Assembly (NCBI GenBank): GCA_902629125.1
Contig: CACOPQ010000001.1
Span: forward strand, 1 to 64,000
From: an uncultured Alphaproteobacteria bacterium
GTDB lineage: Bacteria; Pseudomonadota; Alphaproteobacteria; Thalassobaculales; Thalassobaculaceae
Direction: 5' to 3'
DNA: 64,000 nucleotides
How positions within the stretch are numbered: position 1 is the stretch's first letter; every line of letters begins with the position of its first letter. The notes below the pieces were generated by a model, which had not been told where the DNA came from, searched no databases, and worked only from the letters and a program-made list of their open reading frames with translations. Positions 1-64,000 of this stretch are shown one piece after another. The position numbers and the translations under genes were made by a program.

Positions 1-839
1 CATTTATTGAAGAGACTAGCACCTTCGAACTGAGCCCAATGACCGATGTCCTGAAAAACCTCAACATTCGCGTCGGGTCGTTCTGTTTTTAACATATCAA
101 TTCTGCTTTCAAGTGTTCCTTCTACCGTTCTATCTAGCTCACCCCACACTGCGTTTACGGGAGCCAATATATTCGGCAACGCGTCCAGCAATTGCGTTGT
201 CATGGATATTGGCCGGGATAAAGTTCTGGCCCTATCTGTATTTAGCAACTGCATGAATGTGGCAAGTTCTCCAACATTTCCGGGATGCGCCAGCATAAGC
301 CACCGCATATTATTTTGTGCTGCAGCTATTCTCTCTTCCTCCGACATGGCGTGATGAATTTTAATCATAGAATTTGCTTTTCGTTCTCTCGGACCAAACC
401 CTGCAGCCCCCACAATATTGAAACTCTTTAACCTCACATCCAGCTTTTCAGCAACTACAGCACCAATGACTGAACCAAATGAAAACCCAACCAAGTCGAC
501 CTCGCTGCCTTCCGGTAAGAGATTGGTAATACCATAATGCACAATTTCAGCAATTCCTTCAGCCGTGTAGGGGGGACCAGGATCATCACTGGCTCCCAAC
601 CCAGGAAGATCCGCTACGATGACTTTAAAACCCTCAGCCGCGATTTGTTCAACATTACGGCACCAATGGCTCCAGTCGCCGTGACCGCCATGTAGGAAAA
701 CAATTGGCGCTCCCTCACCCCATATATGCCATACCATTTGGCCATTACCACACAATGTCCGCTTTACCTCTGACCGGCTCTCTATGTCGTTTAACCATGC
801 TTGGGGATTAGCTTCAGCTTCTTCAATTATAGCTTTCAT
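1..839 (-). CDS. alpha/beta hydrolase, C-terminus truncated by window edge
   Basis: Read from the minus strand (not in ORF track): MKAIIEEAEANPQAWLNDIESRSEVKRTLCGNGQMVWHIWGEGAPIVFLHGGHGDWSHWCRNVEQ...VADLPGLGASDDP...VDLVGFSFGSVIGAVVAEK; HGG oxyanion loop and GFSFGS nucleophile elbow. Start overlaps the stop of the next gene (TAATG). Confidence 0.8.
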   Translation of the reverse strand, partial: MKAIIEEAEANPQAWLNDIESRSEVKRTLCGNGQMVWHIWGEGAPIVFLHGGHGDWSHWCRNVEQIAAEGFKVIVADLPGLGASDDPGPPYTAEGIAEIVHYGITNLLPEGSEVDLVGFSFGSVIGAVVAEKLDVRLKSFNIVGAAGFGPRERKANSMIKIHHAMSEEERIAAAQNNMRWLMLAHPGNVGELATFMQLLNTDRARTLSRPISMTTQLLDALPNILAPVNAVWGELDRTVEGTLESRIDMLKTERPDANVEVFQDIGHWAQFEGASLFNK

Positions 840-1591
840 TAACCTTCACCAGGTTGTAGCGGTCGAGTATAGGTTGGGCTAATGATAACTTCGTTTAGAG
901 TTACCCTTCCAGGAAGTTTCATTATAAAAACAACAATTTCGCCCATATCCTCTGACTGAATAAGGCGTTCTCGTTCTTCCTTCGGCACAGGTATCGGCCG
1001 ATGATCTAAGATAGGAGTTTCAACTTCACCTGGGCAAAGCACACATGCCCTAATACCGTTGTTACCCTCTTCTATATTCATGAGCTGGTTTAACGCCATT
1101 ACGGCATGCTTTGAGGCCCCGTACGCAACACCAGCTCTTGGAGAATAGTTCACGCCAGCTTTTGATGAGGTTGTAATAATTGTCCCTTCTCCTTGCGGCC
1201 GCATTATCTCAAGTGCAGCTAGAGCACAATTGTATGCACCTTTGACATTGACATCAATTACTTCATCCCAGCCCTCTAAATTGCCGCCTCCCCAATTACG
1301 GTTGGTAATGTTTATGCCATGATTATTGAAGAGGAGATCCAACTTGCCGTAACGATTTTTAATATCTTGTGCTAACGCCGTCATGCCAGTCCTATCTTTT
1401 GCATCTCCCTGAGCAATTTCGACGAAACCTCCAACATCGTTTATTTTTTTAGAAACTTGTTCCAGGGGTTCCAACCGGCGCCCAGTTAATATGACTTTCG
1501 CTCCTTCTCGTGCCATTGCAACTGCTGCACCTTCTCCGATACCCGTACCTGCACCAGTTATCCAAGCTACTGTATCTTTTAAATCTTTCAT
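839..1591 (-). CDS. SDR family oxidoreductase
   Basis: TGAGTGIG Rossmann motif, NNHG, YGASK catalytic motif. Likely start is internal Met (MKDLKDTVAWITG) rather than 1627. Confidence 0.85.
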   Translation of the reverse strand: MKDLKDTVAWITGAGTGIGEGAAVAMAREGAKVILTGRRLEPLEQVSKKINDVGGFVEIAQGDAKDRTGMTALAQDIKNRYGKLDLLFNNHGINITNRNWGGGNLEGWDEVIDVNVKGAYNCALAALEIMRPQGEGTIITTSSKAGVNYSPRAGVAYGASKHAVMALNQLMNIEEGNNGIRACVLCPGEVETPILDHRPIPVPKEERERLIQSEDMGEIVVFIMKLPGRVTLNEVIISPTYTRPLQPGEG

Positions 1592-1621
1592 AAAATTATT
1601 CCCTTTTTGGTGTAAAACAAA

Positions 1622-2590
1622 TTGCAAAGCTATAGAATAGATCAGTCAAACAGCTCACCCAAGAAAATATTCTGGACTAACTCGGTGTATCAAAAACAAA
1701 TTCGAGCACTACGCACCATCTGGCAAGGTCTTTCAGGGAACGCCAGAGGATCGATATGGCTTTTAACTGGAGGTCTTTGTGCTACAATAATGATAACTGG
1801 GATAAAATTTGTTGGCCAACGGCTCCCTGTTCTTGAAATATTATTTTTTCGACAGATGTTTGTTTTTTTATTCCTCGGCCCAGTCATTGTTCGTGAATTT
1901 CCAGCTGTTTTTCGTACAAAGAGATTAAAAATGCATCTTTCACGATGTGCCGTTTCTATCGTTGCTATGACTACTGGATTTACCGCAGTTGTTCATCTCC
2001 CGTTAGCTGAAGCGACATCAATAAGCTTTTCACGGGCGTTATTTGCAACATTACTAGCGGTCATAATACTGAAAGAATTCGTCGATATGCGTCGATGGGT
2101 AGCAACTTTTGTCGGTTTTTTTGGCGTACTGATAATTGTCCAGCCAAGTCCTGACGAGATAAATTTTTATGCCTTACTTGCAATATTTTCAGCTGCTTTA
2201 GTTGCATGTAATCTCATTATGACAAAAACTCTGGCCGCCACCGAGAGCCCAAAAACAATAATGGCCTATCATGCTGGTATCCTGACGGTGGCGTATTCTT
2301 TTCCCGCCTGGTGGCTGTGGGTCCAACCAACGCTGCTTGAAATTGGCTATATTGTTGGGATTGCTGTTTTAATGTCTATTGTCCAATACTGTATGATAAA
2401 AGGATACAAAGAAGCTCAAGCATCGGCGGCGCAGCCCTTAGAATATGTCCGTTTACTCTATGCTGCTGGGATTGGCTTTTTAGTTTTTAATGAAGTTCCA
2501 ACAATATGGACCTGGACTGGAGCCGTCCTTATTATAGGCAGTTCGCTCTATACGATCAAAAGAAATACGATGAAGGTCGACAGCAAATAA
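1622..2590 (+). CDS. EamA/DMT-family transporter
   Basis: About ten hydrophobic segments, two-repeat EamA-like organisation, LPLAEATSISFSRALFATLLA motif. Confidence 0.8.
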   Translation: MQSYRIDQSNSSPKKIFWTNSVYQKQIRALRTIWQGLSGNARGSIWLLTGGLCATIMITGIKFVGQRLPVLEILFFRQMFVFLFLGPVIVREFPAVFRTKRLKMHLSRCAVSIVAMTTGFTAVVHLPLAEATSISFSRALFATLLAVIILKEFVDMRRWVATFVGFFGVLIIVQPSPDEINFYALLAIFSAALVACNLIMTKTLAATESPKTIMAYHAGILTVAYSFPAWWLWVQPTLLEIGYIVGIAVLMSIVQYCMIKGYKEAQASAAQPLEYVRLLYAAGIGFLVFNEVPTIWTWTGAVLIIGSSLYTIKRNTMKVDSK

Positions 2591-2646
2591 AAGAACCACT
2601 AGTTTAAAGAGTAGTCATATTTAAGTTTTCAATAACGAGGTGAAGA

Positions 2647-3123
2647 ATGGCAAAAGCAATGTTTGGAGCAGGATGTTTTTGGGGTATTGAAGAAACATTC
2701 AGGAAGGTCCCTGGCGTATTGGATGTTGCGGTTGGATATAGTGGAGGCAATACGGATAATCCTACCTACGAAGAGGTTTGTTCGGGCACGACAGGACATG
2801 CAGAAGTTGTTGAGATAGATTTTGATGAAAAAAAGGTAAGCTTTGAAAATTTATTAAGCGTTTTTTGGGGTTGTCACGATCCAACACAGTTAAATTATCA
2901 AGGGCCTGACATAGGAACGCAATATCGCACTGCTGTTTTCTTCATGGATGAGGAACAGCAAAAGACTGCCATGTCTTCAAAAAAAGATGAACAAAAAAGC
3001 GGGAAGTACGCCAGGGACATAGTAACAGAGGTTTCTCCTGCAAAAACATTTTGGCGAGCAGAAGAATACCACCAACAATACATTGCAAAAAACAGAAACA
3101 GATTTGGTCGTCTATTCGGTTAG
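2647..3123 (+). CDS. msrA: peptide-methionine (S)-S-oxide reductase MsrA
   Basis: [55 protein letters not shown]: canonical MsrA. Confidence 0.95.
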
Positions 3124-3171
3124 AAAGTTCAAACATATACTATTTGATCATCGCAACACGTAAGACTGAAG

Positions 3172-3204
3172 AATTTTGATAGGCTAGGTGTCTATATCAA
3201 AATT
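3172..3204. repeat. perfect 10-bp inverted repeat, 13-nt spacer (AATTTTGATA...TATCAAAATT)
   Basis: Read directly; lies between msrA and the SDR at 3259. Confidence 0.6.
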
Positions 3205-3258
3205 GCTCATGGGCTAGCTGCAACCAAGAAATTAACGATTTAAATAAGGAGAAGATTA

Positions 3259-4050
3259 ATGGAAGTTCGCTTGGATGGGAAAGTTGCCTTAATAACAGGT
3301 GGGAGTTTGGGCCTCGGAAGGGCAATGGCTATTCGCTTTGCAGAGGCAGGGGCATCTGTTGGAATTACCGCTAGAGGTGAAGAGGCGCTCGCAAGCACGG
3401 CGGCCGAAATTAGGAAAATGTCCGGGAGTAACCGCGTTGCTACTTTTGCCTGTGATGTCTCAAACTCAGCCTCACTGGAAGAAATGCATAAAAGTATTAC
3501 ATCGGAATTGGGTTCAATAGATATCCTGGTAAATAACGCTGGCACATCCCAGAGAGGTCCCTTTCTTGGGGTTTCAGATGAATTATGGCAAAACGACTTA
3601 GATCTCAAACTTTTTGCTGCGATCCGATTAACAAGGCTGTCGATCCCAAGTATGAAGGAAAAAAAATGGGGTCGAATTATAAATGTTTTGAATATTGGAG
3701 CAAAAGCACCTCCTGCAGAGGGAGCACCCACTGCTGTCAGCCGCGCAGCAGGAATGGCCTTAACTAAGGCTTTAGCAGGTGAATTTGCCAAAGATAATAT
3801 CCTGGTAAATGCCTTACTCGTTGGATTAATTGACAGCAACCAGCATTTGATTCGACATCAATCTTCTAATTCTACTGGCTCATATGAGTCATTTCTCGAA
3901 GATATGGCAACTTCTCAAAATATTCCTTTAGGAAGAGTTGGAAAAGCAGAAGAGTTCGCAGACGTTGCTTGCTTTATGGCGTCAGACAGAGCCAGCTATT
4001 TATCAGGAACAGCGCTCAATGTCGATGGTGGGAAAAGCCCCGTTGTTTAG
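3259..4050 (+). CDS. SDR-fold protein with non-canonical active site
   Basis: TGGSLGLGRAMA Rossmann motif, NNAG, C-terminal SGTALNVDGG; YxxxK replaced by TAVSR. Confidence 0.8.
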   Translation: MEVRLDGKVALITGGSLGLGRAMAIRFAEAGASVGITARGEEALASTAAEIRKMSGSNRVATFACDVSNSASLEEMHKSITSELGSIDILVNNAGTSQRGPFLGVSDELWQNDLDLKLFAAIRLTRLSIPSMKEKKWGRIINVLNIGAKAPPAEGAPTAVSRAAGMALTKALAGEFAKDNILVNALLVGLIDSNQHLIRHQSSNSTGSYESFLEDMATSQNIPLGRVGKAEEFADVACFMASDRASYLSGTALNVDGGKSPVV

Positions 4051-4082
4051 GTAGATTAATGCTTAGAAGAATAGCTTAAATC

Positions 4083-5270
4083 TTGCGCAACCCAGCCGCA
4101 GTAGCACTTATCGCTACAATTTCAGGTCAAATTGCAGTTGCGATGGCGATAATGACCATCCCAGTATTGACGCCCCAGATTTCGCAAGAAATTGAGATAG
4201 ATGCAAGTAAGGTAGGCTTGTATTCAGCAATAGTCTTTGCGGGCGCCATCACTTTTACATCAATTGCGGGGTCCGTTATTGATCGATACGGCGCCGTTCG
4301 CACAACACAGATCGCTCTAGCAGTATCTAGTGTTGGCCTCATCATTTCTACGCTATCAATTGTACCGGCCATGATCGTAGGCGCCTTTGCGACTGGTATG
4401 GGTTACGGTATTGCCACGCCGGCTGCCAGTAATCTCTTAGCAAGAACTGTTGAAGCAAAACGAAGAGGCCTAATTTTTTCTATAAAACAGTCAGGCGTTC
4501 CAATAGGCGGTGTTTTGCTTGGATTAATTGTCCCACGAATAGCGCAGGATCACGGCTGGATAACAGGTGTACTTTCGGTAGCAATAACACTTCTTATATT
4601 GGCAGTATTTCTGCAAATTATTCGAAACTATTTTGATAAAGATTTAGACAAAAATCGAAAAATATCGCCCTTTGAAACATTAGAAGCGTTGAAATTAGCA
4701 TTCAGTGATCCCAAACTGCGACCACTCGCAATTTCGTCATTTATTTACGCTATGATGCAACTGTCTATTTTTACTTATTTCGTCGTTTTTTTGGTTGAGA
4801 AAGTTGATTTTACGCCGGTATTGGCAGGGTTTGTTTTCTCAATAATGCATTTGGGCGGCACATTCGGACGTCCTTTTTTAGGTTGGGTAAGCGATAGAAT
4901 TCTGCCGGCTCGCCCTTTATTAAGTTTAGTTGGTTTTTGCATATTTTTTTGCAGTTTAGCCTTAATTTCACTCAATAACCAATGGCCATATCCTTTGATA
5001 ATATTGCTTGCGGCGATTACTGGTCTTATAACCGCAGGATGGAATGGTGTTTATATAAGCGAAATAGCTAGGGTAGTAGACGCAAAACAAATAGGAAGAG
5101 CAACAGGAGGAGTTTCAGCTTTTACTTTTTTTGGCGTTGCGATAGGGCCTGCTGTATTTAGCGGTGTATTAGAGTTTTCAGGGGATTATACCGCGCCCCT
5201 GCTAATTCTTGGAATCGCTGCTCTTGGACCAGCTATTCTCTTGATGTTAAAGTCACCTACGAAACTTTGA
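4083..5270 (+). CDS. MFS transporter
   Basis: TTG start; 12-TM-like hydrophobic profile, DRYGAVRTTQ and GWVSDRILPARP loops. Confidence 0.8.
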   Translation: MRNPAAVALIATISGQIAVAMAIMTIPVLTPQISQEIEIDASKVGLYSAIVFAGAITFTSIAGSVIDRYGAVRTTQIALAVSSVGLIISTLSIVPAMIVGAFATGMGYGIATPAASNLLARTVEAKRRGLIFSIKQSGVPIGGVLLGLIVPRIAQDHGWITGVLSVAITLLILAVFLQIIRNYFDKDLDKNRKISPFETLEALKLAFSDPKLRPLAISSFIYAMMQLSIFTYFVVFLVEKVDFTPVLAGFVFSIMHLGGTFGRPFLGWVSDRILPARPLLSLVGFCIFFCSLALISLNNQWPYPLIILLAAITGLITAGWNGVYISEIARVVDAKQIGRATGGVSAFTFFGVAIGPAVFSGVLEFSGDYTAPLLILGIAALGPAILLMLKSPTKL

Positions 5271-5318
5271 GCGTTAAGTGTATAAGAAGTCATTTAATAA
5301 GTTGAGGGACATGACTAC

Positions 5319-6236
5319 ATGAAAATTGTGATTATGGGATCCGGCGGGGTAGGAGGGTATTTTGGTGCAAGACTTGCTGATGCTGGAGAAGATGTAAGCT
5401 TCGTAGCTAGAGGGCGCCACCTTGAAGCTATAAAAAGCAGAGGACTAAGAGTTAAGAGTGAGCTTGGAAATACCACTATATATCCAGCTGTCGCCAGCTC
5501 TAGCCCTGAGGACTTAGGGATGGCTGATTTAATACTTTTTTGCGTAAAAGCATATGATACTGAAAACGCGGCCTTAGCTATCAAGCCACTCGTTGGACCT
5601 GATACTGGAATTATTCCATTCCTGAACGGGATCGAACATATTCAAATATTAAGAAAAATACTTGGAGAAAAAACCGTATTGGGCGGTGTTGCGAATATTA
5701 GTGCCCTTATTACTTCTCCCGGAGTGATAGAACATTTCGGAACGATACAAACTTTGCGTGTAGGAGAATTGGACAACAAGAGTTCAGACAGATTGGCACA
5801 GTTCAGGATAGCCTGCGAAAAGGCAAAAATTGACGTTCCAGTGCCAGACGATATCGAGACTGAACTTTGGCAAAAGTTCGTTATGATTTGCACTTTAGCC
5901 GGAGTTAATTGTTTAACCAGGCTTCCTTTAGGGGAGTGCCGAAAAAATCCTCATAGTCGAAAACTCATGCTGTCTTTGGCTGGTGAAGTTATAACAGTTG
6001 CTAGAGCTTACAACATTAATCTTCCAGAAGAACAGATTGAGTTGACAATGAAATTACTTGATAATCTGCCTATTGATATGAAAGCATCTATGCTTGCGGC
6101 GCTAGAGCGCGGTGATAAGCTGGAAGCGGCCGCGCTCAATGGCGCGGTAGACAGATTAGGACAAACAAAAGGTATTAATACTCCGGCAAACCGGATCGTC
6201 TATGAGACGCTCTCCCCCCATGAGAACGGTAGCTGA
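5319..6236 (+). CDS. 2-dehydropantoate 2-reductase family protein
   Basis: MKIVIMGSGGVGGYFGARLADAGEDVSFVARG; CVKAYDTE; KFVMICTLAGVNCLTR; SMLAALERGDKLE. Confidence 0.85.
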   Translation: MKIVIMGSGGVGGYFGARLADAGEDVSFVARGRHLEAIKSRGLRVKSELGNTTIYPAVASSSPEDLGMADLILFCVKAYDTENAALAIKPLVGPDTGIIPFLNGIEHIQILRKILGEKTVLGGVANISALITSPGVIEHFGTIQTLRVGELDNKSSDRLAQFRIACEKAKIDVPVPDDIETELWQKFVMICTLAGVNCLTRLPLGECRKNPHSRKLMLSLAGEVITVARAYNINLPEEQIELTMKLLDNLPIDMKASMLAALERGDKLEAAALNGAVDRLGQTKGINTPANRIVYETLSPHENGS

Positions 6237-6264
6237 CCAGATAAAATAAAAAGGAAGATTTACT

Positions 6265-7233
6265 ATGTTCCCAGCACGCTCTGATTTGGTAATCCAGTTT
6301 TCACATGTGGCCTACCAATTTGAAAAGCAATTTGCACAACGAAATATGGGTATAAGAAGCTATTCAACTTGGACACCTGAAGAAACAGAAAACAAAATCC
6401 GTGATGCCGATATAATTGTAGCGACTGGTTTTTGGCAAAATAACCTTTTGGAAAAAGCTGAAAAGCTCAAGTTAATTCAAGTTTGTGGAGCTGGTTACGA
6501 TCAATTCGACGTTAATGCTGTTAGGGAAAAAGGGATACGAATGGCGAATGGCAGGGGGGTTAATGCCAACGCAGTTGCCGAACACGCAATGGCATTATTA
6601 CTTAGTATCACTCGTCAAACCTACCTGGCAAGGGATGCACAAAACAATAAAATATGGCGTGGAATGAACCCTGATATTCTTACCAGAGAAGAAGAGCTTG
6701 GCGGAAAAAAGATGTTAATAATAGGGGCAGGTCAAATTGGCGCAAAAGTAGCCAAAATCAGCAAAGCTTTTGATATAACCACAACAGGCATGAGACGTGA
6801 TATCTCTAAAATCGACTCCATATTTGATCATGCTTACCCTATGACGCAGCTAATGGCAGAAATCTCAAATTTTGACATTGTGGTTCTCTGCTGTCCACTA
6901 ACTGATGAGACCAAGGATCTTTTTGACAAGTCTCTCTTTAGTAAAATGAAGAAAGGAGCATATCTAATCAATGTTGCTCGGGGTGGATGCGTTGTAGAAA
7001 AAGATCTTATCGCTGCTCTAGAATCTCAGCAGATTGGTGCTGCAGGTATCGATGTTACTGATCCCGAACCCTTACCAACCAGCTCACCCCTTTGGAATAT
7101 GGAGAACGTTATTTTAACGCCTCATACAGGCGGCGAAACCAGGCTATATGAGGACAATGTTCTTGATATTCTTGTAGAGAATATCAAGAGACTTGAAAAT
7201 GGTGAAAAAACCCTAATGAACCAGATAGTTTGA
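6265..7233 (+). CDS. D-isomer-specific 2-hydroxyacid dehydrogenase
   Basis: GAGQIGAKVAKI NAD motif, LINVARGGCVVEKDLIAAL, GIDVTDPEPLP, LTPHTGG. Confidence 0.85.
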   Translation: MFPARSDLVIQFSHVAYQFEKQFAQRNMGIRSYSTWTPEETENKIRDADIIVATGFWQNNLLEKAEKLKLIQVCGAGYDQFDVNAVREKGIRMANGRGVNANAVAEHAMALLLSITRQTYLARDAQNNKIWRGMNPDILTREEELGGKKMLIIGAGQIGAKVAKISKAFDITTTGMRRDISKIDSIFDHAYPMTQLMAEISNFDIVVLCCPLTDETKDLFDKSLFSKMKKGAYLINVARGGCVVEKDLIAALESQQIGAAGIDVTDPEPLPTSSPLWNMENVILTPHTGGETRLYEDNVLDILVENIKRLENGEKTLMNQIV

Positions 7234-7308
7234 TCACAATCAGTTAGTTGAAGTGTCGTAATTCTTTAACAAAGATAAACATCAATGGTTAATTATTTCG
7301 ATCAAGTT

Positions 7309-8829
7309 TTAGTTGCTAAGCTTTTTTGGATCTCGGAATAAAAAGCAAACTGGTATTGAGAATGCTGCAGCTAAGCCAAATAAATGAAAAGCATTCAGGT
7401 AACCTATCATTTGAGCTTGCCTGAATATTTCTTTGCTTAAAGCGTCGAGGTTTAACTTTTCACCCGACATCCACTCCCCAATAATATCCGGAAAACCTAA
7501 TAGTTCGTTAAAGGGGCTGGTTAACGGAGCCATGTTAGAATAATTCCACGCGGCAGTTTCTATCATAACGGCAACACTTATCGAAATAAAAACGCTGCTG
7601 CCAAAATGCCTTAGCAGGTTAAATATACCGGACCCTTCAACCATATCCTTTGCGGTCAATGTTGAAAATGCCAAGAACGCCATCGGCGTGTAGGCAAGAC
7701 CAAAGCCAAAACCATGCAATAAATTAGTCCAGAAAACATCAAATTCCGTTAGATTGATACTAAGTTTCCCCATTTGCCAGCCTGCGATAGCTTGACATGC
7801 TAATCCAACAGCTAAGGCTGATCTCGGTGCCCATCTAGTAAACTGAACAACAATAAGAAAACTTAGCCAATTCCCAAAACCACGAGCTGCGATCAGATAA
7901 CCCACCAGGGAATCCGGATAACCTCTAAGTTCCTGCAATAGCGGTGGAAACAGAACGATCGGTGTATAACTTAGCCATCCCATGGCAAATGCCATGAGGC
8001 AACCCAAAGCAAAATTTCTGTCTAAAAATAAGCGCAAATTTAAAAAAGGGTTCTCACTAGTGAATGAATGAACAATGAAGATATAAAAAGAGACTAGCAT
8101 GATGCAGGTTTCAATAATGATCTCTGGGGATTCAAACCAATCTAACCGTTGTCCTCTATCGAGCACCAATTGTGCTGCCCCAACCGCCAAAGCAAGTGCA
8201 ATAAAACCGGTAAAATCAAATTTTCTGGCGGTTCCTTTCTCTTGGTTTCCAACCGAGATAGCGGCAACAAAGAGACACATTATTCCAAGCGGCACGATCA
8301 TGAAGAAGACCCAGCGCCAATCTGTTGCCTCAGCGATTATCCCACCCAAGATGGGTCCCATCACAGGTCCAAAGACACCGCCAATACCCCAAATCATTAA
8401 CGCCATTGGGTGGAGGCGTCGTGGAAATGTGGCAAGGATCATCCCCTGGCCAAGCGGCAGCATGGGAGCGCCAAAGGCACCTTGACCAATGCGAAAAAAC
8501 ACTAAGCTTTCGAGAGAAGTAGCTAATCCACACAAACCTGAAAATATTGTAAAACCTGTTATGCTTACAAAAAGTAAGTTTCGCCAGCCCAGCGTTTGAG
8601 CCAGCCAGCCTGTTAATGGCGTTGCGATTGCGGTTGCTACGAGATTAAATGTTACCACCCAGGCTATTTGATCGGGTGTAGCAGACATGGCACCCTTTAG
8701 TTGGGGAAGGACTACATTTGCAGCTGTAATTGTCATACCGAATGTCAGGGTCGTGATCTGGACAGTGGCTAATATCAGCCAGTGGTGTAGTCCAACCGGG
8801 GCGTTATCGTCAGCGCTAACAGAAACCAT
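7309..8829 (-). CDS. DHA2-family MFS transporter (EmrB/QacA-like)
   Basis: 14-TM-like, LPQLKGAMSATPDQIAWVVTFNLVATAIATPLTGWL, G-x8-G-x3-GP-x2-GG motif (GGVFGPVMGPILGG). Confidence 0.85.
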   Translation of the reverse strand: MVSVSADDNAPVGLHHWLILATVQITTLTFGMTITAANVVLPQLKGAMSATPDQIAWVVTFNLVATAIATPLTGWLAQTLGWRNLLFVSITGFTIFSGLCGLATSLESLVFFRIGQGAFGAPMLPLGQGMILATFPRRLHPMALMIWGIGGVFGPVMGPILGGIIAEATDWRWVFFMIVPLGIMCLFVAAISVGNQEKGTARKFDFTGFIALALAVGAAQLVLDRGQRLDWFESPEIIIETCIMLVSFYIFIVHSFTSENPFLNLRLFLDRNFALGCLMAFAMGWLSYTPIVLFPPLLQELRGYPDSLVGYLIAARGFGNWLSFLIVVQFTRWAPRSALAVGLACQAIAGWQMGKLSINLTEFDVFWTNLLHGFGFGLAYTPMAFLAFSTLTAKDMVEGSGIFNLLRHFGSSVFISISVAVMIETAAWNYSNMAPLTSPFNELLGFPDIIGEWMSGEKLNLDALSKEIFRQAQMIGYLNAFHLFGLAAAFSIPVCFLFRDPKKLSN

Positions 8830-9035
8830 ATGAATTTATAGACCTTGACTAGTTTATTATCTTTTCTTTAGACCACGGCTGTGAGCAGCTTCTGAAAGAA
8901 CAGAAATGGAAGTATCAAATAACAGAGATACATTAACAGAGAAGTAATACTGATCAAAAAACCAATTTAAGAGTGTTGTCTGAACGTAACATTTATGAGA
9001 GTTTTTAGCTTAACGATTTTACATAGGATTTCTGC

Positions 9036-9353
9036 ATGAAAAATAGACTTATAAGCGACATAGGAGGCTTACCAGAAGGACCATTGGACCTAGCGGAGCA
9101 CGAACCTACAATGACAGAACGCCGGATAGACGCAATGATGATGTTACTTCGTGCAAAGCCACGAAGTTTTTGGGCTTCTGATGAAAATCGACGCACTATC
9201 GAGAACCTCGAACCAGACACATACAAAAAGTCGGAATACTATGAGAGATGGGTATTAGCAATGAAAGAGCTACTTTTAGAAAAAGGTATCCTAACCGAGG
9301 CAGAGATAGAGAACAAACTTAAAGAGGTAAGATCCAGGACGGAGCCTAGCTGA
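9036..9353 (+). CDS. nitrile hydratase / thiocyanate hydrolase beta-type subunit, N-terminal half
   Basis: SDIGGLPEGPLDLAEHEPTMTERRIDAMMMLLR ... YYERWVLAMKELLLEKGILTEAEIENKLKEVRSR resembles the NHase beta N-terminal domain and SCNase beta. Confidence 0.75.
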   Translation: MKNRLISDIGGLPEGPLDLAEHEPTMTERRIDAMMMLLRAKPRSFWASDENRRTIENLEPDTYKKSEYYERWVLAMKELLLEKGILTEAEIENKLKEVRSRTEPS

Positions 9354-9354
9354 T

Positions 9355-9642
9355 ATGAGCGATCAATTTAAGGTGGGATCAAAAGTCCGAGTCACAAAAG
9401 CGTATCCGCCTGGTCATATCCGAACACCATTTTTTTTACGGGGTAAAAAGGGCATAATTATTCGGCACTTTGGCAAATATCCAAATCCAGAGAGATTAGC
9501 ATATGGTTTAAATGGCCTTCCAAAACTTAACTTGTATCAAGTCCTATTTGATATGGAAACCACATGGCAAGGCGATGGTAGTTTTGCTGCCAAAGACACA
9601 CTTACTTCAGACATTTATGAAACATGGTTGGAACTAATATGA
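9355..9642 (+). CDS. nitrile hydratase beta C-terminal half / thiocyanate hydrolase alpha-like subunit
   Basis: FKVGSKVRVTKAYPPGHIRTPFFLRGKKGIIIRHFG...YQVLFDMETTWQGD...IYETWLELI: NHase beta SH3-like C-domain (HxRxPxxxRGKxG). Confidence 0.8.
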   Translation: MSDQFKVGSKVRVTKAYPPGHIRTPFFLRGKKGIIIRHFGKYPNPERLAYGLNGLPKLNLYQVLFDMETTWQGDGSFAAKDTLTSDIYETWLELI

Positions 9643-10295
9643 CAGGAAACAGCGGATCTCACGGTGGACATGATCACTCCCACAACGACTTTCAACCCGA
9701 TATTAAGGAACCAACCGAGAATTGGGAACTTTTGGAAATAGCACTACGAGAGTTGTTAGTGGATAAAGGGGTTTTATCCGCACGAGAAATTCAAGACGAA
9801 ATAGAAGCGTGGGAAAAAAAATCTCCCGAAAAAGGTGCCGAGATAGTCGCAAGAGCTTGGGTTGATGAAGAATTCAAAGCTCGCTTACTTGAAGACGCAA
9901 ACCGAACAATACAGGAGTTTGGGATAGAAGTTGAAATTCTTAAGATGGTAGCATTAGAAAACACGCCAGAGCTTCACCACGTAGTAGTCTGCACGCTGTG
10001 TTCTTGCTACCCGAGACCAATTCTTGGGGTACCCCCATTATGGTACAAGTCAAAGCAATACCGTTCCCGTGTAATTCGTGAGCCGAGAGCTGTTTTACGG
10101 GAATTTGGGACGAAATTATCTGATGATACAGAAATACGAGTAGTCGACTCCACAGCTGACTGTCGCTATCTGGTGATTCCGGTTAGACCAGTTGGCACGG
10201 AGAAAATGACAGAAGAGGAGCTGGCAAAACTTATCACGAGGGATTCGATGATTGGTACTGCACAAGCGCGTGATCCTATTGGACAACGCTCTTAG
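9639..10295 (+). CDS. nitrile hydratase alpha / thiocyanate hydrolase gamma-like subunit (Co-type motif)
   Basis: HHVVVCTLCSCYPRPILGVPPLWYKSKQYRSRVIREPRAVLREFG; CTLCSC metal claw typical of Co-type enzymes; His-rich N-terminus. Start probably 9639 (ATGA overlap with previous gene), not 9624. Confidence 0.9.
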   Translation: MTGNSGSHGGHDHSHNDFQPDIKEPTENWELLEIALRELLVDKGVLSAREIQDEIEAWEKKSPEKGAEIVARAWVDEEFKARLLEDANRTIQEFGIEVEILKMVALENTPELHHVVVCTLCSCYPRPILGVPPLWYKSKQYRSRVIREPRAVLREFGTKLSDDTEIRVVDSTADCRYLVIPVRPVGTEKMTEEELAKLITRDSMIGTAQARDPIGQRS

Positions 10296-10321
10296 AAAAA
10301 TTTAGAACGCAATAGCAACGC

Positions 10322-11347
10322 TTAAAAATAATCGTCTGCTGAGATACCGACATCGATTGCGGCTGCTTTTATACTATCGAAAACACCCTGACTTATCTGG
10401 ATGCCGTTCGTCTCCGCAAGTTTCGAAGACGTAGTCTCTTTTTCACCCGGCAGAAGAACTTTACCCCTTTCATCGATAGGTTTTGATTGCCTTACTTCAC
10501 TAACAAAATTACTAGCTGCTTTTTCATATTCCGCCATTGGACGAAAAGAATCCACACGTAGCAGTATAAATAACCAATTGTACTCAAGCGTTTTACCCAG
10601 CATAGCATCACCGACAAGCTCCGCTATGATACCCATTCCACTTCCCTTCGGCCCAGCAGCTGGCAATAATGCTCCGCCGTCATAAAAATCATTTGGGTTG
10701 GTTGAAGGATTTCCATTTTTATCTATTATTATATCTGGAGGTAATTGGTCACCATTAGCTCTGGCAACAGCTACTTTACCTGCCGGCCAGTTTGAGATAG
10801 CAAAATCGCAAACTAAAGGGTCATTTTTTAGTCCTGGCATTGAAAGTGTATACGGATTAGTGCTCATAACGGGCTCTTTTCCGCCAAAGGGAACCACATT
10901 ACCCCATAGTTGTCTGCCTCCACCTCCCATGCTTAGCCCAAGAAAACCAGCATCTGCTGCTTGTTCGCCGTATGCACCCATTCGTCCGGTATGCCCGCAA
11001 TTAGAAATTGCTATCGCAACAATCCCACTATTGCGCGCCAATGTTATTCCCGCTTCGGTAGCTTTTTTCATAGCTACAATTCCGATGCCTCCTGCACCAT
11101 CAACACTTATCAAGTTGTTAGTTTTTTGTTCTAATTTGGGTACAGCGCTTGAATCTATAATCCCTTTTCTAGCCTCACCTATATAAAGTCCTAGACGGTT
11201 AACGCCATGGCTTGGAACACCTTTCATTTCAGCATCAACCAAGTGCTCAGCTATGATTTTTGAATTAGATTGAGAAAAACCGGCTGCGGCTAATGAATCG
11301 CTTATAAAGTTTAATAACGGCATTTTTTCTGTAGTAAAATGAGTCAT
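10322..11347 (-). CDS. malate/L-lactate/ureidoglycolate dehydrogenase family protein (Ldh_2)
   Basis: HLVDAEMKGVPSHGVNRL, SNCGHTGRMGAYGEQAADAGFLGLSMGGGGR, GSGMGIIAELVGDAMLG. Confidence 0.85.
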   Translation of the reverse strand: MTHFTTEKMPLLNFISDSLAAAGFSQSNSKIIAEHLVDAEMKGVPSHGVNRLGLYIGEARKGIIDSSAVPKLEQKTNNLISVDGAGGIGIVAMKKATEAGITLARNSGIVAIAISNCGHTGRMGAYGEQAADAGFLGLSMGGGGRQLWGNVVPFGGKEPVMSTNPYTLSMPGLKNDPLVCDFAISNWPAGKVAVARANGDQLPPDIIIDKNGNPSTNPNDFYDGGALLPAAGPKGSGMGIIAELVGDAMLGKTLEYNWLFILLRVDSFRPMAEYEKAASNFVSEVRQSKPIDERGKVLLPGEKETTSSKLAETNGIQISQGVFDSIKAAAIDVGISADDYF

Positions 11348-11490
11348 AATTTTTTTCCGTCCTCTACAATATTTAAATGCCAAAGTTCAATATTTTTAAA
11401 TTAATCGGGGCATTAAAAATTTTATGGAGTAATCCTAACGCTTCCAGTACTACTATGATTGATTTATACCGGATTTAGTGGATAAAAAAA

Positions 11491-12480
11491 ATGAGTAATC
11501 CCCCGCCATGGATCGCTTTGGCTGATACCCCTGAGCTTCCAATTGCTAAAACAGCTTTCAACGAGGTTGAAGTTGGATTAAATGTGCGGAATATAGCACT
11601 ACCATACAAACCTCTTACTAAAGAGGAAACCGAATACTGGACGAAGCAATTGAGCGGAGTTGGTGGTATCCTACTCAGATCTGGTTATATTACTGAAGAG
11701 CTCTTAACGCCGTTAGAACACCTAAAAGTAGTCGCCGTTCATGGAGCTGGCGTCGATCCCGTTGACGTGGATGCATGCACTAGACGTGGTGTATGGGTAA
11801 CTAATACACCCGGCGCAAATGCGGATGCAGTGGCTGAAATGACAATTGGCTTAATGCTATCTATGGCTAGGCAAATTCCACAAGCCGCCAACAAAGTTTC
11901 CGCAGAAAAAGCTTGGGATAGCGCAAGACATATCGGCACGGAGTTAAAAGATAAAACACTAGGCTTGCTAGGACTTGGCCAAATTGGACAGCGCGTCGCT
12001 ACAATTGCTAAAGCATTTGGCATGAATGTAATTGCTTATGACCCTGGGCTGCAAGCATCGGAAATGATTAGCAAAGGTTCCGCACCCGTTTCCTTAGAAG
12101 AGTTAGCAAACCACTCAGACTTTCTGTCTTTGCATGCCCCCGCTATAGACTCGACCAAGCACATTATAAGCAGAGACTTTTTGGGCAAAATGAAAACCTC
12201 CTCAAAACTGATAAATTGTGCCCGTGGTAGTTTAGTGGATGAACACGCTTTAGCGGAAGCATTAAACAACGGTCACCTTTCCGGAGTGGCTTTAGACGTT
12301 TTGGATGGAGAACCACCTGACCCTAAAAGTCCTTTGTTTGATGCCCCTAATGTTTTAATCACGCCCCATATGGCGGGCTCGACACGGGAATGTCTGGAAA
12401 CCATAGCAAAAACTGCTATGCAGGATATCGTCCGCGTATTGCATGGTAAAGAGCCATTGCACTCTGTAAATACCTTCTAG
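11491..12480 (+). CDS. D-isomer-specific 2-hydroxyacid dehydrogenase
   Basis: GLLGLGQIGQRVATIAKAFGM, LINCARGSLVDEHALAEAL, LDVLDGEPPD, LITPHMAGST. Confidence 0.88.
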   Translation: MSNPPPWIALADTPELPIAKTAFNEVEVGLNVRNIALPYKPLTKEETEYWTKQLSGVGGILLRSGYITEELLTPLEHLKVVAVHGAGVDPVDVDACTRRGVWVTNTPGANADAVAEMTIGLMLSMARQIPQAANKVSAEKAWDSARHIGTELKDKTLGLLGLGQIGQRVATIAKAFGMNVIAYDPGLQASEMISKGSAPVSLEELANHSDFLSLHAPAIDSTKHIISRDFLGKMKTSSKLINCARGSLVDEHALAEALNNGHLSGVALDVLDGEPPDPKSPLFDAPNVLITPHMAGSTRECLETIAKTAMQDIVRVLHGKEPLHSVNTF

Positions 12481-12534
12481 ATAAAGTTGTAATCCCATAA
12501 AACGATTGATACCACTCTATCTAAAGATTTTATT

Positions 12535-13623
12535 TTAGCTAGACTTGTGAGCGCACAAGCCATCCCAGTTGAAGTCGATACCGTGACCAGGTGCTTCGCT
12601 AGCTAAAGCGAAACCATTTTTAACAACTAACGGTTCTAGAATGAACTTCTCCAATCCAAACCCATGAACCTCAAGGTACGACGCATTCGGAACTGCGCCT
12701 AAGAGGTGGACATGAATATCATGCACACCGTGCGACGTTACAGGGAGATTTTTTGCTTCTGCGAGTTTTGCGACCTTCATCCAAACTGTTACACCCCCAC
12801 AGTTAGAAACATCGGGCTCAATGTAACTGACGCCATTTGCTTGCAACATATGTTGAAAATCATAAATAGTATGAAGATTTTCACCAGCAGAAATTGGCAC
12901 TCCACCTTCAACTAAAATTCTATTATGCCCTAAGTAATCTTCAGGTATCGTAGGCTCTTCCAACCAAACTAATTCAAACTCACGGAATGCACGTGCAGCT
13001 CGAATAGCTTCGTCAACAGTCCAACGCATATTTGCATCAACCATAAGAGGAAAGTTCTTCCCTAAATGTTTTCGCATAGCGGCTATTCTGGCGACATCTT
13101 CTTCAAGGTTATCTCTGCCAACCTTCATTTTAATTGCCCGAAACCCACTAGATAAGTTCTTCTCCGTCTGGGCGAGTAGTTCCTCTTCGGTAAACATCAG
13201 ATCAATGCCGCCCGCATAAGCTTTTATTTTGGGGTCTGCTCCTCCAAGAAGCCGCCATAAGGGCATGCCAACTTGTTTCCCCATTAAATCCCATAAAGCA
13301 ATGTCAACTGCTGAAAGAGCATGGATTGCAAGTCCTCCCCGACCGGCATAATGAAGTTTCCACCATAAAGATTTCCAAATTTGTTCTATTCGTGCTTCGT
13401 CTTTACCTAGAAGAAACGGAGCCATGTCATCCCGCATCACAGAATGAATACCTTTAGCACCCGCGCCAAGCGTGTATGTATATCCTAGTCCCTGCGCACC
13501 ATTGGAATTTTCTATTCGTATCGTCATTAGTTCAAAGCTTGCCATATCACCATGCATGCTATCCGAGAGCACAACAGGCAATGGGATGCTGAAGTGGTCA
13601 GTCTTAATGTTGCTAATGGACAT
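12535..13623 (-). CDS. mandelate racemase/muconate lactonizing enzyme family protein (enolase superfamily)
   Basis: IKMKVG (KxK), LMVDANMRW, WLEEP, ISAGEN, TSHGVHDIHVHL. Confidence 0.9.
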   Translation of the reverse strand: MSISNIKTDHFSIPLPVVLSDSMHGDMASFELMTIRIENSNGAQGLGYTYTLGAGAKGIHSVMRDDMAPFLLGKDEARIEQIWKSLWWKLHYAGRGGLAIHALSAVDIALWDLMGKQVGMPLWRLLGGADPKIKAYAGGIDLMFTEEELLAQTEKNLSSGFRAIKMKVGRDNLEEDVARIAAMRKHLGKNFPLMVDANMRWTVDEAIRAARAFREFELVWLEEPTIPEDYLGHNRILVEGGVPISAGENLHTIYDFQHMLQANGVSYIEPDVSNCGGVTVWMKVAKLAEAKNLPVTSHGVHDIHVHLLGAVPNASYLEVHGFGLEKFILEPLVVKNGFALASEAPGHGIDFNWDGLCAHKSS

Positions 13624-13742
13624 TTGGAACCTCAGATAATATTTGCTAAGTAGCTATTTTATGCTTTAGTTTTCCACAAATAGAAGCCAAATGGCAATTA
13701 ACATATTCAAAACTAAAAGAATTTGAAAAGCGGGAGCGACTG

Positions 13743-14288
13743 ATGGCTAGAATTTCATACGCAAATAAGAGTGCTGTACCCAATCACCTTCAGAACTTGT
13801 TTGACGATATGTCAACTTATGGGCCATTCGGCAGTTTGGTTGGAGCAATGGCTCACAGGACACCAATATTCGAGCATGTTTTTGGCATGTTGACAGACTT
13901 ACGCAAGGAAGGTGTCTTACCTAGAAGATATTTGGAGTTAGCCTTAGTCGCTGTCTCCAAAATAAACGCCTGCGATTATTGCGTTGCGCATCATGCTCCA
14001 TTTTTAACAGTAGAGGGTGTGACCCCTGCTGGTGCAGAAAATATTCTACAATATGAAGAGCACCCGGAATTCGACGATATAGACAAACTAGTCGTAGAAT
14101 ATTCAATCGAAGTCACAAGCAATTTTCATCGCGTTCGAGATCAACTATTCGATCGCTTACGAAATCATTTTTCAGAAGAACAAATCGTCGAGTTAACGTG
14201 GCGCATTGCCCTCTGCGGCGCGTTTAATCGCTTTAATGACGTGCTTCAACTGGACATAGAAGAGGAGGCGTTAGCGAAGATCGCTTGA
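13743..14288 (+). CDS. carboxymuconolactone decarboxylase (AhpD-like) family protein
   Basis: ALVAVSKINACDYCVAHHAPF: CxxC-x3-H-type AhpD motif. Confidence 0.85.
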   Translation: MARISYANKSAVPNHLQNLFDDMSTYGPFGSLVGAMAHRTPIFEHVFGMLTDLRKEGVLPRRYLELALVAVSKINACDYCVAHHAPFLTVEGVTPAGAENILQYEEHPEFDDIDKLVVEYSIEVTSNFHRVRDQLFDRLRNHFSEEQIVELTWRIALCGAFNRFNDVLQLDIEEEALAKIA

Positions 14289-14332
14289 AAAATACTAGTA
14301 TCTGAAATCTGCATAACACATAAGGTTCAATC

Positions 14333-14665
14333 CTATTTTGCACAATTGATGCACGTGGGGCATGCTGGGTCAAACTTTAATCTTTTACGAGGAATTTTTT
14401 CATCACAGGCTATACAATAACCAAAATTCCCACTTTTTAAACGTTCCATAGCGGCCTCCACACGTCTCAAATCCAATTTTCTCCGCCGTTCAGTTTCGAT
14501 TGCCATGGATTGCCTCTGAATCGCGTCCATCCGAGAAAGTCTTCCAATTTTAGTTTGGTCCAATTCAACAGCTTTTGCCGAACTTTTTGCTGAGACTATC
14601 AGGCTTTCTAAGGCAAGCTTTTTTTCTTCTAACTGTTTGAAAAAAACTTTTTCATCAGGAAACAT
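14333..14665 (-). CDS. DksA/TraR-family zinc-finger protein
   Basis: C-terminal FGYCIACDEKIPRKRLKFDPACPTCINC (C-x2-C...C-x2-C) preceded by coiled-coil-like helices. Confidence 0.85.
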   Translation of the reverse strand: MFPDEKVFFKQLEEKKLALESLIVSAKSSAKAVELDQTKIGRLSRMDAIQRQSMAIETERRRKLDLRRVEAAMERLKSGNFGYCIACDEKIPRKRLKFDPACPTCINCAK

Positions 14666-14673
14666 TTTTTGCC

Positions 14674-15555
14674 CTAAACTGTCGGCTGGTCACCCGCCAC
14701 CGTTGTTCTATGCATAACACGTCTGTATTCTTCATCAGGCCAAGGATTTCCCCTATGAAGGATCGACCTGTTATCCCACATTACTAAATCTAGGGGAGCC
14801 CATTTATGAGCATAAACAAACTCCGGACGCGTAATCCAAGAAGTCAATTCCGTAATTAACGCCCTACTTTTCGAGTAATCCCATCCCTCTACATAGTGGC
14901 AGTGACTTCCAAGGTAAAAGACTTTCCGTCCAGTTTCTGGATGCTTTCTAATCATCGCTTGTCTGACTGGTTTTAATCGTTCTTTATCTTCCTCCGAGAA
15001 AATATCGCCAACAATTAACTGCCTAGAAAAAATTATTGAATGTTCGCAAACGAGACCCTCTAAATCTTCTTTTTCAATGCCTGAAATAGATCCAGGCCAA
15101 GTATCATAAGCGTAACGTGCATCCGCAAACTCGGTTTCGCCACCAAAGGGAGGGACTTCGCGGCCCGACAAAATAGAGATATTAGCTGGGATTGGCTTGA
15201 AAGATGAGTCAGAATGCCACAAGCTGTTGCCTCGGTGGTAACGCGACTTTTCATCACCATGTGAACGAATTTTGTCATTATCATCTACGTTCGCGATGCG
15301 CGAAATCTCAGGATGCGTAACACCCCCACCGCGGTCAAAGCCGAGTGATCTTTCGAGAGAACCAAACTTTTCTGAGAAGGCGATCTGTTGATCATCATTT
15401 ATGTTCTGGTTTCTGAAAACAAGCACTGCATACTTCCCTAAAGCCTCTCTTAGCTGATGGTATACGGAGGAATTTATGGGCGACGCCACATCTACTCCTA
15501 TAACTTCACCTGCAAAGTCCATTCCTGGTAATAATGGTTTGATCGCAAAATCCAT
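14674..15555 (-). CDS. TauD/TfdA-family Fe(II)/2-oxoglutarate dioxygenase
   Basis: LWHSDSSFKP (HxD), GGETEFADARYAYD, WDNRSILHRGNPW, RRVMHRTTVAGD. Confidence 0.9.
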   Translation of the reverse strand: MDFAIKPLLPGMDFAGEVIGVDVASPINSSVYHQLREALGKYAVLVFRNQNINDDQQIAFSEKFGSLERSLGFDRGGGVTHPEISRIANVDDNDKIRSHGDEKSRYHRGNSLWHSDSSFKPIPANISILSGREVPPFGGETEFADARYAYDTWPGSISGIEKEDLEGLVCEHSIIFSRQLIVGDIFSEEDKERLKPVRQAMIRKHPETGRKVFYLGSHCHYVEGWDYSKSRALITELTSWITRPEFVYAHKWAPLDLVMWDNRSILHRGNPWPDEEYRRVMHRTTVAGDQPTV

Positions 15556-15567
15556 TTAATTTTCCTT

Positions 15568-16335
15568 TTAATAGATGGTCACGCCACTATCGACAGAAAG
15601 AATTTGCCCGGTAGTTATCTCTGATTCATCCGAGGCTAAATACACAGCCATGTTTGCAATGTGAATGGGCATGCCAAAGCCCAAGAGATGCTGTTCGGAT
15701 ATTTTTGCTATCTCGGGCGACTCTTGGACAAGTTTTTTTACACGATCAGAGAGGGTTACCGAAGGCGCAATAGCATTTACTCGAATATTATTTGGCGCAT
15801 ACTCTACAGCCATAGACCTGGTCATTGAGGCTACCCCACCTTTTGCCGCCGTGTAGCAATCCCTTCCAGGCAAAGCCATCAGTGCAACGTTTGAAGACAT
15901 ATTAATTATTGAACCGCCACCTGATTCAATTATCGCTGGAATACCATGCTTGGAACAAACGAATGTACCGAAAAGATCTAACTTAATGACACGCCAGAAT
16001 TCCTCATCTGGCGCCTCTGTGACGGGACCGTCCTGCATCGTCGATCCGCCTGCGTTATTATGAAGAACGTCGAGTTTTCCAAAACGATTAACAGTTTCCG
16101 AAATTACAGACTTGACACTATCATGGTCAGTTACGTCCATTTCCATAAATACAGCGTTACCACCAGCATTTCCGCTTGTCTCTTGTGCAAGTTTCGCAGA
16201 TTCATTTCCAAGACTAGTTTCTATGTCTGTAACTATGACACTAGCGCCCTCTTCCGCAAACCTAATGGCCGTCGCCCTACCTATACCACCACCGCCGCCA
16301 GTGATTAACGCCACCTTACCCTCTAAACGTCCCAT
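15568..16335 (-). CDS. SDR family oxidoreductase
   Basis: TGGGGGIGRATA, NNAGG, CYTAAKGGVASMTRSMAVEYAP, GQILSVDSG. Confidence 0.88.
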   Translation of the reverse strand: MGRLEGKVALITGGGGGIGRATAIRFAEEGASVIVTDIETSLGNESAKLAQETSGNAGGNAVFMEMDVTDHDSVKSVISETVNRFGKLDVLHNNAGGSTMQDGPVTEAPDEEFWRVIKLDLFGTFVCSKHGIPAIIESGGGSIINMSSNVALMALPGRDCYTAAKGGVASMTRSMAVEYAPNNIRVNAIAPSVTLSDRVKKLVQESPEIAKISEQHLLGFGMPIHIANMAVYLASDESEITTGQILSVDSGVTIY

Positions 16336-16367
16336 TCTATCCCCTATGGTTAATCTTTATTTGAATT

Positions 16368-17183
16368 TTAATGAGCAAAAATGACTGGTATTTGAGCTTG
16401 ATCAAGTATCGCTCTGGTCGCCCCACCAAAAATCATTTGAGTAAGCCTACTTTGAGTAAAAGCACCTTTTACCAAGAAATCAACTTCACAAGAAGAAGCA
16501 ACCTCTAGAACTCTCTCACCAACATTGCCGCCCGGCGCCCCTTTTTTAATTTCAACCTCAACCTCGTTAGCCTCGAGATATCGCTGTAATGCTCTCCCGT
16601 CTGGACCGGCATGCACCCATCCATCAACTTCAATCACAAAAACCTTTTTTGCCATACGGATTATTGGCATACTCAACGCTAAAACCCTTGCTGTCTCGGT
16701 ACTGTGGTTCCATGCAATTCCTACAGTTTCACCGTACTTTCCACTCCAAGAAGGCGGCACCACTAATACCGGCCTACCACCTTCAAAAAGAGCCATTTCG
16801 AATAATGTCTGCCAATGAGGGTTTTCATGAGATCTGCCAATTATAGAAATGTCGTAAACTCTACAAATTTCTCCAACCTGTCTCCAGTTCGACAAGCTCG
16901 TCATATCAACTATAAGCTGCTCGTTGGTGATTTTTGGATTACATGCGGCAGCTCTTTGTCTAATTAAATCGCCAGCACTCTTTTTTTGCGCTTCTATTTC
17001 CTCGTCTAAGCCATCATATGAAACCACCCCCCCACTCATTGGGTCCACGATAACTGGATCAGGTAACCTCGGATAAAAAACTCCAGTTACTTGACCATTA
17101 TGCCGATGCGCAAGTTGAGAAGCTGCTTCAATAGGTACATCGCGAGCTGAGTCCGCACCAAACGGGATTAAAATTTGTCTCAT
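16368..17183 (-). CDS. universal stress protein family protein
   Basis: MRQILIPFGADSARDVPIEAASQLAHR; two-domain UspA-like architecture, ending LVKGAFTQSRLTQMIFGGATRAILDQAQIPVIFAH. Confidence 0.8.
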   Translation of the reverse strand: MRQILIPFGADSARDVPIEAASQLAHRHNGQVTGVFYPRLPDPVIVDPMSGGVVSYDGLDEEIEAQKKSAGDLIRQRAAACNPKITNEQLIVDMTSLSNWRQVGEICRVYDISIIGRSHENPHWQTLFEMALFEGGRPVLVVPPSWSGKYGETVGIAWNHSTETARVLALSMPIIRMAKKVFVIEVDGWVHAGPDGRALQRYLEANEVEVEIKKGAPGGNVGERVLEVASSCEVDFLVKGAFTQSRLTQMIFGGATRAILDQAQIPVIFAH

Positions 17184-17309
17184 TACGCTCTCCTTTTTTG
17201 TTTTTGATTATAGAAACAATCAATTCAAGCCCTCGTAACCATTAATTAAGAATACCAGTTTTCGCTATTAGAAACTAGTTCGTTTCATTTTTCTTGGTTA
17301 CCAACTTTT

Positions 17310-17330
17310 AATTCTAAAATTTTTAGAATT
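17310..17330. repeat. perfect 21-bp palindrome AATTCTAAAA-T-TTTTAGAATT
   Basis: Read directly; lies between the DUF547-like gene (3' end) and the USP gene (5' side), both minus strand. No U-run on either side. Confidence 0.6.
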
Positions 17331-17347
17331 TTAGATTTAGGAAAGCG

Positions 17348-18193
17348 TTACTTTAGCTTTATTCCATCATTCAAAGACCAATCAAAGTCAAAGGTAACTT
17401 GAACAGCTGAGGAGAGCTTGTTTTTAACATGATCCATCGCATAAAGCCTAATATGCTGGAAAATTTCAGGAAATGTGTGACCAAATTCTTCTGGATACAT
17501 TTCATATAAAGCCGACAAGACTATTACTTTCCCTTCCTTCACGCTTAATGTTCTCGAATGATTAATATACTCAAGAGCGGCCTCATCCAACATTCGGTCA
17601 ACTTTATCACCTGTGTAGGGACGACGTTGGAGCCTAGGCGAACCTACAGCCGCATCGCACAATCCATAATGGAATCTAGGGTCAAGAAATAAATTGGATA
17701 ATATTTTTTTTCGAATGAAAGACAGGCTCAGCGGCCATCCTTTAATAATGATAAGTTGTCGATTAAAGGGTCCCCTTTTTAAAAAATTATCATCACCTTC
17801 TATATCAGTAATCGATAAAATTAAGTAGTGTTCAAGAACTAGTCGAACAACAAGGGCATTATAAAGATTGAGCCAAAATGCATACTGCTCTTTTCGATTA
17901 AGTTTCTCTATGGGAAATGAAGCAAGACTTTGAATATACTTTTCCAGCACCTGCCGGTCTGGCTGAGTAAAGTTGGCGTAGGCTATTACAGTGGTACCGT
18001 CCGTTTTAAGCTGCACATGTTTATTTAATAAATACCCCCAAGTTGTATGATCAACAAAAAGGTTTGAACTAGAGTCGTACTCGTTCCAAAACGGTGAAGT
18101 AAAAACTCCCTTTATTTCATCGATACCAGAGCAACCCCAGAGGAATGACACCTGAAAAAATATAAGAATGAAATGACGGTGAAAAAAAACCAA
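17348..18193 (-). CDS. DUF547-domain putative lipoprotein
   Basis: Signal peptide with SFLWGCSG lipobox-like; YAFWLNLYNALVVRLVLEHY and FHYGLCDAAVGSPRLQRRPYTGDKVD typical of DUF547. Confidence 0.75.
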   Translation of the reverse strand: MVFFHRHFILIFFQVSFLWGCSGIDEIKGVFTSPFWNEYDSSSNLFVDHTTWGYLLNKHVQLKTDGTTVIAYANFTQPDRQVLEKYIQSLASFPIEKLNRKEQYAFWLNLYNALVVRLVLEHYLILSITDIEGDDNFLKRGPFNRQLIIIKGWPLSLSFIRKKILSNLFLDPRFHYGLCDAAVGSPRLQRRPYTGDKVDRMLDEAALEYINHSRTLSVKEGKVIVLSALYEMYPEEFGHTFPEIFQHIRLYAMDHVKNKLSSAVQVTFDFDWSLNDGIKLK

Positions 18194-18246
18194 TCTTTGA
18201 CGTCCAAAATCATTAAATCAAACGATAAGATGTTAAGTTATCCCGA

Positions 18247-19041
18247 TTAGTCAATTGACACCTCAACTGCACCAATACCCTCAACCTCATAACGAGCGCG
18301 ATCTCCCTTGTTAGCAAATTTTGTAGCCAAGGTTGAGCCACTCATAACGATATCGCCAGCTTTCAGAGAACGGCCTTGTTCTCCTAATAGAGTCGCTAGC
18401 CACGCTAACGAATTTAGTGGATTACCCATTGCAGCGCTGGTGTTCGTATATTCTATTTCGCCATTGTAGGATAATTTTGCCGGTAGATTTGTTAGATCGG
18501 CATCGCGCCAGGATTTTGACGGTGAACAGATTACAATTCCACCGCACCAAGCGTTGTCAGCTATTAGAGTTAACGGGTCTAGATTACTGTAGTCAGCCGC
18601 TCTGTCTTCTATCAGTTCGAAGGCTGGCATAGCACTGTCTACAAACTCACTTACACTGCTCGCTTCAAAAACAGTTCCCTCTGGGATGTCCTTACCGATC
18701 GTGAATGCTAGTTCAAATTCTATCCCCAAACGAATGTAACTATCCAAGTGGACAATAGCAGGGGATTCATATATCGAAGATGCAAAAATTGCTGCCCCGA
18801 CCGGCTTATCTACGCCGACCAATTCTTGGATTGCTTTCGATGTCAGAGCAATTTTATATCCTACAATGGGTCCTCTACCGCTCTCAATCCAAATATTGTT
18901 TAGTGCTTTTTGACAATCATAAGCATGCATGACCGAAGTTGGTTTAAACTCACCGATTAAGTTTTCAAACTTGCTTCGAGATTTATGGGCTTCGGCTAAG
19001 TGTTGAGCTATTTTTTCGGCTCTCATTATACCGGACATCAA
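18247..19041 (-). CDS. 2-keto-4-pentenoate hydratase / FAH-fold family protein
   Basis: GYKIALTSKAIQELVGVDKPVGAAIF, GIEFELAFTIGKDIPEG, ADNAWCGGIV: MhpD-like. Confidence 0.85.
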   Translation of the reverse strand: MMSGIMRAEKIAQHLAEAHKSRSKFENLIGEFKPTSVMHAYDCQKALNNIWIESGRGPIVGYKIALTSKAIQELVGVDKPVGAAIFASSIYESPAIVHLDSYIRLGIEFELAFTIGKDIPEGTVFEASSVSEFVDSAMPAFELIEDRAADYSNLDPLTLIADNAWCGGIVICSPSKSWRDADLTNLPAKLSYNGEIEYTNTSAAMGNPLNSLAWLATLLGEQGRSLKAGDIVMSGSTLATKFANKGDRARYEVEGIGAVEVSID

Positions 19042-19172
19042 ATTCTCCTTCCCGTAGCTAAAAATTTGTTTTTAAATAGAAACTCATTTGTTAATTTTAG
19101 ACAAGCATTCCTAGTCACTATATTTTGAATCTTATATTACAAAACCAACCCAATTAAAGTTGGAATGACGGC

Positions 19173-20030
19173 ATGCAAAACCCTAAGCTTAACTTAAGCC
19201 CAGTATCCAATGCTCTAGGCGTTGAGATTATGGATATCTCAATCGAGGATGCTCTTAAACCACATATATTCAAACAAATATACGCGGCTTTTCTTAAGCA
19301 TCACCTTATCCTTTTCAATAACATAGATTTGAGCCCAGCACTTCAAGTTGAATTTGCCAAAAAGTTTGGGGATGTTCAGGTGCACGTAATGAACCAATAT
19401 CACGGTTATGGCCACCCCGAAATTTACCTACTCACAAATTTGGGAGAGGACGGAAAACCAAATGGCAAGCACCCAGACAAAGGAACGATGTATTGGCATA
19501 CAGATGGATCTTGGCGAAAAAAAACAGGACATGCAACAATGATGTATTCTGAGATTGTGCCAGCACATGGAGGGCAAACTCATTTTTGCAATATGAATAA
19601 GGTTTTTGAAAACCTCACTGAAAACACGAGGAAAAGACTTGAAGGCTTGAAAGCTATTCATAATTTAGATTTTTCAAGAACTCGGCGCCATGGGGAAGAC
19701 CCCATGACAACAGAACAACGCGCTGAAGTTCCGCCAGTTGCGCACCCAATTATTCGACTTCACCCAGAGACGAATTTGAAGTCAATTTTTCTTGGGGACC
19801 ATGCAGAAACTATTGAGGGATGGAATTACGACGCCGGCAGAAATTTTATAGACGAGATAAGTGCAGAGATTACGCCAAAGGAACTCATTTACAAACATCA
19901 GTGGCAACCAAAACAAATAGCTATTTGGGACAACCGTTGTCTCTTACATAGGGCGACGCCCTATGACACAAAGAAAGAAAAAAGAGTCATGAGGCGTTGC
20001 ACTATAAATGGAGATCAACCATATGGTTAA
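19173..20030 (+). CDS. TauD/TfdA-family dioxygenase
   Basis: YWHTDGSWRK (HxD), GGQTHFCNM, WDNRCLLHRATPYD, RRCTINGDQPYG. Confidence 0.9.
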   Translation: MQNPKLNLSPVSNALGVEIMDISIEDALKPHIFKQIYAAFLKHHLILFNNIDLSPALQVEFAKKFGDVQVHVMNQYHGYGHPEIYLLTNLGEDGKPNGKHPDKGTMYWHTDGSWRKKTGHATMMYSEIVPAHGGQTHFCNMNKVFENLTENTRKRLEGLKAIHNLDFSRTRRHGEDPMTTEQRAEVPPVAHPIIRLHPETNLKSIFLGDHAETIEGWNYDAGRNFIDEISAEITPKELIYKHQWQPKQIAIWDNRCLLHRATPYDTKKEKRVMRRCTINGDQPYG

Positions 20031-20069
20031 GTGACGCAATGGTTCTGATAGCGAGATACGGAGAATATC

Positions 20070-20549
20070 ATGATTAAGGGTCTTCATCATAATGCGTATA
20101 GATGCAGGGATTCTGAAGAAACACGGAGATTTTACCAAGATTTTCTTGGCCTAAAGCTCAAAAACGCTTTTGAAATAGAGACCACACAAACCGGCCGGGA
20201 AACAAGCGTGCTTCACTCGTTTTACGAAATGGGCGATGGATCCTCACTCGCTTTCTTCGAGGCACCCGATCGACCGTTTGAATTTAAGAAACAACATGAC
20301 TTCGATCTTCATATAGCGCTCGAGGTCAGCCGCGACTTTCTATTGACGATGTTCGAAAAAGGGAAAAAAGAAGGGATCGAAACACGTGGTATCTCTGATC
20401 ACGGTTTTATAGATTCGATTTATTTCCGAGATCCAAATGGTTATGTCATTGAACTGACGGCAAAGAAGGATGATTTGGGCGGAAACAGCCGTACCGAACA
20501 CAGCCCAGAAGAAGTTCTATCTCGCTGGCAAAATAAAAAGATAGTCTAG
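20070..20549 (+). CDS. VOC family (glyoxalase/dioxygenase-fold) protein
   Basis: GLHHNAYRCRDSEETRRFYQDFLGLKL; HGFIDSIYFRDPNGYVIELTAK. Confidence 0.85.
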   Translation: MIKGLHHNAYRCRDSEETRRFYQDFLGLKLKNAFEIETTQTGRETSVLHSFYEMGDGSSLAFFEAPDRPFEFKKQHDFDLHIALEVSRDFLLTMFEKGKKEGIETRGISDHGFIDSIYFRDPNGYVIELTAKKDDLGGNSRTEHSPEEVLSRWQNKKIV

Positions 20550-20561
20550 CGGCACATTAAG

Positions 20562-20942
20562 TTAGCCATCATTAGATTTACCATTCCTCTCTATCTCGTC
20601 TATATATGCATCATAATCATGAACCTTGCTGTAATATAGCTCCATTGCCGATTTATAGTTTTCTTTGGCAGCATCATCTCGCGACCGCAAAACCTTTTCC
20701 AGCAAAATTCGAATGAGATACAGTGCACCTAACCCTAGACAAGCAAGGCCAATCCCCCACCAACCGAATGCCCAAATCGCCAAAACTGTCCCTATAACCA
20801 CTATAACGGAACTCAGACCCTCCGATAGCAATATATCCCTCAAGCTACTTTTGCTCAGATCTGCTTCTTCAATACCAAAGTCTTGTGGAATTGGTCTTTT
20901 GGGTGCCTTCACCACAATCAGTGGTCCGAATAAAAATGACAA
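20562..20942 (-). CDS. hypothetical membrane protein
   Basis: 126-aa ORF in a gap between same-strand/converging genes; hydrophobic segments SSVIVVIGTVLAIWAFGWWGIGLACLGLGALYLIRI. Confidence 0.55.
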   Translation of the reverse strand: MSFLFGPLIVVKAPKRPIPQDFGIEEADLSKSSLRDILLSEGLSSVIVVIGTVLAIWAFGWWGIGLACLGLGALYLIRILLEKVLRSRDDAAKENYKSAMELYYSKVHDYDAYIDEIERNGKSNDG

Positions 20943-20955
20943 AACAGCTTTGCAA

Positions 20956-22080
20956 TCACAACGCGTTTACCTCATTTGTTGAGATTATGAACTGGTCAAG
21001 TTCATCCCAGCGGGCATTGAACCCTAAGCCAGGAGTGTCATCCAATGATACTTGGTCTGACTGGGAATTAAACAATTCATGAGGCTCAACTGCAAAAGTA
21101 ATGAAAGCAGTTTCTAAAGGGGGAGGAGTGACTCGAGAAGCAGCTAGGTGAGCCGTTGCGTAGTAGCCTGGCCCCCAATAGAAACAATGAGGTATAACAG
21201 TTACTGGATAAACTTCGGCTAAAGCGAAAATTTTTTTCATCATTGAAATGCCGCCACACTTAGTTACGCTAGGTTGCAAATTGTCTACTGCTTCTGTTTC
21301 CATAGCTAATTTGAATTCATGAAGTGTCGTAATATTTTCACCTGCTGATATCGGGACTCCTTCAAGACGTACTTCGGCAAGACCTTCAAAATCCTCTGGC
21401 GGCCACACGGGTTCCTCAAGCCAATGAAAACCATCCTCTAAAATCTCCTGAGCAACTTCACGTGCTTCAGCAATAGTCCACGGGCAGTTAACATCAAGAC
21501 AAATTTTATCATCTAGGTCCACTGCGGTGCGAGCAGCTCTGAATGCTGGAATTGTTGTTTCGTGAAGTTTGATTGTCCTAAAACCATAACTTCTAGCCCG
21601 TTCCACGTTCTGAGCCACAGCATCAGAATCTCCCCCATAACGCATTAGACTTGCATATTTGGTTAAAACACCACTCTCGCCGCCTAGTAATTTATACAGT
21701 GGTAAATGTGCCCTTTGTGCAGCCAAATCCCAAAGCGCTGTATCTATTGCAGATAATGCGTACATAATTGGTCCTGACCTTCCAAGGCCGTGCAAAGGGC
21801 GTTCCAGTTCTGCGATCCTGTGATTTATAGCCACAGAATCTTTGCCAATCAACATGGGGGCTAAAATCTGATTTATAACTGCTTCACTTCCAGGAGCCAT
21901 TACATGTCCGAAGGCCTCCCCCCATCCCTCCAAACCGTCCGAGGTTTTGATGCTAACCATGACACATTCCATTTTGGTCCACGCATCCAAACTTGGCCGC
22001 ATACCATGTCTTGGCCCACCTGTTTCAAATGGAAGAGAAACTCTAATTGAACGTATACTGTGAATTTTTGTCATCGACAC
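20956..22080 (-). CDS. mandelate racemase/muconate lactonizing enzyme family protein (enolase superfamily), KxH variant
   Basis: TIKLHETTI, ICLDVNCPW, WLEEPVWPPED, ISAGEN, VIPHCFYWGPGY. Confidence 0.87.
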   Translation of the reverse strand: MSMTKIHSIRSIRVSLPFETGGPRHGMRPSLDAWTKMECVMVSIKTSDGLEGWGEAFGHVMAPGSEAVINQILAPMLIGKDSVAINHRIAELERPLHGLGRSGPIMYALSAIDTALWDLAAQRAHLPLYKLLGGESGVLTKYASLMRYGGDSDAVAQNVERARSYGFRTIKLHETTIPAFRAARTAVDLDDKICLDVNCPWTIAEAREVAQEILEDGFHWLEEPVWPPEDFEGLAEVRLEGVPISAGENITTLHEFKLAMETEAVDNLQPSVTKCGGISMMKKIFALAEVYPVTVIPHCFYWGPGYYATAHLAASRVTPPPLETAFITFAVEPHELFNSQSDQVSLDDTPGLGFNARWDELDQFIISTNEVNAL

Positions 22081-22204
22081 ACTCCATGATGGATAAGTTT
22101 GAGATCACGAAGATTTCTAAAATACAAATAATATTACACTTACGCCAATTTAAAGTAAGAATATCTTCACACCACCGTTAACCTAAGGTATCTATCTAAT
22201 TAAT

Positions 22205-22281
22205 GGCCCCGTAGCTCAGCAGGATAGAGCGACAGATTCCTAATCTGTAGGTCACAGGTTCGAATCCTGTCGGGGTCACCA
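22205..22281 (+). tRNA. tRNA-Arg (anticodon CCT), CCA encoded
   Basis: Cloverleaf read by eye: GGCCCCG/CGGGGTC acceptor, D-arm GCTC..GAGC, ACAGA-TTCCTAA-TCTGT anticodon arm, ACAGG-TTCGAAT-CCTGT T-arm, ACCA end. Confidence 0.95.
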
Positions 22282-22354
22282 CGTTGCGCAAGACTTTCTA
22301 ACTTTTAATCCGGTTTTGGCGCGTTCCCCTAGTTTCCAACTCTCGCAATCACCT

Positions 22355-24035
22355 TTAATCACAACAATTTTCCTTTGTTCGACAAAAACAGGAAACGGTT
22401 ATCGAACTATCAGCTATTGCCTTAGCCGCCTCTAATTCTTCTTTTATCGAATTTAACGCCGCTGTATTACCTGCGCGTTCGCAGCATTCAACATACCCAA
22501 GAAGGCTCCAGATGTTCCCAGCATGCTGTGAAGGTCTGACTAGTGTATCATCTAGCCCCAAATCAGCACTGTAGACAGACATTGCCTCCTCAACTTTATT
22601 TTGCTCTAGCAACAATGCTCCAAGCGCATGACGAGGAGGCATCATCCATGACCATGGTTCCGAATAATTAAGATTGTCATAGCATGTCACGGCCTGGCGC
22701 AAACTTTTGAAAGCTTCGTCATAGTTTTCTCTCCTGTATTCAAGCTCACCAGTTAGCATTTTATCTGCAACTTGCAGAATATCTTTAGAATCGTTATGGA
22801 AAACGATTCTCTCTTCAGGAAGTGCGGCTATAGCGGCTCTTAACTTTACTTGCTGCGCTAACGCTTCATCGATGTTGCCTAATACGGCATGTGCTATACC
22901 CCTAGCATACTGCCATATTGCAAAAGTTACACAGAAAAGCTGTGGGTCCGATGGTAACGGTTCGTCTAAAATCTCTTGCCATTTTCCAAATCTTATTAAG
23001 ACGTGCGCCTTCATTCCGCTAAATGCTTCCAGATAGTTCACTAAGAAAGCGTGGTCGTTCAAAAGATATTCTGGGAGCACGATAGATTGCATTTGTTCTG
23101 CTGCTCTTATCGCCGGTTCATATTGACCAGCAAACATTGCTCCGTAGACCTGAAAATGAATATTATGGAGGAGGTAGATATAGTAAATGCCAAGTTCACT
23201 ATCTACTTCTAGATACTTTTTGTCTGCATCGGCAGCTTCAATGTTTGAAGCTATTACTTTTTCATATTGTCCGCAAAGCACATATATGTGAGATGGCATG
23301 TGTATGAGATGACCAGATCCAGGAACAAGTGGGCGTAGTTTGTCAGACGCGGCAAGAGCACGCTCAGGTTCTGGCGACATTTCCATTATATGAATATAAA
23401 AATGTAATAAGCCCGCATGCGGCGCATCATTATTGATTTCAATCCGCTTAAGTGCAACCTCGACAATTTCTATAGCTTCCTCGGTATCCGTTCCCTCTGC
23501 AGGCACTCGATTCTGCAGATCCCAAAGTTGCCAAGGCGTCCGCACGATTAAAGCCTCGGCTGTAAGCGCACATACGTCGTAATCTTCAGCAAAATGCTTG
23601 TAAACCTCGCGCATCGCGTTAGCGTAATCATCATCCCAACGAGTTAACTCTTCTGGGTCACTTATTTTCCCAGATTGGAACCGAGAGCAAAGTGCAATAC
23701 ACAAGGCTCTTTCAATCTCCGTCAGGTCTTGGCTATTCGCTAATTCTTTTGCTTTTTGGGAGTATTCAAAACAAGTCTGTATTGCACCAGGTCGCCCCGA
23801 TGGTGACATTTTCTCCCAGGGAATATTGTAATAAGGGCCGGTAGCATACGCGACCCCCCCAGTATCCCATAGCACAATCTGGATCAAGTTCTATCATTTT
23901 ATCAAAGCATCGTAACGCTTCCTTATGATGGAAGGCATAACACCAATTTAAACCACGATTGAACCAAATCTCTGCTTCTCTTGATTTGGTGGTTATGTCC
24001 CGCGTATACGGACCGGTATCAAAATAGGGTTCCAT
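22355..24035 (-). pseudogene. TPR-repeat protein gene split by a single-base frameshift at a G7 tract
   Basis: ORF 23766-24110 (…IWFNRGLNWCYAFHHKEALRCFDKMIELDPDCAMGYWG) continues in another frame as ORF 22355-23887 (…GVAYATGPYYNIPWEKMSPSG…); removing one G from the C7/G7 run at 23854-23860 gives MGYWGVAYATGPYYN. Confidence 0.8.
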
Positions 24036-24234
24036 TAAAAGTCCTTTTAAATTTCTCGTGGCGATTTCGTTGAAGTAACATTGTGAAGGAGAGCAAAAGA
24101 TTAGCACCACTTTTAATTAACTCAATAATTAAACGCGTTTTAATAATAATTGAAATTGATGGAAGAAGAACGCTTTTTCTAGCGCATCAGTAATAATCAA
24201 GCATACGCTATTAAAAAAACAAGAAGTTTTAGAG

Positions 24235-24254
24235 CACTATAAATTGTTATAGTG
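24235..24254. repeat. perfect 8-bp inverted repeat CACTATAA-ATTG-TTATAGTG
   Basis: Read directly; about 40 nt upstream of the GTG start at 24294. Confidence 0.55.
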
Positions 24255-24293
24255 TCTAATTAACGTGGTCCTTTATTCGATTAGGGGGAAAAA

Positions 24294-25304
24294 GTGTTAA
24301 TCAGTAAAGAAAAAGCTAGTATCGCGATCTATGGTGCTGGCGCGATAGGAGGGCACCTAGGAGCGATGCTAAGTAAAGCTGGATTTGAGGTCAGTTTAAT
24401 AGCGCGTGGAGATCATCTCAAAGCAATGGAGCAAAATGGATTGAGGTTAATTGCAAAGGATCAAGACTTCATCACACGACCGAGAGTAACTAGTGATCCT
24501 TTTGAACTTGGACCTCAGGATTACGTGATAATGTCATTAAAATCATATCAAGCGCCTGATGTCGTTGAGCAAATGCAGCCACTTCTTGGAGAGAATACAA
24601 CTGTCGCAACAGCAATGAACGGTATTCCATGGTGGTATTTTTATGGATTACCAGGTCAGTGGGAGAATTATAAAATAAAAACCGTTGATCCAGACGGTAA
24701 ACAATGGGCCGGCATTCGGCCTGAGCGTGCAATAGGTTGCATCACCTACGTCGCAAGCGAAGTAATAGAACCCGGAATAGTAAAAACCATTAGTCCAAGT
24801 TACCAATATCAAATTGGTGAGCCTGACGGTTCCGATTCCTCTCGCTGTAAGTTGTTACAGCGGATGATTGTTGCTGCTGGTATAAATTGCGACATTAAAC
24901 CCAATATTCGAAGGGATATTTGGATTAAAGTGATGGGTAACGTTGCTTACAATCCAACAAGCGCTTTAACCATGGCGCACACTGGGGCCATGCTTGACGA
25001 TCGCTCAATGGAGCAAGTTTTAAGACAACTAATGACCGAAGTTCTGGCAGTCGGGAAAGCACTAGGGGCAAACCCCGAAGACAAAATTGATGCTAGGCTA
25101 AATACGACACGGGAGCGAGCAGCAGCTCATAAAACTTCTATGCTTCAAGACCTAGAACGGGGACGGCCACTTGAGATAATGCCAATCATTGGAGCAACAT
25201 CTGAATTAGCCAGATTAGTCCAAGTCCCCACACCGACTATCGATACCGTGTTGGCGATTGTCAAACTACGAGCCAAGATGACAGGACAACTACCAAATAC
25301 TTAG
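24294..25304 (+). CDS. 2-dehydropantoate 2-reductase family protein
   Basis: GTG start; ASIAIYGAGAIGGHLGAMLSKAGFEVSLIARGDHL; KVMGNVAYNPTSALTMA; TSMLQDLERGRPLEI. Confidence 0.85.
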   Translation: MLISKEKASIAIYGAGAIGGHLGAMLSKAGFEVSLIARGDHLKAMEQNGLRLIAKDQDFITRPRVTSDPFELGPQDYVIMSLKSYQAPDVVEQMQPLLGENTTVATAMNGIPWWYFYGLPGQWENYKIKTVDPDGKQWAGIRPERAIGCITYVASEVIEPGIVKTISPSYQYQIGEPDGSDSSRCKLLQRMIVAAGINCDIKPNIRRDIWIKVMGNVAYNPTSALTMAHTGAMLDDRSMEQVLRQLMTEVLAVGKALGANPEDKIDARLNTTRERAAAHKTSMLQDLERGRPLEIMPIIGATSELARLVQVPTPTIDTVLAIVKLRAKMTGQLPNT

Positions 25305-25360
25305 ATTAGATGAATGAATTATAACTCAGCAACAGCGGCAGCTTTTCAATAGATCTGTCA

Positions 25361-25990
25361 TCATAATTTTGCGCTCGGTCGTTGGCTAACTGCCTCATAC
25401 CACCTCTTAGCATTTTTTGCATTGTCGGGGAGCTCTAGCTTAATCCAGTTCGCAAAATCAATAACGACCAACAAATCAATGTCTGCAACAGAATATGTGT
25501 CCCCAGCAACGAATTGATTACCGCCAATAAACTTCTCCACACCTTCTAAAAAACGCTGAACCCGCTGTTTGCCTCGTTCAGCCAAAGCCGGAATTTGTTC
25601 GTAGTTGACTGGGCCAGTAAGAGCTCGACCAGCCATTCTTGGAGCAGAATTTCTCAAGGCTTCTGACATTGCCATCAGTCCTTCCATTTCTATCCGCCAC
25701 TGCAAATCAGCTATTTTTCCTTTCTCATCATCCGTACTACCCATCAACGGTATATCTGGATACTTAGCCTCTAAAAAGCTTCTTATTCCCGCAGTGCTTG
25801 TAAGATTATTGCCATTTTCAATAGAAAGGACAGGTACTGTACAATTGGGATTTATCTTCTTGAACTCCGGACTTAATTGCTCTCCATTTTTTAAATCGAT
25901 GTCAATTGTTTCTAAATCTATATTCTTCTCCGCTATAAATATTCGCACCCTTCGAGGTGACGGCGCGGTTTTACAATCATAAAATTTCAT
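25361..25990 (-). CDS. glutathione S-transferase family protein
   Basis: MKFYDCKTAPSPRRVRIFIAEKNID; NPNCTVPVLSIENG; YSVADIDLLVVIDFANW. Confidence 0.88.
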   Translation of the reverse strand: MKFYDCKTAPSPRRVRIFIAEKNIDLETIDIDLKNGEQLSPEFKKINPNCTVPVLSIENGNNLTSTAGIRSFLEAKYPDIPLMGSTDDEKGKIADLQWRIEMEGLMAMSEALRNSAPRMAGRALTGPVNYEQIPALAERGKQRVQRFLEGVEKFIGGNQFVAGDTYSVADIDLLVVIDFANWIKLELPDNAKNAKRWYEAVSQRPSAKL

Positions 25991-26162
25991 AACTTATATC
26001 CAATTTCGCCATTGTTAATTATTTGGTTTTATTTCTTAAAATCGTCAGCCCCATCACAGAAACAGATCATTGCTATGATGTTTTAAATTGCTTTCGTTTT
26101 TTACATTTTATTGAACTGAACCTGGGAAAATGTATGTCTCGGAAAATCATCATCAAAAAAAT

Positions 26163-26966
26163 CTAGACCTGCTTCGAAAGGAAATTTTTAACAATTGAAT
26201 TAAATGATTCAATATGTTCTAGAGAAGACAAGTGCTGAGCGGGCTCCAGCCAATATAATTCAGAACCATTTATATAATCTGCCATTTGCCTAGATATATA
26301 AGTTGGTGCTCCCGGATCGTCCGGCGTAGCGATAATTAACGTTGGCACAGAAATATCTTTTAATTTTTCATTCGTATCCAAGTTACACATAGCCTGGCTA
26401 ATCTTCTTGAAAGTCGCAGGATTGAAATCTTTGAAGGTTTCAGACAAATATTTGTATCCAGGAATTTCATTTTTTATTGCATCTAAAGTAAACCAACGTC
26501 GCATTAAAACATCGTGCACGGCATCAGTTCCGTTTTCTAAAACCTGTTGCGACCGCTCTCTCCATAATTGATGCATATCTTCACTAATGAAACAGGTCGT
26601 GTTTATAAGCATTAAAGCGCTAACCAGCTCAGGATGGTTCAAAGTGAATGTTTGAGAGATCATTCCTCCCATCGAAACACCTCCGAGGATTATCTTCTTT
26701 ATTCCAAGAAAATCCAATAGAGATACTATATCACTCGCTATCAGTTCTAAACTGCAGTCAGCATCATACAGGGTACTTTGCCCATGCCCAGGCACGTCAA
26801 TTATCAACGTTTGAAAGCCCGAAAATGCTTCTTTATGAAAGTCCCAATATCTTCTGTTTGAACCAAAACAGTGAAGTAAAAGAATGACTTTTTCACCTGG
26901 CGAATCCGAGAAGTCATAAGCTATTTCAACATGATTTAGCGATATCGAGCCACTTGCCATTTTCAA
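26163..26966 (-). CDS. alpha/beta hydrolase
   Basis: LLHCFGSNRRYW, IDVPGHGQS, GGVSMGGMISQ nucleophile elbow, catalytic His AQHLSSLE. Confidence 0.87.
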   Translation of the reverse strand: MKMASGSISLNHVEIAYDFSDSPGEKVILLLHCFGSNRRYWDFHKEAFSGFQTLIIDVPGHGQSTLYDADCSLELIASDIVSLLDFLGIKKIILGGVSMGGMISQTFTLNHPELVSALMLINTTCFISEDMHQLWRERSQQVLENGTDAVHDVLMRRWFTLDAIKNEIPGYKYLSETFKDFNPATFKKISQAMCNLDTNEKLKDISVPTLIIATPDDPGAPTYISRQMADYINGSELYWLEPAQHLSSLEHIESFNSIVKNFLSKQV

Positions 26967-27020
26967 TCCTTAAGTATAGATAGTTACGACCTTGAAACGT
27001 AATAAGATGTTTAAACCGCC

Positions 27021-28043
27021 ATGATAAATATACCAAGTCATAATCGCCGTTTTGTTCTGAAAACACGCCCGACGGATCTTCCCAGCAACGAAAACTTTAG
27101 GATCGAAACGCTTCCTGTCTCTCGCCCTAAGGACGGCCACCTACTCGTGCGTGTACTATCCGTTGCACTCTCCCCATGGCAAAACCAACGCCTCAAAGAT
27201 TTTAAAAACTATACCAAACCCTTTGAAATCGGAGAACTTATTGACTGCGACGTCATTGGACAAATCATAAGCGAAGAAACAGGTGATTTTAGTCCTGGAA
27301 AATTAGTAACCGGCCGTCTAGGTTGGCAGGAGATCGCAGAAGCATCCCCCGAGGACCTTCAACTTGTCAGCAATGATTTTGAAGAAACTATGTGGCTTAC
27401 TGCGCTAAGCTCACCTGGCCTAACCGCCTATTGCGCAATGGATTTATTTGGCAGACCAATGCCAGGGCAAACATTAGTTGTTACATCGGCTGCCGGTTCC
27501 GTGGGCTCGTTTGCGATACAACTTGGTGTAATGGCCGGCATGCATGTAATTGGCATTGCTGGGACGGAAGAAAAATGTAATGTCGTAGAAGACACACTCG
27601 GCGCCAATAAATGTTTAAACTATAATGACCCATCTTTTAGTGAAAAATTAGCATCCGCATGTCCCGAAGGCGTAGATTTATTTTTTGATACACTCGGTGC
27701 CAACATTGCCGATACCGTGTTCGATAACCTAGCTAAATATGCAACCGTACTTGTTGTGGGTAGGACCAACTCAAATAACAGTGAAACACCTCACCTGGAC
27801 TATGTAAATATGCGCCAATTATGGGCGAAAGAAGCCCAAATTCAGTGTTTTTCTAGGTATTCATATCCCGAGAGATGGTCTTTTGCTCGAGAAAAGATGA
27901 TGAAACTTTGCCGCCATGGGAAGCTTAAAGAAATTAAAACGACAGCCATTGGATTTGAAAACACGCCCATGGCTTTACGCGATATGCTTTCTGGAAAAGC
28001 GCTCGGTAAAATGATTGTAAAATACTCAGAAGCAATTGGATAG
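27021..28043 (+). CDS. zinc-independent NADP-dependent oxidoreductase (MDR superfamily, leukotriene B4 12-hydroxydehydrogenase-like)
   Basis: GLTAYCAMDLFGRPMPGQTLVVTSAAGSVGSFAIQLGVMAGMHVIGIAGTEEKC. Confidence 0.87.
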   Translation: MINIPSHNRRFVLKTRPTDLPSNENFRIETLPVSRPKDGHLLVRVLSVALSPWQNQRLKDFKNYTKPFEIGELIDCDVIGQIISEETGDFSPGKLVTGRLGWQEIAEASPEDLQLVSNDFEETMWLTALSSPGLTAYCAMDLFGRPMPGQTLVVTSAAGSVGSFAIQLGVMAGMHVIGIAGTEEKCNVVEDTLGANKCLNYNDPSFSEKLASACPEGVDLFFDTLGANIADTVFDNLAKYATVLVVGRTNSNNSETPHLDYVNMRQLWAKEAQIQCFSRYSYPERWSFAREKMMKLCRHGKLKEIKTTAIGFENTPMALRDMLSGKALGKMIVKYSEAIG

Positions 28044-28048
28044 AGCAG

Positions 28049-28843
28049 ATGAAAAAAGTAAAGGTGGGAACAATCGACATAGCTTACGAATGGGATGGGC
28101 TTCAAGATGGGCCTCTCCTTATGATGGCGCACGCCATGGGCACTAGTTATAGAATTTGGGATCAGCAAATAAGTGCTCTGCAAAACAAATACAAAATATT
28201 GCGTTACGACTGGCGAGGACACGGAGCAACAAGTGCGCCCGACGGTCCATACACATTAGAAGAATTCGTCGATGATGCTGTTGGAACAATGAATGCCCTA
28301 GGCATTCAAACGGTAAACTGGGTAGGCATATCAACAGGTGGTATGATTGGCCAAGGCCTAGCGATTAAATATCCGGAGCGAATTTCATCGCTCGTTTTAT
28401 GCAACACTACATCCCAGAGCGACACGTGGTACAGAAACTGGGTTAAAGAAAGACAAGCTGTTGTCAGAGATGGCGGGATGGTTCCAGTTTGGGAAATGAC
28501 CAAGGCTTTATGGTTCAATGATAATTTTGTTGCAAAAGAAAATGCTGATTATTGCCGAATTCGGGATGTATTCGTTAAAACACCCATTCCGGGCTATTTA
28601 GGGGGAACTTCTGCTGTAGCTGACTTAGCGTACCGAGATAAACTTCACTTGATCCAATCGCCTACCAGAATTATTGCTGCAGGAGATGACCCAGTCACTC
28701 CAATCGAGAAATCGAAGGAAATACAGTCCCAAATATCTAATTCTGAACTGATCGTAATAGAGGGCCAGCGGCATTTTTCGAATGTTGAGGTACCTGAAAC
28801 TTTCAACAACGAATTGGTCCGTTGCCTCGACCAAATAATCTAA
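28049..28843 (+). CDS. alpha/beta hydrolase (3-oxoadipate enol-lactonase-like)
   Basis: YDWRGHGATSAPDGPYTLEEFVDD, VGISTGGMIGQGLAIKYPERISSLVLCNT, GQRHFSNVEVPE. Confidence 0.85.
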   Translation: MKKVKVGTIDIAYEWDGLQDGPLLMMAHAMGTSYRIWDQQISALQNKYKILRYDWRGHGATSAPDGPYTLEEFVDDAVGTMNALGIQTVNWVGISTGGMIGQGLAIKYPERISSLVLCNTTSQSDTWYRNWVKERQAVVRDGGMVPVWEMTKALWFNDNFVAKENADYCRIRDVFVKTPIPGYLGGTSAVADLAYRDKLHLIQSPTRIIAAGDDPVTPIEKSKEIQSQISNSELIVIEGQRHFSNVEVPETFNNELVRCLDQII

Positions 28844-28845
28844 CT

Positions 28846-30216
28846 TTATTTGATAGAGCTCCAAGTGTCATCGAGTGCCTTCGTGAACCTCAAGGCCATC
28901 TCGTCTATCTCCTCTTTGGTAATAATTAAAGGTGGAGCAAATACAAGGCGGTCACCAACAACGCGAGGTATGAGGCCATGGGCAAGAGCATTTTCTTGGA
29001 ACTTTTCCGGTACCGACAAGTCTTTTTGAAACGGAACCCTTGTATCTCCATCCCGCATTAATTCGATACCACAAATTAAACCAATTCCCCTAACATCTCC
29101 AACTAGAGGATGGTTCTTAAAAGCACTCAACTTGCTTAGAAAATATGGAGATATGCTTGCAACATGTTCCACCAAATTCATTTCTTCATAAATTTTTAAA
29201 ACTTCCAAAGCGACTGCTGATGCAACAGGATGGCCAGCATAAGTGTAACCATGAGCGAAAGCGCCTAGTTTATCACTTTGTTCAATCATAACTTGGTATA
29301 TTTTGTCATTGATCATGAGGGCGGAAATTGGCTGCATTGCAGCTGACAAAGCTTTTGCAGAAGTAATCATATCAGGAACTAAGTTAAATGTTTCTGACCC
29401 CCACATCTTACCCGTACGACCAAAACCGCAGATTACCTCGTCTGCAATAAAAAGAATGTCATATCGGCGTAAAACTTCTTGAATTTTGTGGAAATATGTC
29501 TCTGGGGGAATCACTGCCCCACCTGCTCCCATTACGGGTTCAGCAAAAAAAGCTCCTATATTCTCTGGCCCTTCCGCTATTATCAGCTGCTCTAACGCAT
29601 TTGCCATTCGCGTCGCAAATTCCTCTTGGGTTTCGCCTTCTAGATGATTGCGATAGTAATGTGGAAATTCTGTGTGAAGGAACCGCTCGATGGGCAACCC
29701 AAAGTCGGCGTGCATATCGTTTTTTCCTGATAAGCTTACCGCTGCTATAGTACTTCCATGGTATCCCATTTTACGTCCAATTATTTTAATTTTATTTGGT
29801 TTCCCAATCGCATGATGATAATACCAAACTAGCTTAATTGCCGTGTCATTTGCTTCAGACCCGGAGCATTGAAACAGGACCTTTGACATTGGTACGGGTG
29901 CTAGTGAGAGGAGCTTTTCTGCAAGATTTATATTAGGCTCATTCGTCCTATGCCGATAGGAATGATAATATCCGAGTCGAGTCATCTGTTCGTAAGCCAC
30001 TTTTGCAAGACGTTCCATTCCAAAACCAAGTGACGCGCACCAAAGACCCGCCACACTCTCTATGAAATCTTTCCCATTATCATCAAAAACCCTGGCGCCT
30101 TTGCTATGAGTAACCAGCATAGGGCCAAGTTCTCTATGTTTTTTTAGATTCGTTTGGGGGTGGATGATTGACTCTACGTCACGTGCATGAAGCGAGTTTG
30201 GAATCACGTTCATCAT
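28846..30216 (-). CDS. class III (omega) aminotransferase
   Basis: GLWCASLGFG, SGSEANDTAIKLVWYYH, GYHGST, FIADEVICGFGRTGKMWG, ITSAKALSAA (PLP Lys), GYTYAGHPVA. Confidence 0.92.
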   Translation of the reverse strand: MMNVIPNSLHARDVESIIHPQTNLKKHRELGPMLVTHSKGARVFDDNGKDFIESVAGLWCASLGFGMERLAKVAYEQMTRLGYYHSYRHRTNEPNINLAEKLLSLAPVPMSKVLFQCSGSEANDTAIKLVWYYHHAIGKPNKIKIIGRKMGYHGSTIAAVSLSGKNDMHADFGLPIERFLHTEFPHYYRNHLEGETQEEFATRMANALEQLIIAEGPENIGAFFAEPVMGAGGAVIPPETYFHKIQEVLRRYDILFIADEVICGFGRTGKMWGSETFNLVPDMITSAKALSAAMQPISALMINDKIYQVMIEQSDKLGAFAHGYTYAGHPVASAVALEVLKIYEEMNLVEHVASISPYFLSKLSAFKNHPLVGDVRGIGLICGIELMRDGDTRVPFQKDLSVPEKFQENALAHGLIPRVVGDRLVFAPPLIITKEEIDEMALRFTKALDDTWSSIK

Positions 30217-30365
30217 GAGCTCCTTCCGATGGGTTCACTGAAACTTGACTACTGTTAAGTCAGAGCAAACATGTAATTGCCTTTGAAACATAATATATCG
30301 TCGTCTATGAATGCAAACGCGGACGAGATAATTATAGATATTTACCTAATTAAATTTAAATCGTT

Positions 30366-30977
30366 CTAATCTGAAAAATTGTCGGTTCTTGCACGGCGTC
30401 CCAAATATCCGCCGTGGTGACGAAGCCCATATTCTTCAAGTGTAATTCCTTTTTTTTGCATAAGTACAAGCGCAATCGCATCGCTGACGGCTGCCATAAC
30501 AGCCATACTTGCGGTCGGGGTCATACCAAGTGGGCAGGGTTCAAGAATAACTCCCATGTCGATTATCACATCTGAGAGTTGTCTCAGGCCAGAATCACTA
30601 TGAGACGTTATTCCAATAACCGATCCATTCGTCATATGCCGGCTCAGTTCTATGAATTCCAAGACCTCGCGGGTTTTTCCGCTTGTTGAAAAAGCAACGA
30701 TAGAATCATTTTTAGAAATTATACCTAGATCGCCGTGCGCCGCTTCAGCTGGATGTATGAATACTGATGAAGTGCCTGTCGAACTCATTATCGCGGCAAA
30801 TTTTTGAGCAACAAAACCAGCTTTTCCCATGCCAGTCGTAATAATTTTCCCTGTTGACTCAAAAAGGATGTTAATCGCCTCTTCATAAGACGAATCAATT
30901 TCAACTGCGTTAATAGCCTCAGCTTCCGCCCTTAAAACCTCTTTTACCTTGGGTAAGATTTCTATTTTTGAGTCCAC
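30366..30977 (-). CDS. SIS-domain sugar-phosphate isomerase (KdsD/KpsF-like, no CBS domains)
   Basis: GKIITTGMGKAGFVAQKFAAIMSSTGTSSVFIHPAEAAHGDLGII, AFSTSGKTREVLE, GLRHHGGYLGRRA. Likely GTG start near 30977; ORF track start 31064 is implausible. Confidence 0.8.
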   Translation of the reverse strand: MDSKIEILPKVKEVLRAEAEAINAVEIDSSYEEAINILFESTGKIITTGMGKAGFVAQKFAAIMSSTGTSSVFIHPAEAAHGDLGIISKNDSIVAFSTSGKTREVLEFIELSRHMTNGSVIGITSHSDSGLRQLSDVIIDMGVILEPCPLGMTPTASMAVMAAVSDAIALVLMQKKGITLEEYGLRHHGGYLGRRARTDNFSD

Positions 30978-31149
30978 TTGAAATATAATTCTGAAAAAAT
31001 TACACCGATCAAGATCATTATGCCAGAAAAGAAAAGAATAATAGTCCCAATTAATAATAAACATTGATTATTTTATTGATTACATTTGGCATTCCATAAT
31101 TTACTACTGACTAATCATTGAACCTATAGAGAAATATTGGAAACGAATA

Positions 31150-31941
31150 ATGACAGAACCCGTTGTTCTTTTAAATGTTGATACTCGTGGGGTAGCAACA
31201 ATTACGTTAAATCGGCCTGAGGTAAACAACGCATACAATGGTGAAGTAATCGAAGCTATGATAGATGCCGTTGGGCAATGTGCCTCGGATGACAACATAA
31301 GGATGTTAATAATAAAAGGGAACGGGAAACACTTTCAAGCAGGAGCTGATTTGAAATGGCTAAAAGAAATTGGAAGTTTATCGCCCGACGAAAATATAAA
31401 CGTCTCTCGATTAACGGCAACAGCGATACGCGGATTAACTGAAATTTCCAAACCCACAGTTGCACTAATACACGGTGGTTGTTTTGGTGGGGGCACCGGC
31501 ATAGCTGCCGCCTGTGACATTGTTTTGGCAAGTAATGATGCTATTTTCTCTATAACAGAAACAAGGTGGGGCGTGATGGCGAGTGTCATTATTCCGCAAC
31601 TAAACGCTTCTATTGGTGTCAGAAATACCAGGCGGTACGCCCTTACTTGCGAACGGTTTGATGCAAAAACTGCATGCGAAATTGGTTTAGTTCACCAAGT
31701 TTGCGAAGTTGGGGAATTGGAAGCTACAGCTGCATCGATCATCGATCATCTTCTATTAGCCGCACCTGAAGCAACGGCGCAAACAAAGGCTGCTGCGCTA
31801 AAAGATGCTAACTTAATAGTTTCAGAGGAATATTTTGAGGAACTTGTTTTAGCGCATGCAGCAAAAAGGCAGTCGGAAGAAGCTAGTGAAGGATTGACGA
31901 GTTTCGCAGAAAAACGAGAGCCAAATTGGTATCGTGCGTAA
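31150..31941 (+). CDS. enoyl-CoA hydratase/isomerase family protein
   Basis: ATITLNRPEVNNAYN, HFQAGADLKWLKEI, IHGGCFGGGTGIAAACDIVLAS. Confidence 0.9.
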   Translation: MTEPVVLLNVDTRGVATITLNRPEVNNAYNGEVIEAMIDAVGQCASDDNIRMLIIKGNGKHFQAGADLKWLKEIGSLSPDENINVSRLTATAIRGLTEISKPTVALIHGGCFGGGTGIAAACDIVLASNDAIFSITETRWGVMASVIIPQLNASIGVRNTRRYALTCERFDAKTACEIGLVHQVCEVGELEATAASIIDHLLLAAPEATAQTKAAALKDANLIVSEEYFEELVLAHAAKRQSEEASEGLTSFAEKREPNWYRA

Positions 31942-31978
31942 TGTTTCTGCATTAGGTGATATTGAGGGAGGTGGATCT

Positions 31979-33088
31979 ATGACCAATGAAACAACCCAAG
32001 ACAGAACCCCAGTATCTATTCTCACCGGTTTTTTAGGAAGCGGGAAAACAACTCTACTTTCAAAACTTTTAACCAACAAAGATATGGAAAATGTTGCTGT
32101 AATAATTAATGAATTCGGCGAAGTGGGGATAGATGACGCTCTGGTTGTCAAATCTAACGAAGATACAATTTTACTCAACAATGGTTGCTTATGCTGCACA
32201 GTACGAGGTGATCTTGTAAACACCATGCAAAGTCTGCATATGCAAAGGACTAGCGGGGAGATACATTACTTTGACCGGTTGGTAGTCGAAACAACGGGTT
32301 TGGCTGACCCAGCGCCAATACTTCATACGATGATGGCGGATCAATTTCTTGTAAATTATTACCGGCTTGACGGCGTTATCACTGTAGTTGACGCGCATCA
32401 TGCAATGCAACAATTCGATAATCAATTCGAGTCTGTGAAGCAAGCAGCAGTAGCAGACCGCATAGTTTTAACGAAGGTGGATGTCACGGACATCAATGCA
32501 ATTGCTGAAGTAAAAAAGCGGTTAGAAACATTGAACCCAGCTGCGCCAATTTTGGAAGCTTCCCATGGTAACGTGCAACCGAGCGAGCTATTTAATGCCG
32601 GCCTATACAACCCACTGACAAAAACGGCGGATGTATCCAGATGGTTGAAAGAAGAAGCTTATATGGAAACGGAAGGTCACGTTTATCATCGCCGTGACGA
32701 TCACGAGAAACACCACCATGGCCATAAACACGACCACACTCATCATCATGGCCACGAACATGACGTGAATCGGCATGATGACCATATCTATAGTTTTGCC
32801 ATTCATTTCGACAGTCCACTTAAATGGGCTAAAATAGCCGGGTCACTCGATATGCTCGCTCAAACTCATGGAGCGAGTATTTTACGGATCAAGGGTATTC
32901 TAAACATTGAAGAGATCGACAAGCAGCCGGTTGTCGTGCATGCAGTTCAACACATGTTTCATCCCCCGGCCAAGATTGACGACTGGCCGAGTGATGACCG
33001 CCGCTCGCGGTTGGTTTTTATCGTTAAAGATATAGGAAGAGATAAAATAGAAGATGCCTTAAATGCTTACCTCGCAATGGATTTCTAA
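31979..33088 (+). CDS. CobW/COG0523 G3E-family GTPase (putative Zn metallochaperone)
   Basis: ILTGFLGSGKTTLLSKLL Walker A, NNGCLCCTVRGDL CxCC motif, TTGLADPAP, VLTKVDV; 28-aa His-rich loop; start at internal Met. Confidence 0.9.
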   Translation: MTNETTQDRTPVSILTGFLGSGKTTLLSKLLTNKDMENVAVIINEFGEVGIDDALVVKSNEDTILLNNGCLCCTVRGDLVNTMQSLHMQRTSGEIHYFDRLVVETTGLADPAPILHTMMADQFLVNYYRLDGVITVVDAHHAMQQFDNQFESVKQAAVADRIVLTKVDVTDINAIAEVKKRLETLNPAAPILEASHGNVQPSELFNAGLYNPLTKTADVSRWLKEEAYMETEGHVYHRRDDHEKHHHGHKHDHTHHHGHEHDVNRHDDHIYSFAIHFDSPLKWAKIAGSLDMLAQTHGASILRIKGILNIEEIDKQPVVVHAVQHMFHPPAKIDDWPSDDRRSRLVFIVKDIGRDKIEDALNAYLAMDF

Positions 33089-33192
33089 ATTAAAAATTAT
33101 ACTTCTTGCTTTACAGCGTTCCAGTTAAAATTCCTGCCAGGCTGGGTCACTAAAAATCAAATACAAAGTGTTTTAGTTTACAGTGCCTAGTT

Positions 33193-33684
33193 CTACGAGC
33201 CCCTATTAGATCCCCGTGCGCGGGCATTTAATTGATTATGCTTTTCGCGAATATTTTTGGGCCACATACTTTTTATATAGGATAGCACCGCAATTATTTC
33301 CTTATCCGAGAGAATTCTCTCGTAAGCGGGCATGTTATTTTGATATTTTTTGCCAATAATTTTCTCGATACCATATTTCGTCATGTTAAATAGATAACTG
33401 TCTGAATGATGCCATGTATGCCCTGTTTCATCATGGGGGGGAGCAGGAAGATAGCCATCAGAATTGCGTCTACGCCAATTTTTTTGACCTTCTAATTGTA
33501 TCCCATGACATGAGGCACAGTTTTGCAAATAAACCGTACGACCAACAGTTACCGAATTTATATTATTGGGTTCTAACTTGATGTCTTGTGGTTCCATTTC
33601 TGTCGACATTGAAAAGTAGTATAATCCGGCCGCAGTCAGCGCCACGAATCCAACTATGGGAGCATATAAAAATTTCATTTTCAC
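33193..33684 (-). CDS. class I c-type cytochrome, membrane-anchored or secreted
   Basis: N-terminal hydrophobic segment; NCASCHGIQLEGQKNWRRR haem site; NNMPAYERILSDKEIIAVLSYIKSMWP. Confidence 0.9.
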   Translation of the reverse strand: MKMKFLYAPIVGFVALTAAGLYYFSMSTEMEPQDIKLEPNNINSVTVGRTVYLQNCASCHGIQLEGQKNWRRRNSDGYLPAPPHDETGHTWHHSDSYLFNMTKYGIEKIIGKKYQNNMPAYERILSDKEIIAVLSYIKSMWPKNIREKHNQLNARARGSNRGS

Positions 33685-33876
33685 ATTCGAGCCCGTTGGT
33701 TATAAATGGCTACCTAAACAATTAATCTTCAGCTTCAGGTTTTCAACTTTCTGCGATAGCCGCTAGCAATGATGACGCTCTCAATAAATTTTTTTTCAAT
33801 CAATTGATGCGCGTGCCGAAAAGTATTATCTAGGAAGCTACAAAAAGCTTCTTGTGGCAGGAAGGTAGAGATAATA

Positions 33877-34269
33877 ATGAATATAGGGCAAGCAGCAAAG
33901 ATCTCAGGGTTAACAATAAAAACTGTGCGTTATTACGATAATATTGGCCTGGTAATGGCATACCAAGATCCAGAGAACCAATATCGAGTTTATTCAAAAG
34001 ATGATATTGCCAAACTTCAATTTATTGGAAGGGCACGTCGTTTTGGATTTAGCATACAAGAATGCAGAGAATTACTCTCGCTCTATCAGGATAAAAACCG
34101 TCCTAGTAGAGAGGTAAAAGAGCTGACATTGGAAAAACTCTCTAAAATAGATAATAAGCTAGACGAACTTAAAAACCTAAGGAAACAATTATACCGTCTA
34201 TCAAAAAGTTGCAGTGGGGATGATCGACCCGATTGCCCTATATTGGACGCTCTAGCCAGCGAAAATTAA
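33877..34269 (+). CDS. MerR-family regulator, CueR-like (Cu(I)-responsive)
   Basis: MNIGQAAKISGLTIKTVRYYDNIGL HTH; CSGDDRPDCPIL: the C-x7-C sensor loop as in CueR. Confidence 0.85.
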   Translation: MNIGQAAKISGLTIKTVRYYDNIGLVMAYQDPENQYRVYSKDDIAKLQFIGRARRFGFSIQECRELLSLYQDKNRPSREVKELTLEKLSKIDNKLDELKNLRKQLYRLSKSCSGDDRPDCPILDALASEN

Positions 34270-34425
34270 ATATAAAACAAACTTGCAAGAGACGCCTTTT
34301 TTAGTGGATATCAACTTTACTAGCTATCAATATCCATAAAAACCAACTTGTTTGTAGTACCCAAGTAACTCTCTCAGATTATATGAATGAGATGGTTATC
34401 AATCACAAGTCTAGGAGGAGAAAAA

Positions 34426-35043
34426 ATGTTCTATACGCCTGGTTCCCATAGGGAAAATGGATTTAAGCGTGATCCTTTCAAAGCCTTTATTTCTCCCCGA
34501 CCTATAGGTTGGATTTCCACCATTAGTTCAAATGGTAAAAATAATCTCGCGCCGTATAGCTTTTTCAATGCCGTGTGCTCCGACCCACCATGTGTAATGT
34601 TTGCTTCAGGCGGCTCACCAGACGAAAGAGGCAAAAAAGATAGCCAGTTAAATGCAGAGACCACTGGGGAATTCGTTTGCTCTATTGTTGGATATCAACA
34701 AAAGGAAGCTATGAATCAAACATCGATCCATCTACCCTATGGAGAAGATGAAATGCCAAAGGCTGGCCTCGAGGGTGAACCATCTAGATTAGTCAAACCT
34801 CTTCGGGTCAAAGGAGCACCTGTTCATTTGGAATGTAAATATATGCAGAGCGTTCAAATGCCCTGTTGGAGGGAAGGAAAGGAGAATTGGGTAATATTTG
34901 GTGAAGTCGTCGGGGTACATGTCGACCCGAAAATAGTAAAAGATGGCTTCGTTGACGTTACTACCTATAGACCAGTCTCGCGACTAGGCTATATGGATTA
35001 TTCAACAACCGATAAAGTTTTTCAAATGGACCGTCCAGATTAA
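34426..35043 (+). CDS. flavin reductase-like, FMN-binding protein
   Basis: FKAFISPRPIGWISTISSNGKNNLAPYSFFNAVCSDPPCVMFA. Confidence 0.87.
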   Translation: MFYTPGSHRENGFKRDPFKAFISPRPIGWISTISSNGKNNLAPYSFFNAVCSDPPCVMFASGGSPDERGKKDSQLNAETTGEFVCSIVGYQQKEAMNQTSIHLPYGEDEMPKAGLEGEPSRLVKPLRVKGAPVHLECKYMQSVQMPCWREGKENWVIFGEVVGVHVDPKIVKDGFVDVTTYRPVSRLGYMDYSTTDKVFQMDRPD

Positions 35044-35071
35044 GCGGCCTCTATTTCAATAACTCCTCCAA

Positions 35072-36007
35072 TCAATTTAGATCTTTCGGAAACTCCACGC
35101 CAGTCTGCTCAGTAATGATCGAATAATGTTCTGTGCGGCGATGTCTAGCAAAATTAAAAATTGTATCCTTTGGCATGTTACAAATATCGATGTCAGCAGC
35201 GAAAGTAACAAGTTCGTCATCTAACGTTGCGGCCTGCGTCGCTATTTCCCCAGATGGTTGAATAATGCATGAACCGCCAATTAACATGCAGCCATCTTCA
35301 ACGCCAGCTTTGGCAGCCCCAATAACCCAACAACCATTCATGTAAGCATTACTCTGCATTGTAAGATGATTGTGAAACATTCTAAGATGATTTTGTTCCT
35401 TCCCCGAGGTATTCAAGTCTGGGGTATTATAGCCTAAAACAATGATCTCAGCCCCCTTTAGACTCATTACACGATAAGTTTCAGGCCATCTCCTATCATT
35501 ACATATTGCCATACCCATAATGGACTTTTGCTGTCTCCAAACGCCAAACCCTAGATCTCCCGGCTCAAAATATCTTTTCTCCAAATGCTGAAATGGTCTC
35601 TTAGAATCGTACTCAGAGTGTCCTGGCAAATGCACTTTTCGGTATTTACCTTGAATTTTCCCATTCTGATCAACAAGTATTGCTGTGTTGAACCGCCTTC
35701 CTTCCGGTGTGAGTTCGGCGTATCCAAGATAAAAACCTATCTTAGCATCAGTTGCCGCTTCAAACAACGGAAGTGTCGCCCTGTTAGGCATTTCTTTCTC
35801 GTACCAATCGTCCATCCTGGATATATCTTCTTCATAATACCTTGGAAAAAACGTTGTCAAAGCGAGTTCAGGAAAAACGATAAAGCTGCACCCTCTAGAA
35901 CTCGCTTGCTTGATTAAATCTACCATTCGAGAAACGCAGCTCTCTCTACTTTCGTCAGGTGCGATCGGACCCATTTGCGCTGCACCAAGATTAATAACCC
36001 TACTCAT
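35072..36007 (-). CDS. carbon-nitrogen hydrolase, N-carbamoyl-D-amino-acid hydrolase-like
   Basis: FIVFPELALTTFFPRYY (Glu), YRKVHLPGH (Lys), MAICNDRRWPETYRV (Cys): nitrilase triad in the D-carbamoylase context. Confidence 0.85.
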   Translation of the reverse strand: MSRVINLGAAQMGPIAPDESRESCVSRMVDLIKQASSRGCSFIVFPELALTTFFPRYYEEDISRMDDWYEKEMPNRATLPLFEAATDAKIGFYLGYAELTPEGRRFNTAILVDQNGKIQGKYRKVHLPGHSEYDSKRPFQHLEKRYFEPGDLGFGVWRQQKSIMGMAICNDRRWPETYRVMSLKGAEIIVLGYNTPDLNTSGKEQNHLRMFHNHLTMQSNAYMNGCWVIGAAKAGVEDGCMLIGGSCIIQPSGEIATQAATLDDELVTFAADIDICNMPKDTIFNFARHRRTEHYSIITEQTGVEFPKDLN

Positions 36008-36059
36008 ATTTTCTCCTTTTGAGCTTAAATTCTGCGTTAGATATTACTTTCACAATTCT

Positions 36060-37550
36060 CTACTTTTTGTTTGTTGTTAATACTACAGGGTCAAATGGGG
36101 TAGGCAGGATACCACGTGGTTCAATGTAATCGTATGGATCGCGCGCAAGAAATTTTCCCCAACCCGCCTCACATCTTACGTCTCCATTTTCCCAGACTAT
36201 CTTACCCCTACTTATTGTAATGAATGGCCAACCTGTAACCTGTAGTCCTTCAAACGGGGTATAATCAGTATCATGATGCAGTATATCCTGAGTAATCGTA
36301 ACATCTTTTTCTGCGTCCCAAATGCAGATATCTGCATCAGCGCCAACGGATATAGTGCCTTTTTTGGGATATAGTCCAAATAAGCGCGCCGCATTTGTTG
36401 ATGTGATAGCAACAAATGTTTGCAAATCGATTCTTCCCTTAACAACTCCCTCAGAGAAGGTAATGGGCATTCGTGTTTCAAGACCAGGTACGCCATTAGC
36501 TATCTGACTAAAAGGCGCGTTATCACCAGCCCAAAATTTGCCCTCCAATTCGTCTATATTATATGGCGCGTGATCTGATGTAACATTTCCTATCGTTCCT
36601 AATCGAACGTGATCCCAAACAGCTTCTTGGTCACCTTCTGTACGGGGTGCTGGCGAACAAACAAACTTTGCTCCCTCCCGTTGATCTCTATCGAGATCCC
36701 TTTCTGTTAGAACAAAATACTGCGGGCACGTCTCCGAAAATATCTTCAAACCCCTTTGCTGCGCACGTCTTATTTCTTCCGCCGCTTCTTCGCAGCTCAC
36801 GTGAAAGATTTGAATTGGGACATCCAGTAGTTCAGATAGCATTATTACCCTATGTACGGCCTCTCGTTCTACAAGGGGTGGCTTTGCCCAAGCATGAAAT
36901 TTCGTGCTATTATTTTCCGCCGCCAACAACTTTTCAGTCATATACATAATGGCATCGTGATTTTCAGCGTGCACGCAAACCAGTGCCTGCTTCCTTTTGG
37001 CGGTTTCTAATACTTTTAGAATTTCGGCATCGTTCAATCTATTGCGAGGGTAAGTCATAAAAATTTTTAGAGATCTGTGACCTTGATCTATAAGTTTAGG
37101 GACCTCGTCATTCATCACTTGGTCACTTGGATCGCTAATGATCAAGTGAAAGCTATAGTCTATACAAGATTCCTTCGCACGTTCGTGATAATCTTCAACT
37201 ATTGGAGTCAACAACTCCCCTTTTTCTTGCGCTGCAAAACAAATAATAGTTGTTGTTCCTCCACAGGCGGCGGATCGTGTGCCACTCAAAAATGTCTCTG
37301 CATTTCTGCCTCCACCACTCGATCGCTGATCAATATGACAATGGCTATCGATCCCGCCTGGCATAACAAATTTACCTGTTGCGTCTATCTCTTGTTTGCC
37401 GGGACCCAACATTTCCCCCAATGCAACAATGCGTCCCTCTTTTATGCCGACCTCACATTTTGAAATCTCGGCAGCATTTACAACTGTGCCGCCCCGTATT
37501 ACCAAATCAAAATCAGACAAGGTGTCTCCCCAATCAAATCTTATTAACAA
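36060..37550 (-). CDS. dihydropyrimidinase/D-hydantoinase
   Basis: MPGGIDSHCHIDQ, HRSLKIFMTYPRNRL (bridging Lys), HAENHDAI, FHVSCEEAAEEIRRA, VTSDHAPYN. Start may be internal. Confidence 0.88.
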   Translation of the reverse strand: MLIRFDWGDTLSDFDLVIRGGTVVNAAEISKCEVGIKEGRIVALGEMLGPGKQEIDATGKFVMPGGIDSHCHIDQRSSGGGRNAETFLSGTRSAACGGTTTIICFAAQEKGELLTPIVEDYHERAKESCIDYSFHLIISDPSDQVMNDEVPKLIDQGHRSLKIFMTYPRNRLNDAEILKVLETAKRKQALVCVHAENHDAIMYMTEKLLAAENNSTKFHAWAKPPLVEREAVHRVIMLSELLDVPIQIFHVSCEEAAEEIRRAQQRGLKIFSETCPQYFVLTERDLDRDQREGAKFVCSPAPRTEGDQEAVWDHVRLGTIGNVTSDHAPYNIDELEGKFWAGDNAPFSQIANGVPGLETRMPITFSEGVVKGRIDLQTFVAITSTNAARLFGLYPKKGTISVGADADICIWDAEKDVTITQDILHHDTDYTPFEGLQVTGWPFITISRGKIVWENGDVRCEAGWGKFLARDPYDYIEPRGILPTPFDPVVLTTNKK

Positions 37551-37668
37551 AAATTCAAAAAATAATTTGCTTATACTCGAAACTTATAAGGTTTATGCAA
37601 ATATGGCAAAAAGGATTTAAAAATTTGATAACACTCTCAAAAACAATCAAACAAAAAAATAATCACTT

Positions 37669-38970
37669 ATGAAAACTCAGCTCCTTTTGAGGCATCGTAT
37701 ACCAGCAGGCGGAAATTTGTTTCACCATGCCACGGCGGACCCTTATCACCACTTTTGTGCCTTAGAGGGCAAACTTCATGCAGATGTATGTATTGTGGGT
37801 GGCGGACTCACTGGTGTATCCGCCGCTTTACACTTAGCCCAAAATGGGATTTCCGTAGCACTTTTAGAGGCACAAAAAATAGGTTGCGGAGCGTCTGGAA
37901 GAAATGGTGGACATATTGCTAATGGCTTCAGTTGCGAGTTAAAGACAATGGAAAAGATGCTAGGTTTCGAGTCAACAAAGATGCTCTGGCAAATGGTAGA
38001 TTCTTATTTAGTTAATATGGACGAAAATATTCTTGAGCACGATATTCAATGCGATAGAAAATTTGGCTATATCTATGCAGCCAACAACAGCTATCAGATG
38101 CGAGAGCTAGCGTCATTGAATGATCGTCTAAAATTAAAATACGACTATCAAAAAACCACTCTGCTTAATAAAGCTGATCTTGGAAAATTTTTAAAAACAA
38201 CGCGATATTCTGGAGGCCTCTTTGATAAAACCTGTGGCCAAATAAATCCACTTAAATATCTGCAAGGATTGGTGCGGCAACTAGAAACACTGAATGTGAA
38301 AATTTTTGAACAAAGTCCTGCTAAAGCAATCTCTCAAGGCCCCAATATAACCGTCCATTCCGAAAAAGGCCGTATAAAATCAAAATTTGTTGTGCTTGCC
38401 GGTAATGCTTATCTTAATTGCAACACCCCGTCACTATACAATAAATCGATACCCGTTTCCAGCTTCGTGGGTGTAACCTCTCCCTTATCACGGGCATTAA
38501 TACAATCCATATTACCACGCAACGTGACCGTCGCAGATTGTAATAAAATACCGGACTACTACCAAATTGTTGCTGGTAACCGTATTCTGTTCGGCTGTGG
38601 TATAAATTTTTTGGGCAAAGAGCCAAAAGATCTTAAAAAAGTAATTAGCAACAGAATTAAGCGCGTGTTTCCGCAGCTCACCAGTTTTGAACTCGACTAT
38701 GCTTGGAGTGGCTTAATTTCATCCACAATTAACAAGCTGCCTCATATTGGCCAAATTAATTCTCAGATCTACTATGCCCAAGGATTTTCAGGTCACGGTG
38801 TAGTACTATCCGGCCTAACCGGAAAGCTTATCAGTCGGGCGATTATGGGGGATTCAAAAGATTTTAAACTTTTTTCCAGCATTCATCATAAAGAATTACC
38901 GCCTTATCCAATAAAAAACATAGGCCTAGGTATTGCTGATTTTTGCAATACACTCCGACAAAATTTCTAA
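37669..38970 (+). CDS. FAD-dependent amine/amino-acid oxidoreductase (DAO/PuuB-like)
   Basis: DVCIVGGGLTGVSAALHLAQNGISVALLEAQKIGCGASGRNGGHI; YAQGFSGHGVVLSGLTGKLI. Confidence 0.87.
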   Translation: MKTQLLLRHRIPAGGNLFHHATADPYHHFCALEGKLHADVCIVGGGLTGVSAALHLAQNGISVALLEAQKIGCGASGRNGGHIANGFSCELKTMEKMLGFESTKMLWQMVDSYLVNMDENILEHDIQCDRKFGYIYAANNSYQMRELASLNDRLKLKYDYQKTTLLNKADLGKFLKTTRYSGGLFDKTCGQINPLKYLQGLVRQLETLNVKIFEQSPAKAISQGPNITVHSEKGRIKSKFVVLAGNAYLNCNTPSLYNKSIPVSSFVGVTSPLSRALIQSILPRNVTVADCNKIPDYYQIVAGNRILFGCGINFLGKEPKDLKKVISNRIKRVFPQLTSFELDYAWSGLISSTINKLPHIGQINSQIYYAQGFSGHGVVLSGLTGKLISRAIMGDSKDFKLFSSIHHKELPPYPIKNIGLGIADFCNTLRQNF

Positions 38971-39071
38971 CAATAGACAATATGCAGTAAATTATTAGCC
39001 TTGATATTATTCCGAGACCCGATATAATCTTCGTTATGTCTTTTCATGCATAACGAAAAGTTGGCTTACTA

Positions 39072-40064
39072 ATGATAGATCCTTTTGGGCGCACAATTTC
39101 TTACCTACGGGTTTCAGTGACCGACCGTTGCGACTTCCGTTGCACATATTGTATGTCAGAAAATATGACATTTCTGCCAAAAAAGGATTTGTTAACCATA
39201 GAGGAATTAGAACGGCTCTGCACAGTTTTTATAAACCTGGGTGTCAAAAAACTCAGATTAACGGGAGGCGAACCGCTGGTTCGAAAGAATATAATGAACC
39301 TAATAGCCTCTTTATCGAGGCATCTAATCTCAGGAAAGCTGGAGGAACTAACATTAACAACAAATGGGTCTCAATTATCCAAGTATGCTCAACAGCTCGC
39401 CGATCATGGCGTGAAAAGACTGAATGTGTCTATAGACACTTTAGACCGAGAAAAGTTTAAAAAAATTACCCGATGGGGCGATCTTGACCAAGTGCTAGCC
39501 GGGCTGAACGCAGCTAAATCAGCAGGATTAAATATAAAAATTAATACAGTCGCACTAAACGGTACCAATAACGACGAATTGAAAGATATGCTGACCTGGG
39601 CGGGCAACAACGGTTACGATATGACAATTATAGAAGTGATGCCAATGGGAGATATCGGTAGTGAAACTAGAATTGACCAATACCTGCCTCTGACCGCTGT
39701 CCGAAATGACTTATCTAAACATTTTACCCTAGAAGATATAGACTACAGAACAGGTGGACCAGCAAGATATACTAGAATAAAAGAGACAGGAGGAAAACTA
39801 GGCTTTATTACTCCTCTGACACATAATTTCTGTGAAAGCTGCAATAGAGTACGTGTTACCTGCACAGGGACACTCTATATGTGTTTAGGTCAAGATGATG
39901 ATGCTGATTTGAAAACCCCCTTACGCGAATCTGAAGGGGATGAGGCAATCATAACAGCTATTCGCGAGGCCATTTTACGCAAGCCCAAAGGGCACGATTT
40001 TATAATTGATCGTAATACGGCAGTCGAACCTGTAACTAGACATATGAGCGTTACGGGGGGATAG
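39072..40064 (+). CDS. moaA: GTP 3',8-cyclase MoaA
   Basis: [15 protein letters not shown] radical-SAM, [12 protein letters not shown]-terminal [24 protein letters not shown]-terminus. Confidence 0.95.
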
Positions 40065-40069
40065 CTTTC

Positions 40070-40882
40070 TTAATTGGGACTGTAATAGCCTAACAGGCAA
40101 TCTGGATCCAACTCTAATAGCGGATTAAAATCCCTAGCGGCATAATACTCCGGTCGGGCAAAACTTTCACCCCTATTGTCCACTGCACTTACGTTAATAT
40201 AAAGTAACAATCGTCTTAAAGGTGAAATATTTACTGAAGACCCATGTACCACAGCCATGTTCATTAAAAGCACCGTTCCTGCAGGACCTTCTATTGATCT
40301 TATTCCCTGTCTATCCACTAAATGGGACAGCGTGTCGTCAGTTATATCAAAACGAAATTTAGCTGCTCCCTTATGATCGACAACGTTTTCATCAATAATC
40401 GCCTCAGAAACTAACCCATCTTTATGCGATCCAGGTATTGCCAGAACAGGAGCGTTACATGGAGTAACATCATCGAGAAAAATACCAATCATGATACCTC
40501 TGGCTTCAGGGATACCATCAACTCGGTGATAGGTTCCAAAGTCTTGGTGCCATTCCACTACGGAACCGTTTCTTTGCTTTACATTTATCCGCGACTGGTG
40601 AACAAAGACTTTTGAGCCCAAAAGTTGTTCAACCGGACGCAATAACTTTGGATGCTGAGTTAATATTTTAAACCGCTCGTCAAAAAGGTGCATCCCCCAG
40701 CACACATGGGGGGTCCCATCAGCTTCTCTAGCAACCTCGGGCCCTGGCCTCTTCAATACATCATAGGATGTTCTCTCTAAAACAGTTATTTCTTTATGAG
40801 AAAAAACCGTGGGAAGAACAACCCATCCCTGCTCTTTATACTCGCTAACTTGTTCGTCTGTTAATTCTGTCACATGTTTCAT
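40070..40882 (-). CDS. phytanoyl-CoA dioxygenase (PhyH) family protein
   Basis: VEWHQDFGTYHRVDG (HxD), NAPVLAIPGSHKDGL, VLLMNMAVVHGSSVN. Confidence 0.88.
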   Translation of the reverse strand: MKHVTELTDEQVSEYKEQGWVVLPTVFSHKEITVLERTSYDVLKRPGPEVAREADGTPHVCWGMHLFDERFKILTQHPKLLRPVEQLLGSKVFVHQSRINVKQRNGSVVEWHQDFGTYHRVDGIPEARGIMIGIFLDDVTPCNAPVLAIPGSHKDGLVSEAIIDENVVDHKGAAKFRFDITDDTLSHLVDRQGIRSIEGPAGTVLLMNMAVVHGSSVNISPLRRLLLYINVSAVDNRGESFARPEYYAARDFNPLLELDPDCLLGYYSPN

Positions 40883-41637
40883 CGATTTAATCCATCTAGC
40901 ATTGACTTCACACCAACTTCCATCAGCAATAGATCAAAACCCATCAACAAAACTTGGTACCCATTTTGTATTTTATCATTGCCTTCGCTGGCAGATAGAC
41001 ATAATCCTCCAAGAGCCCCATGGCTTTTTTTTATGCATGCCTCGGCTCTAGCGATTGCCTCTTTCACCTTCGGATGATCCCTATCACCCACATGTCCGAT
41101 ACTGGCGGCTAAGTCCATTGGCGCAATGAAAAAGACATCTATGCCTCTAACTTTGGTGATTTCTTCAATGTTATTAATCGCGTCTATATGTTCAATTAGC
41201 GAAATGATGACGATGTCATCCGAGCTTTTAAAATATTCAGTAGAGTCTTTTTTCTGCCAGCGCATGGGCGCATAGAATGGCCCCCAACCCCGTTCGCCTG
41301 CAGGCGGGTATCTCACAGCTGCAACTGCAGCTTCTGCTGTTTCCTTTGACGTTATCATGGGAAATACAATTCCCATTGCGCCCGAGTCCAAAACTGGTTT
41401 TGTAAAAGTAATTGATGGCTCCATTACGCGAACAACTGGTGAACACGCACTGCCTGACGTTGCGGTGATCATATTATAACATGAAGCTATATCGATAGCG
41501 CCATGTTCCATATCAATAAACAACCAATCAAAGCCGGAATTTGACAGCATTTGTGCCATATTAGTGCTAGGCATACTAGTTAAGACCCCTGCACAAACCC
41601 TTCCTTTATTGAGCCTTTCGCGAAATGGATTAGACAT
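40879..41637 (-). CDS. HpcH/HpaI aldolase family protein
   Basis: GFDWLFIDMEHGAIDI, LDSGAMGIVFPMITSKETAEAAVAAVRYPPAGERGWGPF, IDVFFIAPMDLAASIGH. ATGA overlap with the downstream PhyH gene. Confidence 0.9.
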   Translation of the reverse strand: MSNPFRERLNKGRVCAGVLTSMPSTNMAQMLSNSGFDWLFIDMEHGAIDIASCYNMITATSGSACSPVVRVMEPSITFTKPVLDSGAMGIVFPMITSKETAEAAVAAVRYPPAGERGWGPFYAPMRWQKKDSTEYFKSSDDIVIISLIEHIDAINNIEEITKVRGIDVFFIAPMDLAASIGHVGDRDHPKVKEAIARAEACIKKSHGALGGLCLSASEGNDKIQNGYQVLLMGFDLLLMEVGVKSMLDGLNR

Positions 41638-41697
41638 TAAGGCTACTCTCTTTCTCTCAACGCTTTAAATGGAGCACGGATATCCAATATTTTTTCT

Positions 41698-42630
41698 CTA
41701 ATCCCAACTAAAGCCGGGCGTGCGGAGATAGAAATGTAACCCCTCGTCCTGGATTACAAAACTGCGCATTCTTCTGTTCCCTCTGTTATGATGAGAGTGA
41801 AGTTCTGCGCCGGGTGTTATTTGGGCTACCCCACTTACCCACGGAACTTTCTCATCCTCTATCATGGAGTGAATGCCCTCTCCCTCTATCGCCAGGGTAA
41901 TTGCTGCTCCATTATGACGATGAGGACGTTGATCACCACCGGGTTCAAGTGTATTGATTGCCGTATTAATCATAGGAATTGTGTTTCTGCTAGGAGCTGT
42001 CGCCGGCGTGGAGAACTGTATTGACACTCCTGAAGTCTCTGCTGTTTTTGGGCGCTCATAAATTGCAGACAAATGCTTTTCTATTTCCTCATGCGGCCAG
42101 TGGACTGTTTCATTTTTTGATTTACCCGGAAGCGGCGCTTGCAGATTTTCAAACGCTAGCATTGGTTCGTTAGTCACACAAAATATTATTGCGGTATTTT
42201 GAGCTGTATGTGTGGTTTCATTTCCACCCGGGAAGCAGAAGACATCTCCAGTTCCCCATGAAACTTTATCCGCACCATTGCTACTTACACCATCTCCTTG
42301 CAAAACGTAATACACCTCACCAGAAGCAATGAATGAATGATTAATTTTGTCGTCCGCATTTATCCTGATATATCGAGCTAGAATAGCGGGTATCGTAGCT
42401 GGATATGGCGTTTGAAGTTTATCTGAAATATCAAGTTCTATTAATCCTGTCGCGCCATCAGGGTCAAAAGCTCTTTCGCGTTCACTTAAAAATTGATGCC
42501 GCGGCACGGAAGGCCATGACCAGTTGAAGAAGTTCTCAGGACTATTATAGATTGCTTTTTGCTGCTGCGCTAATTCACCTGTGTCTTGTTCGTGATTAAT
42601 ACCCTTGTTTGAAACTGATTCTAGCGTCAT
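41698..42630 (-). CDS. bicupin protein, gentisate 1,2-dioxygenase-like
   Basis: Two cupin repeats; GGDQRPHRHNGAAITLAIEGEG...GAELHSHHNRG. Likely start MTLESVSNKG. Confidence 0.75.
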   Translation of the reverse strand: MTLESVSNKGINHEQDTGELAQQQKAIYNSPENFFNWSWPSVPRHQFLSERERAFDPDGATGLIELDISDKLQTPYPATIPAILARYIRINADDKINHSFIASGEVYYVLQGDGVSSNGADKVSWGTGDVFCFPGGNETTHTAQNTAIIFCVTNEPMLAFENLQAPLPGKSKNETVHWPHEEIEKHLSAIYERPKTAETSGVSIQFSTPATAPSRNTIPMINTAINTLEPGGDQRPHRHNGAAITLAIEGEGIHSMIEDEKVPWVSGVAQITPGAELHSHHNRGNRRMRSFVIQDEGLHFYLRTPGFSWD

Positions 42631-42773
42631 ATCCCCCTCCGCTGTAGTCATCCTACGATAGTGTATCGTTTTATTTGTGAATTTGTCATCGCATTGGCGA
42701 TACATTTTGTTATTTTAATTTTAGAACTAGTAGCGCCCAGTTGATAGTATTTTAGGATTGCATTTTGTTGGCA

Positions 42774-45700
42774 TTAGTGAAAATCACGACTATTAAAATT
42801 TACTCGGGCTATTTTCTCTTTGCTCGTTTTATTCTTTAATGATTGGACTGTATTTGTTGATGCGAAGGTTTGCATACTTTTAATCGTATCCTTATTTCTC
42901 TCGACCTGATGCTGATTTTGTTCCGGTAACTCAGATAAATAAAATGTCAAATCTTGAAGATGTTCTGAAATCAAATGAACAACTTCCCCTTCGCGCTGCA
43001 GTTTCCCTGTTACACCTAGTAACTTCGCATTCATAACGGCGCGCTTAAAACGCTCAAATTGACGAGACCAGATAACAAGATTTGCAACGCCTGTATCATC
43101 TTCGATAGTGATAAATAGAATTCCTTTAGCCGTACTTGGACGCTGTCTGACCAGCACCAAACCAACCACACTCACTCGTTCCCCATCATTAAGATCATTA
43201 AAGGCAGAGATTGGTTTGTAAAAACCTTTGGGAAAAACGTTACGTAATAGACTAAGAGGGTGAGACTTAAGAGATAATTTAAGAGAGGCATAATCATCCA
43301 TTACTTCTTCACCAATATTTGAAACTGGTAGAGTTACGCCAGGTTCGTTATCAACAACAAAGTTCTTGCCAACACTTAAAAGGGTATCAAACAATGGCAG
43401 TTCTTGTTTTTTCTTTTGGTTATTTTTAAATACAGAAGCATTTAGTCCGCGCACATGCCAAAAAGCCTGTCGTCGTGAAAGTGAAAGTGATTGAAATGCA
43501 TCTGCACGGGCTAATATTTCCAGGGTCGCCGACTGAATACCTGCACGGATACTTAATTCCTCTACATTCCGATATCCCTCCCCTCTATTCTTTTCGATAA
43601 GAACCGCCTCTCCCTTTCTCAATCCTTTAATTTGATTCATCCCCAACCTTAAAGCTAAAGCACCATCTTTTTGACGTTCTAAGTCACAATCCCAATTAGC
43701 CATATTTACATCTGGCGGCAATACAATAACTCCATGTTCACGAGCGTCTCGGACAATCTGTGCTGGCGCATAGAACCCCATAGGCTGAGAATTTAACAAG
43801 GCAGCCGCAAAAGTAGCCGGCATATGACATTTCATCCAACTTGACACGTAAACTAATAATGCGAAACTCGCTGCGTGACTTTCTGGAAAGCCATAATTGC
43901 CAAACCCTTCAATCTGTCTAAAACAACGCTCTGCAAATGACTTTTCGTACCCTCGCTCAACCATACCGGCGATCATTTTAAGACCTAGATCACCAATTTT
44001 ATCTGTTTTACGGAATGTCGCCATTGCTTTACGTAGTTGGTCTGCTTCACCGGGAGTAAATCCCGCAGCAATAATAGCAATTTTCATTGCTTGTTCTTGG
44101 AATAAAGGTACACCCAACGTTTTATGCAATACTTCGTGTAATTCCTTAGACGGCAAATCAACTGGCTCTTCACCATTACGGCGTCTTATATAGGGATGCA
44201 CCATATCACCTTGTATGGGACCAGGTCTTACTATTGCTACCTCTATAACTAAGTCATAGAACGATCTTGGTTTAAGTCGAGGTAGCATTGCCATTTGCGC
44301 ACGACTCTCCAGCTGGAAAACACCTAGTGAGTCACCTTTGCATAACATGTCATATACTACAGGATCCTCCGACGGGATATTTGATAGATCAAGTTCAAGG
44401 CCATAGTGACGACGAGCGATGTCAAAACCTTTTCGCAAGCAACTCAACATGCCGAGTGCTAATACATCTACTTTTAATATTCCAAGTGCATCTAGGTCAT
44501 CCTTATCCCATTCAATCACGGTGCGATCTATCATCGCTGCGTTCTCTATAGGAACTAATTCATCTAACCTATCACGTGTTATTACAAAGCCGCCAACATG
44601 TTGAGAGAGATGTCTAGGAAAGCCTATTAGCTCTTTAGCTAATTTGATAACAAACCGAAGAATTTTATCTTTAGGGTCAAGACCAATCTCTAACAGTTTT
44701 GAAGCAGATATATTTTTGATATCACTGCCACGAACCTGACTAACCAATACATCAATTATAGCGTCTGAAAGGCCCATGGCTTTTCCAGCTTCTCTTATAG
44801 CGCTACGCGAACGGAACGTAACCACTGTTGCAGCTAACCCGGCACGTTCCCTACCATAAGTCTCATAAATGTGCTGAATTACTTCTTCACGTCGCTCATG
44901 CTCAAAATCAACGTCTATATCTGGTGGTTCGCCACGTGCTTCACTAATGAACCGCTCGAATAATATCGCAGATTGGTTAGGATCAACTGCTGTTATGCCT
45001 AAGCAATAACAAACCGCCGAATTTGCAGCAGAACCGCGTCCTTGACATAAGATATCACGCTCACGTGCAAATTTCACCATGTCATAAACTGTTAAAAAAT
45101 ATGGCGCATATTTTAATTTTTCTATTATATCTAGCTCATTCTTTATCTGCTTTTTAACTGACTCAGGAACTCCTAGTGGATATCTATCAATCGAATAACG
45201 CTTTTTTGCTCCTTCCCAAGTCCTTACTCTTAGCTCATCATCTGCGCTATTACCTGATTGCGTTAAAACACTTGGATATTTATATCTTATGTCAGTCATT
45301 GAGAATTTACACCTGTCAGCAATCTCAATTGTCTTCGTGATTGCATCCGGATACTTCTCAAATCCGTTTCTAATTTCCAGAGGAGACTTCAAGTAACGCT
45401 CTGCATTTAACTCAAGTTCAAAGCCAGCTTGCGTTATAGTGCATTGCTTACGTATGCATGTTAAAAGGTCTTGAAGTGGTCGACGACGAGGGTGGTGATA
45501 CAGAATATCATTAGTAGCGACCATTGGCGCACCAGATTTTTCCGCTAACTTTTGCAGTGCAGCCAGCCTAGAGTCGTCATCTTCTCTATAGCACAACGAA
45601 GCAGCGAGGTAGACTGAGCCAGATAGTTGTTCCACCCATTTTGAGAGTTCATCCGCAAACTCTGAATCAATCCTCTTTTGGTCTACGTACAACTTTGATG

Positions 45701-46106
45701 CACTAAAAGATAATGGAGGTAAAATAATTAAGATTTGTCCCTGTAGGTATTCAACTATATCCGCACGCCATAACTTACACATTGATTTTTGGGCTCTGCG
45801 CTTACCTAGGGTTAGCAACCTTGTTAATCTACTATATGCACTGCGGTCTTTTGGTAAACATATGAAACTAGCACCATCTTCAATATCTATCCGTGCTCCT
45901 ATAATTGCCTGAATTCCTATAGCCTTTGCCGCTGTATGAAAACGAACCACCCCAGCGAGTGTATTACGATCCGTCAAAGCGATGGCCCTATAGCCAAGAA
46001 AGGCAGCTCTTTCAATTAGCTCTTCCGGATGTGAACCACCCTCGAGAAAACTAAAATTGCTCAATACATTAAGTTCTGCATATGCTGCTATGTGTTTTTC
46101 CATCAT
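42774..46106 (-). CDS. dnaE2: error-prone DNA polymerase III alpha subunit DnaE2
   Basis: AYAELNVLSNFSFLEGGSHPEELIERA PHP start, GRGSAANSAVCYCLGITAVDP, PDIDVDFEHERREEVIQ catalytic Asp motif, C-terminal OB domain GILFITIEDDTGVANLVIW. Confidence 0.95.
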   Translation of the reverse strand: MMEKHIAAYAELNVLSNFSFLEGGSHPEELIERAAFLGYRAIALTDRNTLAGVVRFHTAAKAIGIQAIIGARIDIEDGASFICLPKDRSAYSRLTRLLTLGKRRAQKSMCKLWRADIVEYLQGQILIILPPLSFSASKLYVDQKRIDSEFADELSKWVEQLSGSVYLAASLCYREDDDSRLAALQKLAEKSGAPMVATNDILYHHPRRRPLQDLLTCIRKQCTITQAGFELELNAERYLKSPLEIRNGFEKYPDAITKTIEIADRCKFSMTDIRYKYPSVLTQSGNSADDELRVRTWEGAKKRYSIDRYPLGVPESVKKQIKNELDIIEKLKYAPYFLTVYDMVKFARERDILCQGRGSAANSAVCYCLGITAVDPNQSAILFERFISEARGEPPDIDVDFEHERREEVIQHIYETYGRERAGLAATVVTFRSRSAIREAGKAMGLSDAIIDVLVSQVRGSDIKNISASKLLEIGLDPKDKILRFVIKLAKELIGFPRHLSQHVGGFVITRDRLDELVPIENAAMIDRTVIEWDKDDLDALGILKVDVLALGMLSCLRKGFDIARRHYGLELDLSNIPSEDPVVYDMLCKGDSLGVFQLESRAQMAMLPRLKPRSFYDLVIEVAIVRPGPIQGDMVHPYIRRRNGEEPVDLPSKELHEVLHKTLGVPLFQEQAMKIAIIAAGFTPGEADQLRKAMATFRKTDKIGDLGLKMIAGMVERGYEKSFAERCFRQIEGFGNYGFPESHAASFALLVYVSSWMKCHMPATFAAALLNSQPMGFYAPAQIVRDAREHGVIVLPPDVNMANWDCDLERQKDGALALRLGMNQIKGLRKGEAVLIEKNRGEGYRNVEELSIRAGIQSATLEILARADAFQSLSLSRRQAFWHVRGLNASVFKNNQKKKQELPLFDTLLSVGKNFVVDNEPGVTLPVSNIGEEVMDDYASLKLSLKSHPLSLLRNVFPKGFYKPISAFNDLNDGERVSVVGLVLVRQRPSTAKGILFITIEDDTGVANLVIWSRQFERFKRAVMNAKLLGVTGKLQREGEVVHLISEHLQDLTFYLSELPEQNQHQVERNKDTIKSMQTFASTNTVQSLKNKTSKEKIARVNFNSRDFH

Positions 46107-46114
46107 ACGACTTC

Positions 46115-47710
46115 TTAGGCAAAAAAACCGTGCAGATACCAATGTGAAAGTTCATGATTTTTTTTTATGAATTCCTTAAACAACCAATATCGGCGTCCTT
46201 GAGTGTCCTCAACCCTGAAATAATCGCGTGTCAGATGATAATTTTCCATATACCACCATTCTGGACTAATACGTTCCGGTCCGTTAACTCTTCTTATTTG
46301 TATATTATTGCGACGCCACTCAAAATTCTTTGGTCTACCACGCTTACACAACAAAATAGAACTTAGACGCTCCGGGGGTACGGTTAAGCGTAAAGGGCGG
46401 ACTGCTAAAAAACAATCTAGTGATCGTTTTGCTCTCTCACTCGTTCTAAATGTTTCTATATTGGAAACGGCATGCCATATCTTTTCAGAGCGTTCCGGGC
46501 AGTAGCTCTCCTTTAAGGAGTGCAACGTTACTGAACTAATACCGAATCTATTTGTCAAACTATCTATAAGTTCCGATAGCCTAAGCTCAGATACTTCACT
46601 TTCATTATTTAAATAGACTTGTTTATATTGGATTATATCGGTTTCAGTTGCTTCTAATGTAACAACGTCAGCCCCTTTATCTAATAAACAATTATCAATT
46701 TTTTCGGAGAACAATCTCAAAATGATATCTGAGTTTTGACTTACTTGGCTGGTCCGAATTTTTAACTCCTGCACCTTTCCATCAATTTTATATAAGCTAA
46801 GTCGCAGTTGTCTTATACCTAACGACCGCGTTACAAGCATCTCAATGACTTGGGGAAGCAAGTAACTAAGTATTTGTTTTATTGCTTCTGAATTGCTAAT
46901 CGGCTCAAGCAAAACCAATCTTGCCAAGTAAGGAGAATGTAATGTTTGCGGCGACACAGTTTCTTTTTCTATTCCTAATGCTTGATCTAAGCGCAATCTT
47001 ATATTCTTGCCAAACCTGGCGCGGAGAGGAGCTCTTGGCACTAACATTAATTGACTGATTTTCCGCAAGCCAACTTTACTCAAATCATCAACTGTATTCT
47101 TTGGTAAACGCAAAGCAGATAGAGGCAGTTCAGAAAGAGCTGATTGCTGCTCGCCTGGAGCGATTAACTGGGTCACTCCGCTATTAAAGCGTGCTACTGC
47201 CCAAGCACTACCCGGTGTATCAGAAATAGCACCAAATGCTGTCCAGTTTATCGTTGTTAGACGTGCGATAATGTCACTTAAAAGATCAGCTTCTCCACCA
47301 AAGAGATGGGCGCAGCCTGTAATATCCAACCAAATGCCAGCATCCCCTAATCCCTTATTTGCTTTATCAATAGAGACAAGTGGCGTATATCGTCCACACC
47401 ATCTTGCCAAGGTTTCAATCGTCAGTTGATCAGCGATCAAATCTGCCTCAAACACCAATAAACTTGGACACGCTGCTAAGGCATCCTCAAGTGATAGTCC
47501 AACAGCAACCCCCATTTTTAATGCCAGAGAACACGAGGCGATAACAACCCTTCGACCTGCACGATCTTGAATAATTATTATACCCGAAAAATCATCTTGC
47601 TTTGCTCGTTTATCAATCTCATTACGCTTGTGCCGTTCGATCGAAAAATGAGGAAACCAAAGATAAAGTAATCGTCTTCTCACTTCATTTTGTTCTTGTT
47701 TTGTTCTCAT
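46115..47710 (-). CDS. imuB: ImuB-like Y-family polymerase-related mutasome protein
   Basis: RRRLLYLWFPHFSIERHKR, VASCSLALKMGVAVGLSLEDALAACPSL, WLDITGCAHLFGGEADLL, WYLHGFFA C-terminus. True start probably GTG at 47683 (see findings). Confidence 0.9.
   Translation of the reverse strand: MRTKQEQNEVRRRLLYLWFPHFSIERHKRNEIDKRAKQDDFSGIIIIQDRAGRRVVIASCSLALKMGVAVGLSLEDALAACPSLLVFEADLIADQLTIETLARWCGRYTPLVSIDKANKGLGDAGIWLDITGCAHLFGGEADLLSDIIARLTTINWTAFGAISDTPGSAWAVARFNSGVTQLIAPGEQQSALSELPLSALRLPKNTVDDLSKVGLRKISQLMLVPRAPLRARFGKNIRLRLDQALGIEKETVSPQTLHSPYLARLVLLEPISNSEAIKQILSYLLPQVIEMLVTRSLGIRQLRLSLYKIDGKVQELKIRTSQVSQNSDIILRLFSEKIDNCLLDKGADVVTLEATETDIIQYKQVYLNNESEVSELRLSELIDSLTNRFGISSVTLHSLKESYCPERSEKIWHAVSNIETFRTSERAKRSLDCFLAVRPLRLTVPPERLSSILLCKRGRPKNFEWRRNNIQIRRVNGPERISPEWWYMENYHLTRDYFRVEDTQGRRYWLFKEFIKKNHELSHWYLHGFFA
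47692..47706. promoter_or_regulatory. putative LexA box GTTC-N7-GTTC
   Basis: Exact GTTCTTGTTTTGTTC, 8 nt upstream of the proposed imuB GTG start; matches the alphaproteobacterial LexA direct-repeat consensus. Confidence 0.6.
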
Positions 47711-47804
47711 TTGAGGACATTAAGCGTCTAGTCAAAAAAAATAAACAATTTACTTCACATAACATTATTATGATTATGAAAACTGCCAATATGAAATAGC
47801 TAAT

Positions 47805-48545
47805 CTAGCCTGACGCTCTTTGCTGGACGATATTACTGTAAGCGACGTTTACAGCAGCCATTTTCTCCGTAGCCTGACGCACAAACTCCTCGGGCATCCC
47901 ACTGGCGACAAGTTTATCCGGATGATTCTCCAAAGTAAGCCGCCTATAGGCATGCTTAACTTCCTCATCTGAGGCAGACGGATCAACACCTAAAACACTA
48001 TATGGATCATCAGCTCTTGAAATATTGTAAGTCGCCAGCAGCCGCTTAAATTGGAATTCATCAAATCCAAAGATTTGAGCCACTCTCCCTAAGTAATCAA
48101 TTTCCTCGGAATTAACGACACCATCTGCCTGTGCTATATAAATTAAGCTCCCTAAAAGTTCCTCCAGGACTGGAGATTGCGGATTAAACAATTTTTCGAT
48201 CTGCCTCGCATAAACTTCAAAACCAGCAACATCTTTTCGTGCCAAGTCCCAAACGCGTCCAACGTTCTTAATTTCATTCTCTGGTATATGGAAAATTTTA
48301 CGAAAAGCTGTAATCTCATCCCTTGTTACAACTCCGTCTGCTTTAGCCATCTTTGCCGAAAGAACGATAACACCAATCGTAAAAGCTATTTTTTGCTTTG
48401 ATGCTTCCTCATCTATAGGCATATCCTCAGAATTTGATGTAATTTTATCAACAGCATGTCCCGCTGCTGTGCCTATCAATGCACCAAGCGGCCCTCCTAA
48501 CGCAAGGCCAGCCGCACCCCCTATAATTTTACCCCAAATGCTCAT
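47805..48545 (-). CDS. TerB/DnaJ-domain co-chaperone (DjlA-like)
   Basis: Gly-rich N-terminal hydrophobic segment, TerB-like DGVVTRDEITAFRKIFHIPE, C-terminal J-domain YSVLGVDPSASDEEVKHAYRRLTLENHPDK. Confidence 0.88.
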   Translation of the reverse strand: MSIWGKIIGGAAGLALGGPLGALIGTAAGHAVDKITSNSEDMPIDEEASKQKIAFTIGVIVLSAKMAKADGVVTRDEITAFRKIFHIPENEIKNVGRVWDLARKDVAGFEVYARQIEKLFNPQSPVLEELLGSLIYIAQADGVVNSEEIDYLGRVAQIFGFDEFQFKRLLATYNISRADDPYSVLGVDPSASDEEVKHAYRRLTLENHPDKLVASGMPEEFVRQATEKMAAVNVAYSNIVQQRASG

Positions 48546-48771
48546 GCTATCATTTTATCCAAAAGTAAAAAAACGCCATTCAAAAATAAGTACTATTTCT
48601 TCACTAAACAGCTACTTTTTTACAATGTTCCTATTCATGCTTTATTCATAAATAGTTGTCCATATAATTTGAGAGGTGAACGCATTTTGCTCTTAGCAAG
48701 AACGCTTTATTGGTATACTAATAGTGAATATTTTTTTACTTACTGGAATTTAATGTTTTCGGGAAAGATCA

Positions 48772-50175
48772 ATGCACGTCGACGCAATACCATCAGATGC
48801 GCTCACGCGTGAAAAAGTAATCGGGATAATGGTACAGCGCTTTGGTGATCAGTTCACTACAGCCGACGCTATTAGAGAACGACACGGAAAAGGGGAAAGT
48901 TATCATAGCGCAGCTTCACCCGACGGCGTATTTTTCGCGAAATCAACAGAAGACGTAGCGGAAGTTGTTAAAATTTGTTCAGATCATAAATTTCCTATTG
49001 TGCCTTTTGGTGTAGGAACCTCCCTAGAAGGTAACATCGCCGCTCTCAAAGGAGGTATTTGCATCGATTTATCGATGATGAACGAAATTTTAGAGGTGAA
49101 TGAAGAAGACTTGGATATAAAAGTACAGGCTGGCGTTACTCGCAAACAGCTTAATGATTTCTTGAGAGACACCGGACTATTTTTTCCAATTGATCCGGGA
49201 GCAGATGCTTCCATTGGTGGAATGGCCGCAACCAGAGCATCCGGCACCAATGCTGTGAGATACGGCACAATGCGAGAGAATGTTCTATCGTTAACCGTTG
49301 TGACAGCCGACGGTCGCATTGTACAAACAGCTCGAAGAGCTAGGAAGTCGGCTGCTGGTTACGACCTCACGCGATTATTCGTAGGCTCTGAGGGCACGCT
49401 AGGTATCATCACAGAAATACGCTTGAAAGTTTATGGTATTCCGGAGTCCATTACATCAGCGGTTTGCCAATTTGAGGATTTAGAAAATGCGGTAAACACA
49501 TCTATACTCATAGTGCAAACAGGTATTCCAGTAGCACGCATGGAATTGCTGGATGACGTGCAGATGGGAGCATGCATCAGTTATTCAAAATTAGAGGGTT
49601 ATGAGGAAAAGCCTACCATCTTCTTCGAATTTCACGGGACTGAAACCGGTGCGAAAGAACAAGCAGAGGCCGTCCAGGCAATAGCGGAGGAGTTCGGTGG
49701 TTCCGCTTTTCAATGGACCTCCAAAATGGAAGATAGAAATAAACTTTGGCAAGCACGTCATGACGCCTACTATGCAGCTATTGCTCTACGATCAGGTTGC
49801 CAAGGCTGGGCAACGGACGTTTGCGTCCCAGTTTCTCGCTTAGCAGAATGTATCAACGAAACAAAAGATGACCTCGAAAAAACAGGACTTATTTCCCCAC
49901 TGGTCGGTCATGTTGGAGATGGAAACTTCCATATGCTCTATATAGTCGATCCTAACAACCAAGAAGAAATGGCGAAAGCTCAGGCACACTCAGATAGAAT
50001 GGTAATGCGAGCATTAGAGATGGGAGGGACGTGTACCGGAGAACATGGCGTAGGCTACGGTAAAATTCACTTCCTAACCAACGAGCATGGTGACGCAATG
50101 TCGTTGATGCGATCGCTTAAAACAGCCTTTGATCCAGATAATATAATGAACCCCGGTAAGATAGTTAATATTTGA
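48772..50175 (+). CDS. FAD-binding oxidase (D-lactate/glycolate dehydrogenase-like)
   Basis: FPIVPFGVGTSLEGNIAALKGGICIDLS, GADASIGGMAATRASGTNAVRYGTMRENVLSL, GHVGDGNFHM, CTGEHGVGYGKIHFL. Confidence 0.9.
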   Translation: MHVDAIPSDALTREKVIGIMVQRFGDQFTTADAIRERHGKGESYHSAASPDGVFFAKSTEDVAEVVKICSDHKFPIVPFGVGTSLEGNIAALKGGICIDLSMMNEILEVNEEDLDIKVQAGVTRKQLNDFLRDTGLFFPIDPGADASIGGMAATRASGTNAVRYGTMRENVLSLTVVTADGRIVQTARRARKSAAGYDLTRLFVGSEGTLGIITEIRLKVYGIPESITSAVCQFEDLENAVNTSILIVQTGIPVARMELLDDVQMGACISYSKLEGYEEKPTIFFEFHGTETGAKEQAEAVQAIAEEFGGSAFQWTSKMEDRNKLWQARHDAYYAAIALRSGCQGWATDVCVPVSRLAECINETKDDLEKTGLISPLVGHVGDGNFHMLYIVDPNNQEEMAKAQAHSDRMVMRALEMGGTCTGEHGVGYGKIHFLTNEHGDAMSLMRSLKTAFDPDNIMNPGKIVNI

Positions 50176-50182
50176 AGAAAGT

Positions 50183-51130
50183 CTATTCTCCACAAGACCG
50201 AAGTATCCATTTCGATATCCATGCCGAAATTTTTTCTGAATGGCGATCCATCATCAGCATGTGAGAAGCGCCCTTGAAGCCAACCTCAGGCAATGAGATA
50301 AGCGAAGCACTTCCGCCTAAAGAGTTCATATGCTCACAAAATTCTGCTGCTTCCACTCGCGCAGTTCGCCACCTTGGTGACTCATCAATATAATCTCCGA
50401 GTAAAACAAGCCAGGGAGCTTTCTGCGCTATATTTTTATTTATATCAGTAAGCTTGGGCCAACCCGATGCTTCCACACAGATTAACCCTTTAATAACATC
50501 TATATTTTCCACAGCAGCCTTAGCTCCAAGAAAGCCACCCTGACTATGACAAATGAGAACACACGAACCAATTTTTTTAAGTGCTTCTCCAATACCTCGC
50601 ACTTGTGCCTCCGAAGTGCTAGTCCACCTCGGTACAAATTGACGTTGAAAAGCCTCCATATACTCTAGTGGGAATTCGAGCCCTTCAAATGGCGTGCCAC
50701 TCTCATAATTTTCTGGTTTGCCAAAGCGGAAAATATCCCAAGCCTCCTTTAATGTTCGTTGAATAGGTTGGCCTTCCCAAACATTATCAATTGCGCAAAA
50801 TCCTGAACGACCTCGTTCTACGTTGTCCAAAATATAAACGGCGAACCCTGCAGATAAAAAATTATGCAACCAGCCGGGACGCCCATCGGGTGTTGTTTCC
50901 CAGCAAGCACCTGTCAGCCCGCCGCCATGAAGCAAAACCAAAGGCCATTTATACTGACGTTTTTGTGGAATAAAATATTGGACATAAACTTGCTCTATTA
51001 TAAATTCGCCATTCGGATCCTGATCATGGTAGGAAGTTTCCGTAAACCAGACTTTACGATTTGGTTGGTCACGCACCTCAACAATGCGGCCACCAACATG
51101 AAAACTTCCAAAATCGCTTAAATGATACAT
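50183..51130 (-). CDS. alpha/beta hydrolase (secreted-esterase-like family)
   Basis: WPLVLLHGGGLTGACWETTPDGRPGWLHNFLSAGFAVYILDNVERGRSG; ICHSQGGFLGAKA nucleophile elbow. Confidence 0.83.
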   Translation of the reverse strand: MYHLSDFGSFHVGGRIVEVRDQPNRKVWFTETSYHDQDPNGEFIIEQVYVQYFIPQKRQYKWPLVLLHGGGLTGACWETTPDGRPGWLHNFLSAGFAVYILDNVERGRSGFCAIDNVWEGQPIQRTLKEAWDIFRFGKPENYESGTPFEGLEFPLEYMEAFQRQFVPRWTSTSEAQVRGIGEALKKIGSCVLICHSQGGFLGAKAAVENIDVIKGLICVEASGWPKLTDINKNIAQKAPWLVLLGDYIDESPRWRTARVEAAEFCEHMNSLGGSASLISLPEVGFKGASHMLMMDRHSEKISAWISKWILRSCGE

Positions 51131-51264
51131 TGCACCAACACTTTCTGATATTCACTAATATGCCTTCAAACCGGAAAAAAAGAAGCTTGCAGTAATATCT
51201 TTATTAAAATCGTTTTATGCCTATTCTTTCTAGATATCAAAAATTGATGCTAATGGAGAGTAAA

Positions 51265-52047
51265 ATGCGTTGGGTCAGAGTAAAAACACAGAACGGGCCA
51301 TCATATGGTATTATTAACAACGATATTATCTCTCTTGTCCGAGGAAATCTTTTTGAAACAATCGAACTTACAGGCGAAGAAATCAAGTTGCCCAATGCCA
51401 AAATTATGGTGCCGCTGGAACCCAAAACGTTTTATGCAGCCGGCTTAAACTATGCGCAACACGTAATAGAGCAGGCAAGAGCAAACAATCGAGAACCCAA
51501 TATTCCGGATGAGCCGCATGTTGGTTACCGAGCTAATAATGCTTTGATCGCAGATGGCGAACCAATAATCAAACCCAAAGAGTCCTCAGAAGAGTTTCAA
51601 TATGAGGGGGAGCTAGTCGTTATAATTGGAAAAAAAGGTAAAAACCTATCGGAGGATGAAGCACTCAATATTGTTTTTGGATATAGTATAGGCAACGACA
51701 TCAGTGAGCGAAAATGGCAGAGGGAAGATAGAACGATGTGGCGCGCAAAAAATTCAGATACTTTCAAGCCTATGGGTCCTTGGATTGAAACTGATGTAGA
51801 TCTCAATAGTTTAGTAACTAAAGTTACGGTGAATGATCGTGAAGTAATATCTTTTGAAACAAACAGCATGATCTTTGGGGTGCAAAAGTTCATAAGCACC
51901 ATGTCTAAGTATTTGACGTTGGTTCCAGGGGATATGATCTGGATGGGTACGGAAGGCCACTCAGAAAACTTAAAGATAGGAGATGTGTGTAACGTTTCTA
52001 TTAGCGGCATAGGCACGCTAAGCAATCACATCATTGCAGGCACATGA
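51265..52047 (+). CDS. fumarylacetoacetate hydrolase (FAH) family protein
   Basis: FYAAGLNYAQHVIEQ, FQYEGELVVIIGKKGKNLSEDEALNIVFGYSIGNDISERKWQR. Probable start MRWVRVKT. Confidence 0.87.
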   Translation: MRWVRVKTQNGPSYGIINNDIISLVRGNLFETIELTGEEIKLPNAKIMVPLEPKTFYAAGLNYAQHVIEQARANNREPNIPDEPHVGYRANNALIADGEPIIKPKESSEEFQYEGELVVIIGKKGKNLSEDEALNIVFGYSIGNDISERKWQREDRTMWRAKNSDTFKPMGPWIETDVDLNSLVTKVTVNDREVISFETNSMIFGVQKFISTMSKYLTLVPGDMIWMGTEGHSENLKIGDVCNVSISGIGTLSNHIIAGT

Positions 52048-52100
52048 GAAATACGCAGAACACTTGGAAAGGCTCAAACCCTACCAAAATTAAATTTTTC

Positions 52101-52928
52101 TTATTTGAATAATTTTATAACACTACTCGGGTTGCCATTTGATATAGCCAAAGTTTGTCTTGATAATTGAGTTTGAACACTTTGGGCTGTAATGCGAACG
52201 CCTTCGCGTTCAACATCACTTTCCAATACATTACCAAGATTCTTTATTAACGTCTCATTGAAATCTTGGAGACTTCTTTGCCTTAAACTTACCGCTTTAT
52301 CAGCCACCCCTAATGCCGTGCTTGCTTCTGCCAAAGCTGCCTCGAATAGCTTAAATTCACTCTGGAGGATTGAATTTGGATCGCTTATTCTACTGCCATT
52401 TTTTATTGCAGCAGATAACGAATTAATGACTGACCCGAGAGAGGATTGAGACGTTATAGTTAAGCCCTCACCAGTTTCCGTTGCAACTACATTCAGGTCT
52501 TTTCCGTTAGCACTTATAAGATTGACCGAATTAAACTCGCTGTCCCCAATGAAACCCTCTGCTTGATTTAATAAATTTTCGAGGTCAGTTGTCAGGGATC
52601 TCTTCTCGCTTTCAGAATTACTGGAGTTTGCTAAGGATATAAGTTTATCCTGAATGACCACCGCTAATTCTGAAACGTTTTTTACTCCGGCTTGAGCCAC
52701 TGCAACAGTGCCACGCGCATTCCCCAGATTTTGTGTCAATATTGAAGACACCCTTAATTTACTGCGAAATGTTTGGTCTGTTATCTTCTCAGCAGTGATT
52801 GATTTATCATTCGCACTTCCACCCAGTGCCAGACGGTTGATTGCACGGCTGGACGATTTTTTGGCCGAGTTTATACTTCTTAACGATTTAAAAAACTCAG
52901 AGCTTCCTGTTATAGGGGTAATAGCCAT
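52101..52928 (-). CDS. flagellin-like protein (D0/D1 domains only)
   Basis: N-terminal AINRLALGG...ARGTVAVAQAGVKNVSELAVVIQDKLISLANSS...LLNQAEGFIGDSEFNSVNLI; C-terminal LESDVEREGVRITAQSVQTQLSRQTLAISNGNPSSVIKLF. Confidence 0.8.
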   Translation of the reverse strand: MAITPITGSSEFFKSLRSINSAKKSSSRAINRLALGGSANDKSITAEKITDQTFRSKLRVSSILTQNLGNARGTVAVAQAGVKNVSELAVVIQDKLISLANSSNSESEKRSLTTDLENLLNQAEGFIGDSEFNSVNLISANGKDLNVVATETGEGLTITSQSSLGSVINSLSAAIKNGSRISDPNSILQSEFKLFEAALAEASTALGVADKAVSLRQRSLQDFNETLIKNLGNVLESDVEREGVRITAQSVQTQLSRQTLAISNGNPSSVIKLFK

Positions 52929-53131
52929 AATAATTTAGTCTCTAAGGTAGCAACCGTATCGACAAGTCGTTTTTTCATAAACAACATAATTAAGGTTTAA
53001 GATTGAATCAACAGAACTAATACTTTTTACTGATATGAACTGTTCAAATCCATGAATGATATCCGTTCACAAAAAAGTTACCTAGGCACCCAAATTGAGC
53101 ATCCAATATCCTTTCGAAAGATGGATCACTT

Positions 53132-54010
53132 ATGAAATTTTCTCTGCATTTCGGAAACTTGATTTGCCCCGATCCAACCGAGGCAAAAAAATTAGCAATA
53201 GCAGCTGAAACCGCGGGTTTTGAATCTGTTATCGCCGTTGAACACGTGGTTATTCCGTCAAATTATTCTACAAAATACCCTTACAGCAAAACAGGCCGAT
53301 TACCAGGAAATGAAAAAACAGATTGGCCAGATCCGCTAGCCTGGCTTACATTTATTGGAGCAGTCACCAGAAAACTAAAGCTGATAACCGGAGTTCTTGT
53401 TCTTCCTCAGCGTAACCCAGTTATTCTGGCAAAACATCTTGCAACAATTGACAGATTGACAAGTGGCCGTATTGAGCTTGGCATCGGAGTGGGATGGTTA
53501 ATAGAAGAGTTTAATGCTCTAAATGTACAGTTTAGAAATCGAGGCGAGCGGACGGATGAATATATACAGGCTATGCGAAAATTATGGCGAGAAGACGCGG
53601 CAACATTCAAAGGAAAATTCATCAACTTTGATAGCGTGAATTGCAACCCAAAACCTATCGGCAAAAACCTTCCGATAATTATCGGCGGCCATTCCGCAAG
53701 AGCCGTTACACGTGCAGCAGAATTTGGTGATGGTTTTTTTCCAGCTACTGGAATGCAAAATGACCTCGAGCCGATTTTGAGTTTATTATGGGAAAAGATG
53801 TATGAGATAGGAAGAGAACCAGACGAAATAGAAATAATGACAGGTTGCCCGGAGCTCTTGACAAACCCATCTGAGGAGGCATTAAAGGAAATAAAAAATA
53901 AACATGAGCAAGGAATTCAGAGACTTGTGGTACCCTTAGATGGTCTATTACCCGAAATGGAGACAAATATCCTTCGTTTTGGTGAGCAAATCATTAATAA
54001 GGCAGAATAA
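53132..54010 (+). CDS. LLM-class flavin-dependent oxidoreductase (luciferase-like)
   Basis: ITGVLVLPQRNPVILAKHLATIDRLTSGRIELGIGVGWLIEEFNAL; KPIPIIIGGHS-type motif. Confidence 0.88.
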   Translation: MKFSLHFGNLICPDPTEAKKLAIAAETAGFESVIAVEHVVIPSNYSTKYPYSKTGRLPGNEKTDWPDPLAWLTFIGAVTRKLKLITGVLVLPQRNPVILAKHLATIDRLTSGRIELGIGVGWLIEEFNALNVQFRNRGERTDEYIQAMRKLWREDAATFKGKFINFDSVNCNPKPIGKNLPIIIGGHSARAVTRAAEFGDGFFPATGMQNDLEPILSLLWEKMYEIGREPDEIEIMTGCPELLTNPSEEALKEIKNKHEQGIQRLVVPLDGLLPEMETNILRFGEQIINKAE

Positions 54011-54141
54011 AAAAAAGCTTGCCTAAATTTCTTACTTCAACTTTACAAGGCAAAAATATATTAGATAAGATTATATTGGTTGTATTTCGACCAACTTTCT
54101 ACAGTGCTCGTTTTATTGATGTCTAAATTTTAGGAAAAAAA

Positions 54142-55011
54142 ATGCCCCAAGATAATCTAGGAAATATTACAGAAGAAACATTAGAGCCACTGAAAGTTTA
54201 CTGGCAGCCAGGGTGTTCTAGCTGTTTAAAAACAAAAGAGTTCCTGCTGGAACATGGTGCAGCATTTCAATCTGTAAACGTATTGGAAGACGATTCTGGG
54301 TTTGAGGAGCTGAAGGCGCTAGGCTTAAAGCTCGTCCCTATCGTAGCAAGAGGTAAAAACTGGGCCAACGGTGCGGTTTTTAAAGACGTCGCAAGAGTGG
54401 CCGGTTTTGAATATGGCGGACATAAAATGCTCCCGCCAGAAGAAATTAAAAATAAAGTAATAGTCATTCTAAGCGCAGCGATCAGGTATTTAAATCAAAT
54501 CCCAGAAAACAAATTGGACGAAGTACTCCCAGGAAGGCCACGATCCTACCGGCAACTTGTTTACCATGTATTGAGCATCCCAAATGTTTTTTTAGACAGG
54601 GTTGAGCATGATGCTCCATATACTTATGAGGCCTTAAAATCAATTTTGCCTAGTGAAATAAATAGCACAAGTGCATTAATTGAATTTGGCAATCAGGTTA
54701 TAGTTCGGTTCAATACTTGGTGGGACAGAGAGGGCAACACCACTGACTTTTCTCAACCTGGAAATGTTTATTACGGCGAAGTAACGTTGCATGAGGTCCT
54801 CGAAAGGACAGGATGGCATTCGGGACAACACACCCGTCAAATCATACTTTTGCTTAGAGAAAAGTTAAACATCGATCCAGACGGCGTGCTGTCAGAAGAC
54901 GATTTCGATGGATTACCTATGCCTAAAAATGTTTGGGACAATGAACGTTCATTCGGAGAAGATTCGTATTCATCGCATGCGGAAACCTGGGAAGATACTA
55001 AAACGCGTTAA
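54142..55011 (+). CDS. glutaredoxin-DinB domain fusion protein
   Basis: N-terminal VYWQPGCSSCLKTKEFLLEHGAAFQSVNV (CxxC thioredoxin fold) and C-terminal DinB-like RQLVYHVLS...RTGWHSGQHTRQIILLL (His plus HxxxH). Confidence 0.82.
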   Translation: MPQDNLGNITEETLEPLKVYWQPGCSSCLKTKEFLLEHGAAFQSVNVLEDDSGFEELKALGLKLVPIVARGKNWANGAVFKDVARVAGFEYGGHKMLPPEEIKNKVIVILSAAIRYLNQIPENKLDEVLPGRPRSYRQLVYHVLSIPNVFLDRVEHDAPYTYEALKSILPSEINSTSALIEFGNQVIVRFNTWWDREGNTTDFSQPGNVYYGEVTLHEVLERTGWHSGQHTRQIILLLREKLNIDPDGVLSEDDFDGLPMPKNVWDNERSFGEDSYSSHAETWEDTKTR

Positions 55012-55127
55012 AACTCCCCGTTTCATGTGGGGAATTTCGAGATAAATGAATCAGGATGAAGACAAAACTGACCTTGCAAAGCAGTTGTACATTTTATTAA
55101 AACTTTTATCTTATTAAGGGTAGAATC

Positions 55128-56522
55128 ATGCGTCCAATAAAAATCATGGCAGCGTCGGGCATGCTCGGTTATGGCTTCACCGAAGAAGGCTTCAATCACG
55201 GGCTGGATCTAGGTGTCGATTTAATCGCATGCGATGCGGGTTCCGCAGACCCAGGGCCCTATTACTTAGGCAGTGGTACTCCGTTTGTGTCCAGAATAGC
55301 TGTTAAGCGTGACTTGTCATTAATGATAAGAGGCGGAACACAAGAAAAAATACCCGTATTTATAGGGTCCGCAGGAGGAAGCGGGTCAGACAAACAGATA
55401 GACTGGACGCTTGAGATAATCCGTGAAATCTGTGACGAGCAAAACATTTATCCCAAAGTAGCAGTTTTAAGAACTGAGCTCAGGCCCGAGCAATTAGTAT
55501 CAAAAATAAATTCTGGGAAAATTAGCCCGTTAGGCCCTATCAAAAATTTAAATGAAAATGATGCTGATGAAACCCACAAAGTTGTCTCCATGATTGGCGC
55601 GGAGCCTTTCCAGCAGGCAGTTGTGGAAGGAGCTGACATCGTTATCGCTGGCCGTTCTAGTGACGCAGCAATATATGCGGCTCTCCCTCTAATGAGAGGT
55701 GCTGATCCCGGATTGGCATGGCACATGGGGAAAATAATAGAATGTGGTGCTCAGGTAATTGAACCACGGGAGGGTCAGGATTGTGTAATAGGAACCATCT
55801 ACCATGATTATTTCACTATCGAACCGGGACATCCGGATCGTCGTTGCACTAGAACGAGAGTAGCAGCTCACACTTTATATGAAAACCCAAGTCCATACGA
55901 ACTTAAAGAACCCAGTGGAACGTTAATTACAAAATCCGCAACTTTCGAGCAAATAGATGACAGGGTCGTGAGGGTATCCGGAAGCAAATGGGAACCGTCA
56001 AGTACATATACCGTAAAGATAGAGGGTGTAAAAAAATTAGGATTTAGGACAGTTTTTTTTGCGGGAACTCGGGATCCAATACTAGTAAGTGGAATAAATA
56101 AATTTATCGAATCCTGCCAAACCAGAGTTGAAAGAGACTCAAAAGCTATTGGCATTGAAAAAGAAAACTACACGCTAAATATCAAAGTCTACGGAAAAGA
56201 TGCCGTCATGGGAGCGAATGAACCGCTAAGTGACCAGAGTCCGCATGAGGTTGGCATTTTGGTTGATGTTGTAGCCAACGATCAAGATACAAGCAAGGCG
56301 GTTTGCGCAAAGGCGCGGTACAGTCTTCTTCATACTGATTTTCCTGGCAGAATGTGCATCTCCGGCAACCTAGCTATCCCTTTTTCGCCTTCCGATTTAT
56401 CGGCAGGCGAAGTCTATGAATTCAATATATGGCATGTTATGGAATGCAACGATCCGATGGAGACAGTTCGAATGGAGTTCATCATACCAAACGACCCTCC
56501 GAAAGAGAGACTCAATGGCTAG
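55128..56522 (+). CDS. AtuA/DUF1446-family acyclic terpene utilisation-like protein
   Basis: MAASGMLGYGFTEEGFNHGLDLGVDLIACDAGSADPGPYYLGSG; PVFIGSAGGSGSDKQ; DIVIAGRSSDAAIYAALPL. Confidence 0.8.
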   Translation: MRPIKIMAASGMLGYGFTEEGFNHGLDLGVDLIACDAGSADPGPYYLGSGTPFVSRIAVKRDLSLMIRGGTQEKIPVFIGSAGGSGSDKQIDWTLEIIREICDEQNIYPKVAVLRTELRPEQLVSKINSGKISPLGPIKNLNENDADETHKVVSMIGAEPFQQAVVEGADIVIAGRSSDAAIYAALPLMRGADPGLAWHMGKIIECGAQVIEPREGQDCVIGTIYHDYFTIEPGHPDRRCTRTRVAAHTLYENPSPYELKEPSGTLITKSATFEQIDDRVVRVSGSKWEPSSTYTVKIEGVKKLGFRTVFFAGTRDPILVSGINKFIESCQTRVERDSKAIGIEKENYTLNIKVYGKDAVMGANEPLSDQSPHEVGILVDVVANDQDTSKAVCAKARYSLLHTDFPGRMCISGNLAIPFSPSDLSAGEVYEFNIWHVMECNDPMETVRMEFIIPNDPPKERLNG

Positions 56523-56829
56523 ACTACGTGAACTAGCAAAGGTTATTCGGTCAAAAAATGCTGGTGCCCTTTTGCTAACTTTAGACATAATGTTCGATAA
56601 TGAAGAAGCGTACCGCACAGTTTTTAATTCAGGAGTGCTGTCTCCTCGCAGGATAGCTTCGCTATACAACCTAAGTGACAATCAAGTTGAAATTATTGCT
56701 TTTGAGGTGGCTCTAGCAATTAAAATCACTATTCCACGACACACCATTGCCGGATCACCCGGAGATAGCGATGTATATGGAGCACAGCAACATGCTCCCC
56801 TATTCGACCTAGAAATTACCGCTAGCTAA
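56515..56829 (+). CDS. DUF4387-like small protein
   Basis: MARLRELAKVIRSKNAGALLLTLDIMFDNEEAYRTVFNSGVLS...IPRHTIAGSPGDSDVYGAQQHAPL; 8-nt overlap with the upstream AtuA-like gene. Confidence 0.75.
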   Translation: MARLRELAKVIRSKNAGALLLTLDIMFDNEEAYRTVFNSGVLSPRRIASLYNLSDNQVEIIAFEVALAIKITIPRHTIAGSPGDSDVYGAQQHAPLFDLEITAS

Positions 56830-57020
56830 CCGAAGATAATACCATCGTGGTCAACGTCCATAATATTTGTGAGGTGGCAGTTTTGCCATTCAAAATCATA
56901 AGCCAAACTCAAAACTAGTATCAAAATAAGCGCTGTCTAAACAGGAAAAAATTGTTTGCAGCAAAGACTTGATGAGAATGCTCCTAATTACTACCTTATA
57001 CTAAAGGATGGATTTCGATA

Positions 57021-57308
57021 ATGTTCGCGATAATACAATTAGTTGATTCTTTAATAAGCCTATATTTGTGGTGCCTTTTTATATTCGTTATCCTAACGTG
57101 GCTCATTCACTTCGGCGTTGTTAATACACAAAACCGTCTAGTTTATTTAGTCGTTGATTTTTTATATAAAATCACTGATCCAGTCCTCCGACCAATCAGG
57201 AACATTTTACCAAATCTTGGCGGTATAGACGTATCGCCAATTATTTTGGTATTAGCACTAATTTTTATTCGAAACTTGATTGTAGTGGACTTAGCTAAAC
57301 TGATGTAA
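57021..57308 (+). CDS. YggT family membrane protein
   Basis: LYLWCLFIFVILTWLIHFGVVN...YKITDPVLRPIRNILPNLGGIDVSPIILVLALIFIRNLI. Confidence 0.92.
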   Translation: MFAIIQLVDSLISLYLWCLFIFVILTWLIHFGVVNTQNRLVYLVVDFLYKITDPVLRPIRNILPNLGGIDVSPIILVLALIFIRNLIVVDLAKLM

Positions 57309-57526
57309 TGCCTAGCCGAAGGCTGATCACCGAGATACATACTTTCAGCAGATTATAAAAAGCGTCTGGTCATATTCAATCAACGCACAAAATACTCACC
57401 AACAATATACCACTAATTTTACGCACAGGAATTTGATTTACGTTTTCCTGATTAATTTTTTTTGGTTTTATTGGTTCATCAATATTACTATCAGGAAACT
57501 TGATTAAAAATGAAAGGTGATTTCCC

Positions 57527-58414
57527 GTGGCAAAAATATTAGACGGCAAGGTCTTCGCTAAAAATCTACGAGATGAATTGAAGGGTATCGTGTCCATTTT
57601 GCGAGAAGAATATGGCAACGTGCCGGGTCTTGCTGTAGTACTTGTTGGGGATAATCCAGCGAGCGAAGTATATGTTCGAAACAAGGGTATCCAAACTAAA
57701 GAATGCGGGATGCGTTCATACGAACATAAGCTGGCAAGCACTGTACAGCAAGATGATCTTTTAAAAGTAATCAAACAATTAAATGACGACCCAGAAGTGG
57801 ATGGGATCTTGGTCCAACTCCCCCTTCCAAATCATATAGATTCACAAAAAGTTCTTGATTCTATCGATCCTGAAAAGGATGTGGACGGGTTTCATATAAT
57901 AAACGCGGGCCGCCTCGCCACAGGTGGTGACGCACTTGTGCCATGCACGCCGCTAGGATGCCTTTTGTTACTAAAAGATCATTTTGATGAACTAACTGGA
58001 AAAAATGTAGTTGTTATCGGCCGCTCTAATATAGTTGGGAAACCCATGGCCGCCTTATTGTTGAGAGAAAGTTGTACGGTAACCATCGCTCATTCTAAAA
58101 GCAACAACCTCGAGGAAATTTGCCAAAGGGCCGATATACTGATTGCCGCGGTTGGGAAACCGGAAATGATTACGAAGGACTTTATAAAAAAAGGAGCGGT
58201 GGTTTTAGACGTCGGTATAAACCGTATCGCAGCACCAGAAAAAGGACCTGGTAAAATGAAGTTAGTCGGAGATGTAGCATTCCACGAAGCTAAAAATCGA
58301 GTAGAAGCAATCACTCCTGTTCCGGGGGGGATTGGCCCAATGACTATAGCCGTGCTACTAAGAAATACAATACAAGCCGCATGCAACCGCCGGGCGTGGA
58401 AATGTGATTTGTAG
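57527..58414 (+). CDS. folD: bifunctional methylenetetrahydrofolate dehydrogenase/methenyltetrahydrofolate cyclohydrolase
   Basis: GTG start; [82 protein letters not shown]. Confidence 0.97.
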
Positions 58415-58443
58415 AAAATACAAAAAACAGCAAAGCTCTTTTT

Positions 58444-59490
58444 ATGAAAATATTTTTTTCCCCGAAGACACAAAGCCACTCACCCAAGACCTTCATAAGT
58501 AGAGGTCACGTCATTCAAAGTCCAGAAAGAGCAGAGCGAGCTGATATATTAAGAACTGCCGCTGAGAATGCGGGACATACAATTACCGAGATTTTTTCAG
58601 AACATTATCATTCCGCTTTAGATATTCATGACGAGGCTTACATTGGTTTTCTTAAGAACGGCTGGCAGCAATGGTCGATTTTGGAGGGAAGCAGTGAGGA
58701 AATTATTCCTAATGTTCATCCAGGTAGAAACATGAACGCAAATCCAAGTGCAATTGTTTCAGCCGCTGGATACTATCAGGCTGATACCGCTTGTCCCATC
58801 GGGGCAAAAACTTGGGAGGGAGCCAAAGCCTCGGCAGATACCGTGATAGCTGCAGCCTCTAATCTGCTTGATCGGCATCAAAATAATGAGCACGAGAACT
58901 TTGTTTACAGTCTTTGCCGTCCACCTGGACATCATGCTTATGCAGACCAGGCGGGAGGCTTTTGCTTTCTTAATAACTGCGCAATTGCCGCGAATTTCTT
59001 TTTAAAGCAAGGATTCTCAAGGATTGCTATTCTTGATGTAGATGTTCATCACGGAAACGGCACGCAGGGTATTTTCTATGAGCGCTCGGATGTATTGACT
59101 GTTTCTCTTCACGGCGACCCATCTGAATATTATCCCTTCTTTGCAGGTTATGAAGAAGAAGTTGGCCTTGCCAATGGCAAAAACTTTAATATCAATTACC
59201 CTCTCTCCAGAGGTACAGCCGATCTTGAATATATGAGGGTCTTACAAAAAGCACTAGGACAAATAAAAGACTTTAAGCCTCAAATTCTAATCATTGCACT
59301 TGGTTTAGATGCATCAGAAGAAGACCCATTAGCCTTTTTAGCATTAACAACAAAAGGATTTTTGGAGCTTGGCAAGGTAATCGCCAGTGCGAAGTTACCT
59401 ACCATTCTTGTGCAAGAGGGGGGGTACATATCGCCTATTTTAGGTGACAATCTCACCGCTACCCTTAAAGGATTTGAAGACAATCGGTAA
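58444..59490 (+). CDS. histone deacetylase-family amidohydrolase (acetylpolyamine/acetoin-utilisation type)
   Basis: SLCRPPGHHAYADQAGGFCFLNNCAIAANF, IAILDVDVHHGNGTQGIFYERSDVLTVSLHGDPSEYYPFFAG. Confidence 0.9.
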   Translation: MKIFFSPKTQSHSPKTFISRGHVIQSPERAERADILRTAAENAGHTITEIFSEHYHSALDIHDEAYIGFLKNGWQQWSILEGSSEEIIPNVHPGRNMNANPSAIVSAAGYYQADTACPIGAKTWEGAKASADTVIAAASNLLDRHQNNEHENFVYSLCRPPGHHAYADQAGGFCFLNNCAIAANFFLKQGFSRIAILDVDVHHGNGTQGIFYERSDVLTVSLHGDPSEYYPFFAGYEEEVGLANGKNFNINYPLSRGTADLEYMRVLQKALGQIKDFKPQILIIALGLDASEEDPLAFLALTTKGFLELGKVIASAKLPTILVQEGGYISPILGDNLTATLKGFEDNR

Positions 59491-59510
59491 GCCTATTTTT
59501 GGTGCACGCG

Positions 59511-60047
59511 TCAAATCAGTCGAAACTTTTCTAAGGGTAAATAAGTAGAGCCCTCCTTCGTTAAAATGCTCTCGAAAAGTGTGAAGCTTTCAACCCGAAA
59601 AGATCTTGTTTTAAAAAGATTGTTAAATGCAATAAACCCTGCCGTGTCTTCTGGGCGCATATTTTTAAGTCTTGCTAGTGTTACGTGTGGGCTAAACTGA
59701 CGTTTATCTGTGGGAATTCTGTTTATTTGTAGGCAATTTTTTATCTTACTTTGCAGAGAAAAGAGGCCCGGTTCTTCTGCAACGCCAACCCAGATAGATT
59801 TGCTACGGCCTTTTGACGTGAAATGATTTATACCTCTCAACTGCATGCAAAATGCTCCCACAGCCAAACCGCTTAGCACATCTGTTAAATCTTCTAATAA
59901 AATATTTGAAGCTTCGCCAATATAACTCAAGGTTAAATGTAAATTTTGGGACGGCTCCCATCTTGCTCCTCTTAGGCCAGATTGTAGCTCTGTCAATTTC
60001 ACCACTATATCACTCGGGAAACTGAGCGCGATAAAGAGTCTTTTCAT
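59511..60047 (-). CDS. thpR: RNA 2',3'-cyclic phosphodiesterase (2H family)
   Basis: Two HxTx motifs: NLHLTLSYIGE and SPHVTLARLKN; N-terminal MKRLFIALSFP. Confidence 0.9.
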   Translation of the reverse strand: MKRLFIALSFPSDIVVKLTELQSGLRGARWEPSQNLHLTLSYIGEASNILLEDLTDVLSGLAVGAFCMQLRGINHFTSKGRSKSIWVGVAEEPGLFSLQSKIKNCLQINRIPTDKRQFSPHVTLARLKNMRPEDTAGFIAFNNLFKTRSFRVESFTLFESILTKEGSTYLPLEKFRLI

Positions 60048-60050
60048 ATC

Positions 60051-60710
60051 CTAACTATCGGATTTTGATGTTTTAATTTTCGACAATAACTTTTTGACGT
60101 AAGGCTTAATCCTCATAACAATTTCGGCTATGCCTTCCCCTGTCGGGTGAATACCGTCTAGCTGATTAAGTTCTGGTACGCCAGCAACTCCGTCAAGAAA
60201 AAACGGATAAAAAACAACATCGAATTCTTGTGCTAGGTCTTGGTATGTCTGATTAAACTTAGAACCATACTCTCTGCCCAAATTGGGTGGAGCAAGCATA
60301 CCAGCAAACAACACCGGAATATCTTTCAACCGAAGTTGCCTCAAGATTTTTGCTAAATTTTTTTTAGTTGTCGAAGGGTTAATCCCTCTAAGTCCATCAT
60401 TAGCTCCTAACTCCAAGATTACAGCATCTGGATTACTGGCCAGGGACCATTCAAGACGCGTGAGGCCTCCGGCACTTGTATCCCCCGACACACCTGCATT
60501 TATTAGCCTGACATCAAACTCTTCGTTTTTTAGTTTTTTCTGTAACTGCGTTGTAAAGTGATCTTTTTCATCAAGTCCATAGCCCGCTATCAAAGAATCA
60601 CCAAGCGCAAGAATTTTAATTTCTTTAGCTTGGCACCCCCAGGGCGTCAAAACATGCAATGAGACGAGCCCGCCAAAGAAAAGAACTAAAAATATTTGTT
60701 TGATCTGCAT
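60051..60710 (-). CDS. tesA: arylesterase / SGNH hydrolase (TesA-like)
   Basis: ILALGDSLIAGYGLDEKDHF, VILELGANDGLRG, LDGIHPTGEG; signal peptide-like N-terminus. Confidence 0.88.
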   Translation of the reverse strand: MQIKQIFLVLFFGGLVSLHVLTPWGCQAKEIKILALGDSLIAGYGLDEKDHFTTQLQKKLKNEEFDVRLINAGVSGDTSAGGLTRLEWSLASNPDAVILELGANDGLRGINPSTTKKNLAKILRQLRLKDIPVLFAGMLAPPNLGREYGSKFNQTYQDLAQEFDVVFYPFFLDGVAGVPELNQLDGIHPTGEGIAEIVMRIKPYVKKLLSKIKTSKSDS

Positions 60711-60756
60711 CTATTTGATCCCATATCTTCTTGCTTCTGCTCCTACAAACTTATAA

Positions 60757-61506
60757 GTGATAATGGTAAAGACAAGCGAAGGAAAAATTTACGATATGGC
60801 CTCTATAAATACTAGGAACATCCATCAAAAGGAGGATGTTCCCCTGATCACTTTAGATAAAGTAAAGCTAGATCTTGAAAGCGGCGCGGGTAAAGTAAAC
60901 ATATTAAAAGGCATTAATTTAAAAATATGTGCAGGTGATAGTGTAAGTATAGTTGGCCCATCAGGCGCTGGTAAGACTTCACTTTTAATGGTGATCGCCG
61001 GAATCGAAGCAATAAGTTCTGGAAAAATTCTCATTTCAAATAACGATCTCACTAATCTTTCAGAAGATCAACTTGCTCGATTTAGACGAGATAACGTCGG
61101 TATTGTATTCCAGGCCTTTAGATTAATACCGAATATGACAGCCCTAGAGAACGTAGCACTGCCGCTTGAGATGGCTGGAGAGAAACATGCGTTTTCTCAA
61201 GCACGAAAAGGGCTCGAACTTGTCAATTTATTAGATCGAGAGACACATTACCCAGACCAATTATCAGGAGGTGAGCAGCAGCGCATTGCCATTGCACGTG
61301 CTTTTGTCAAAAAGCCAAAAATACTACTTGCTGATGAACCGACCGGTAACTTAGATGAAAAGACTGGCGAGGCGACCATAAATCTTCTTTTCGACCTTCA
61401 AGCTTCATATGGAGCTACACTTATACTCATTACACATGATCAACATCTTGCAAAAAAATGTAGCCGCACCCTCTCTATGCTAGACGGCCTACTCTTAGAA
61501 AACTGA
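60757..61506 (+). CDS. ybbA: ABC transporter ATP-binding protein (YbbA/LolD-like)
   Basis: [12 protein letters not shown] Walker [37 protein letters not shown]. Real start may be internal. Confidence 0.92.
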
Positions 61507-61521
61507 CATAGAGAACTATCA

Positions 61522-64000
61522 ATGTTTTATATCGTTCAAACTTGGCTGCCAATTTATGTAACGCTAGCTTTACGAGAATTGAGAGGTGCCAAAGGTAACT
61601 TTAAGATATTTGCAGCATGTTTGATACTTGGCGTTGCAACAATCACGGGCATTGGGTCAATTTCAGCAAGTTTATCGTCGGGAGTAGATAATAACGCGCG
61701 TAGTCTCCTAGGTGGCGACATATCAATTGAGCTTTCGCACCGTCCTCTTTCACCAACAATTATAAATTTTCTAGAGCAAATAGGATATATTTCCGAGTTA
61801 AATACTTTGCGGGCAATGGCACGCCCATTACAACGCGAAAAACGAACACTTGTTGAACTTAAATCTGTGGACGATTTTTATCCGCTGGTGGGCACACTTA
61901 CTCTGAAACCTAATATTGCTCTCGACTCTGCTCTACGACCGACTGCAGGAAATTTTGGCGCAATTGTGGACAAGGCTTTATTACAGCGATTAAATCTTAA
62001 TATCGGGGACCAAATACAAATTGGAGATACGTCTTTCGTTATTACAGCGGAGTTAGAGAGTGAACCCGACCGGATCATTCGTTTTACAACATTCGGCCCA
62101 CGCGTTCTTATTCACTCTGAAGCACTCCAAAAAACCGGACTCCTCGTTGAGGGTAGCCTCATAAAATACATCTACAAAATTCGTCTAAAGGGGCTCGCCT
62201 CAGCCGACCAAATTATCAAGAGCCTCAATGAAAAATACCCATCCGTTGGTTGGAGAATAAGAACAACCGACAACGCGGTACCTGGCTTCGATCGTTTTAA
62301 TAATCAAGTTACCCAATTTTTAACGCTCATTGCCTTTACTACGCTAATCGTAGGGGGATTGGGTATTGGGAACTCTGCTAGAAACTATTTGGAACAACGC
62401 GTTTCTGCGATCGCGACATTAAAATGTTTGGGTGGCGACGACAAACTAGTATTCCAAATTTACTTTACTCAAATGCTAGTGGTGGGCGTTTTTTGTATTA
62501 TAGTCGGCATTGCTATAGGAGCTTTAATACCTAAGGCAGCGTCGGATTTGATATCAAAAGCGATACCAATTACGTTGCCCTCCACTATTTTCTTTAAACC
62601 TCTTGTTCTTGGCTTTGTTTACGGATTTCTGATTACTTTTATTTTTACACTGTTACCGTTAGCAAAAACGACACGGATAAAACCCGGCTATTTATTTCGA
62701 TCCTCCACAACGCGTGATATCTCTAAAACCCCAACTAAGTTTTTGATTTGGGTTGCAGGAGCTTTCTTATGCTTAGCGCTAATATCCATCCTGAATAACA
62801 ACGACCAGAGACTCACCTTTTTCTTTGTAATCGGCGTCGCTGTGCTGTTTTGTATGTTTTTGCTGGGCTCCAGTGCAACCAAATTCTTGTGTTTTAAATT
62901 AACGCACTTACAGCTAAGTTTTTTCCGGCTGGTACTATCAAACATCATTCGCCCAGGAAATCTAACAACCGGAATTATTTTATCCCTTGGCTGTGGTTTA
63001 ACATTGTTACTGACAGTCGCTTTGGTAGAAGAAAATTTGAGTAGACGGCTCAGGAGCGATATACCGAAGGTAGCCCCTGCGTACTTTTTTATAGATATAC
63101 AACCGCATCAAAATGAGACCTTTATGCAGCTAGTAGATACCTCGCCGGGCGTTACAAAGGTGGAGAAGACACCAATGACTAGAGGACGTGTGGTAGCCAT
63201 TAATGGTACACCAACTAAAAATGTGAAGCCACGGCAAGATATAGCCTGGGCTGTTAGAGGGGATAGAGGGCTAACATATGCCTCTAAAAAGCCAGCAAAC
63301 GCAAAAATAGTCTCAGGAAAATGGTGGCCAGACGACTACTCGGGGGAACCTCTTATTTCAATGGGAGCTAATGTCGCCCGTGGTCTTAATTTAGACATAG
63401 GGGATACTATCACGTTCAATATTTTAGGAAGAGAGATCAAAGCAAAAATAGCAAATCTGCGTTATATCGATTGGTCCAATCTTCAGATGAATTTTGTTTT
63501 CATATTCTCACCAGGAACCCTGGAAGCAGCTCCCCATAGTATAGTAGCGGCCGTCTACGCCTCGGGGATAGGTGTCGCCGAGAAAGTTCGCAATAAGGTG
63601 ACAGATACTCTGACTAATGTCTCTTCGATCAGTGTGAAAGACGCAATCAAAAATGCGCAAGACATCATCTCCACGGTTGGATTTACAATCAGGACCACCT
63701 CAGCTTTCACACTTATAAGCGGTATCCTAGTCCTAGCAAGTGCTCTTGCGACCCAACAGCAAAAACGAAGATATGACGCAACAATTTATAAAGTACTTGG
63801 TATGTCGCGAATGCGGATACTTTTTTTGTATTTGAGTGAGTATTTTCTGCTTTCTTGCATTTCCGCTGTGCTCGCGACTGTTATATCGGTGATAATAAGT
63901 TGGCTTATACTTACGAAAATTATGCGCAGTGACTTTCAAATAGACTTTAGTGTTATTGTATTTACGCTTGGAATAAGTTTATTAATTATGATCCTACTTG
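61522..64000 (+). CDS. ybbP: ABC transporter permease (YbbP/FtsX-family), truncated by window edge
   Basis: Not in ORF track (runs off edge): MFYIVQTWLPIYVTLALRELRGAKGNFKIFAACLILGVATITGIGSISASLSSGVDNNARSLLGGDISIELSHRPL..., plus several TM blocks. Confidence 0.87.
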   Translation, partial: MFYIVQTWLPIYVTLALRELRGAKGNFKIFAACLILGVATITGIGSISASLSSGVDNNARSLLGGDISIELSHRPLSPTIINFLEQIGYISELNTLRAMARPLQREKRTLVELKSVDDFYPLVGTLTLKPNIALDSALRPTAGNFGAIVDKALLQRLNLNIGDQIQIGDTSFVITAELESEPDRIIRFTTFGPRVLIHSEALQKTGLLVEGSLIKYIYKIRLKGLASADQIIKSLNEKYPSVGWRIRTTDNAVPGFDRFNNQVTQFLTLIAFTTLIVGGLGIGNSARNYLEQRVSAIATLKCLGGDDKLVFQIYFTQMLVVGVFCIIVGIAIGALIPKAASDLISKAIPITLPSTIFFKPLVLGFVYGFLITFIFTLLPLAKTTRIKPGYLFRSSTTRDISKTPTKFLIWVAGAFLCLALISILNNNDQRLTFFFVIGVAVLFCMFLLGSSATKFLCFKLTHLQLSFFRLVLSNIIRPGNLTTGIILSLGCGLTLLLTVALVEENLSRRLRSDIPKVAPAYFFIDIQPHQNETFMQLVDTSPGVTKVEKTPMTRGRVVAINGTPTKNVKPRQDIAWAVRGDRGLTYASKKPANAKIVSGKWWPDDYSGEPLISMGANVARGLNLDIGDTITFNILGREIKAKIANLRYIDWSNLQMNFVFIFSPGTLEAAPHSIVAAVYASGIGVAEKVRNKVTDTLTNVSSISVKDAIKNAQDIISTVGFTIRTTSAFTLISGILVLASALATQQQKRRYDATIYKVLGMSRMRILFLYLSEYFLLSCISAVLATVISVIISWLILTKIMRSDFQIDFSVIVFTLGISLLIMILL

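Follow-up and report, generated by a model that had tools for sequence, protein, structure and literature searches.

The window studied here comprises 64,000 nt of contig CACOPQ010000001.1 from an uncultured member of the Thalassobaculaceae, which we take to be a marine alphaproteobacterium. Positions 9036 to 10295 hold three coupled genes on the forward strand, encoding the two halves of a nitrile hydratase (NHase) β subunit followed by an α subunit. The first gene (9036–9353, +) encodes βN, an AnhD/ScnB-like protein of 105 aa corresponding to the N-terminal half of NHase β. The second (9355–9642, +) encodes βC, the AnhE/ScnA-like, SH3-like C-terminal half with 95 aa, and the third (9639–10295, +) an α subunit of about 218 aa with a His-rich N-terminus and the metal claw CTLCSCYPR, which is of the Co type and is referred to as R-type below. 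A single base separates the βN stop from the βC start and an ATGA overlap joins βC and α; an in-frame ATG at 9624 is an alternative start of α that gives a longer overlap with βC. All three products matched their Pfam families far over the cut-offs, NHase_beta_N (PF21006, 3.6e-18), NHase_beta_C (PF02211, 2.2e-16) and NHase_alpha (PF02979, 4.8e-80). An earlier note, made from the letters of this DNA, had described the same open reading frames, gap and overlap, had matched the first two to the halves of NHase β and had seen the intact Co-type claw CTLCSC in the third; all of this was recovered. According to the residue columns, βN possesses Arg52, Glu56, Tyr68 and Trp72 and βC possesses His21 and Arg23.

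Divergent from the operon lies the gene for a DHA2 (EmrB-type) MFS exporter (7309–8829, −; TIGR00711 305.5, cut-off 230.2), without an adjacent EmrA. By the gene coordinates, the divergent intergenic region spans 206 nt (8830–9035, without strand) and probably holds the promoters of both units; in a promoter and terminator scan, promoter-like matches in this region were no commoner than in shuffles. Other neighbours encode hydroxyacid dehydrogenases, Ldh_2, an enolase-superfamily protein and a CMD-family protein. Among the annotated neighbours, no amidase or cobalt-transporter gene adjoins the operon. Genome-wide there were 16 amidase matches, hence a hydratase/amidase route is possible, though without a link to the operon. 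The cobalt transporters CbtA, NicO and CbiM were not found in the source genome, which is 68% complete.

The split of the β subunit is genuine. A frameshift can split open reading frames, and probable cases occur elsewhere in our collection (βN of L098 and βN of L086), but the chance that decay, or a mistake in sequencing or assembly, has cut a single β gene into βN and βC is negligible. The source genome (G000; 2.37 Mb) contains exactly two NHase α matches, each closing its own βN-βC-α operon, and the second, independent operon (contig C26:23372-24620) shows the same split. The β halves were also kept as separate open reading frames in the same-genus genomes G001–G003 and in genera across the family; in the same-genus genome G004 the contig carries α alone. 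Moreover, βC begins with a start codon of its own, and the inter-domain linker of the fused β is missing here. Against same-genus copies, dN/dS amounted to 0.03–0.06 for βN, 0.04–0.16 for βC and 0.08–0.09 for α; for the two β halves this is far less than 1. Purifying selection acts on all three genes, and because of these values of 0.03–0.16 neither β half is a decaying fragment. The assembly-split gene or contiguous β in close relatives that the earlier note had named as a refuter is itself refuted by the relatives sharing the split.

In a carefully computed ML tree with 88 α subunits, a single branch supported at 100/100 divided the sequences into two sides, and this branch between R and W/F also held with the motif columns removed. 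The W side is characterized by CTLCSC-YP followed by W, F or H, a mostly fused β and an activator gene in 77/79 loci, the R side by CTLCSC-YP-R, a mostly split β and an activator in 0/127 loci, counts that represent non-independent events, as about one R/W transition suffices on the tree. The α subunit of the window, with its Arg, was placed on the R side together with thiocyanate hydrolase (SCNase), opposite the two-subunit Co NHases. The SCNases sit on a long branch there. Within the R side, the α of the window belongs to clade A, formed by genera of the same family plus G063 and G088, and the α of the second operon, 52% identical to it, belongs to clade B. The idea that the A and B operons are recent duplicates was discarded on account of the separate clades and the α identity of about 52%, with an AU test that did not reject A+B (p 0.21). 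An AU test likewise did not reject the grouping of clade A with SCNase (p 0.506), the SCNase branch being long. The suggestion that the operon may represent an undescribed marine branch is valid on a local scale only: most members of the close clade A are marine Alphaproteobacteria, but the whole R-type branch extends over Alphaproteobacteria, Cyanobacteria, Streptomyces, Chloroflexota and others, including the Streptomyces βN-βC-α loci L109 and L169, which are R-type and fall in the same R clade as the window. A search for NHase in SAR116 found nothing in a literature with little coverage of subscription journals. The clade-B operon (L087:9358-10645, i.e. G000:C26:23357-24644) lies downstream of dnaE and beside a gene block that is the rpsB region by the order of its open reading frames; all 16 clade-B loci in the family have conserved this block. 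Between dnaE and this operon, an MlrC/M81 metallopeptidase family gene (L087:10952-11976) is fragmented in the source genome and open in relatives (L067:3310-4872, L089:6836-8374).

The residue after CTLCSC-YP goes together with the architecture of the locus, including the activator gene. Among relatives, named genomes and plasmids, an adjacent activator was present in 0/121 R-type versus 30/31 W/F-type loci, a set whose named genomes had been fetched with an R-type query and are biased accordingly. A further draw of 399 genomes across the Pseudomonadota yielded 56 loci: six were R-type, all of them βN-βC-α without activator, 48 were W/H/F-type with an activator in 47, and two had a different claw, CSLCSCTNW. 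With the activator model TIGR03889, all 27 of the related genomes possessing W-type loci or a β-activator pair scored over the cut-off, versus none of the 25 genomes whose loci are all R-type; G001, from the same genus and 93% complete, is one of these 25. No TIGR03889 activator was found in the source genome at its 68% completeness, and the sole weak match there was βN itself (20.9 bits, cut-off 46). We considered whether βN might be the activator of a lost β and rejected this, as it scored 60 bits with TIGR03888 versus 20.9 bits with TIGR03889 and has kept the β residues. The His-rich N-terminus of α was also dismissed as a substitute for the activator, since it is present in fused and split classes alike. 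Splitting versus fusion of β is a poor clade marker that needs four changes on the tree, whereas the R/W residue needs one. On a plasmid of Gloeocapsopsis dulcis (L195:3953-5620), a W-type NHase has the order α-βN-βC-activator, its β split yet its activator kept; therefore, a split β alone does not predict activator loss. The three domains are arranged in yet another way in genome G060, where βN and α are fused in one open frame and βC lies on another contig (L076:3813-5051, L077:2071-3156). The earlier note had passed over both the Arg that follows CTLCSC-YP as in SCNase and the lack of an activator gene. No published description of this partition was found in the literature searched, which included few subscription journals.

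The operon probably encodes a Co-type three-subunit NHase of the kind known from Streptomyces canus CGMCC 13662 (ScNHase), in which βN probably also acts as metallochaperone. ScNHase consists of three subunits encoded in the order AnhD-AnhE-AnhA, corresponding to βN-βC-α, without an activator, and AnhD serves as metal chaperone and self-subunit-swapping chaperone (PMC7329996). The operon described here shares with it the gene order, the Co-type claw, the lack of an activator gene and the positions of Glu56 and His21, the numbering being identical to AnhD-Glu56 and AnhE-His21 (PMC13243292). It differs by its marine alphaproteobacterial host, and the α subunits of other Streptomyces split loci are only about 53% identical. 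ScNHase itself is likened here by gene order, claw and cited residues, and its R state is presumed. The comparison with the toyocamycin NHase ToyJKL of Streptomyces rimosus is by description: it too has three subunits and hydrates a C≡N group, but it is part of an antibiotic gene cluster (PMC12648386) and its α alone was reported to be active (PMC7329996). With the two-subunit Co NHases of Pseudonocardia, Pseudomonas putida and Rhodococcus (L- and H-type) the enzyme of the window shares the fold, CTLCSC, βArg52, βGlu56, βTyr68 and βTrp72 at an α identity of about 50–52%; those enzymes differ in their fused β, the usual order α-β-activator and Trp, Phe or His after CTLCSC-YP.

A rival reading is that the enzyme functions as a thiocyanate hydrolase, binding SCN- via the α Arg after CTLCSC-YP and hydrolysing it to carbonyl sulfide and ammonia, which we regard as quite unlikely. 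The three subunits, the scnB-scnA-scnC order, the Co claw with YPR and the side of the deep branch are shared with ScnBAC of Thiobacillus thioparus (PDB 2DD4), and the AU test allows clade A to group with SCNase (p 0.51). The Arg occupies the position of SCNase γArg: chain C of 2dd4 reads CTLCSCYPR, chain C of 3vyg has Trp there, and the P. thermophila NHase chain in 3vyh shows the reverse exchange, with Arg where other NHases have Trp. It is the one SCNase-like feature of the α subunit and differs from the classical NHase residue; nevertheless, it is not SCNase-specific, because nearly the whole R-type clade has it. The α subunit is only 43% identical to that of ScnBAC, lacks the SCNase γ insertion and the motifs SPxWYR and RWPR, and reached 201.4 bits with the SCNase equivalog TIGR03887, under the cut-off of 291.45. 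The genuine SCNases used as references scored 357–359 and were taken from an Azospirillum and a Roseomonas plasmid after a search for SCNase γ in 299 Pseudomonadota genomes gave none over the TIGR03887 cut-off. With the NHase equivalog TIGR01323, α scored 253.3 and passed the cut-off of 249.85 by only 3.5 bits. Whereas all or nearly all classes have βArg52, βTyr68, βTrp72 and βC Arg23, the residues βGlu56 and βHis21 show little or no variation in R-type and W-type NHases and are replaced in SCNase by Asn/Ala and Tyr, respectively. The window keeps both, as NHases do. The remark in the earlier note that the C-half looks more NHase-like is supported. The split β had been taken there as a hallmark shared by thiocyanate hydrolase and toyocamycin NHase, which is not supported: the layout is found in many phyla, some ordinary W-type NHases are split, the two typical SCNase loci have a fused β, and the βN-βC-α order is not indicative of thiocyanate hydrolase because the S. 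canus three-subunit NHase shares it (PMC7329996). Indeed, those two SCNases had the only fused βN-βC chains among the 121 R-type loci. At these loci (L198:3875-5517 and L199:3875-5524, on the Azospirillum and Roseomonas plasmids), SCNase β and α form one protein of 283 aa, followed by scnC, and genes for TauE/SafE and for CbtAB or HupE are located nearby.

Another reading overlaps in chemistry with an ScNHase-like enzyme and differs in the role: a hydratase dedicated to a single metabolite, in the manner of toyocamycin NHase, and paired with the EmrB-type exporter, where it might for instance detoxify a cyano compound or complete its synthesis. The divergent DHA2 exporter stands beside the operon in 11/13 clade-A loci from three genera, no amidase adjoins, and the finding that a single small genome holds the diverged paralogues A and B hints at different substrates. 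However, recognisable biosynthetic genes are absent beside the operon, and the two clade-A members that do not belong to the family have no such exporter next to them; we consider this role unlikely. The narrow TIGR01323 margin, the SCNase-type Arg, the AU result, the lack of an adjoining amidase and the cobalt transporters missing from a 68% complete genome also count against the ScNHase-like enzyme that we favour, and we agree with the earlier note in leaving the substrate open.

For such an ScNHase-like enzyme, similarity to solved structures lets the fold be taken as fixed, and βN and βC would jointly rebuild the β subunit. The α claw CTLCSC would hold a low-spin Co(III), and two of its cysteines would be present in the oxidised forms Cys-SO2H and Cys-SOH, held in turn by conserved β arginines, βN Arg52 and a βC Arg, probably Arg23; a metal-bound nitrile would then be hydrated to the amide. 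As no separate activator exists and βN is homologous to the activator, βN is most likely also the metallochaperone and self-subunit-swapping partner, as AnhD is. The Arg that replaces Trp immediately behind CTLCSC-YP would add positive charge near the active site, for which reason a small, polar or anionic compound may be the natural substrate. The divergent EmrB-type MFS gene hints that the substrate or product is transported.

Industry makes use of nitrile hydratases, and the need of these enzymes for a separate activator limits them in practice. The enzyme branch considered here is widespread but little studied, and the operon probably adds a member to the three-subunit NHases. The part most worth following is the partition between the R/W residue and the activator: a large natural branch lacks the activator gene and carries a diagnostic Arg at the very site exchanged in two deposited structures (3VYG/3VYH), and the compact three-gene operon makes it testable whether βN generally replaces the activator and whether the Arg shifts substrate preference. 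The survey also draws attention to marine bacteria that have two conserved copies of such an enzyme, acting on some ocean substrate. As a broader and doubtful proposition, the R-type α clade might form a distinct activator-free class with βN as cobalt chaperone and an Arg-lined pocket for C≡N compounds that are small and either polar or anionic, such as thiocyanate and cyanamide, with SCNase as one derived member and marine alphaproteobacteria drawing ocean nitrogen via the two paralogues.

Different gene contexts were seen at R-type loci on plasmids. On rhizobial and Streptomyces plasmids, an aquaporin gene follows the R-type NHase genes (L108:4937-5701, L109:4603-5490, L196:5928-6686, L197:5890-6588), often with cobalt transporters (CbtAB, HoxN) present as well; the aquaporin might let a small neutral substrate into the cell. 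On a Planktothrix agardhii plasmid (L107:1406-4591), a split R-type NHase comes immediately after an asparagine synthase gene, which may be a context of specialised metabolism.
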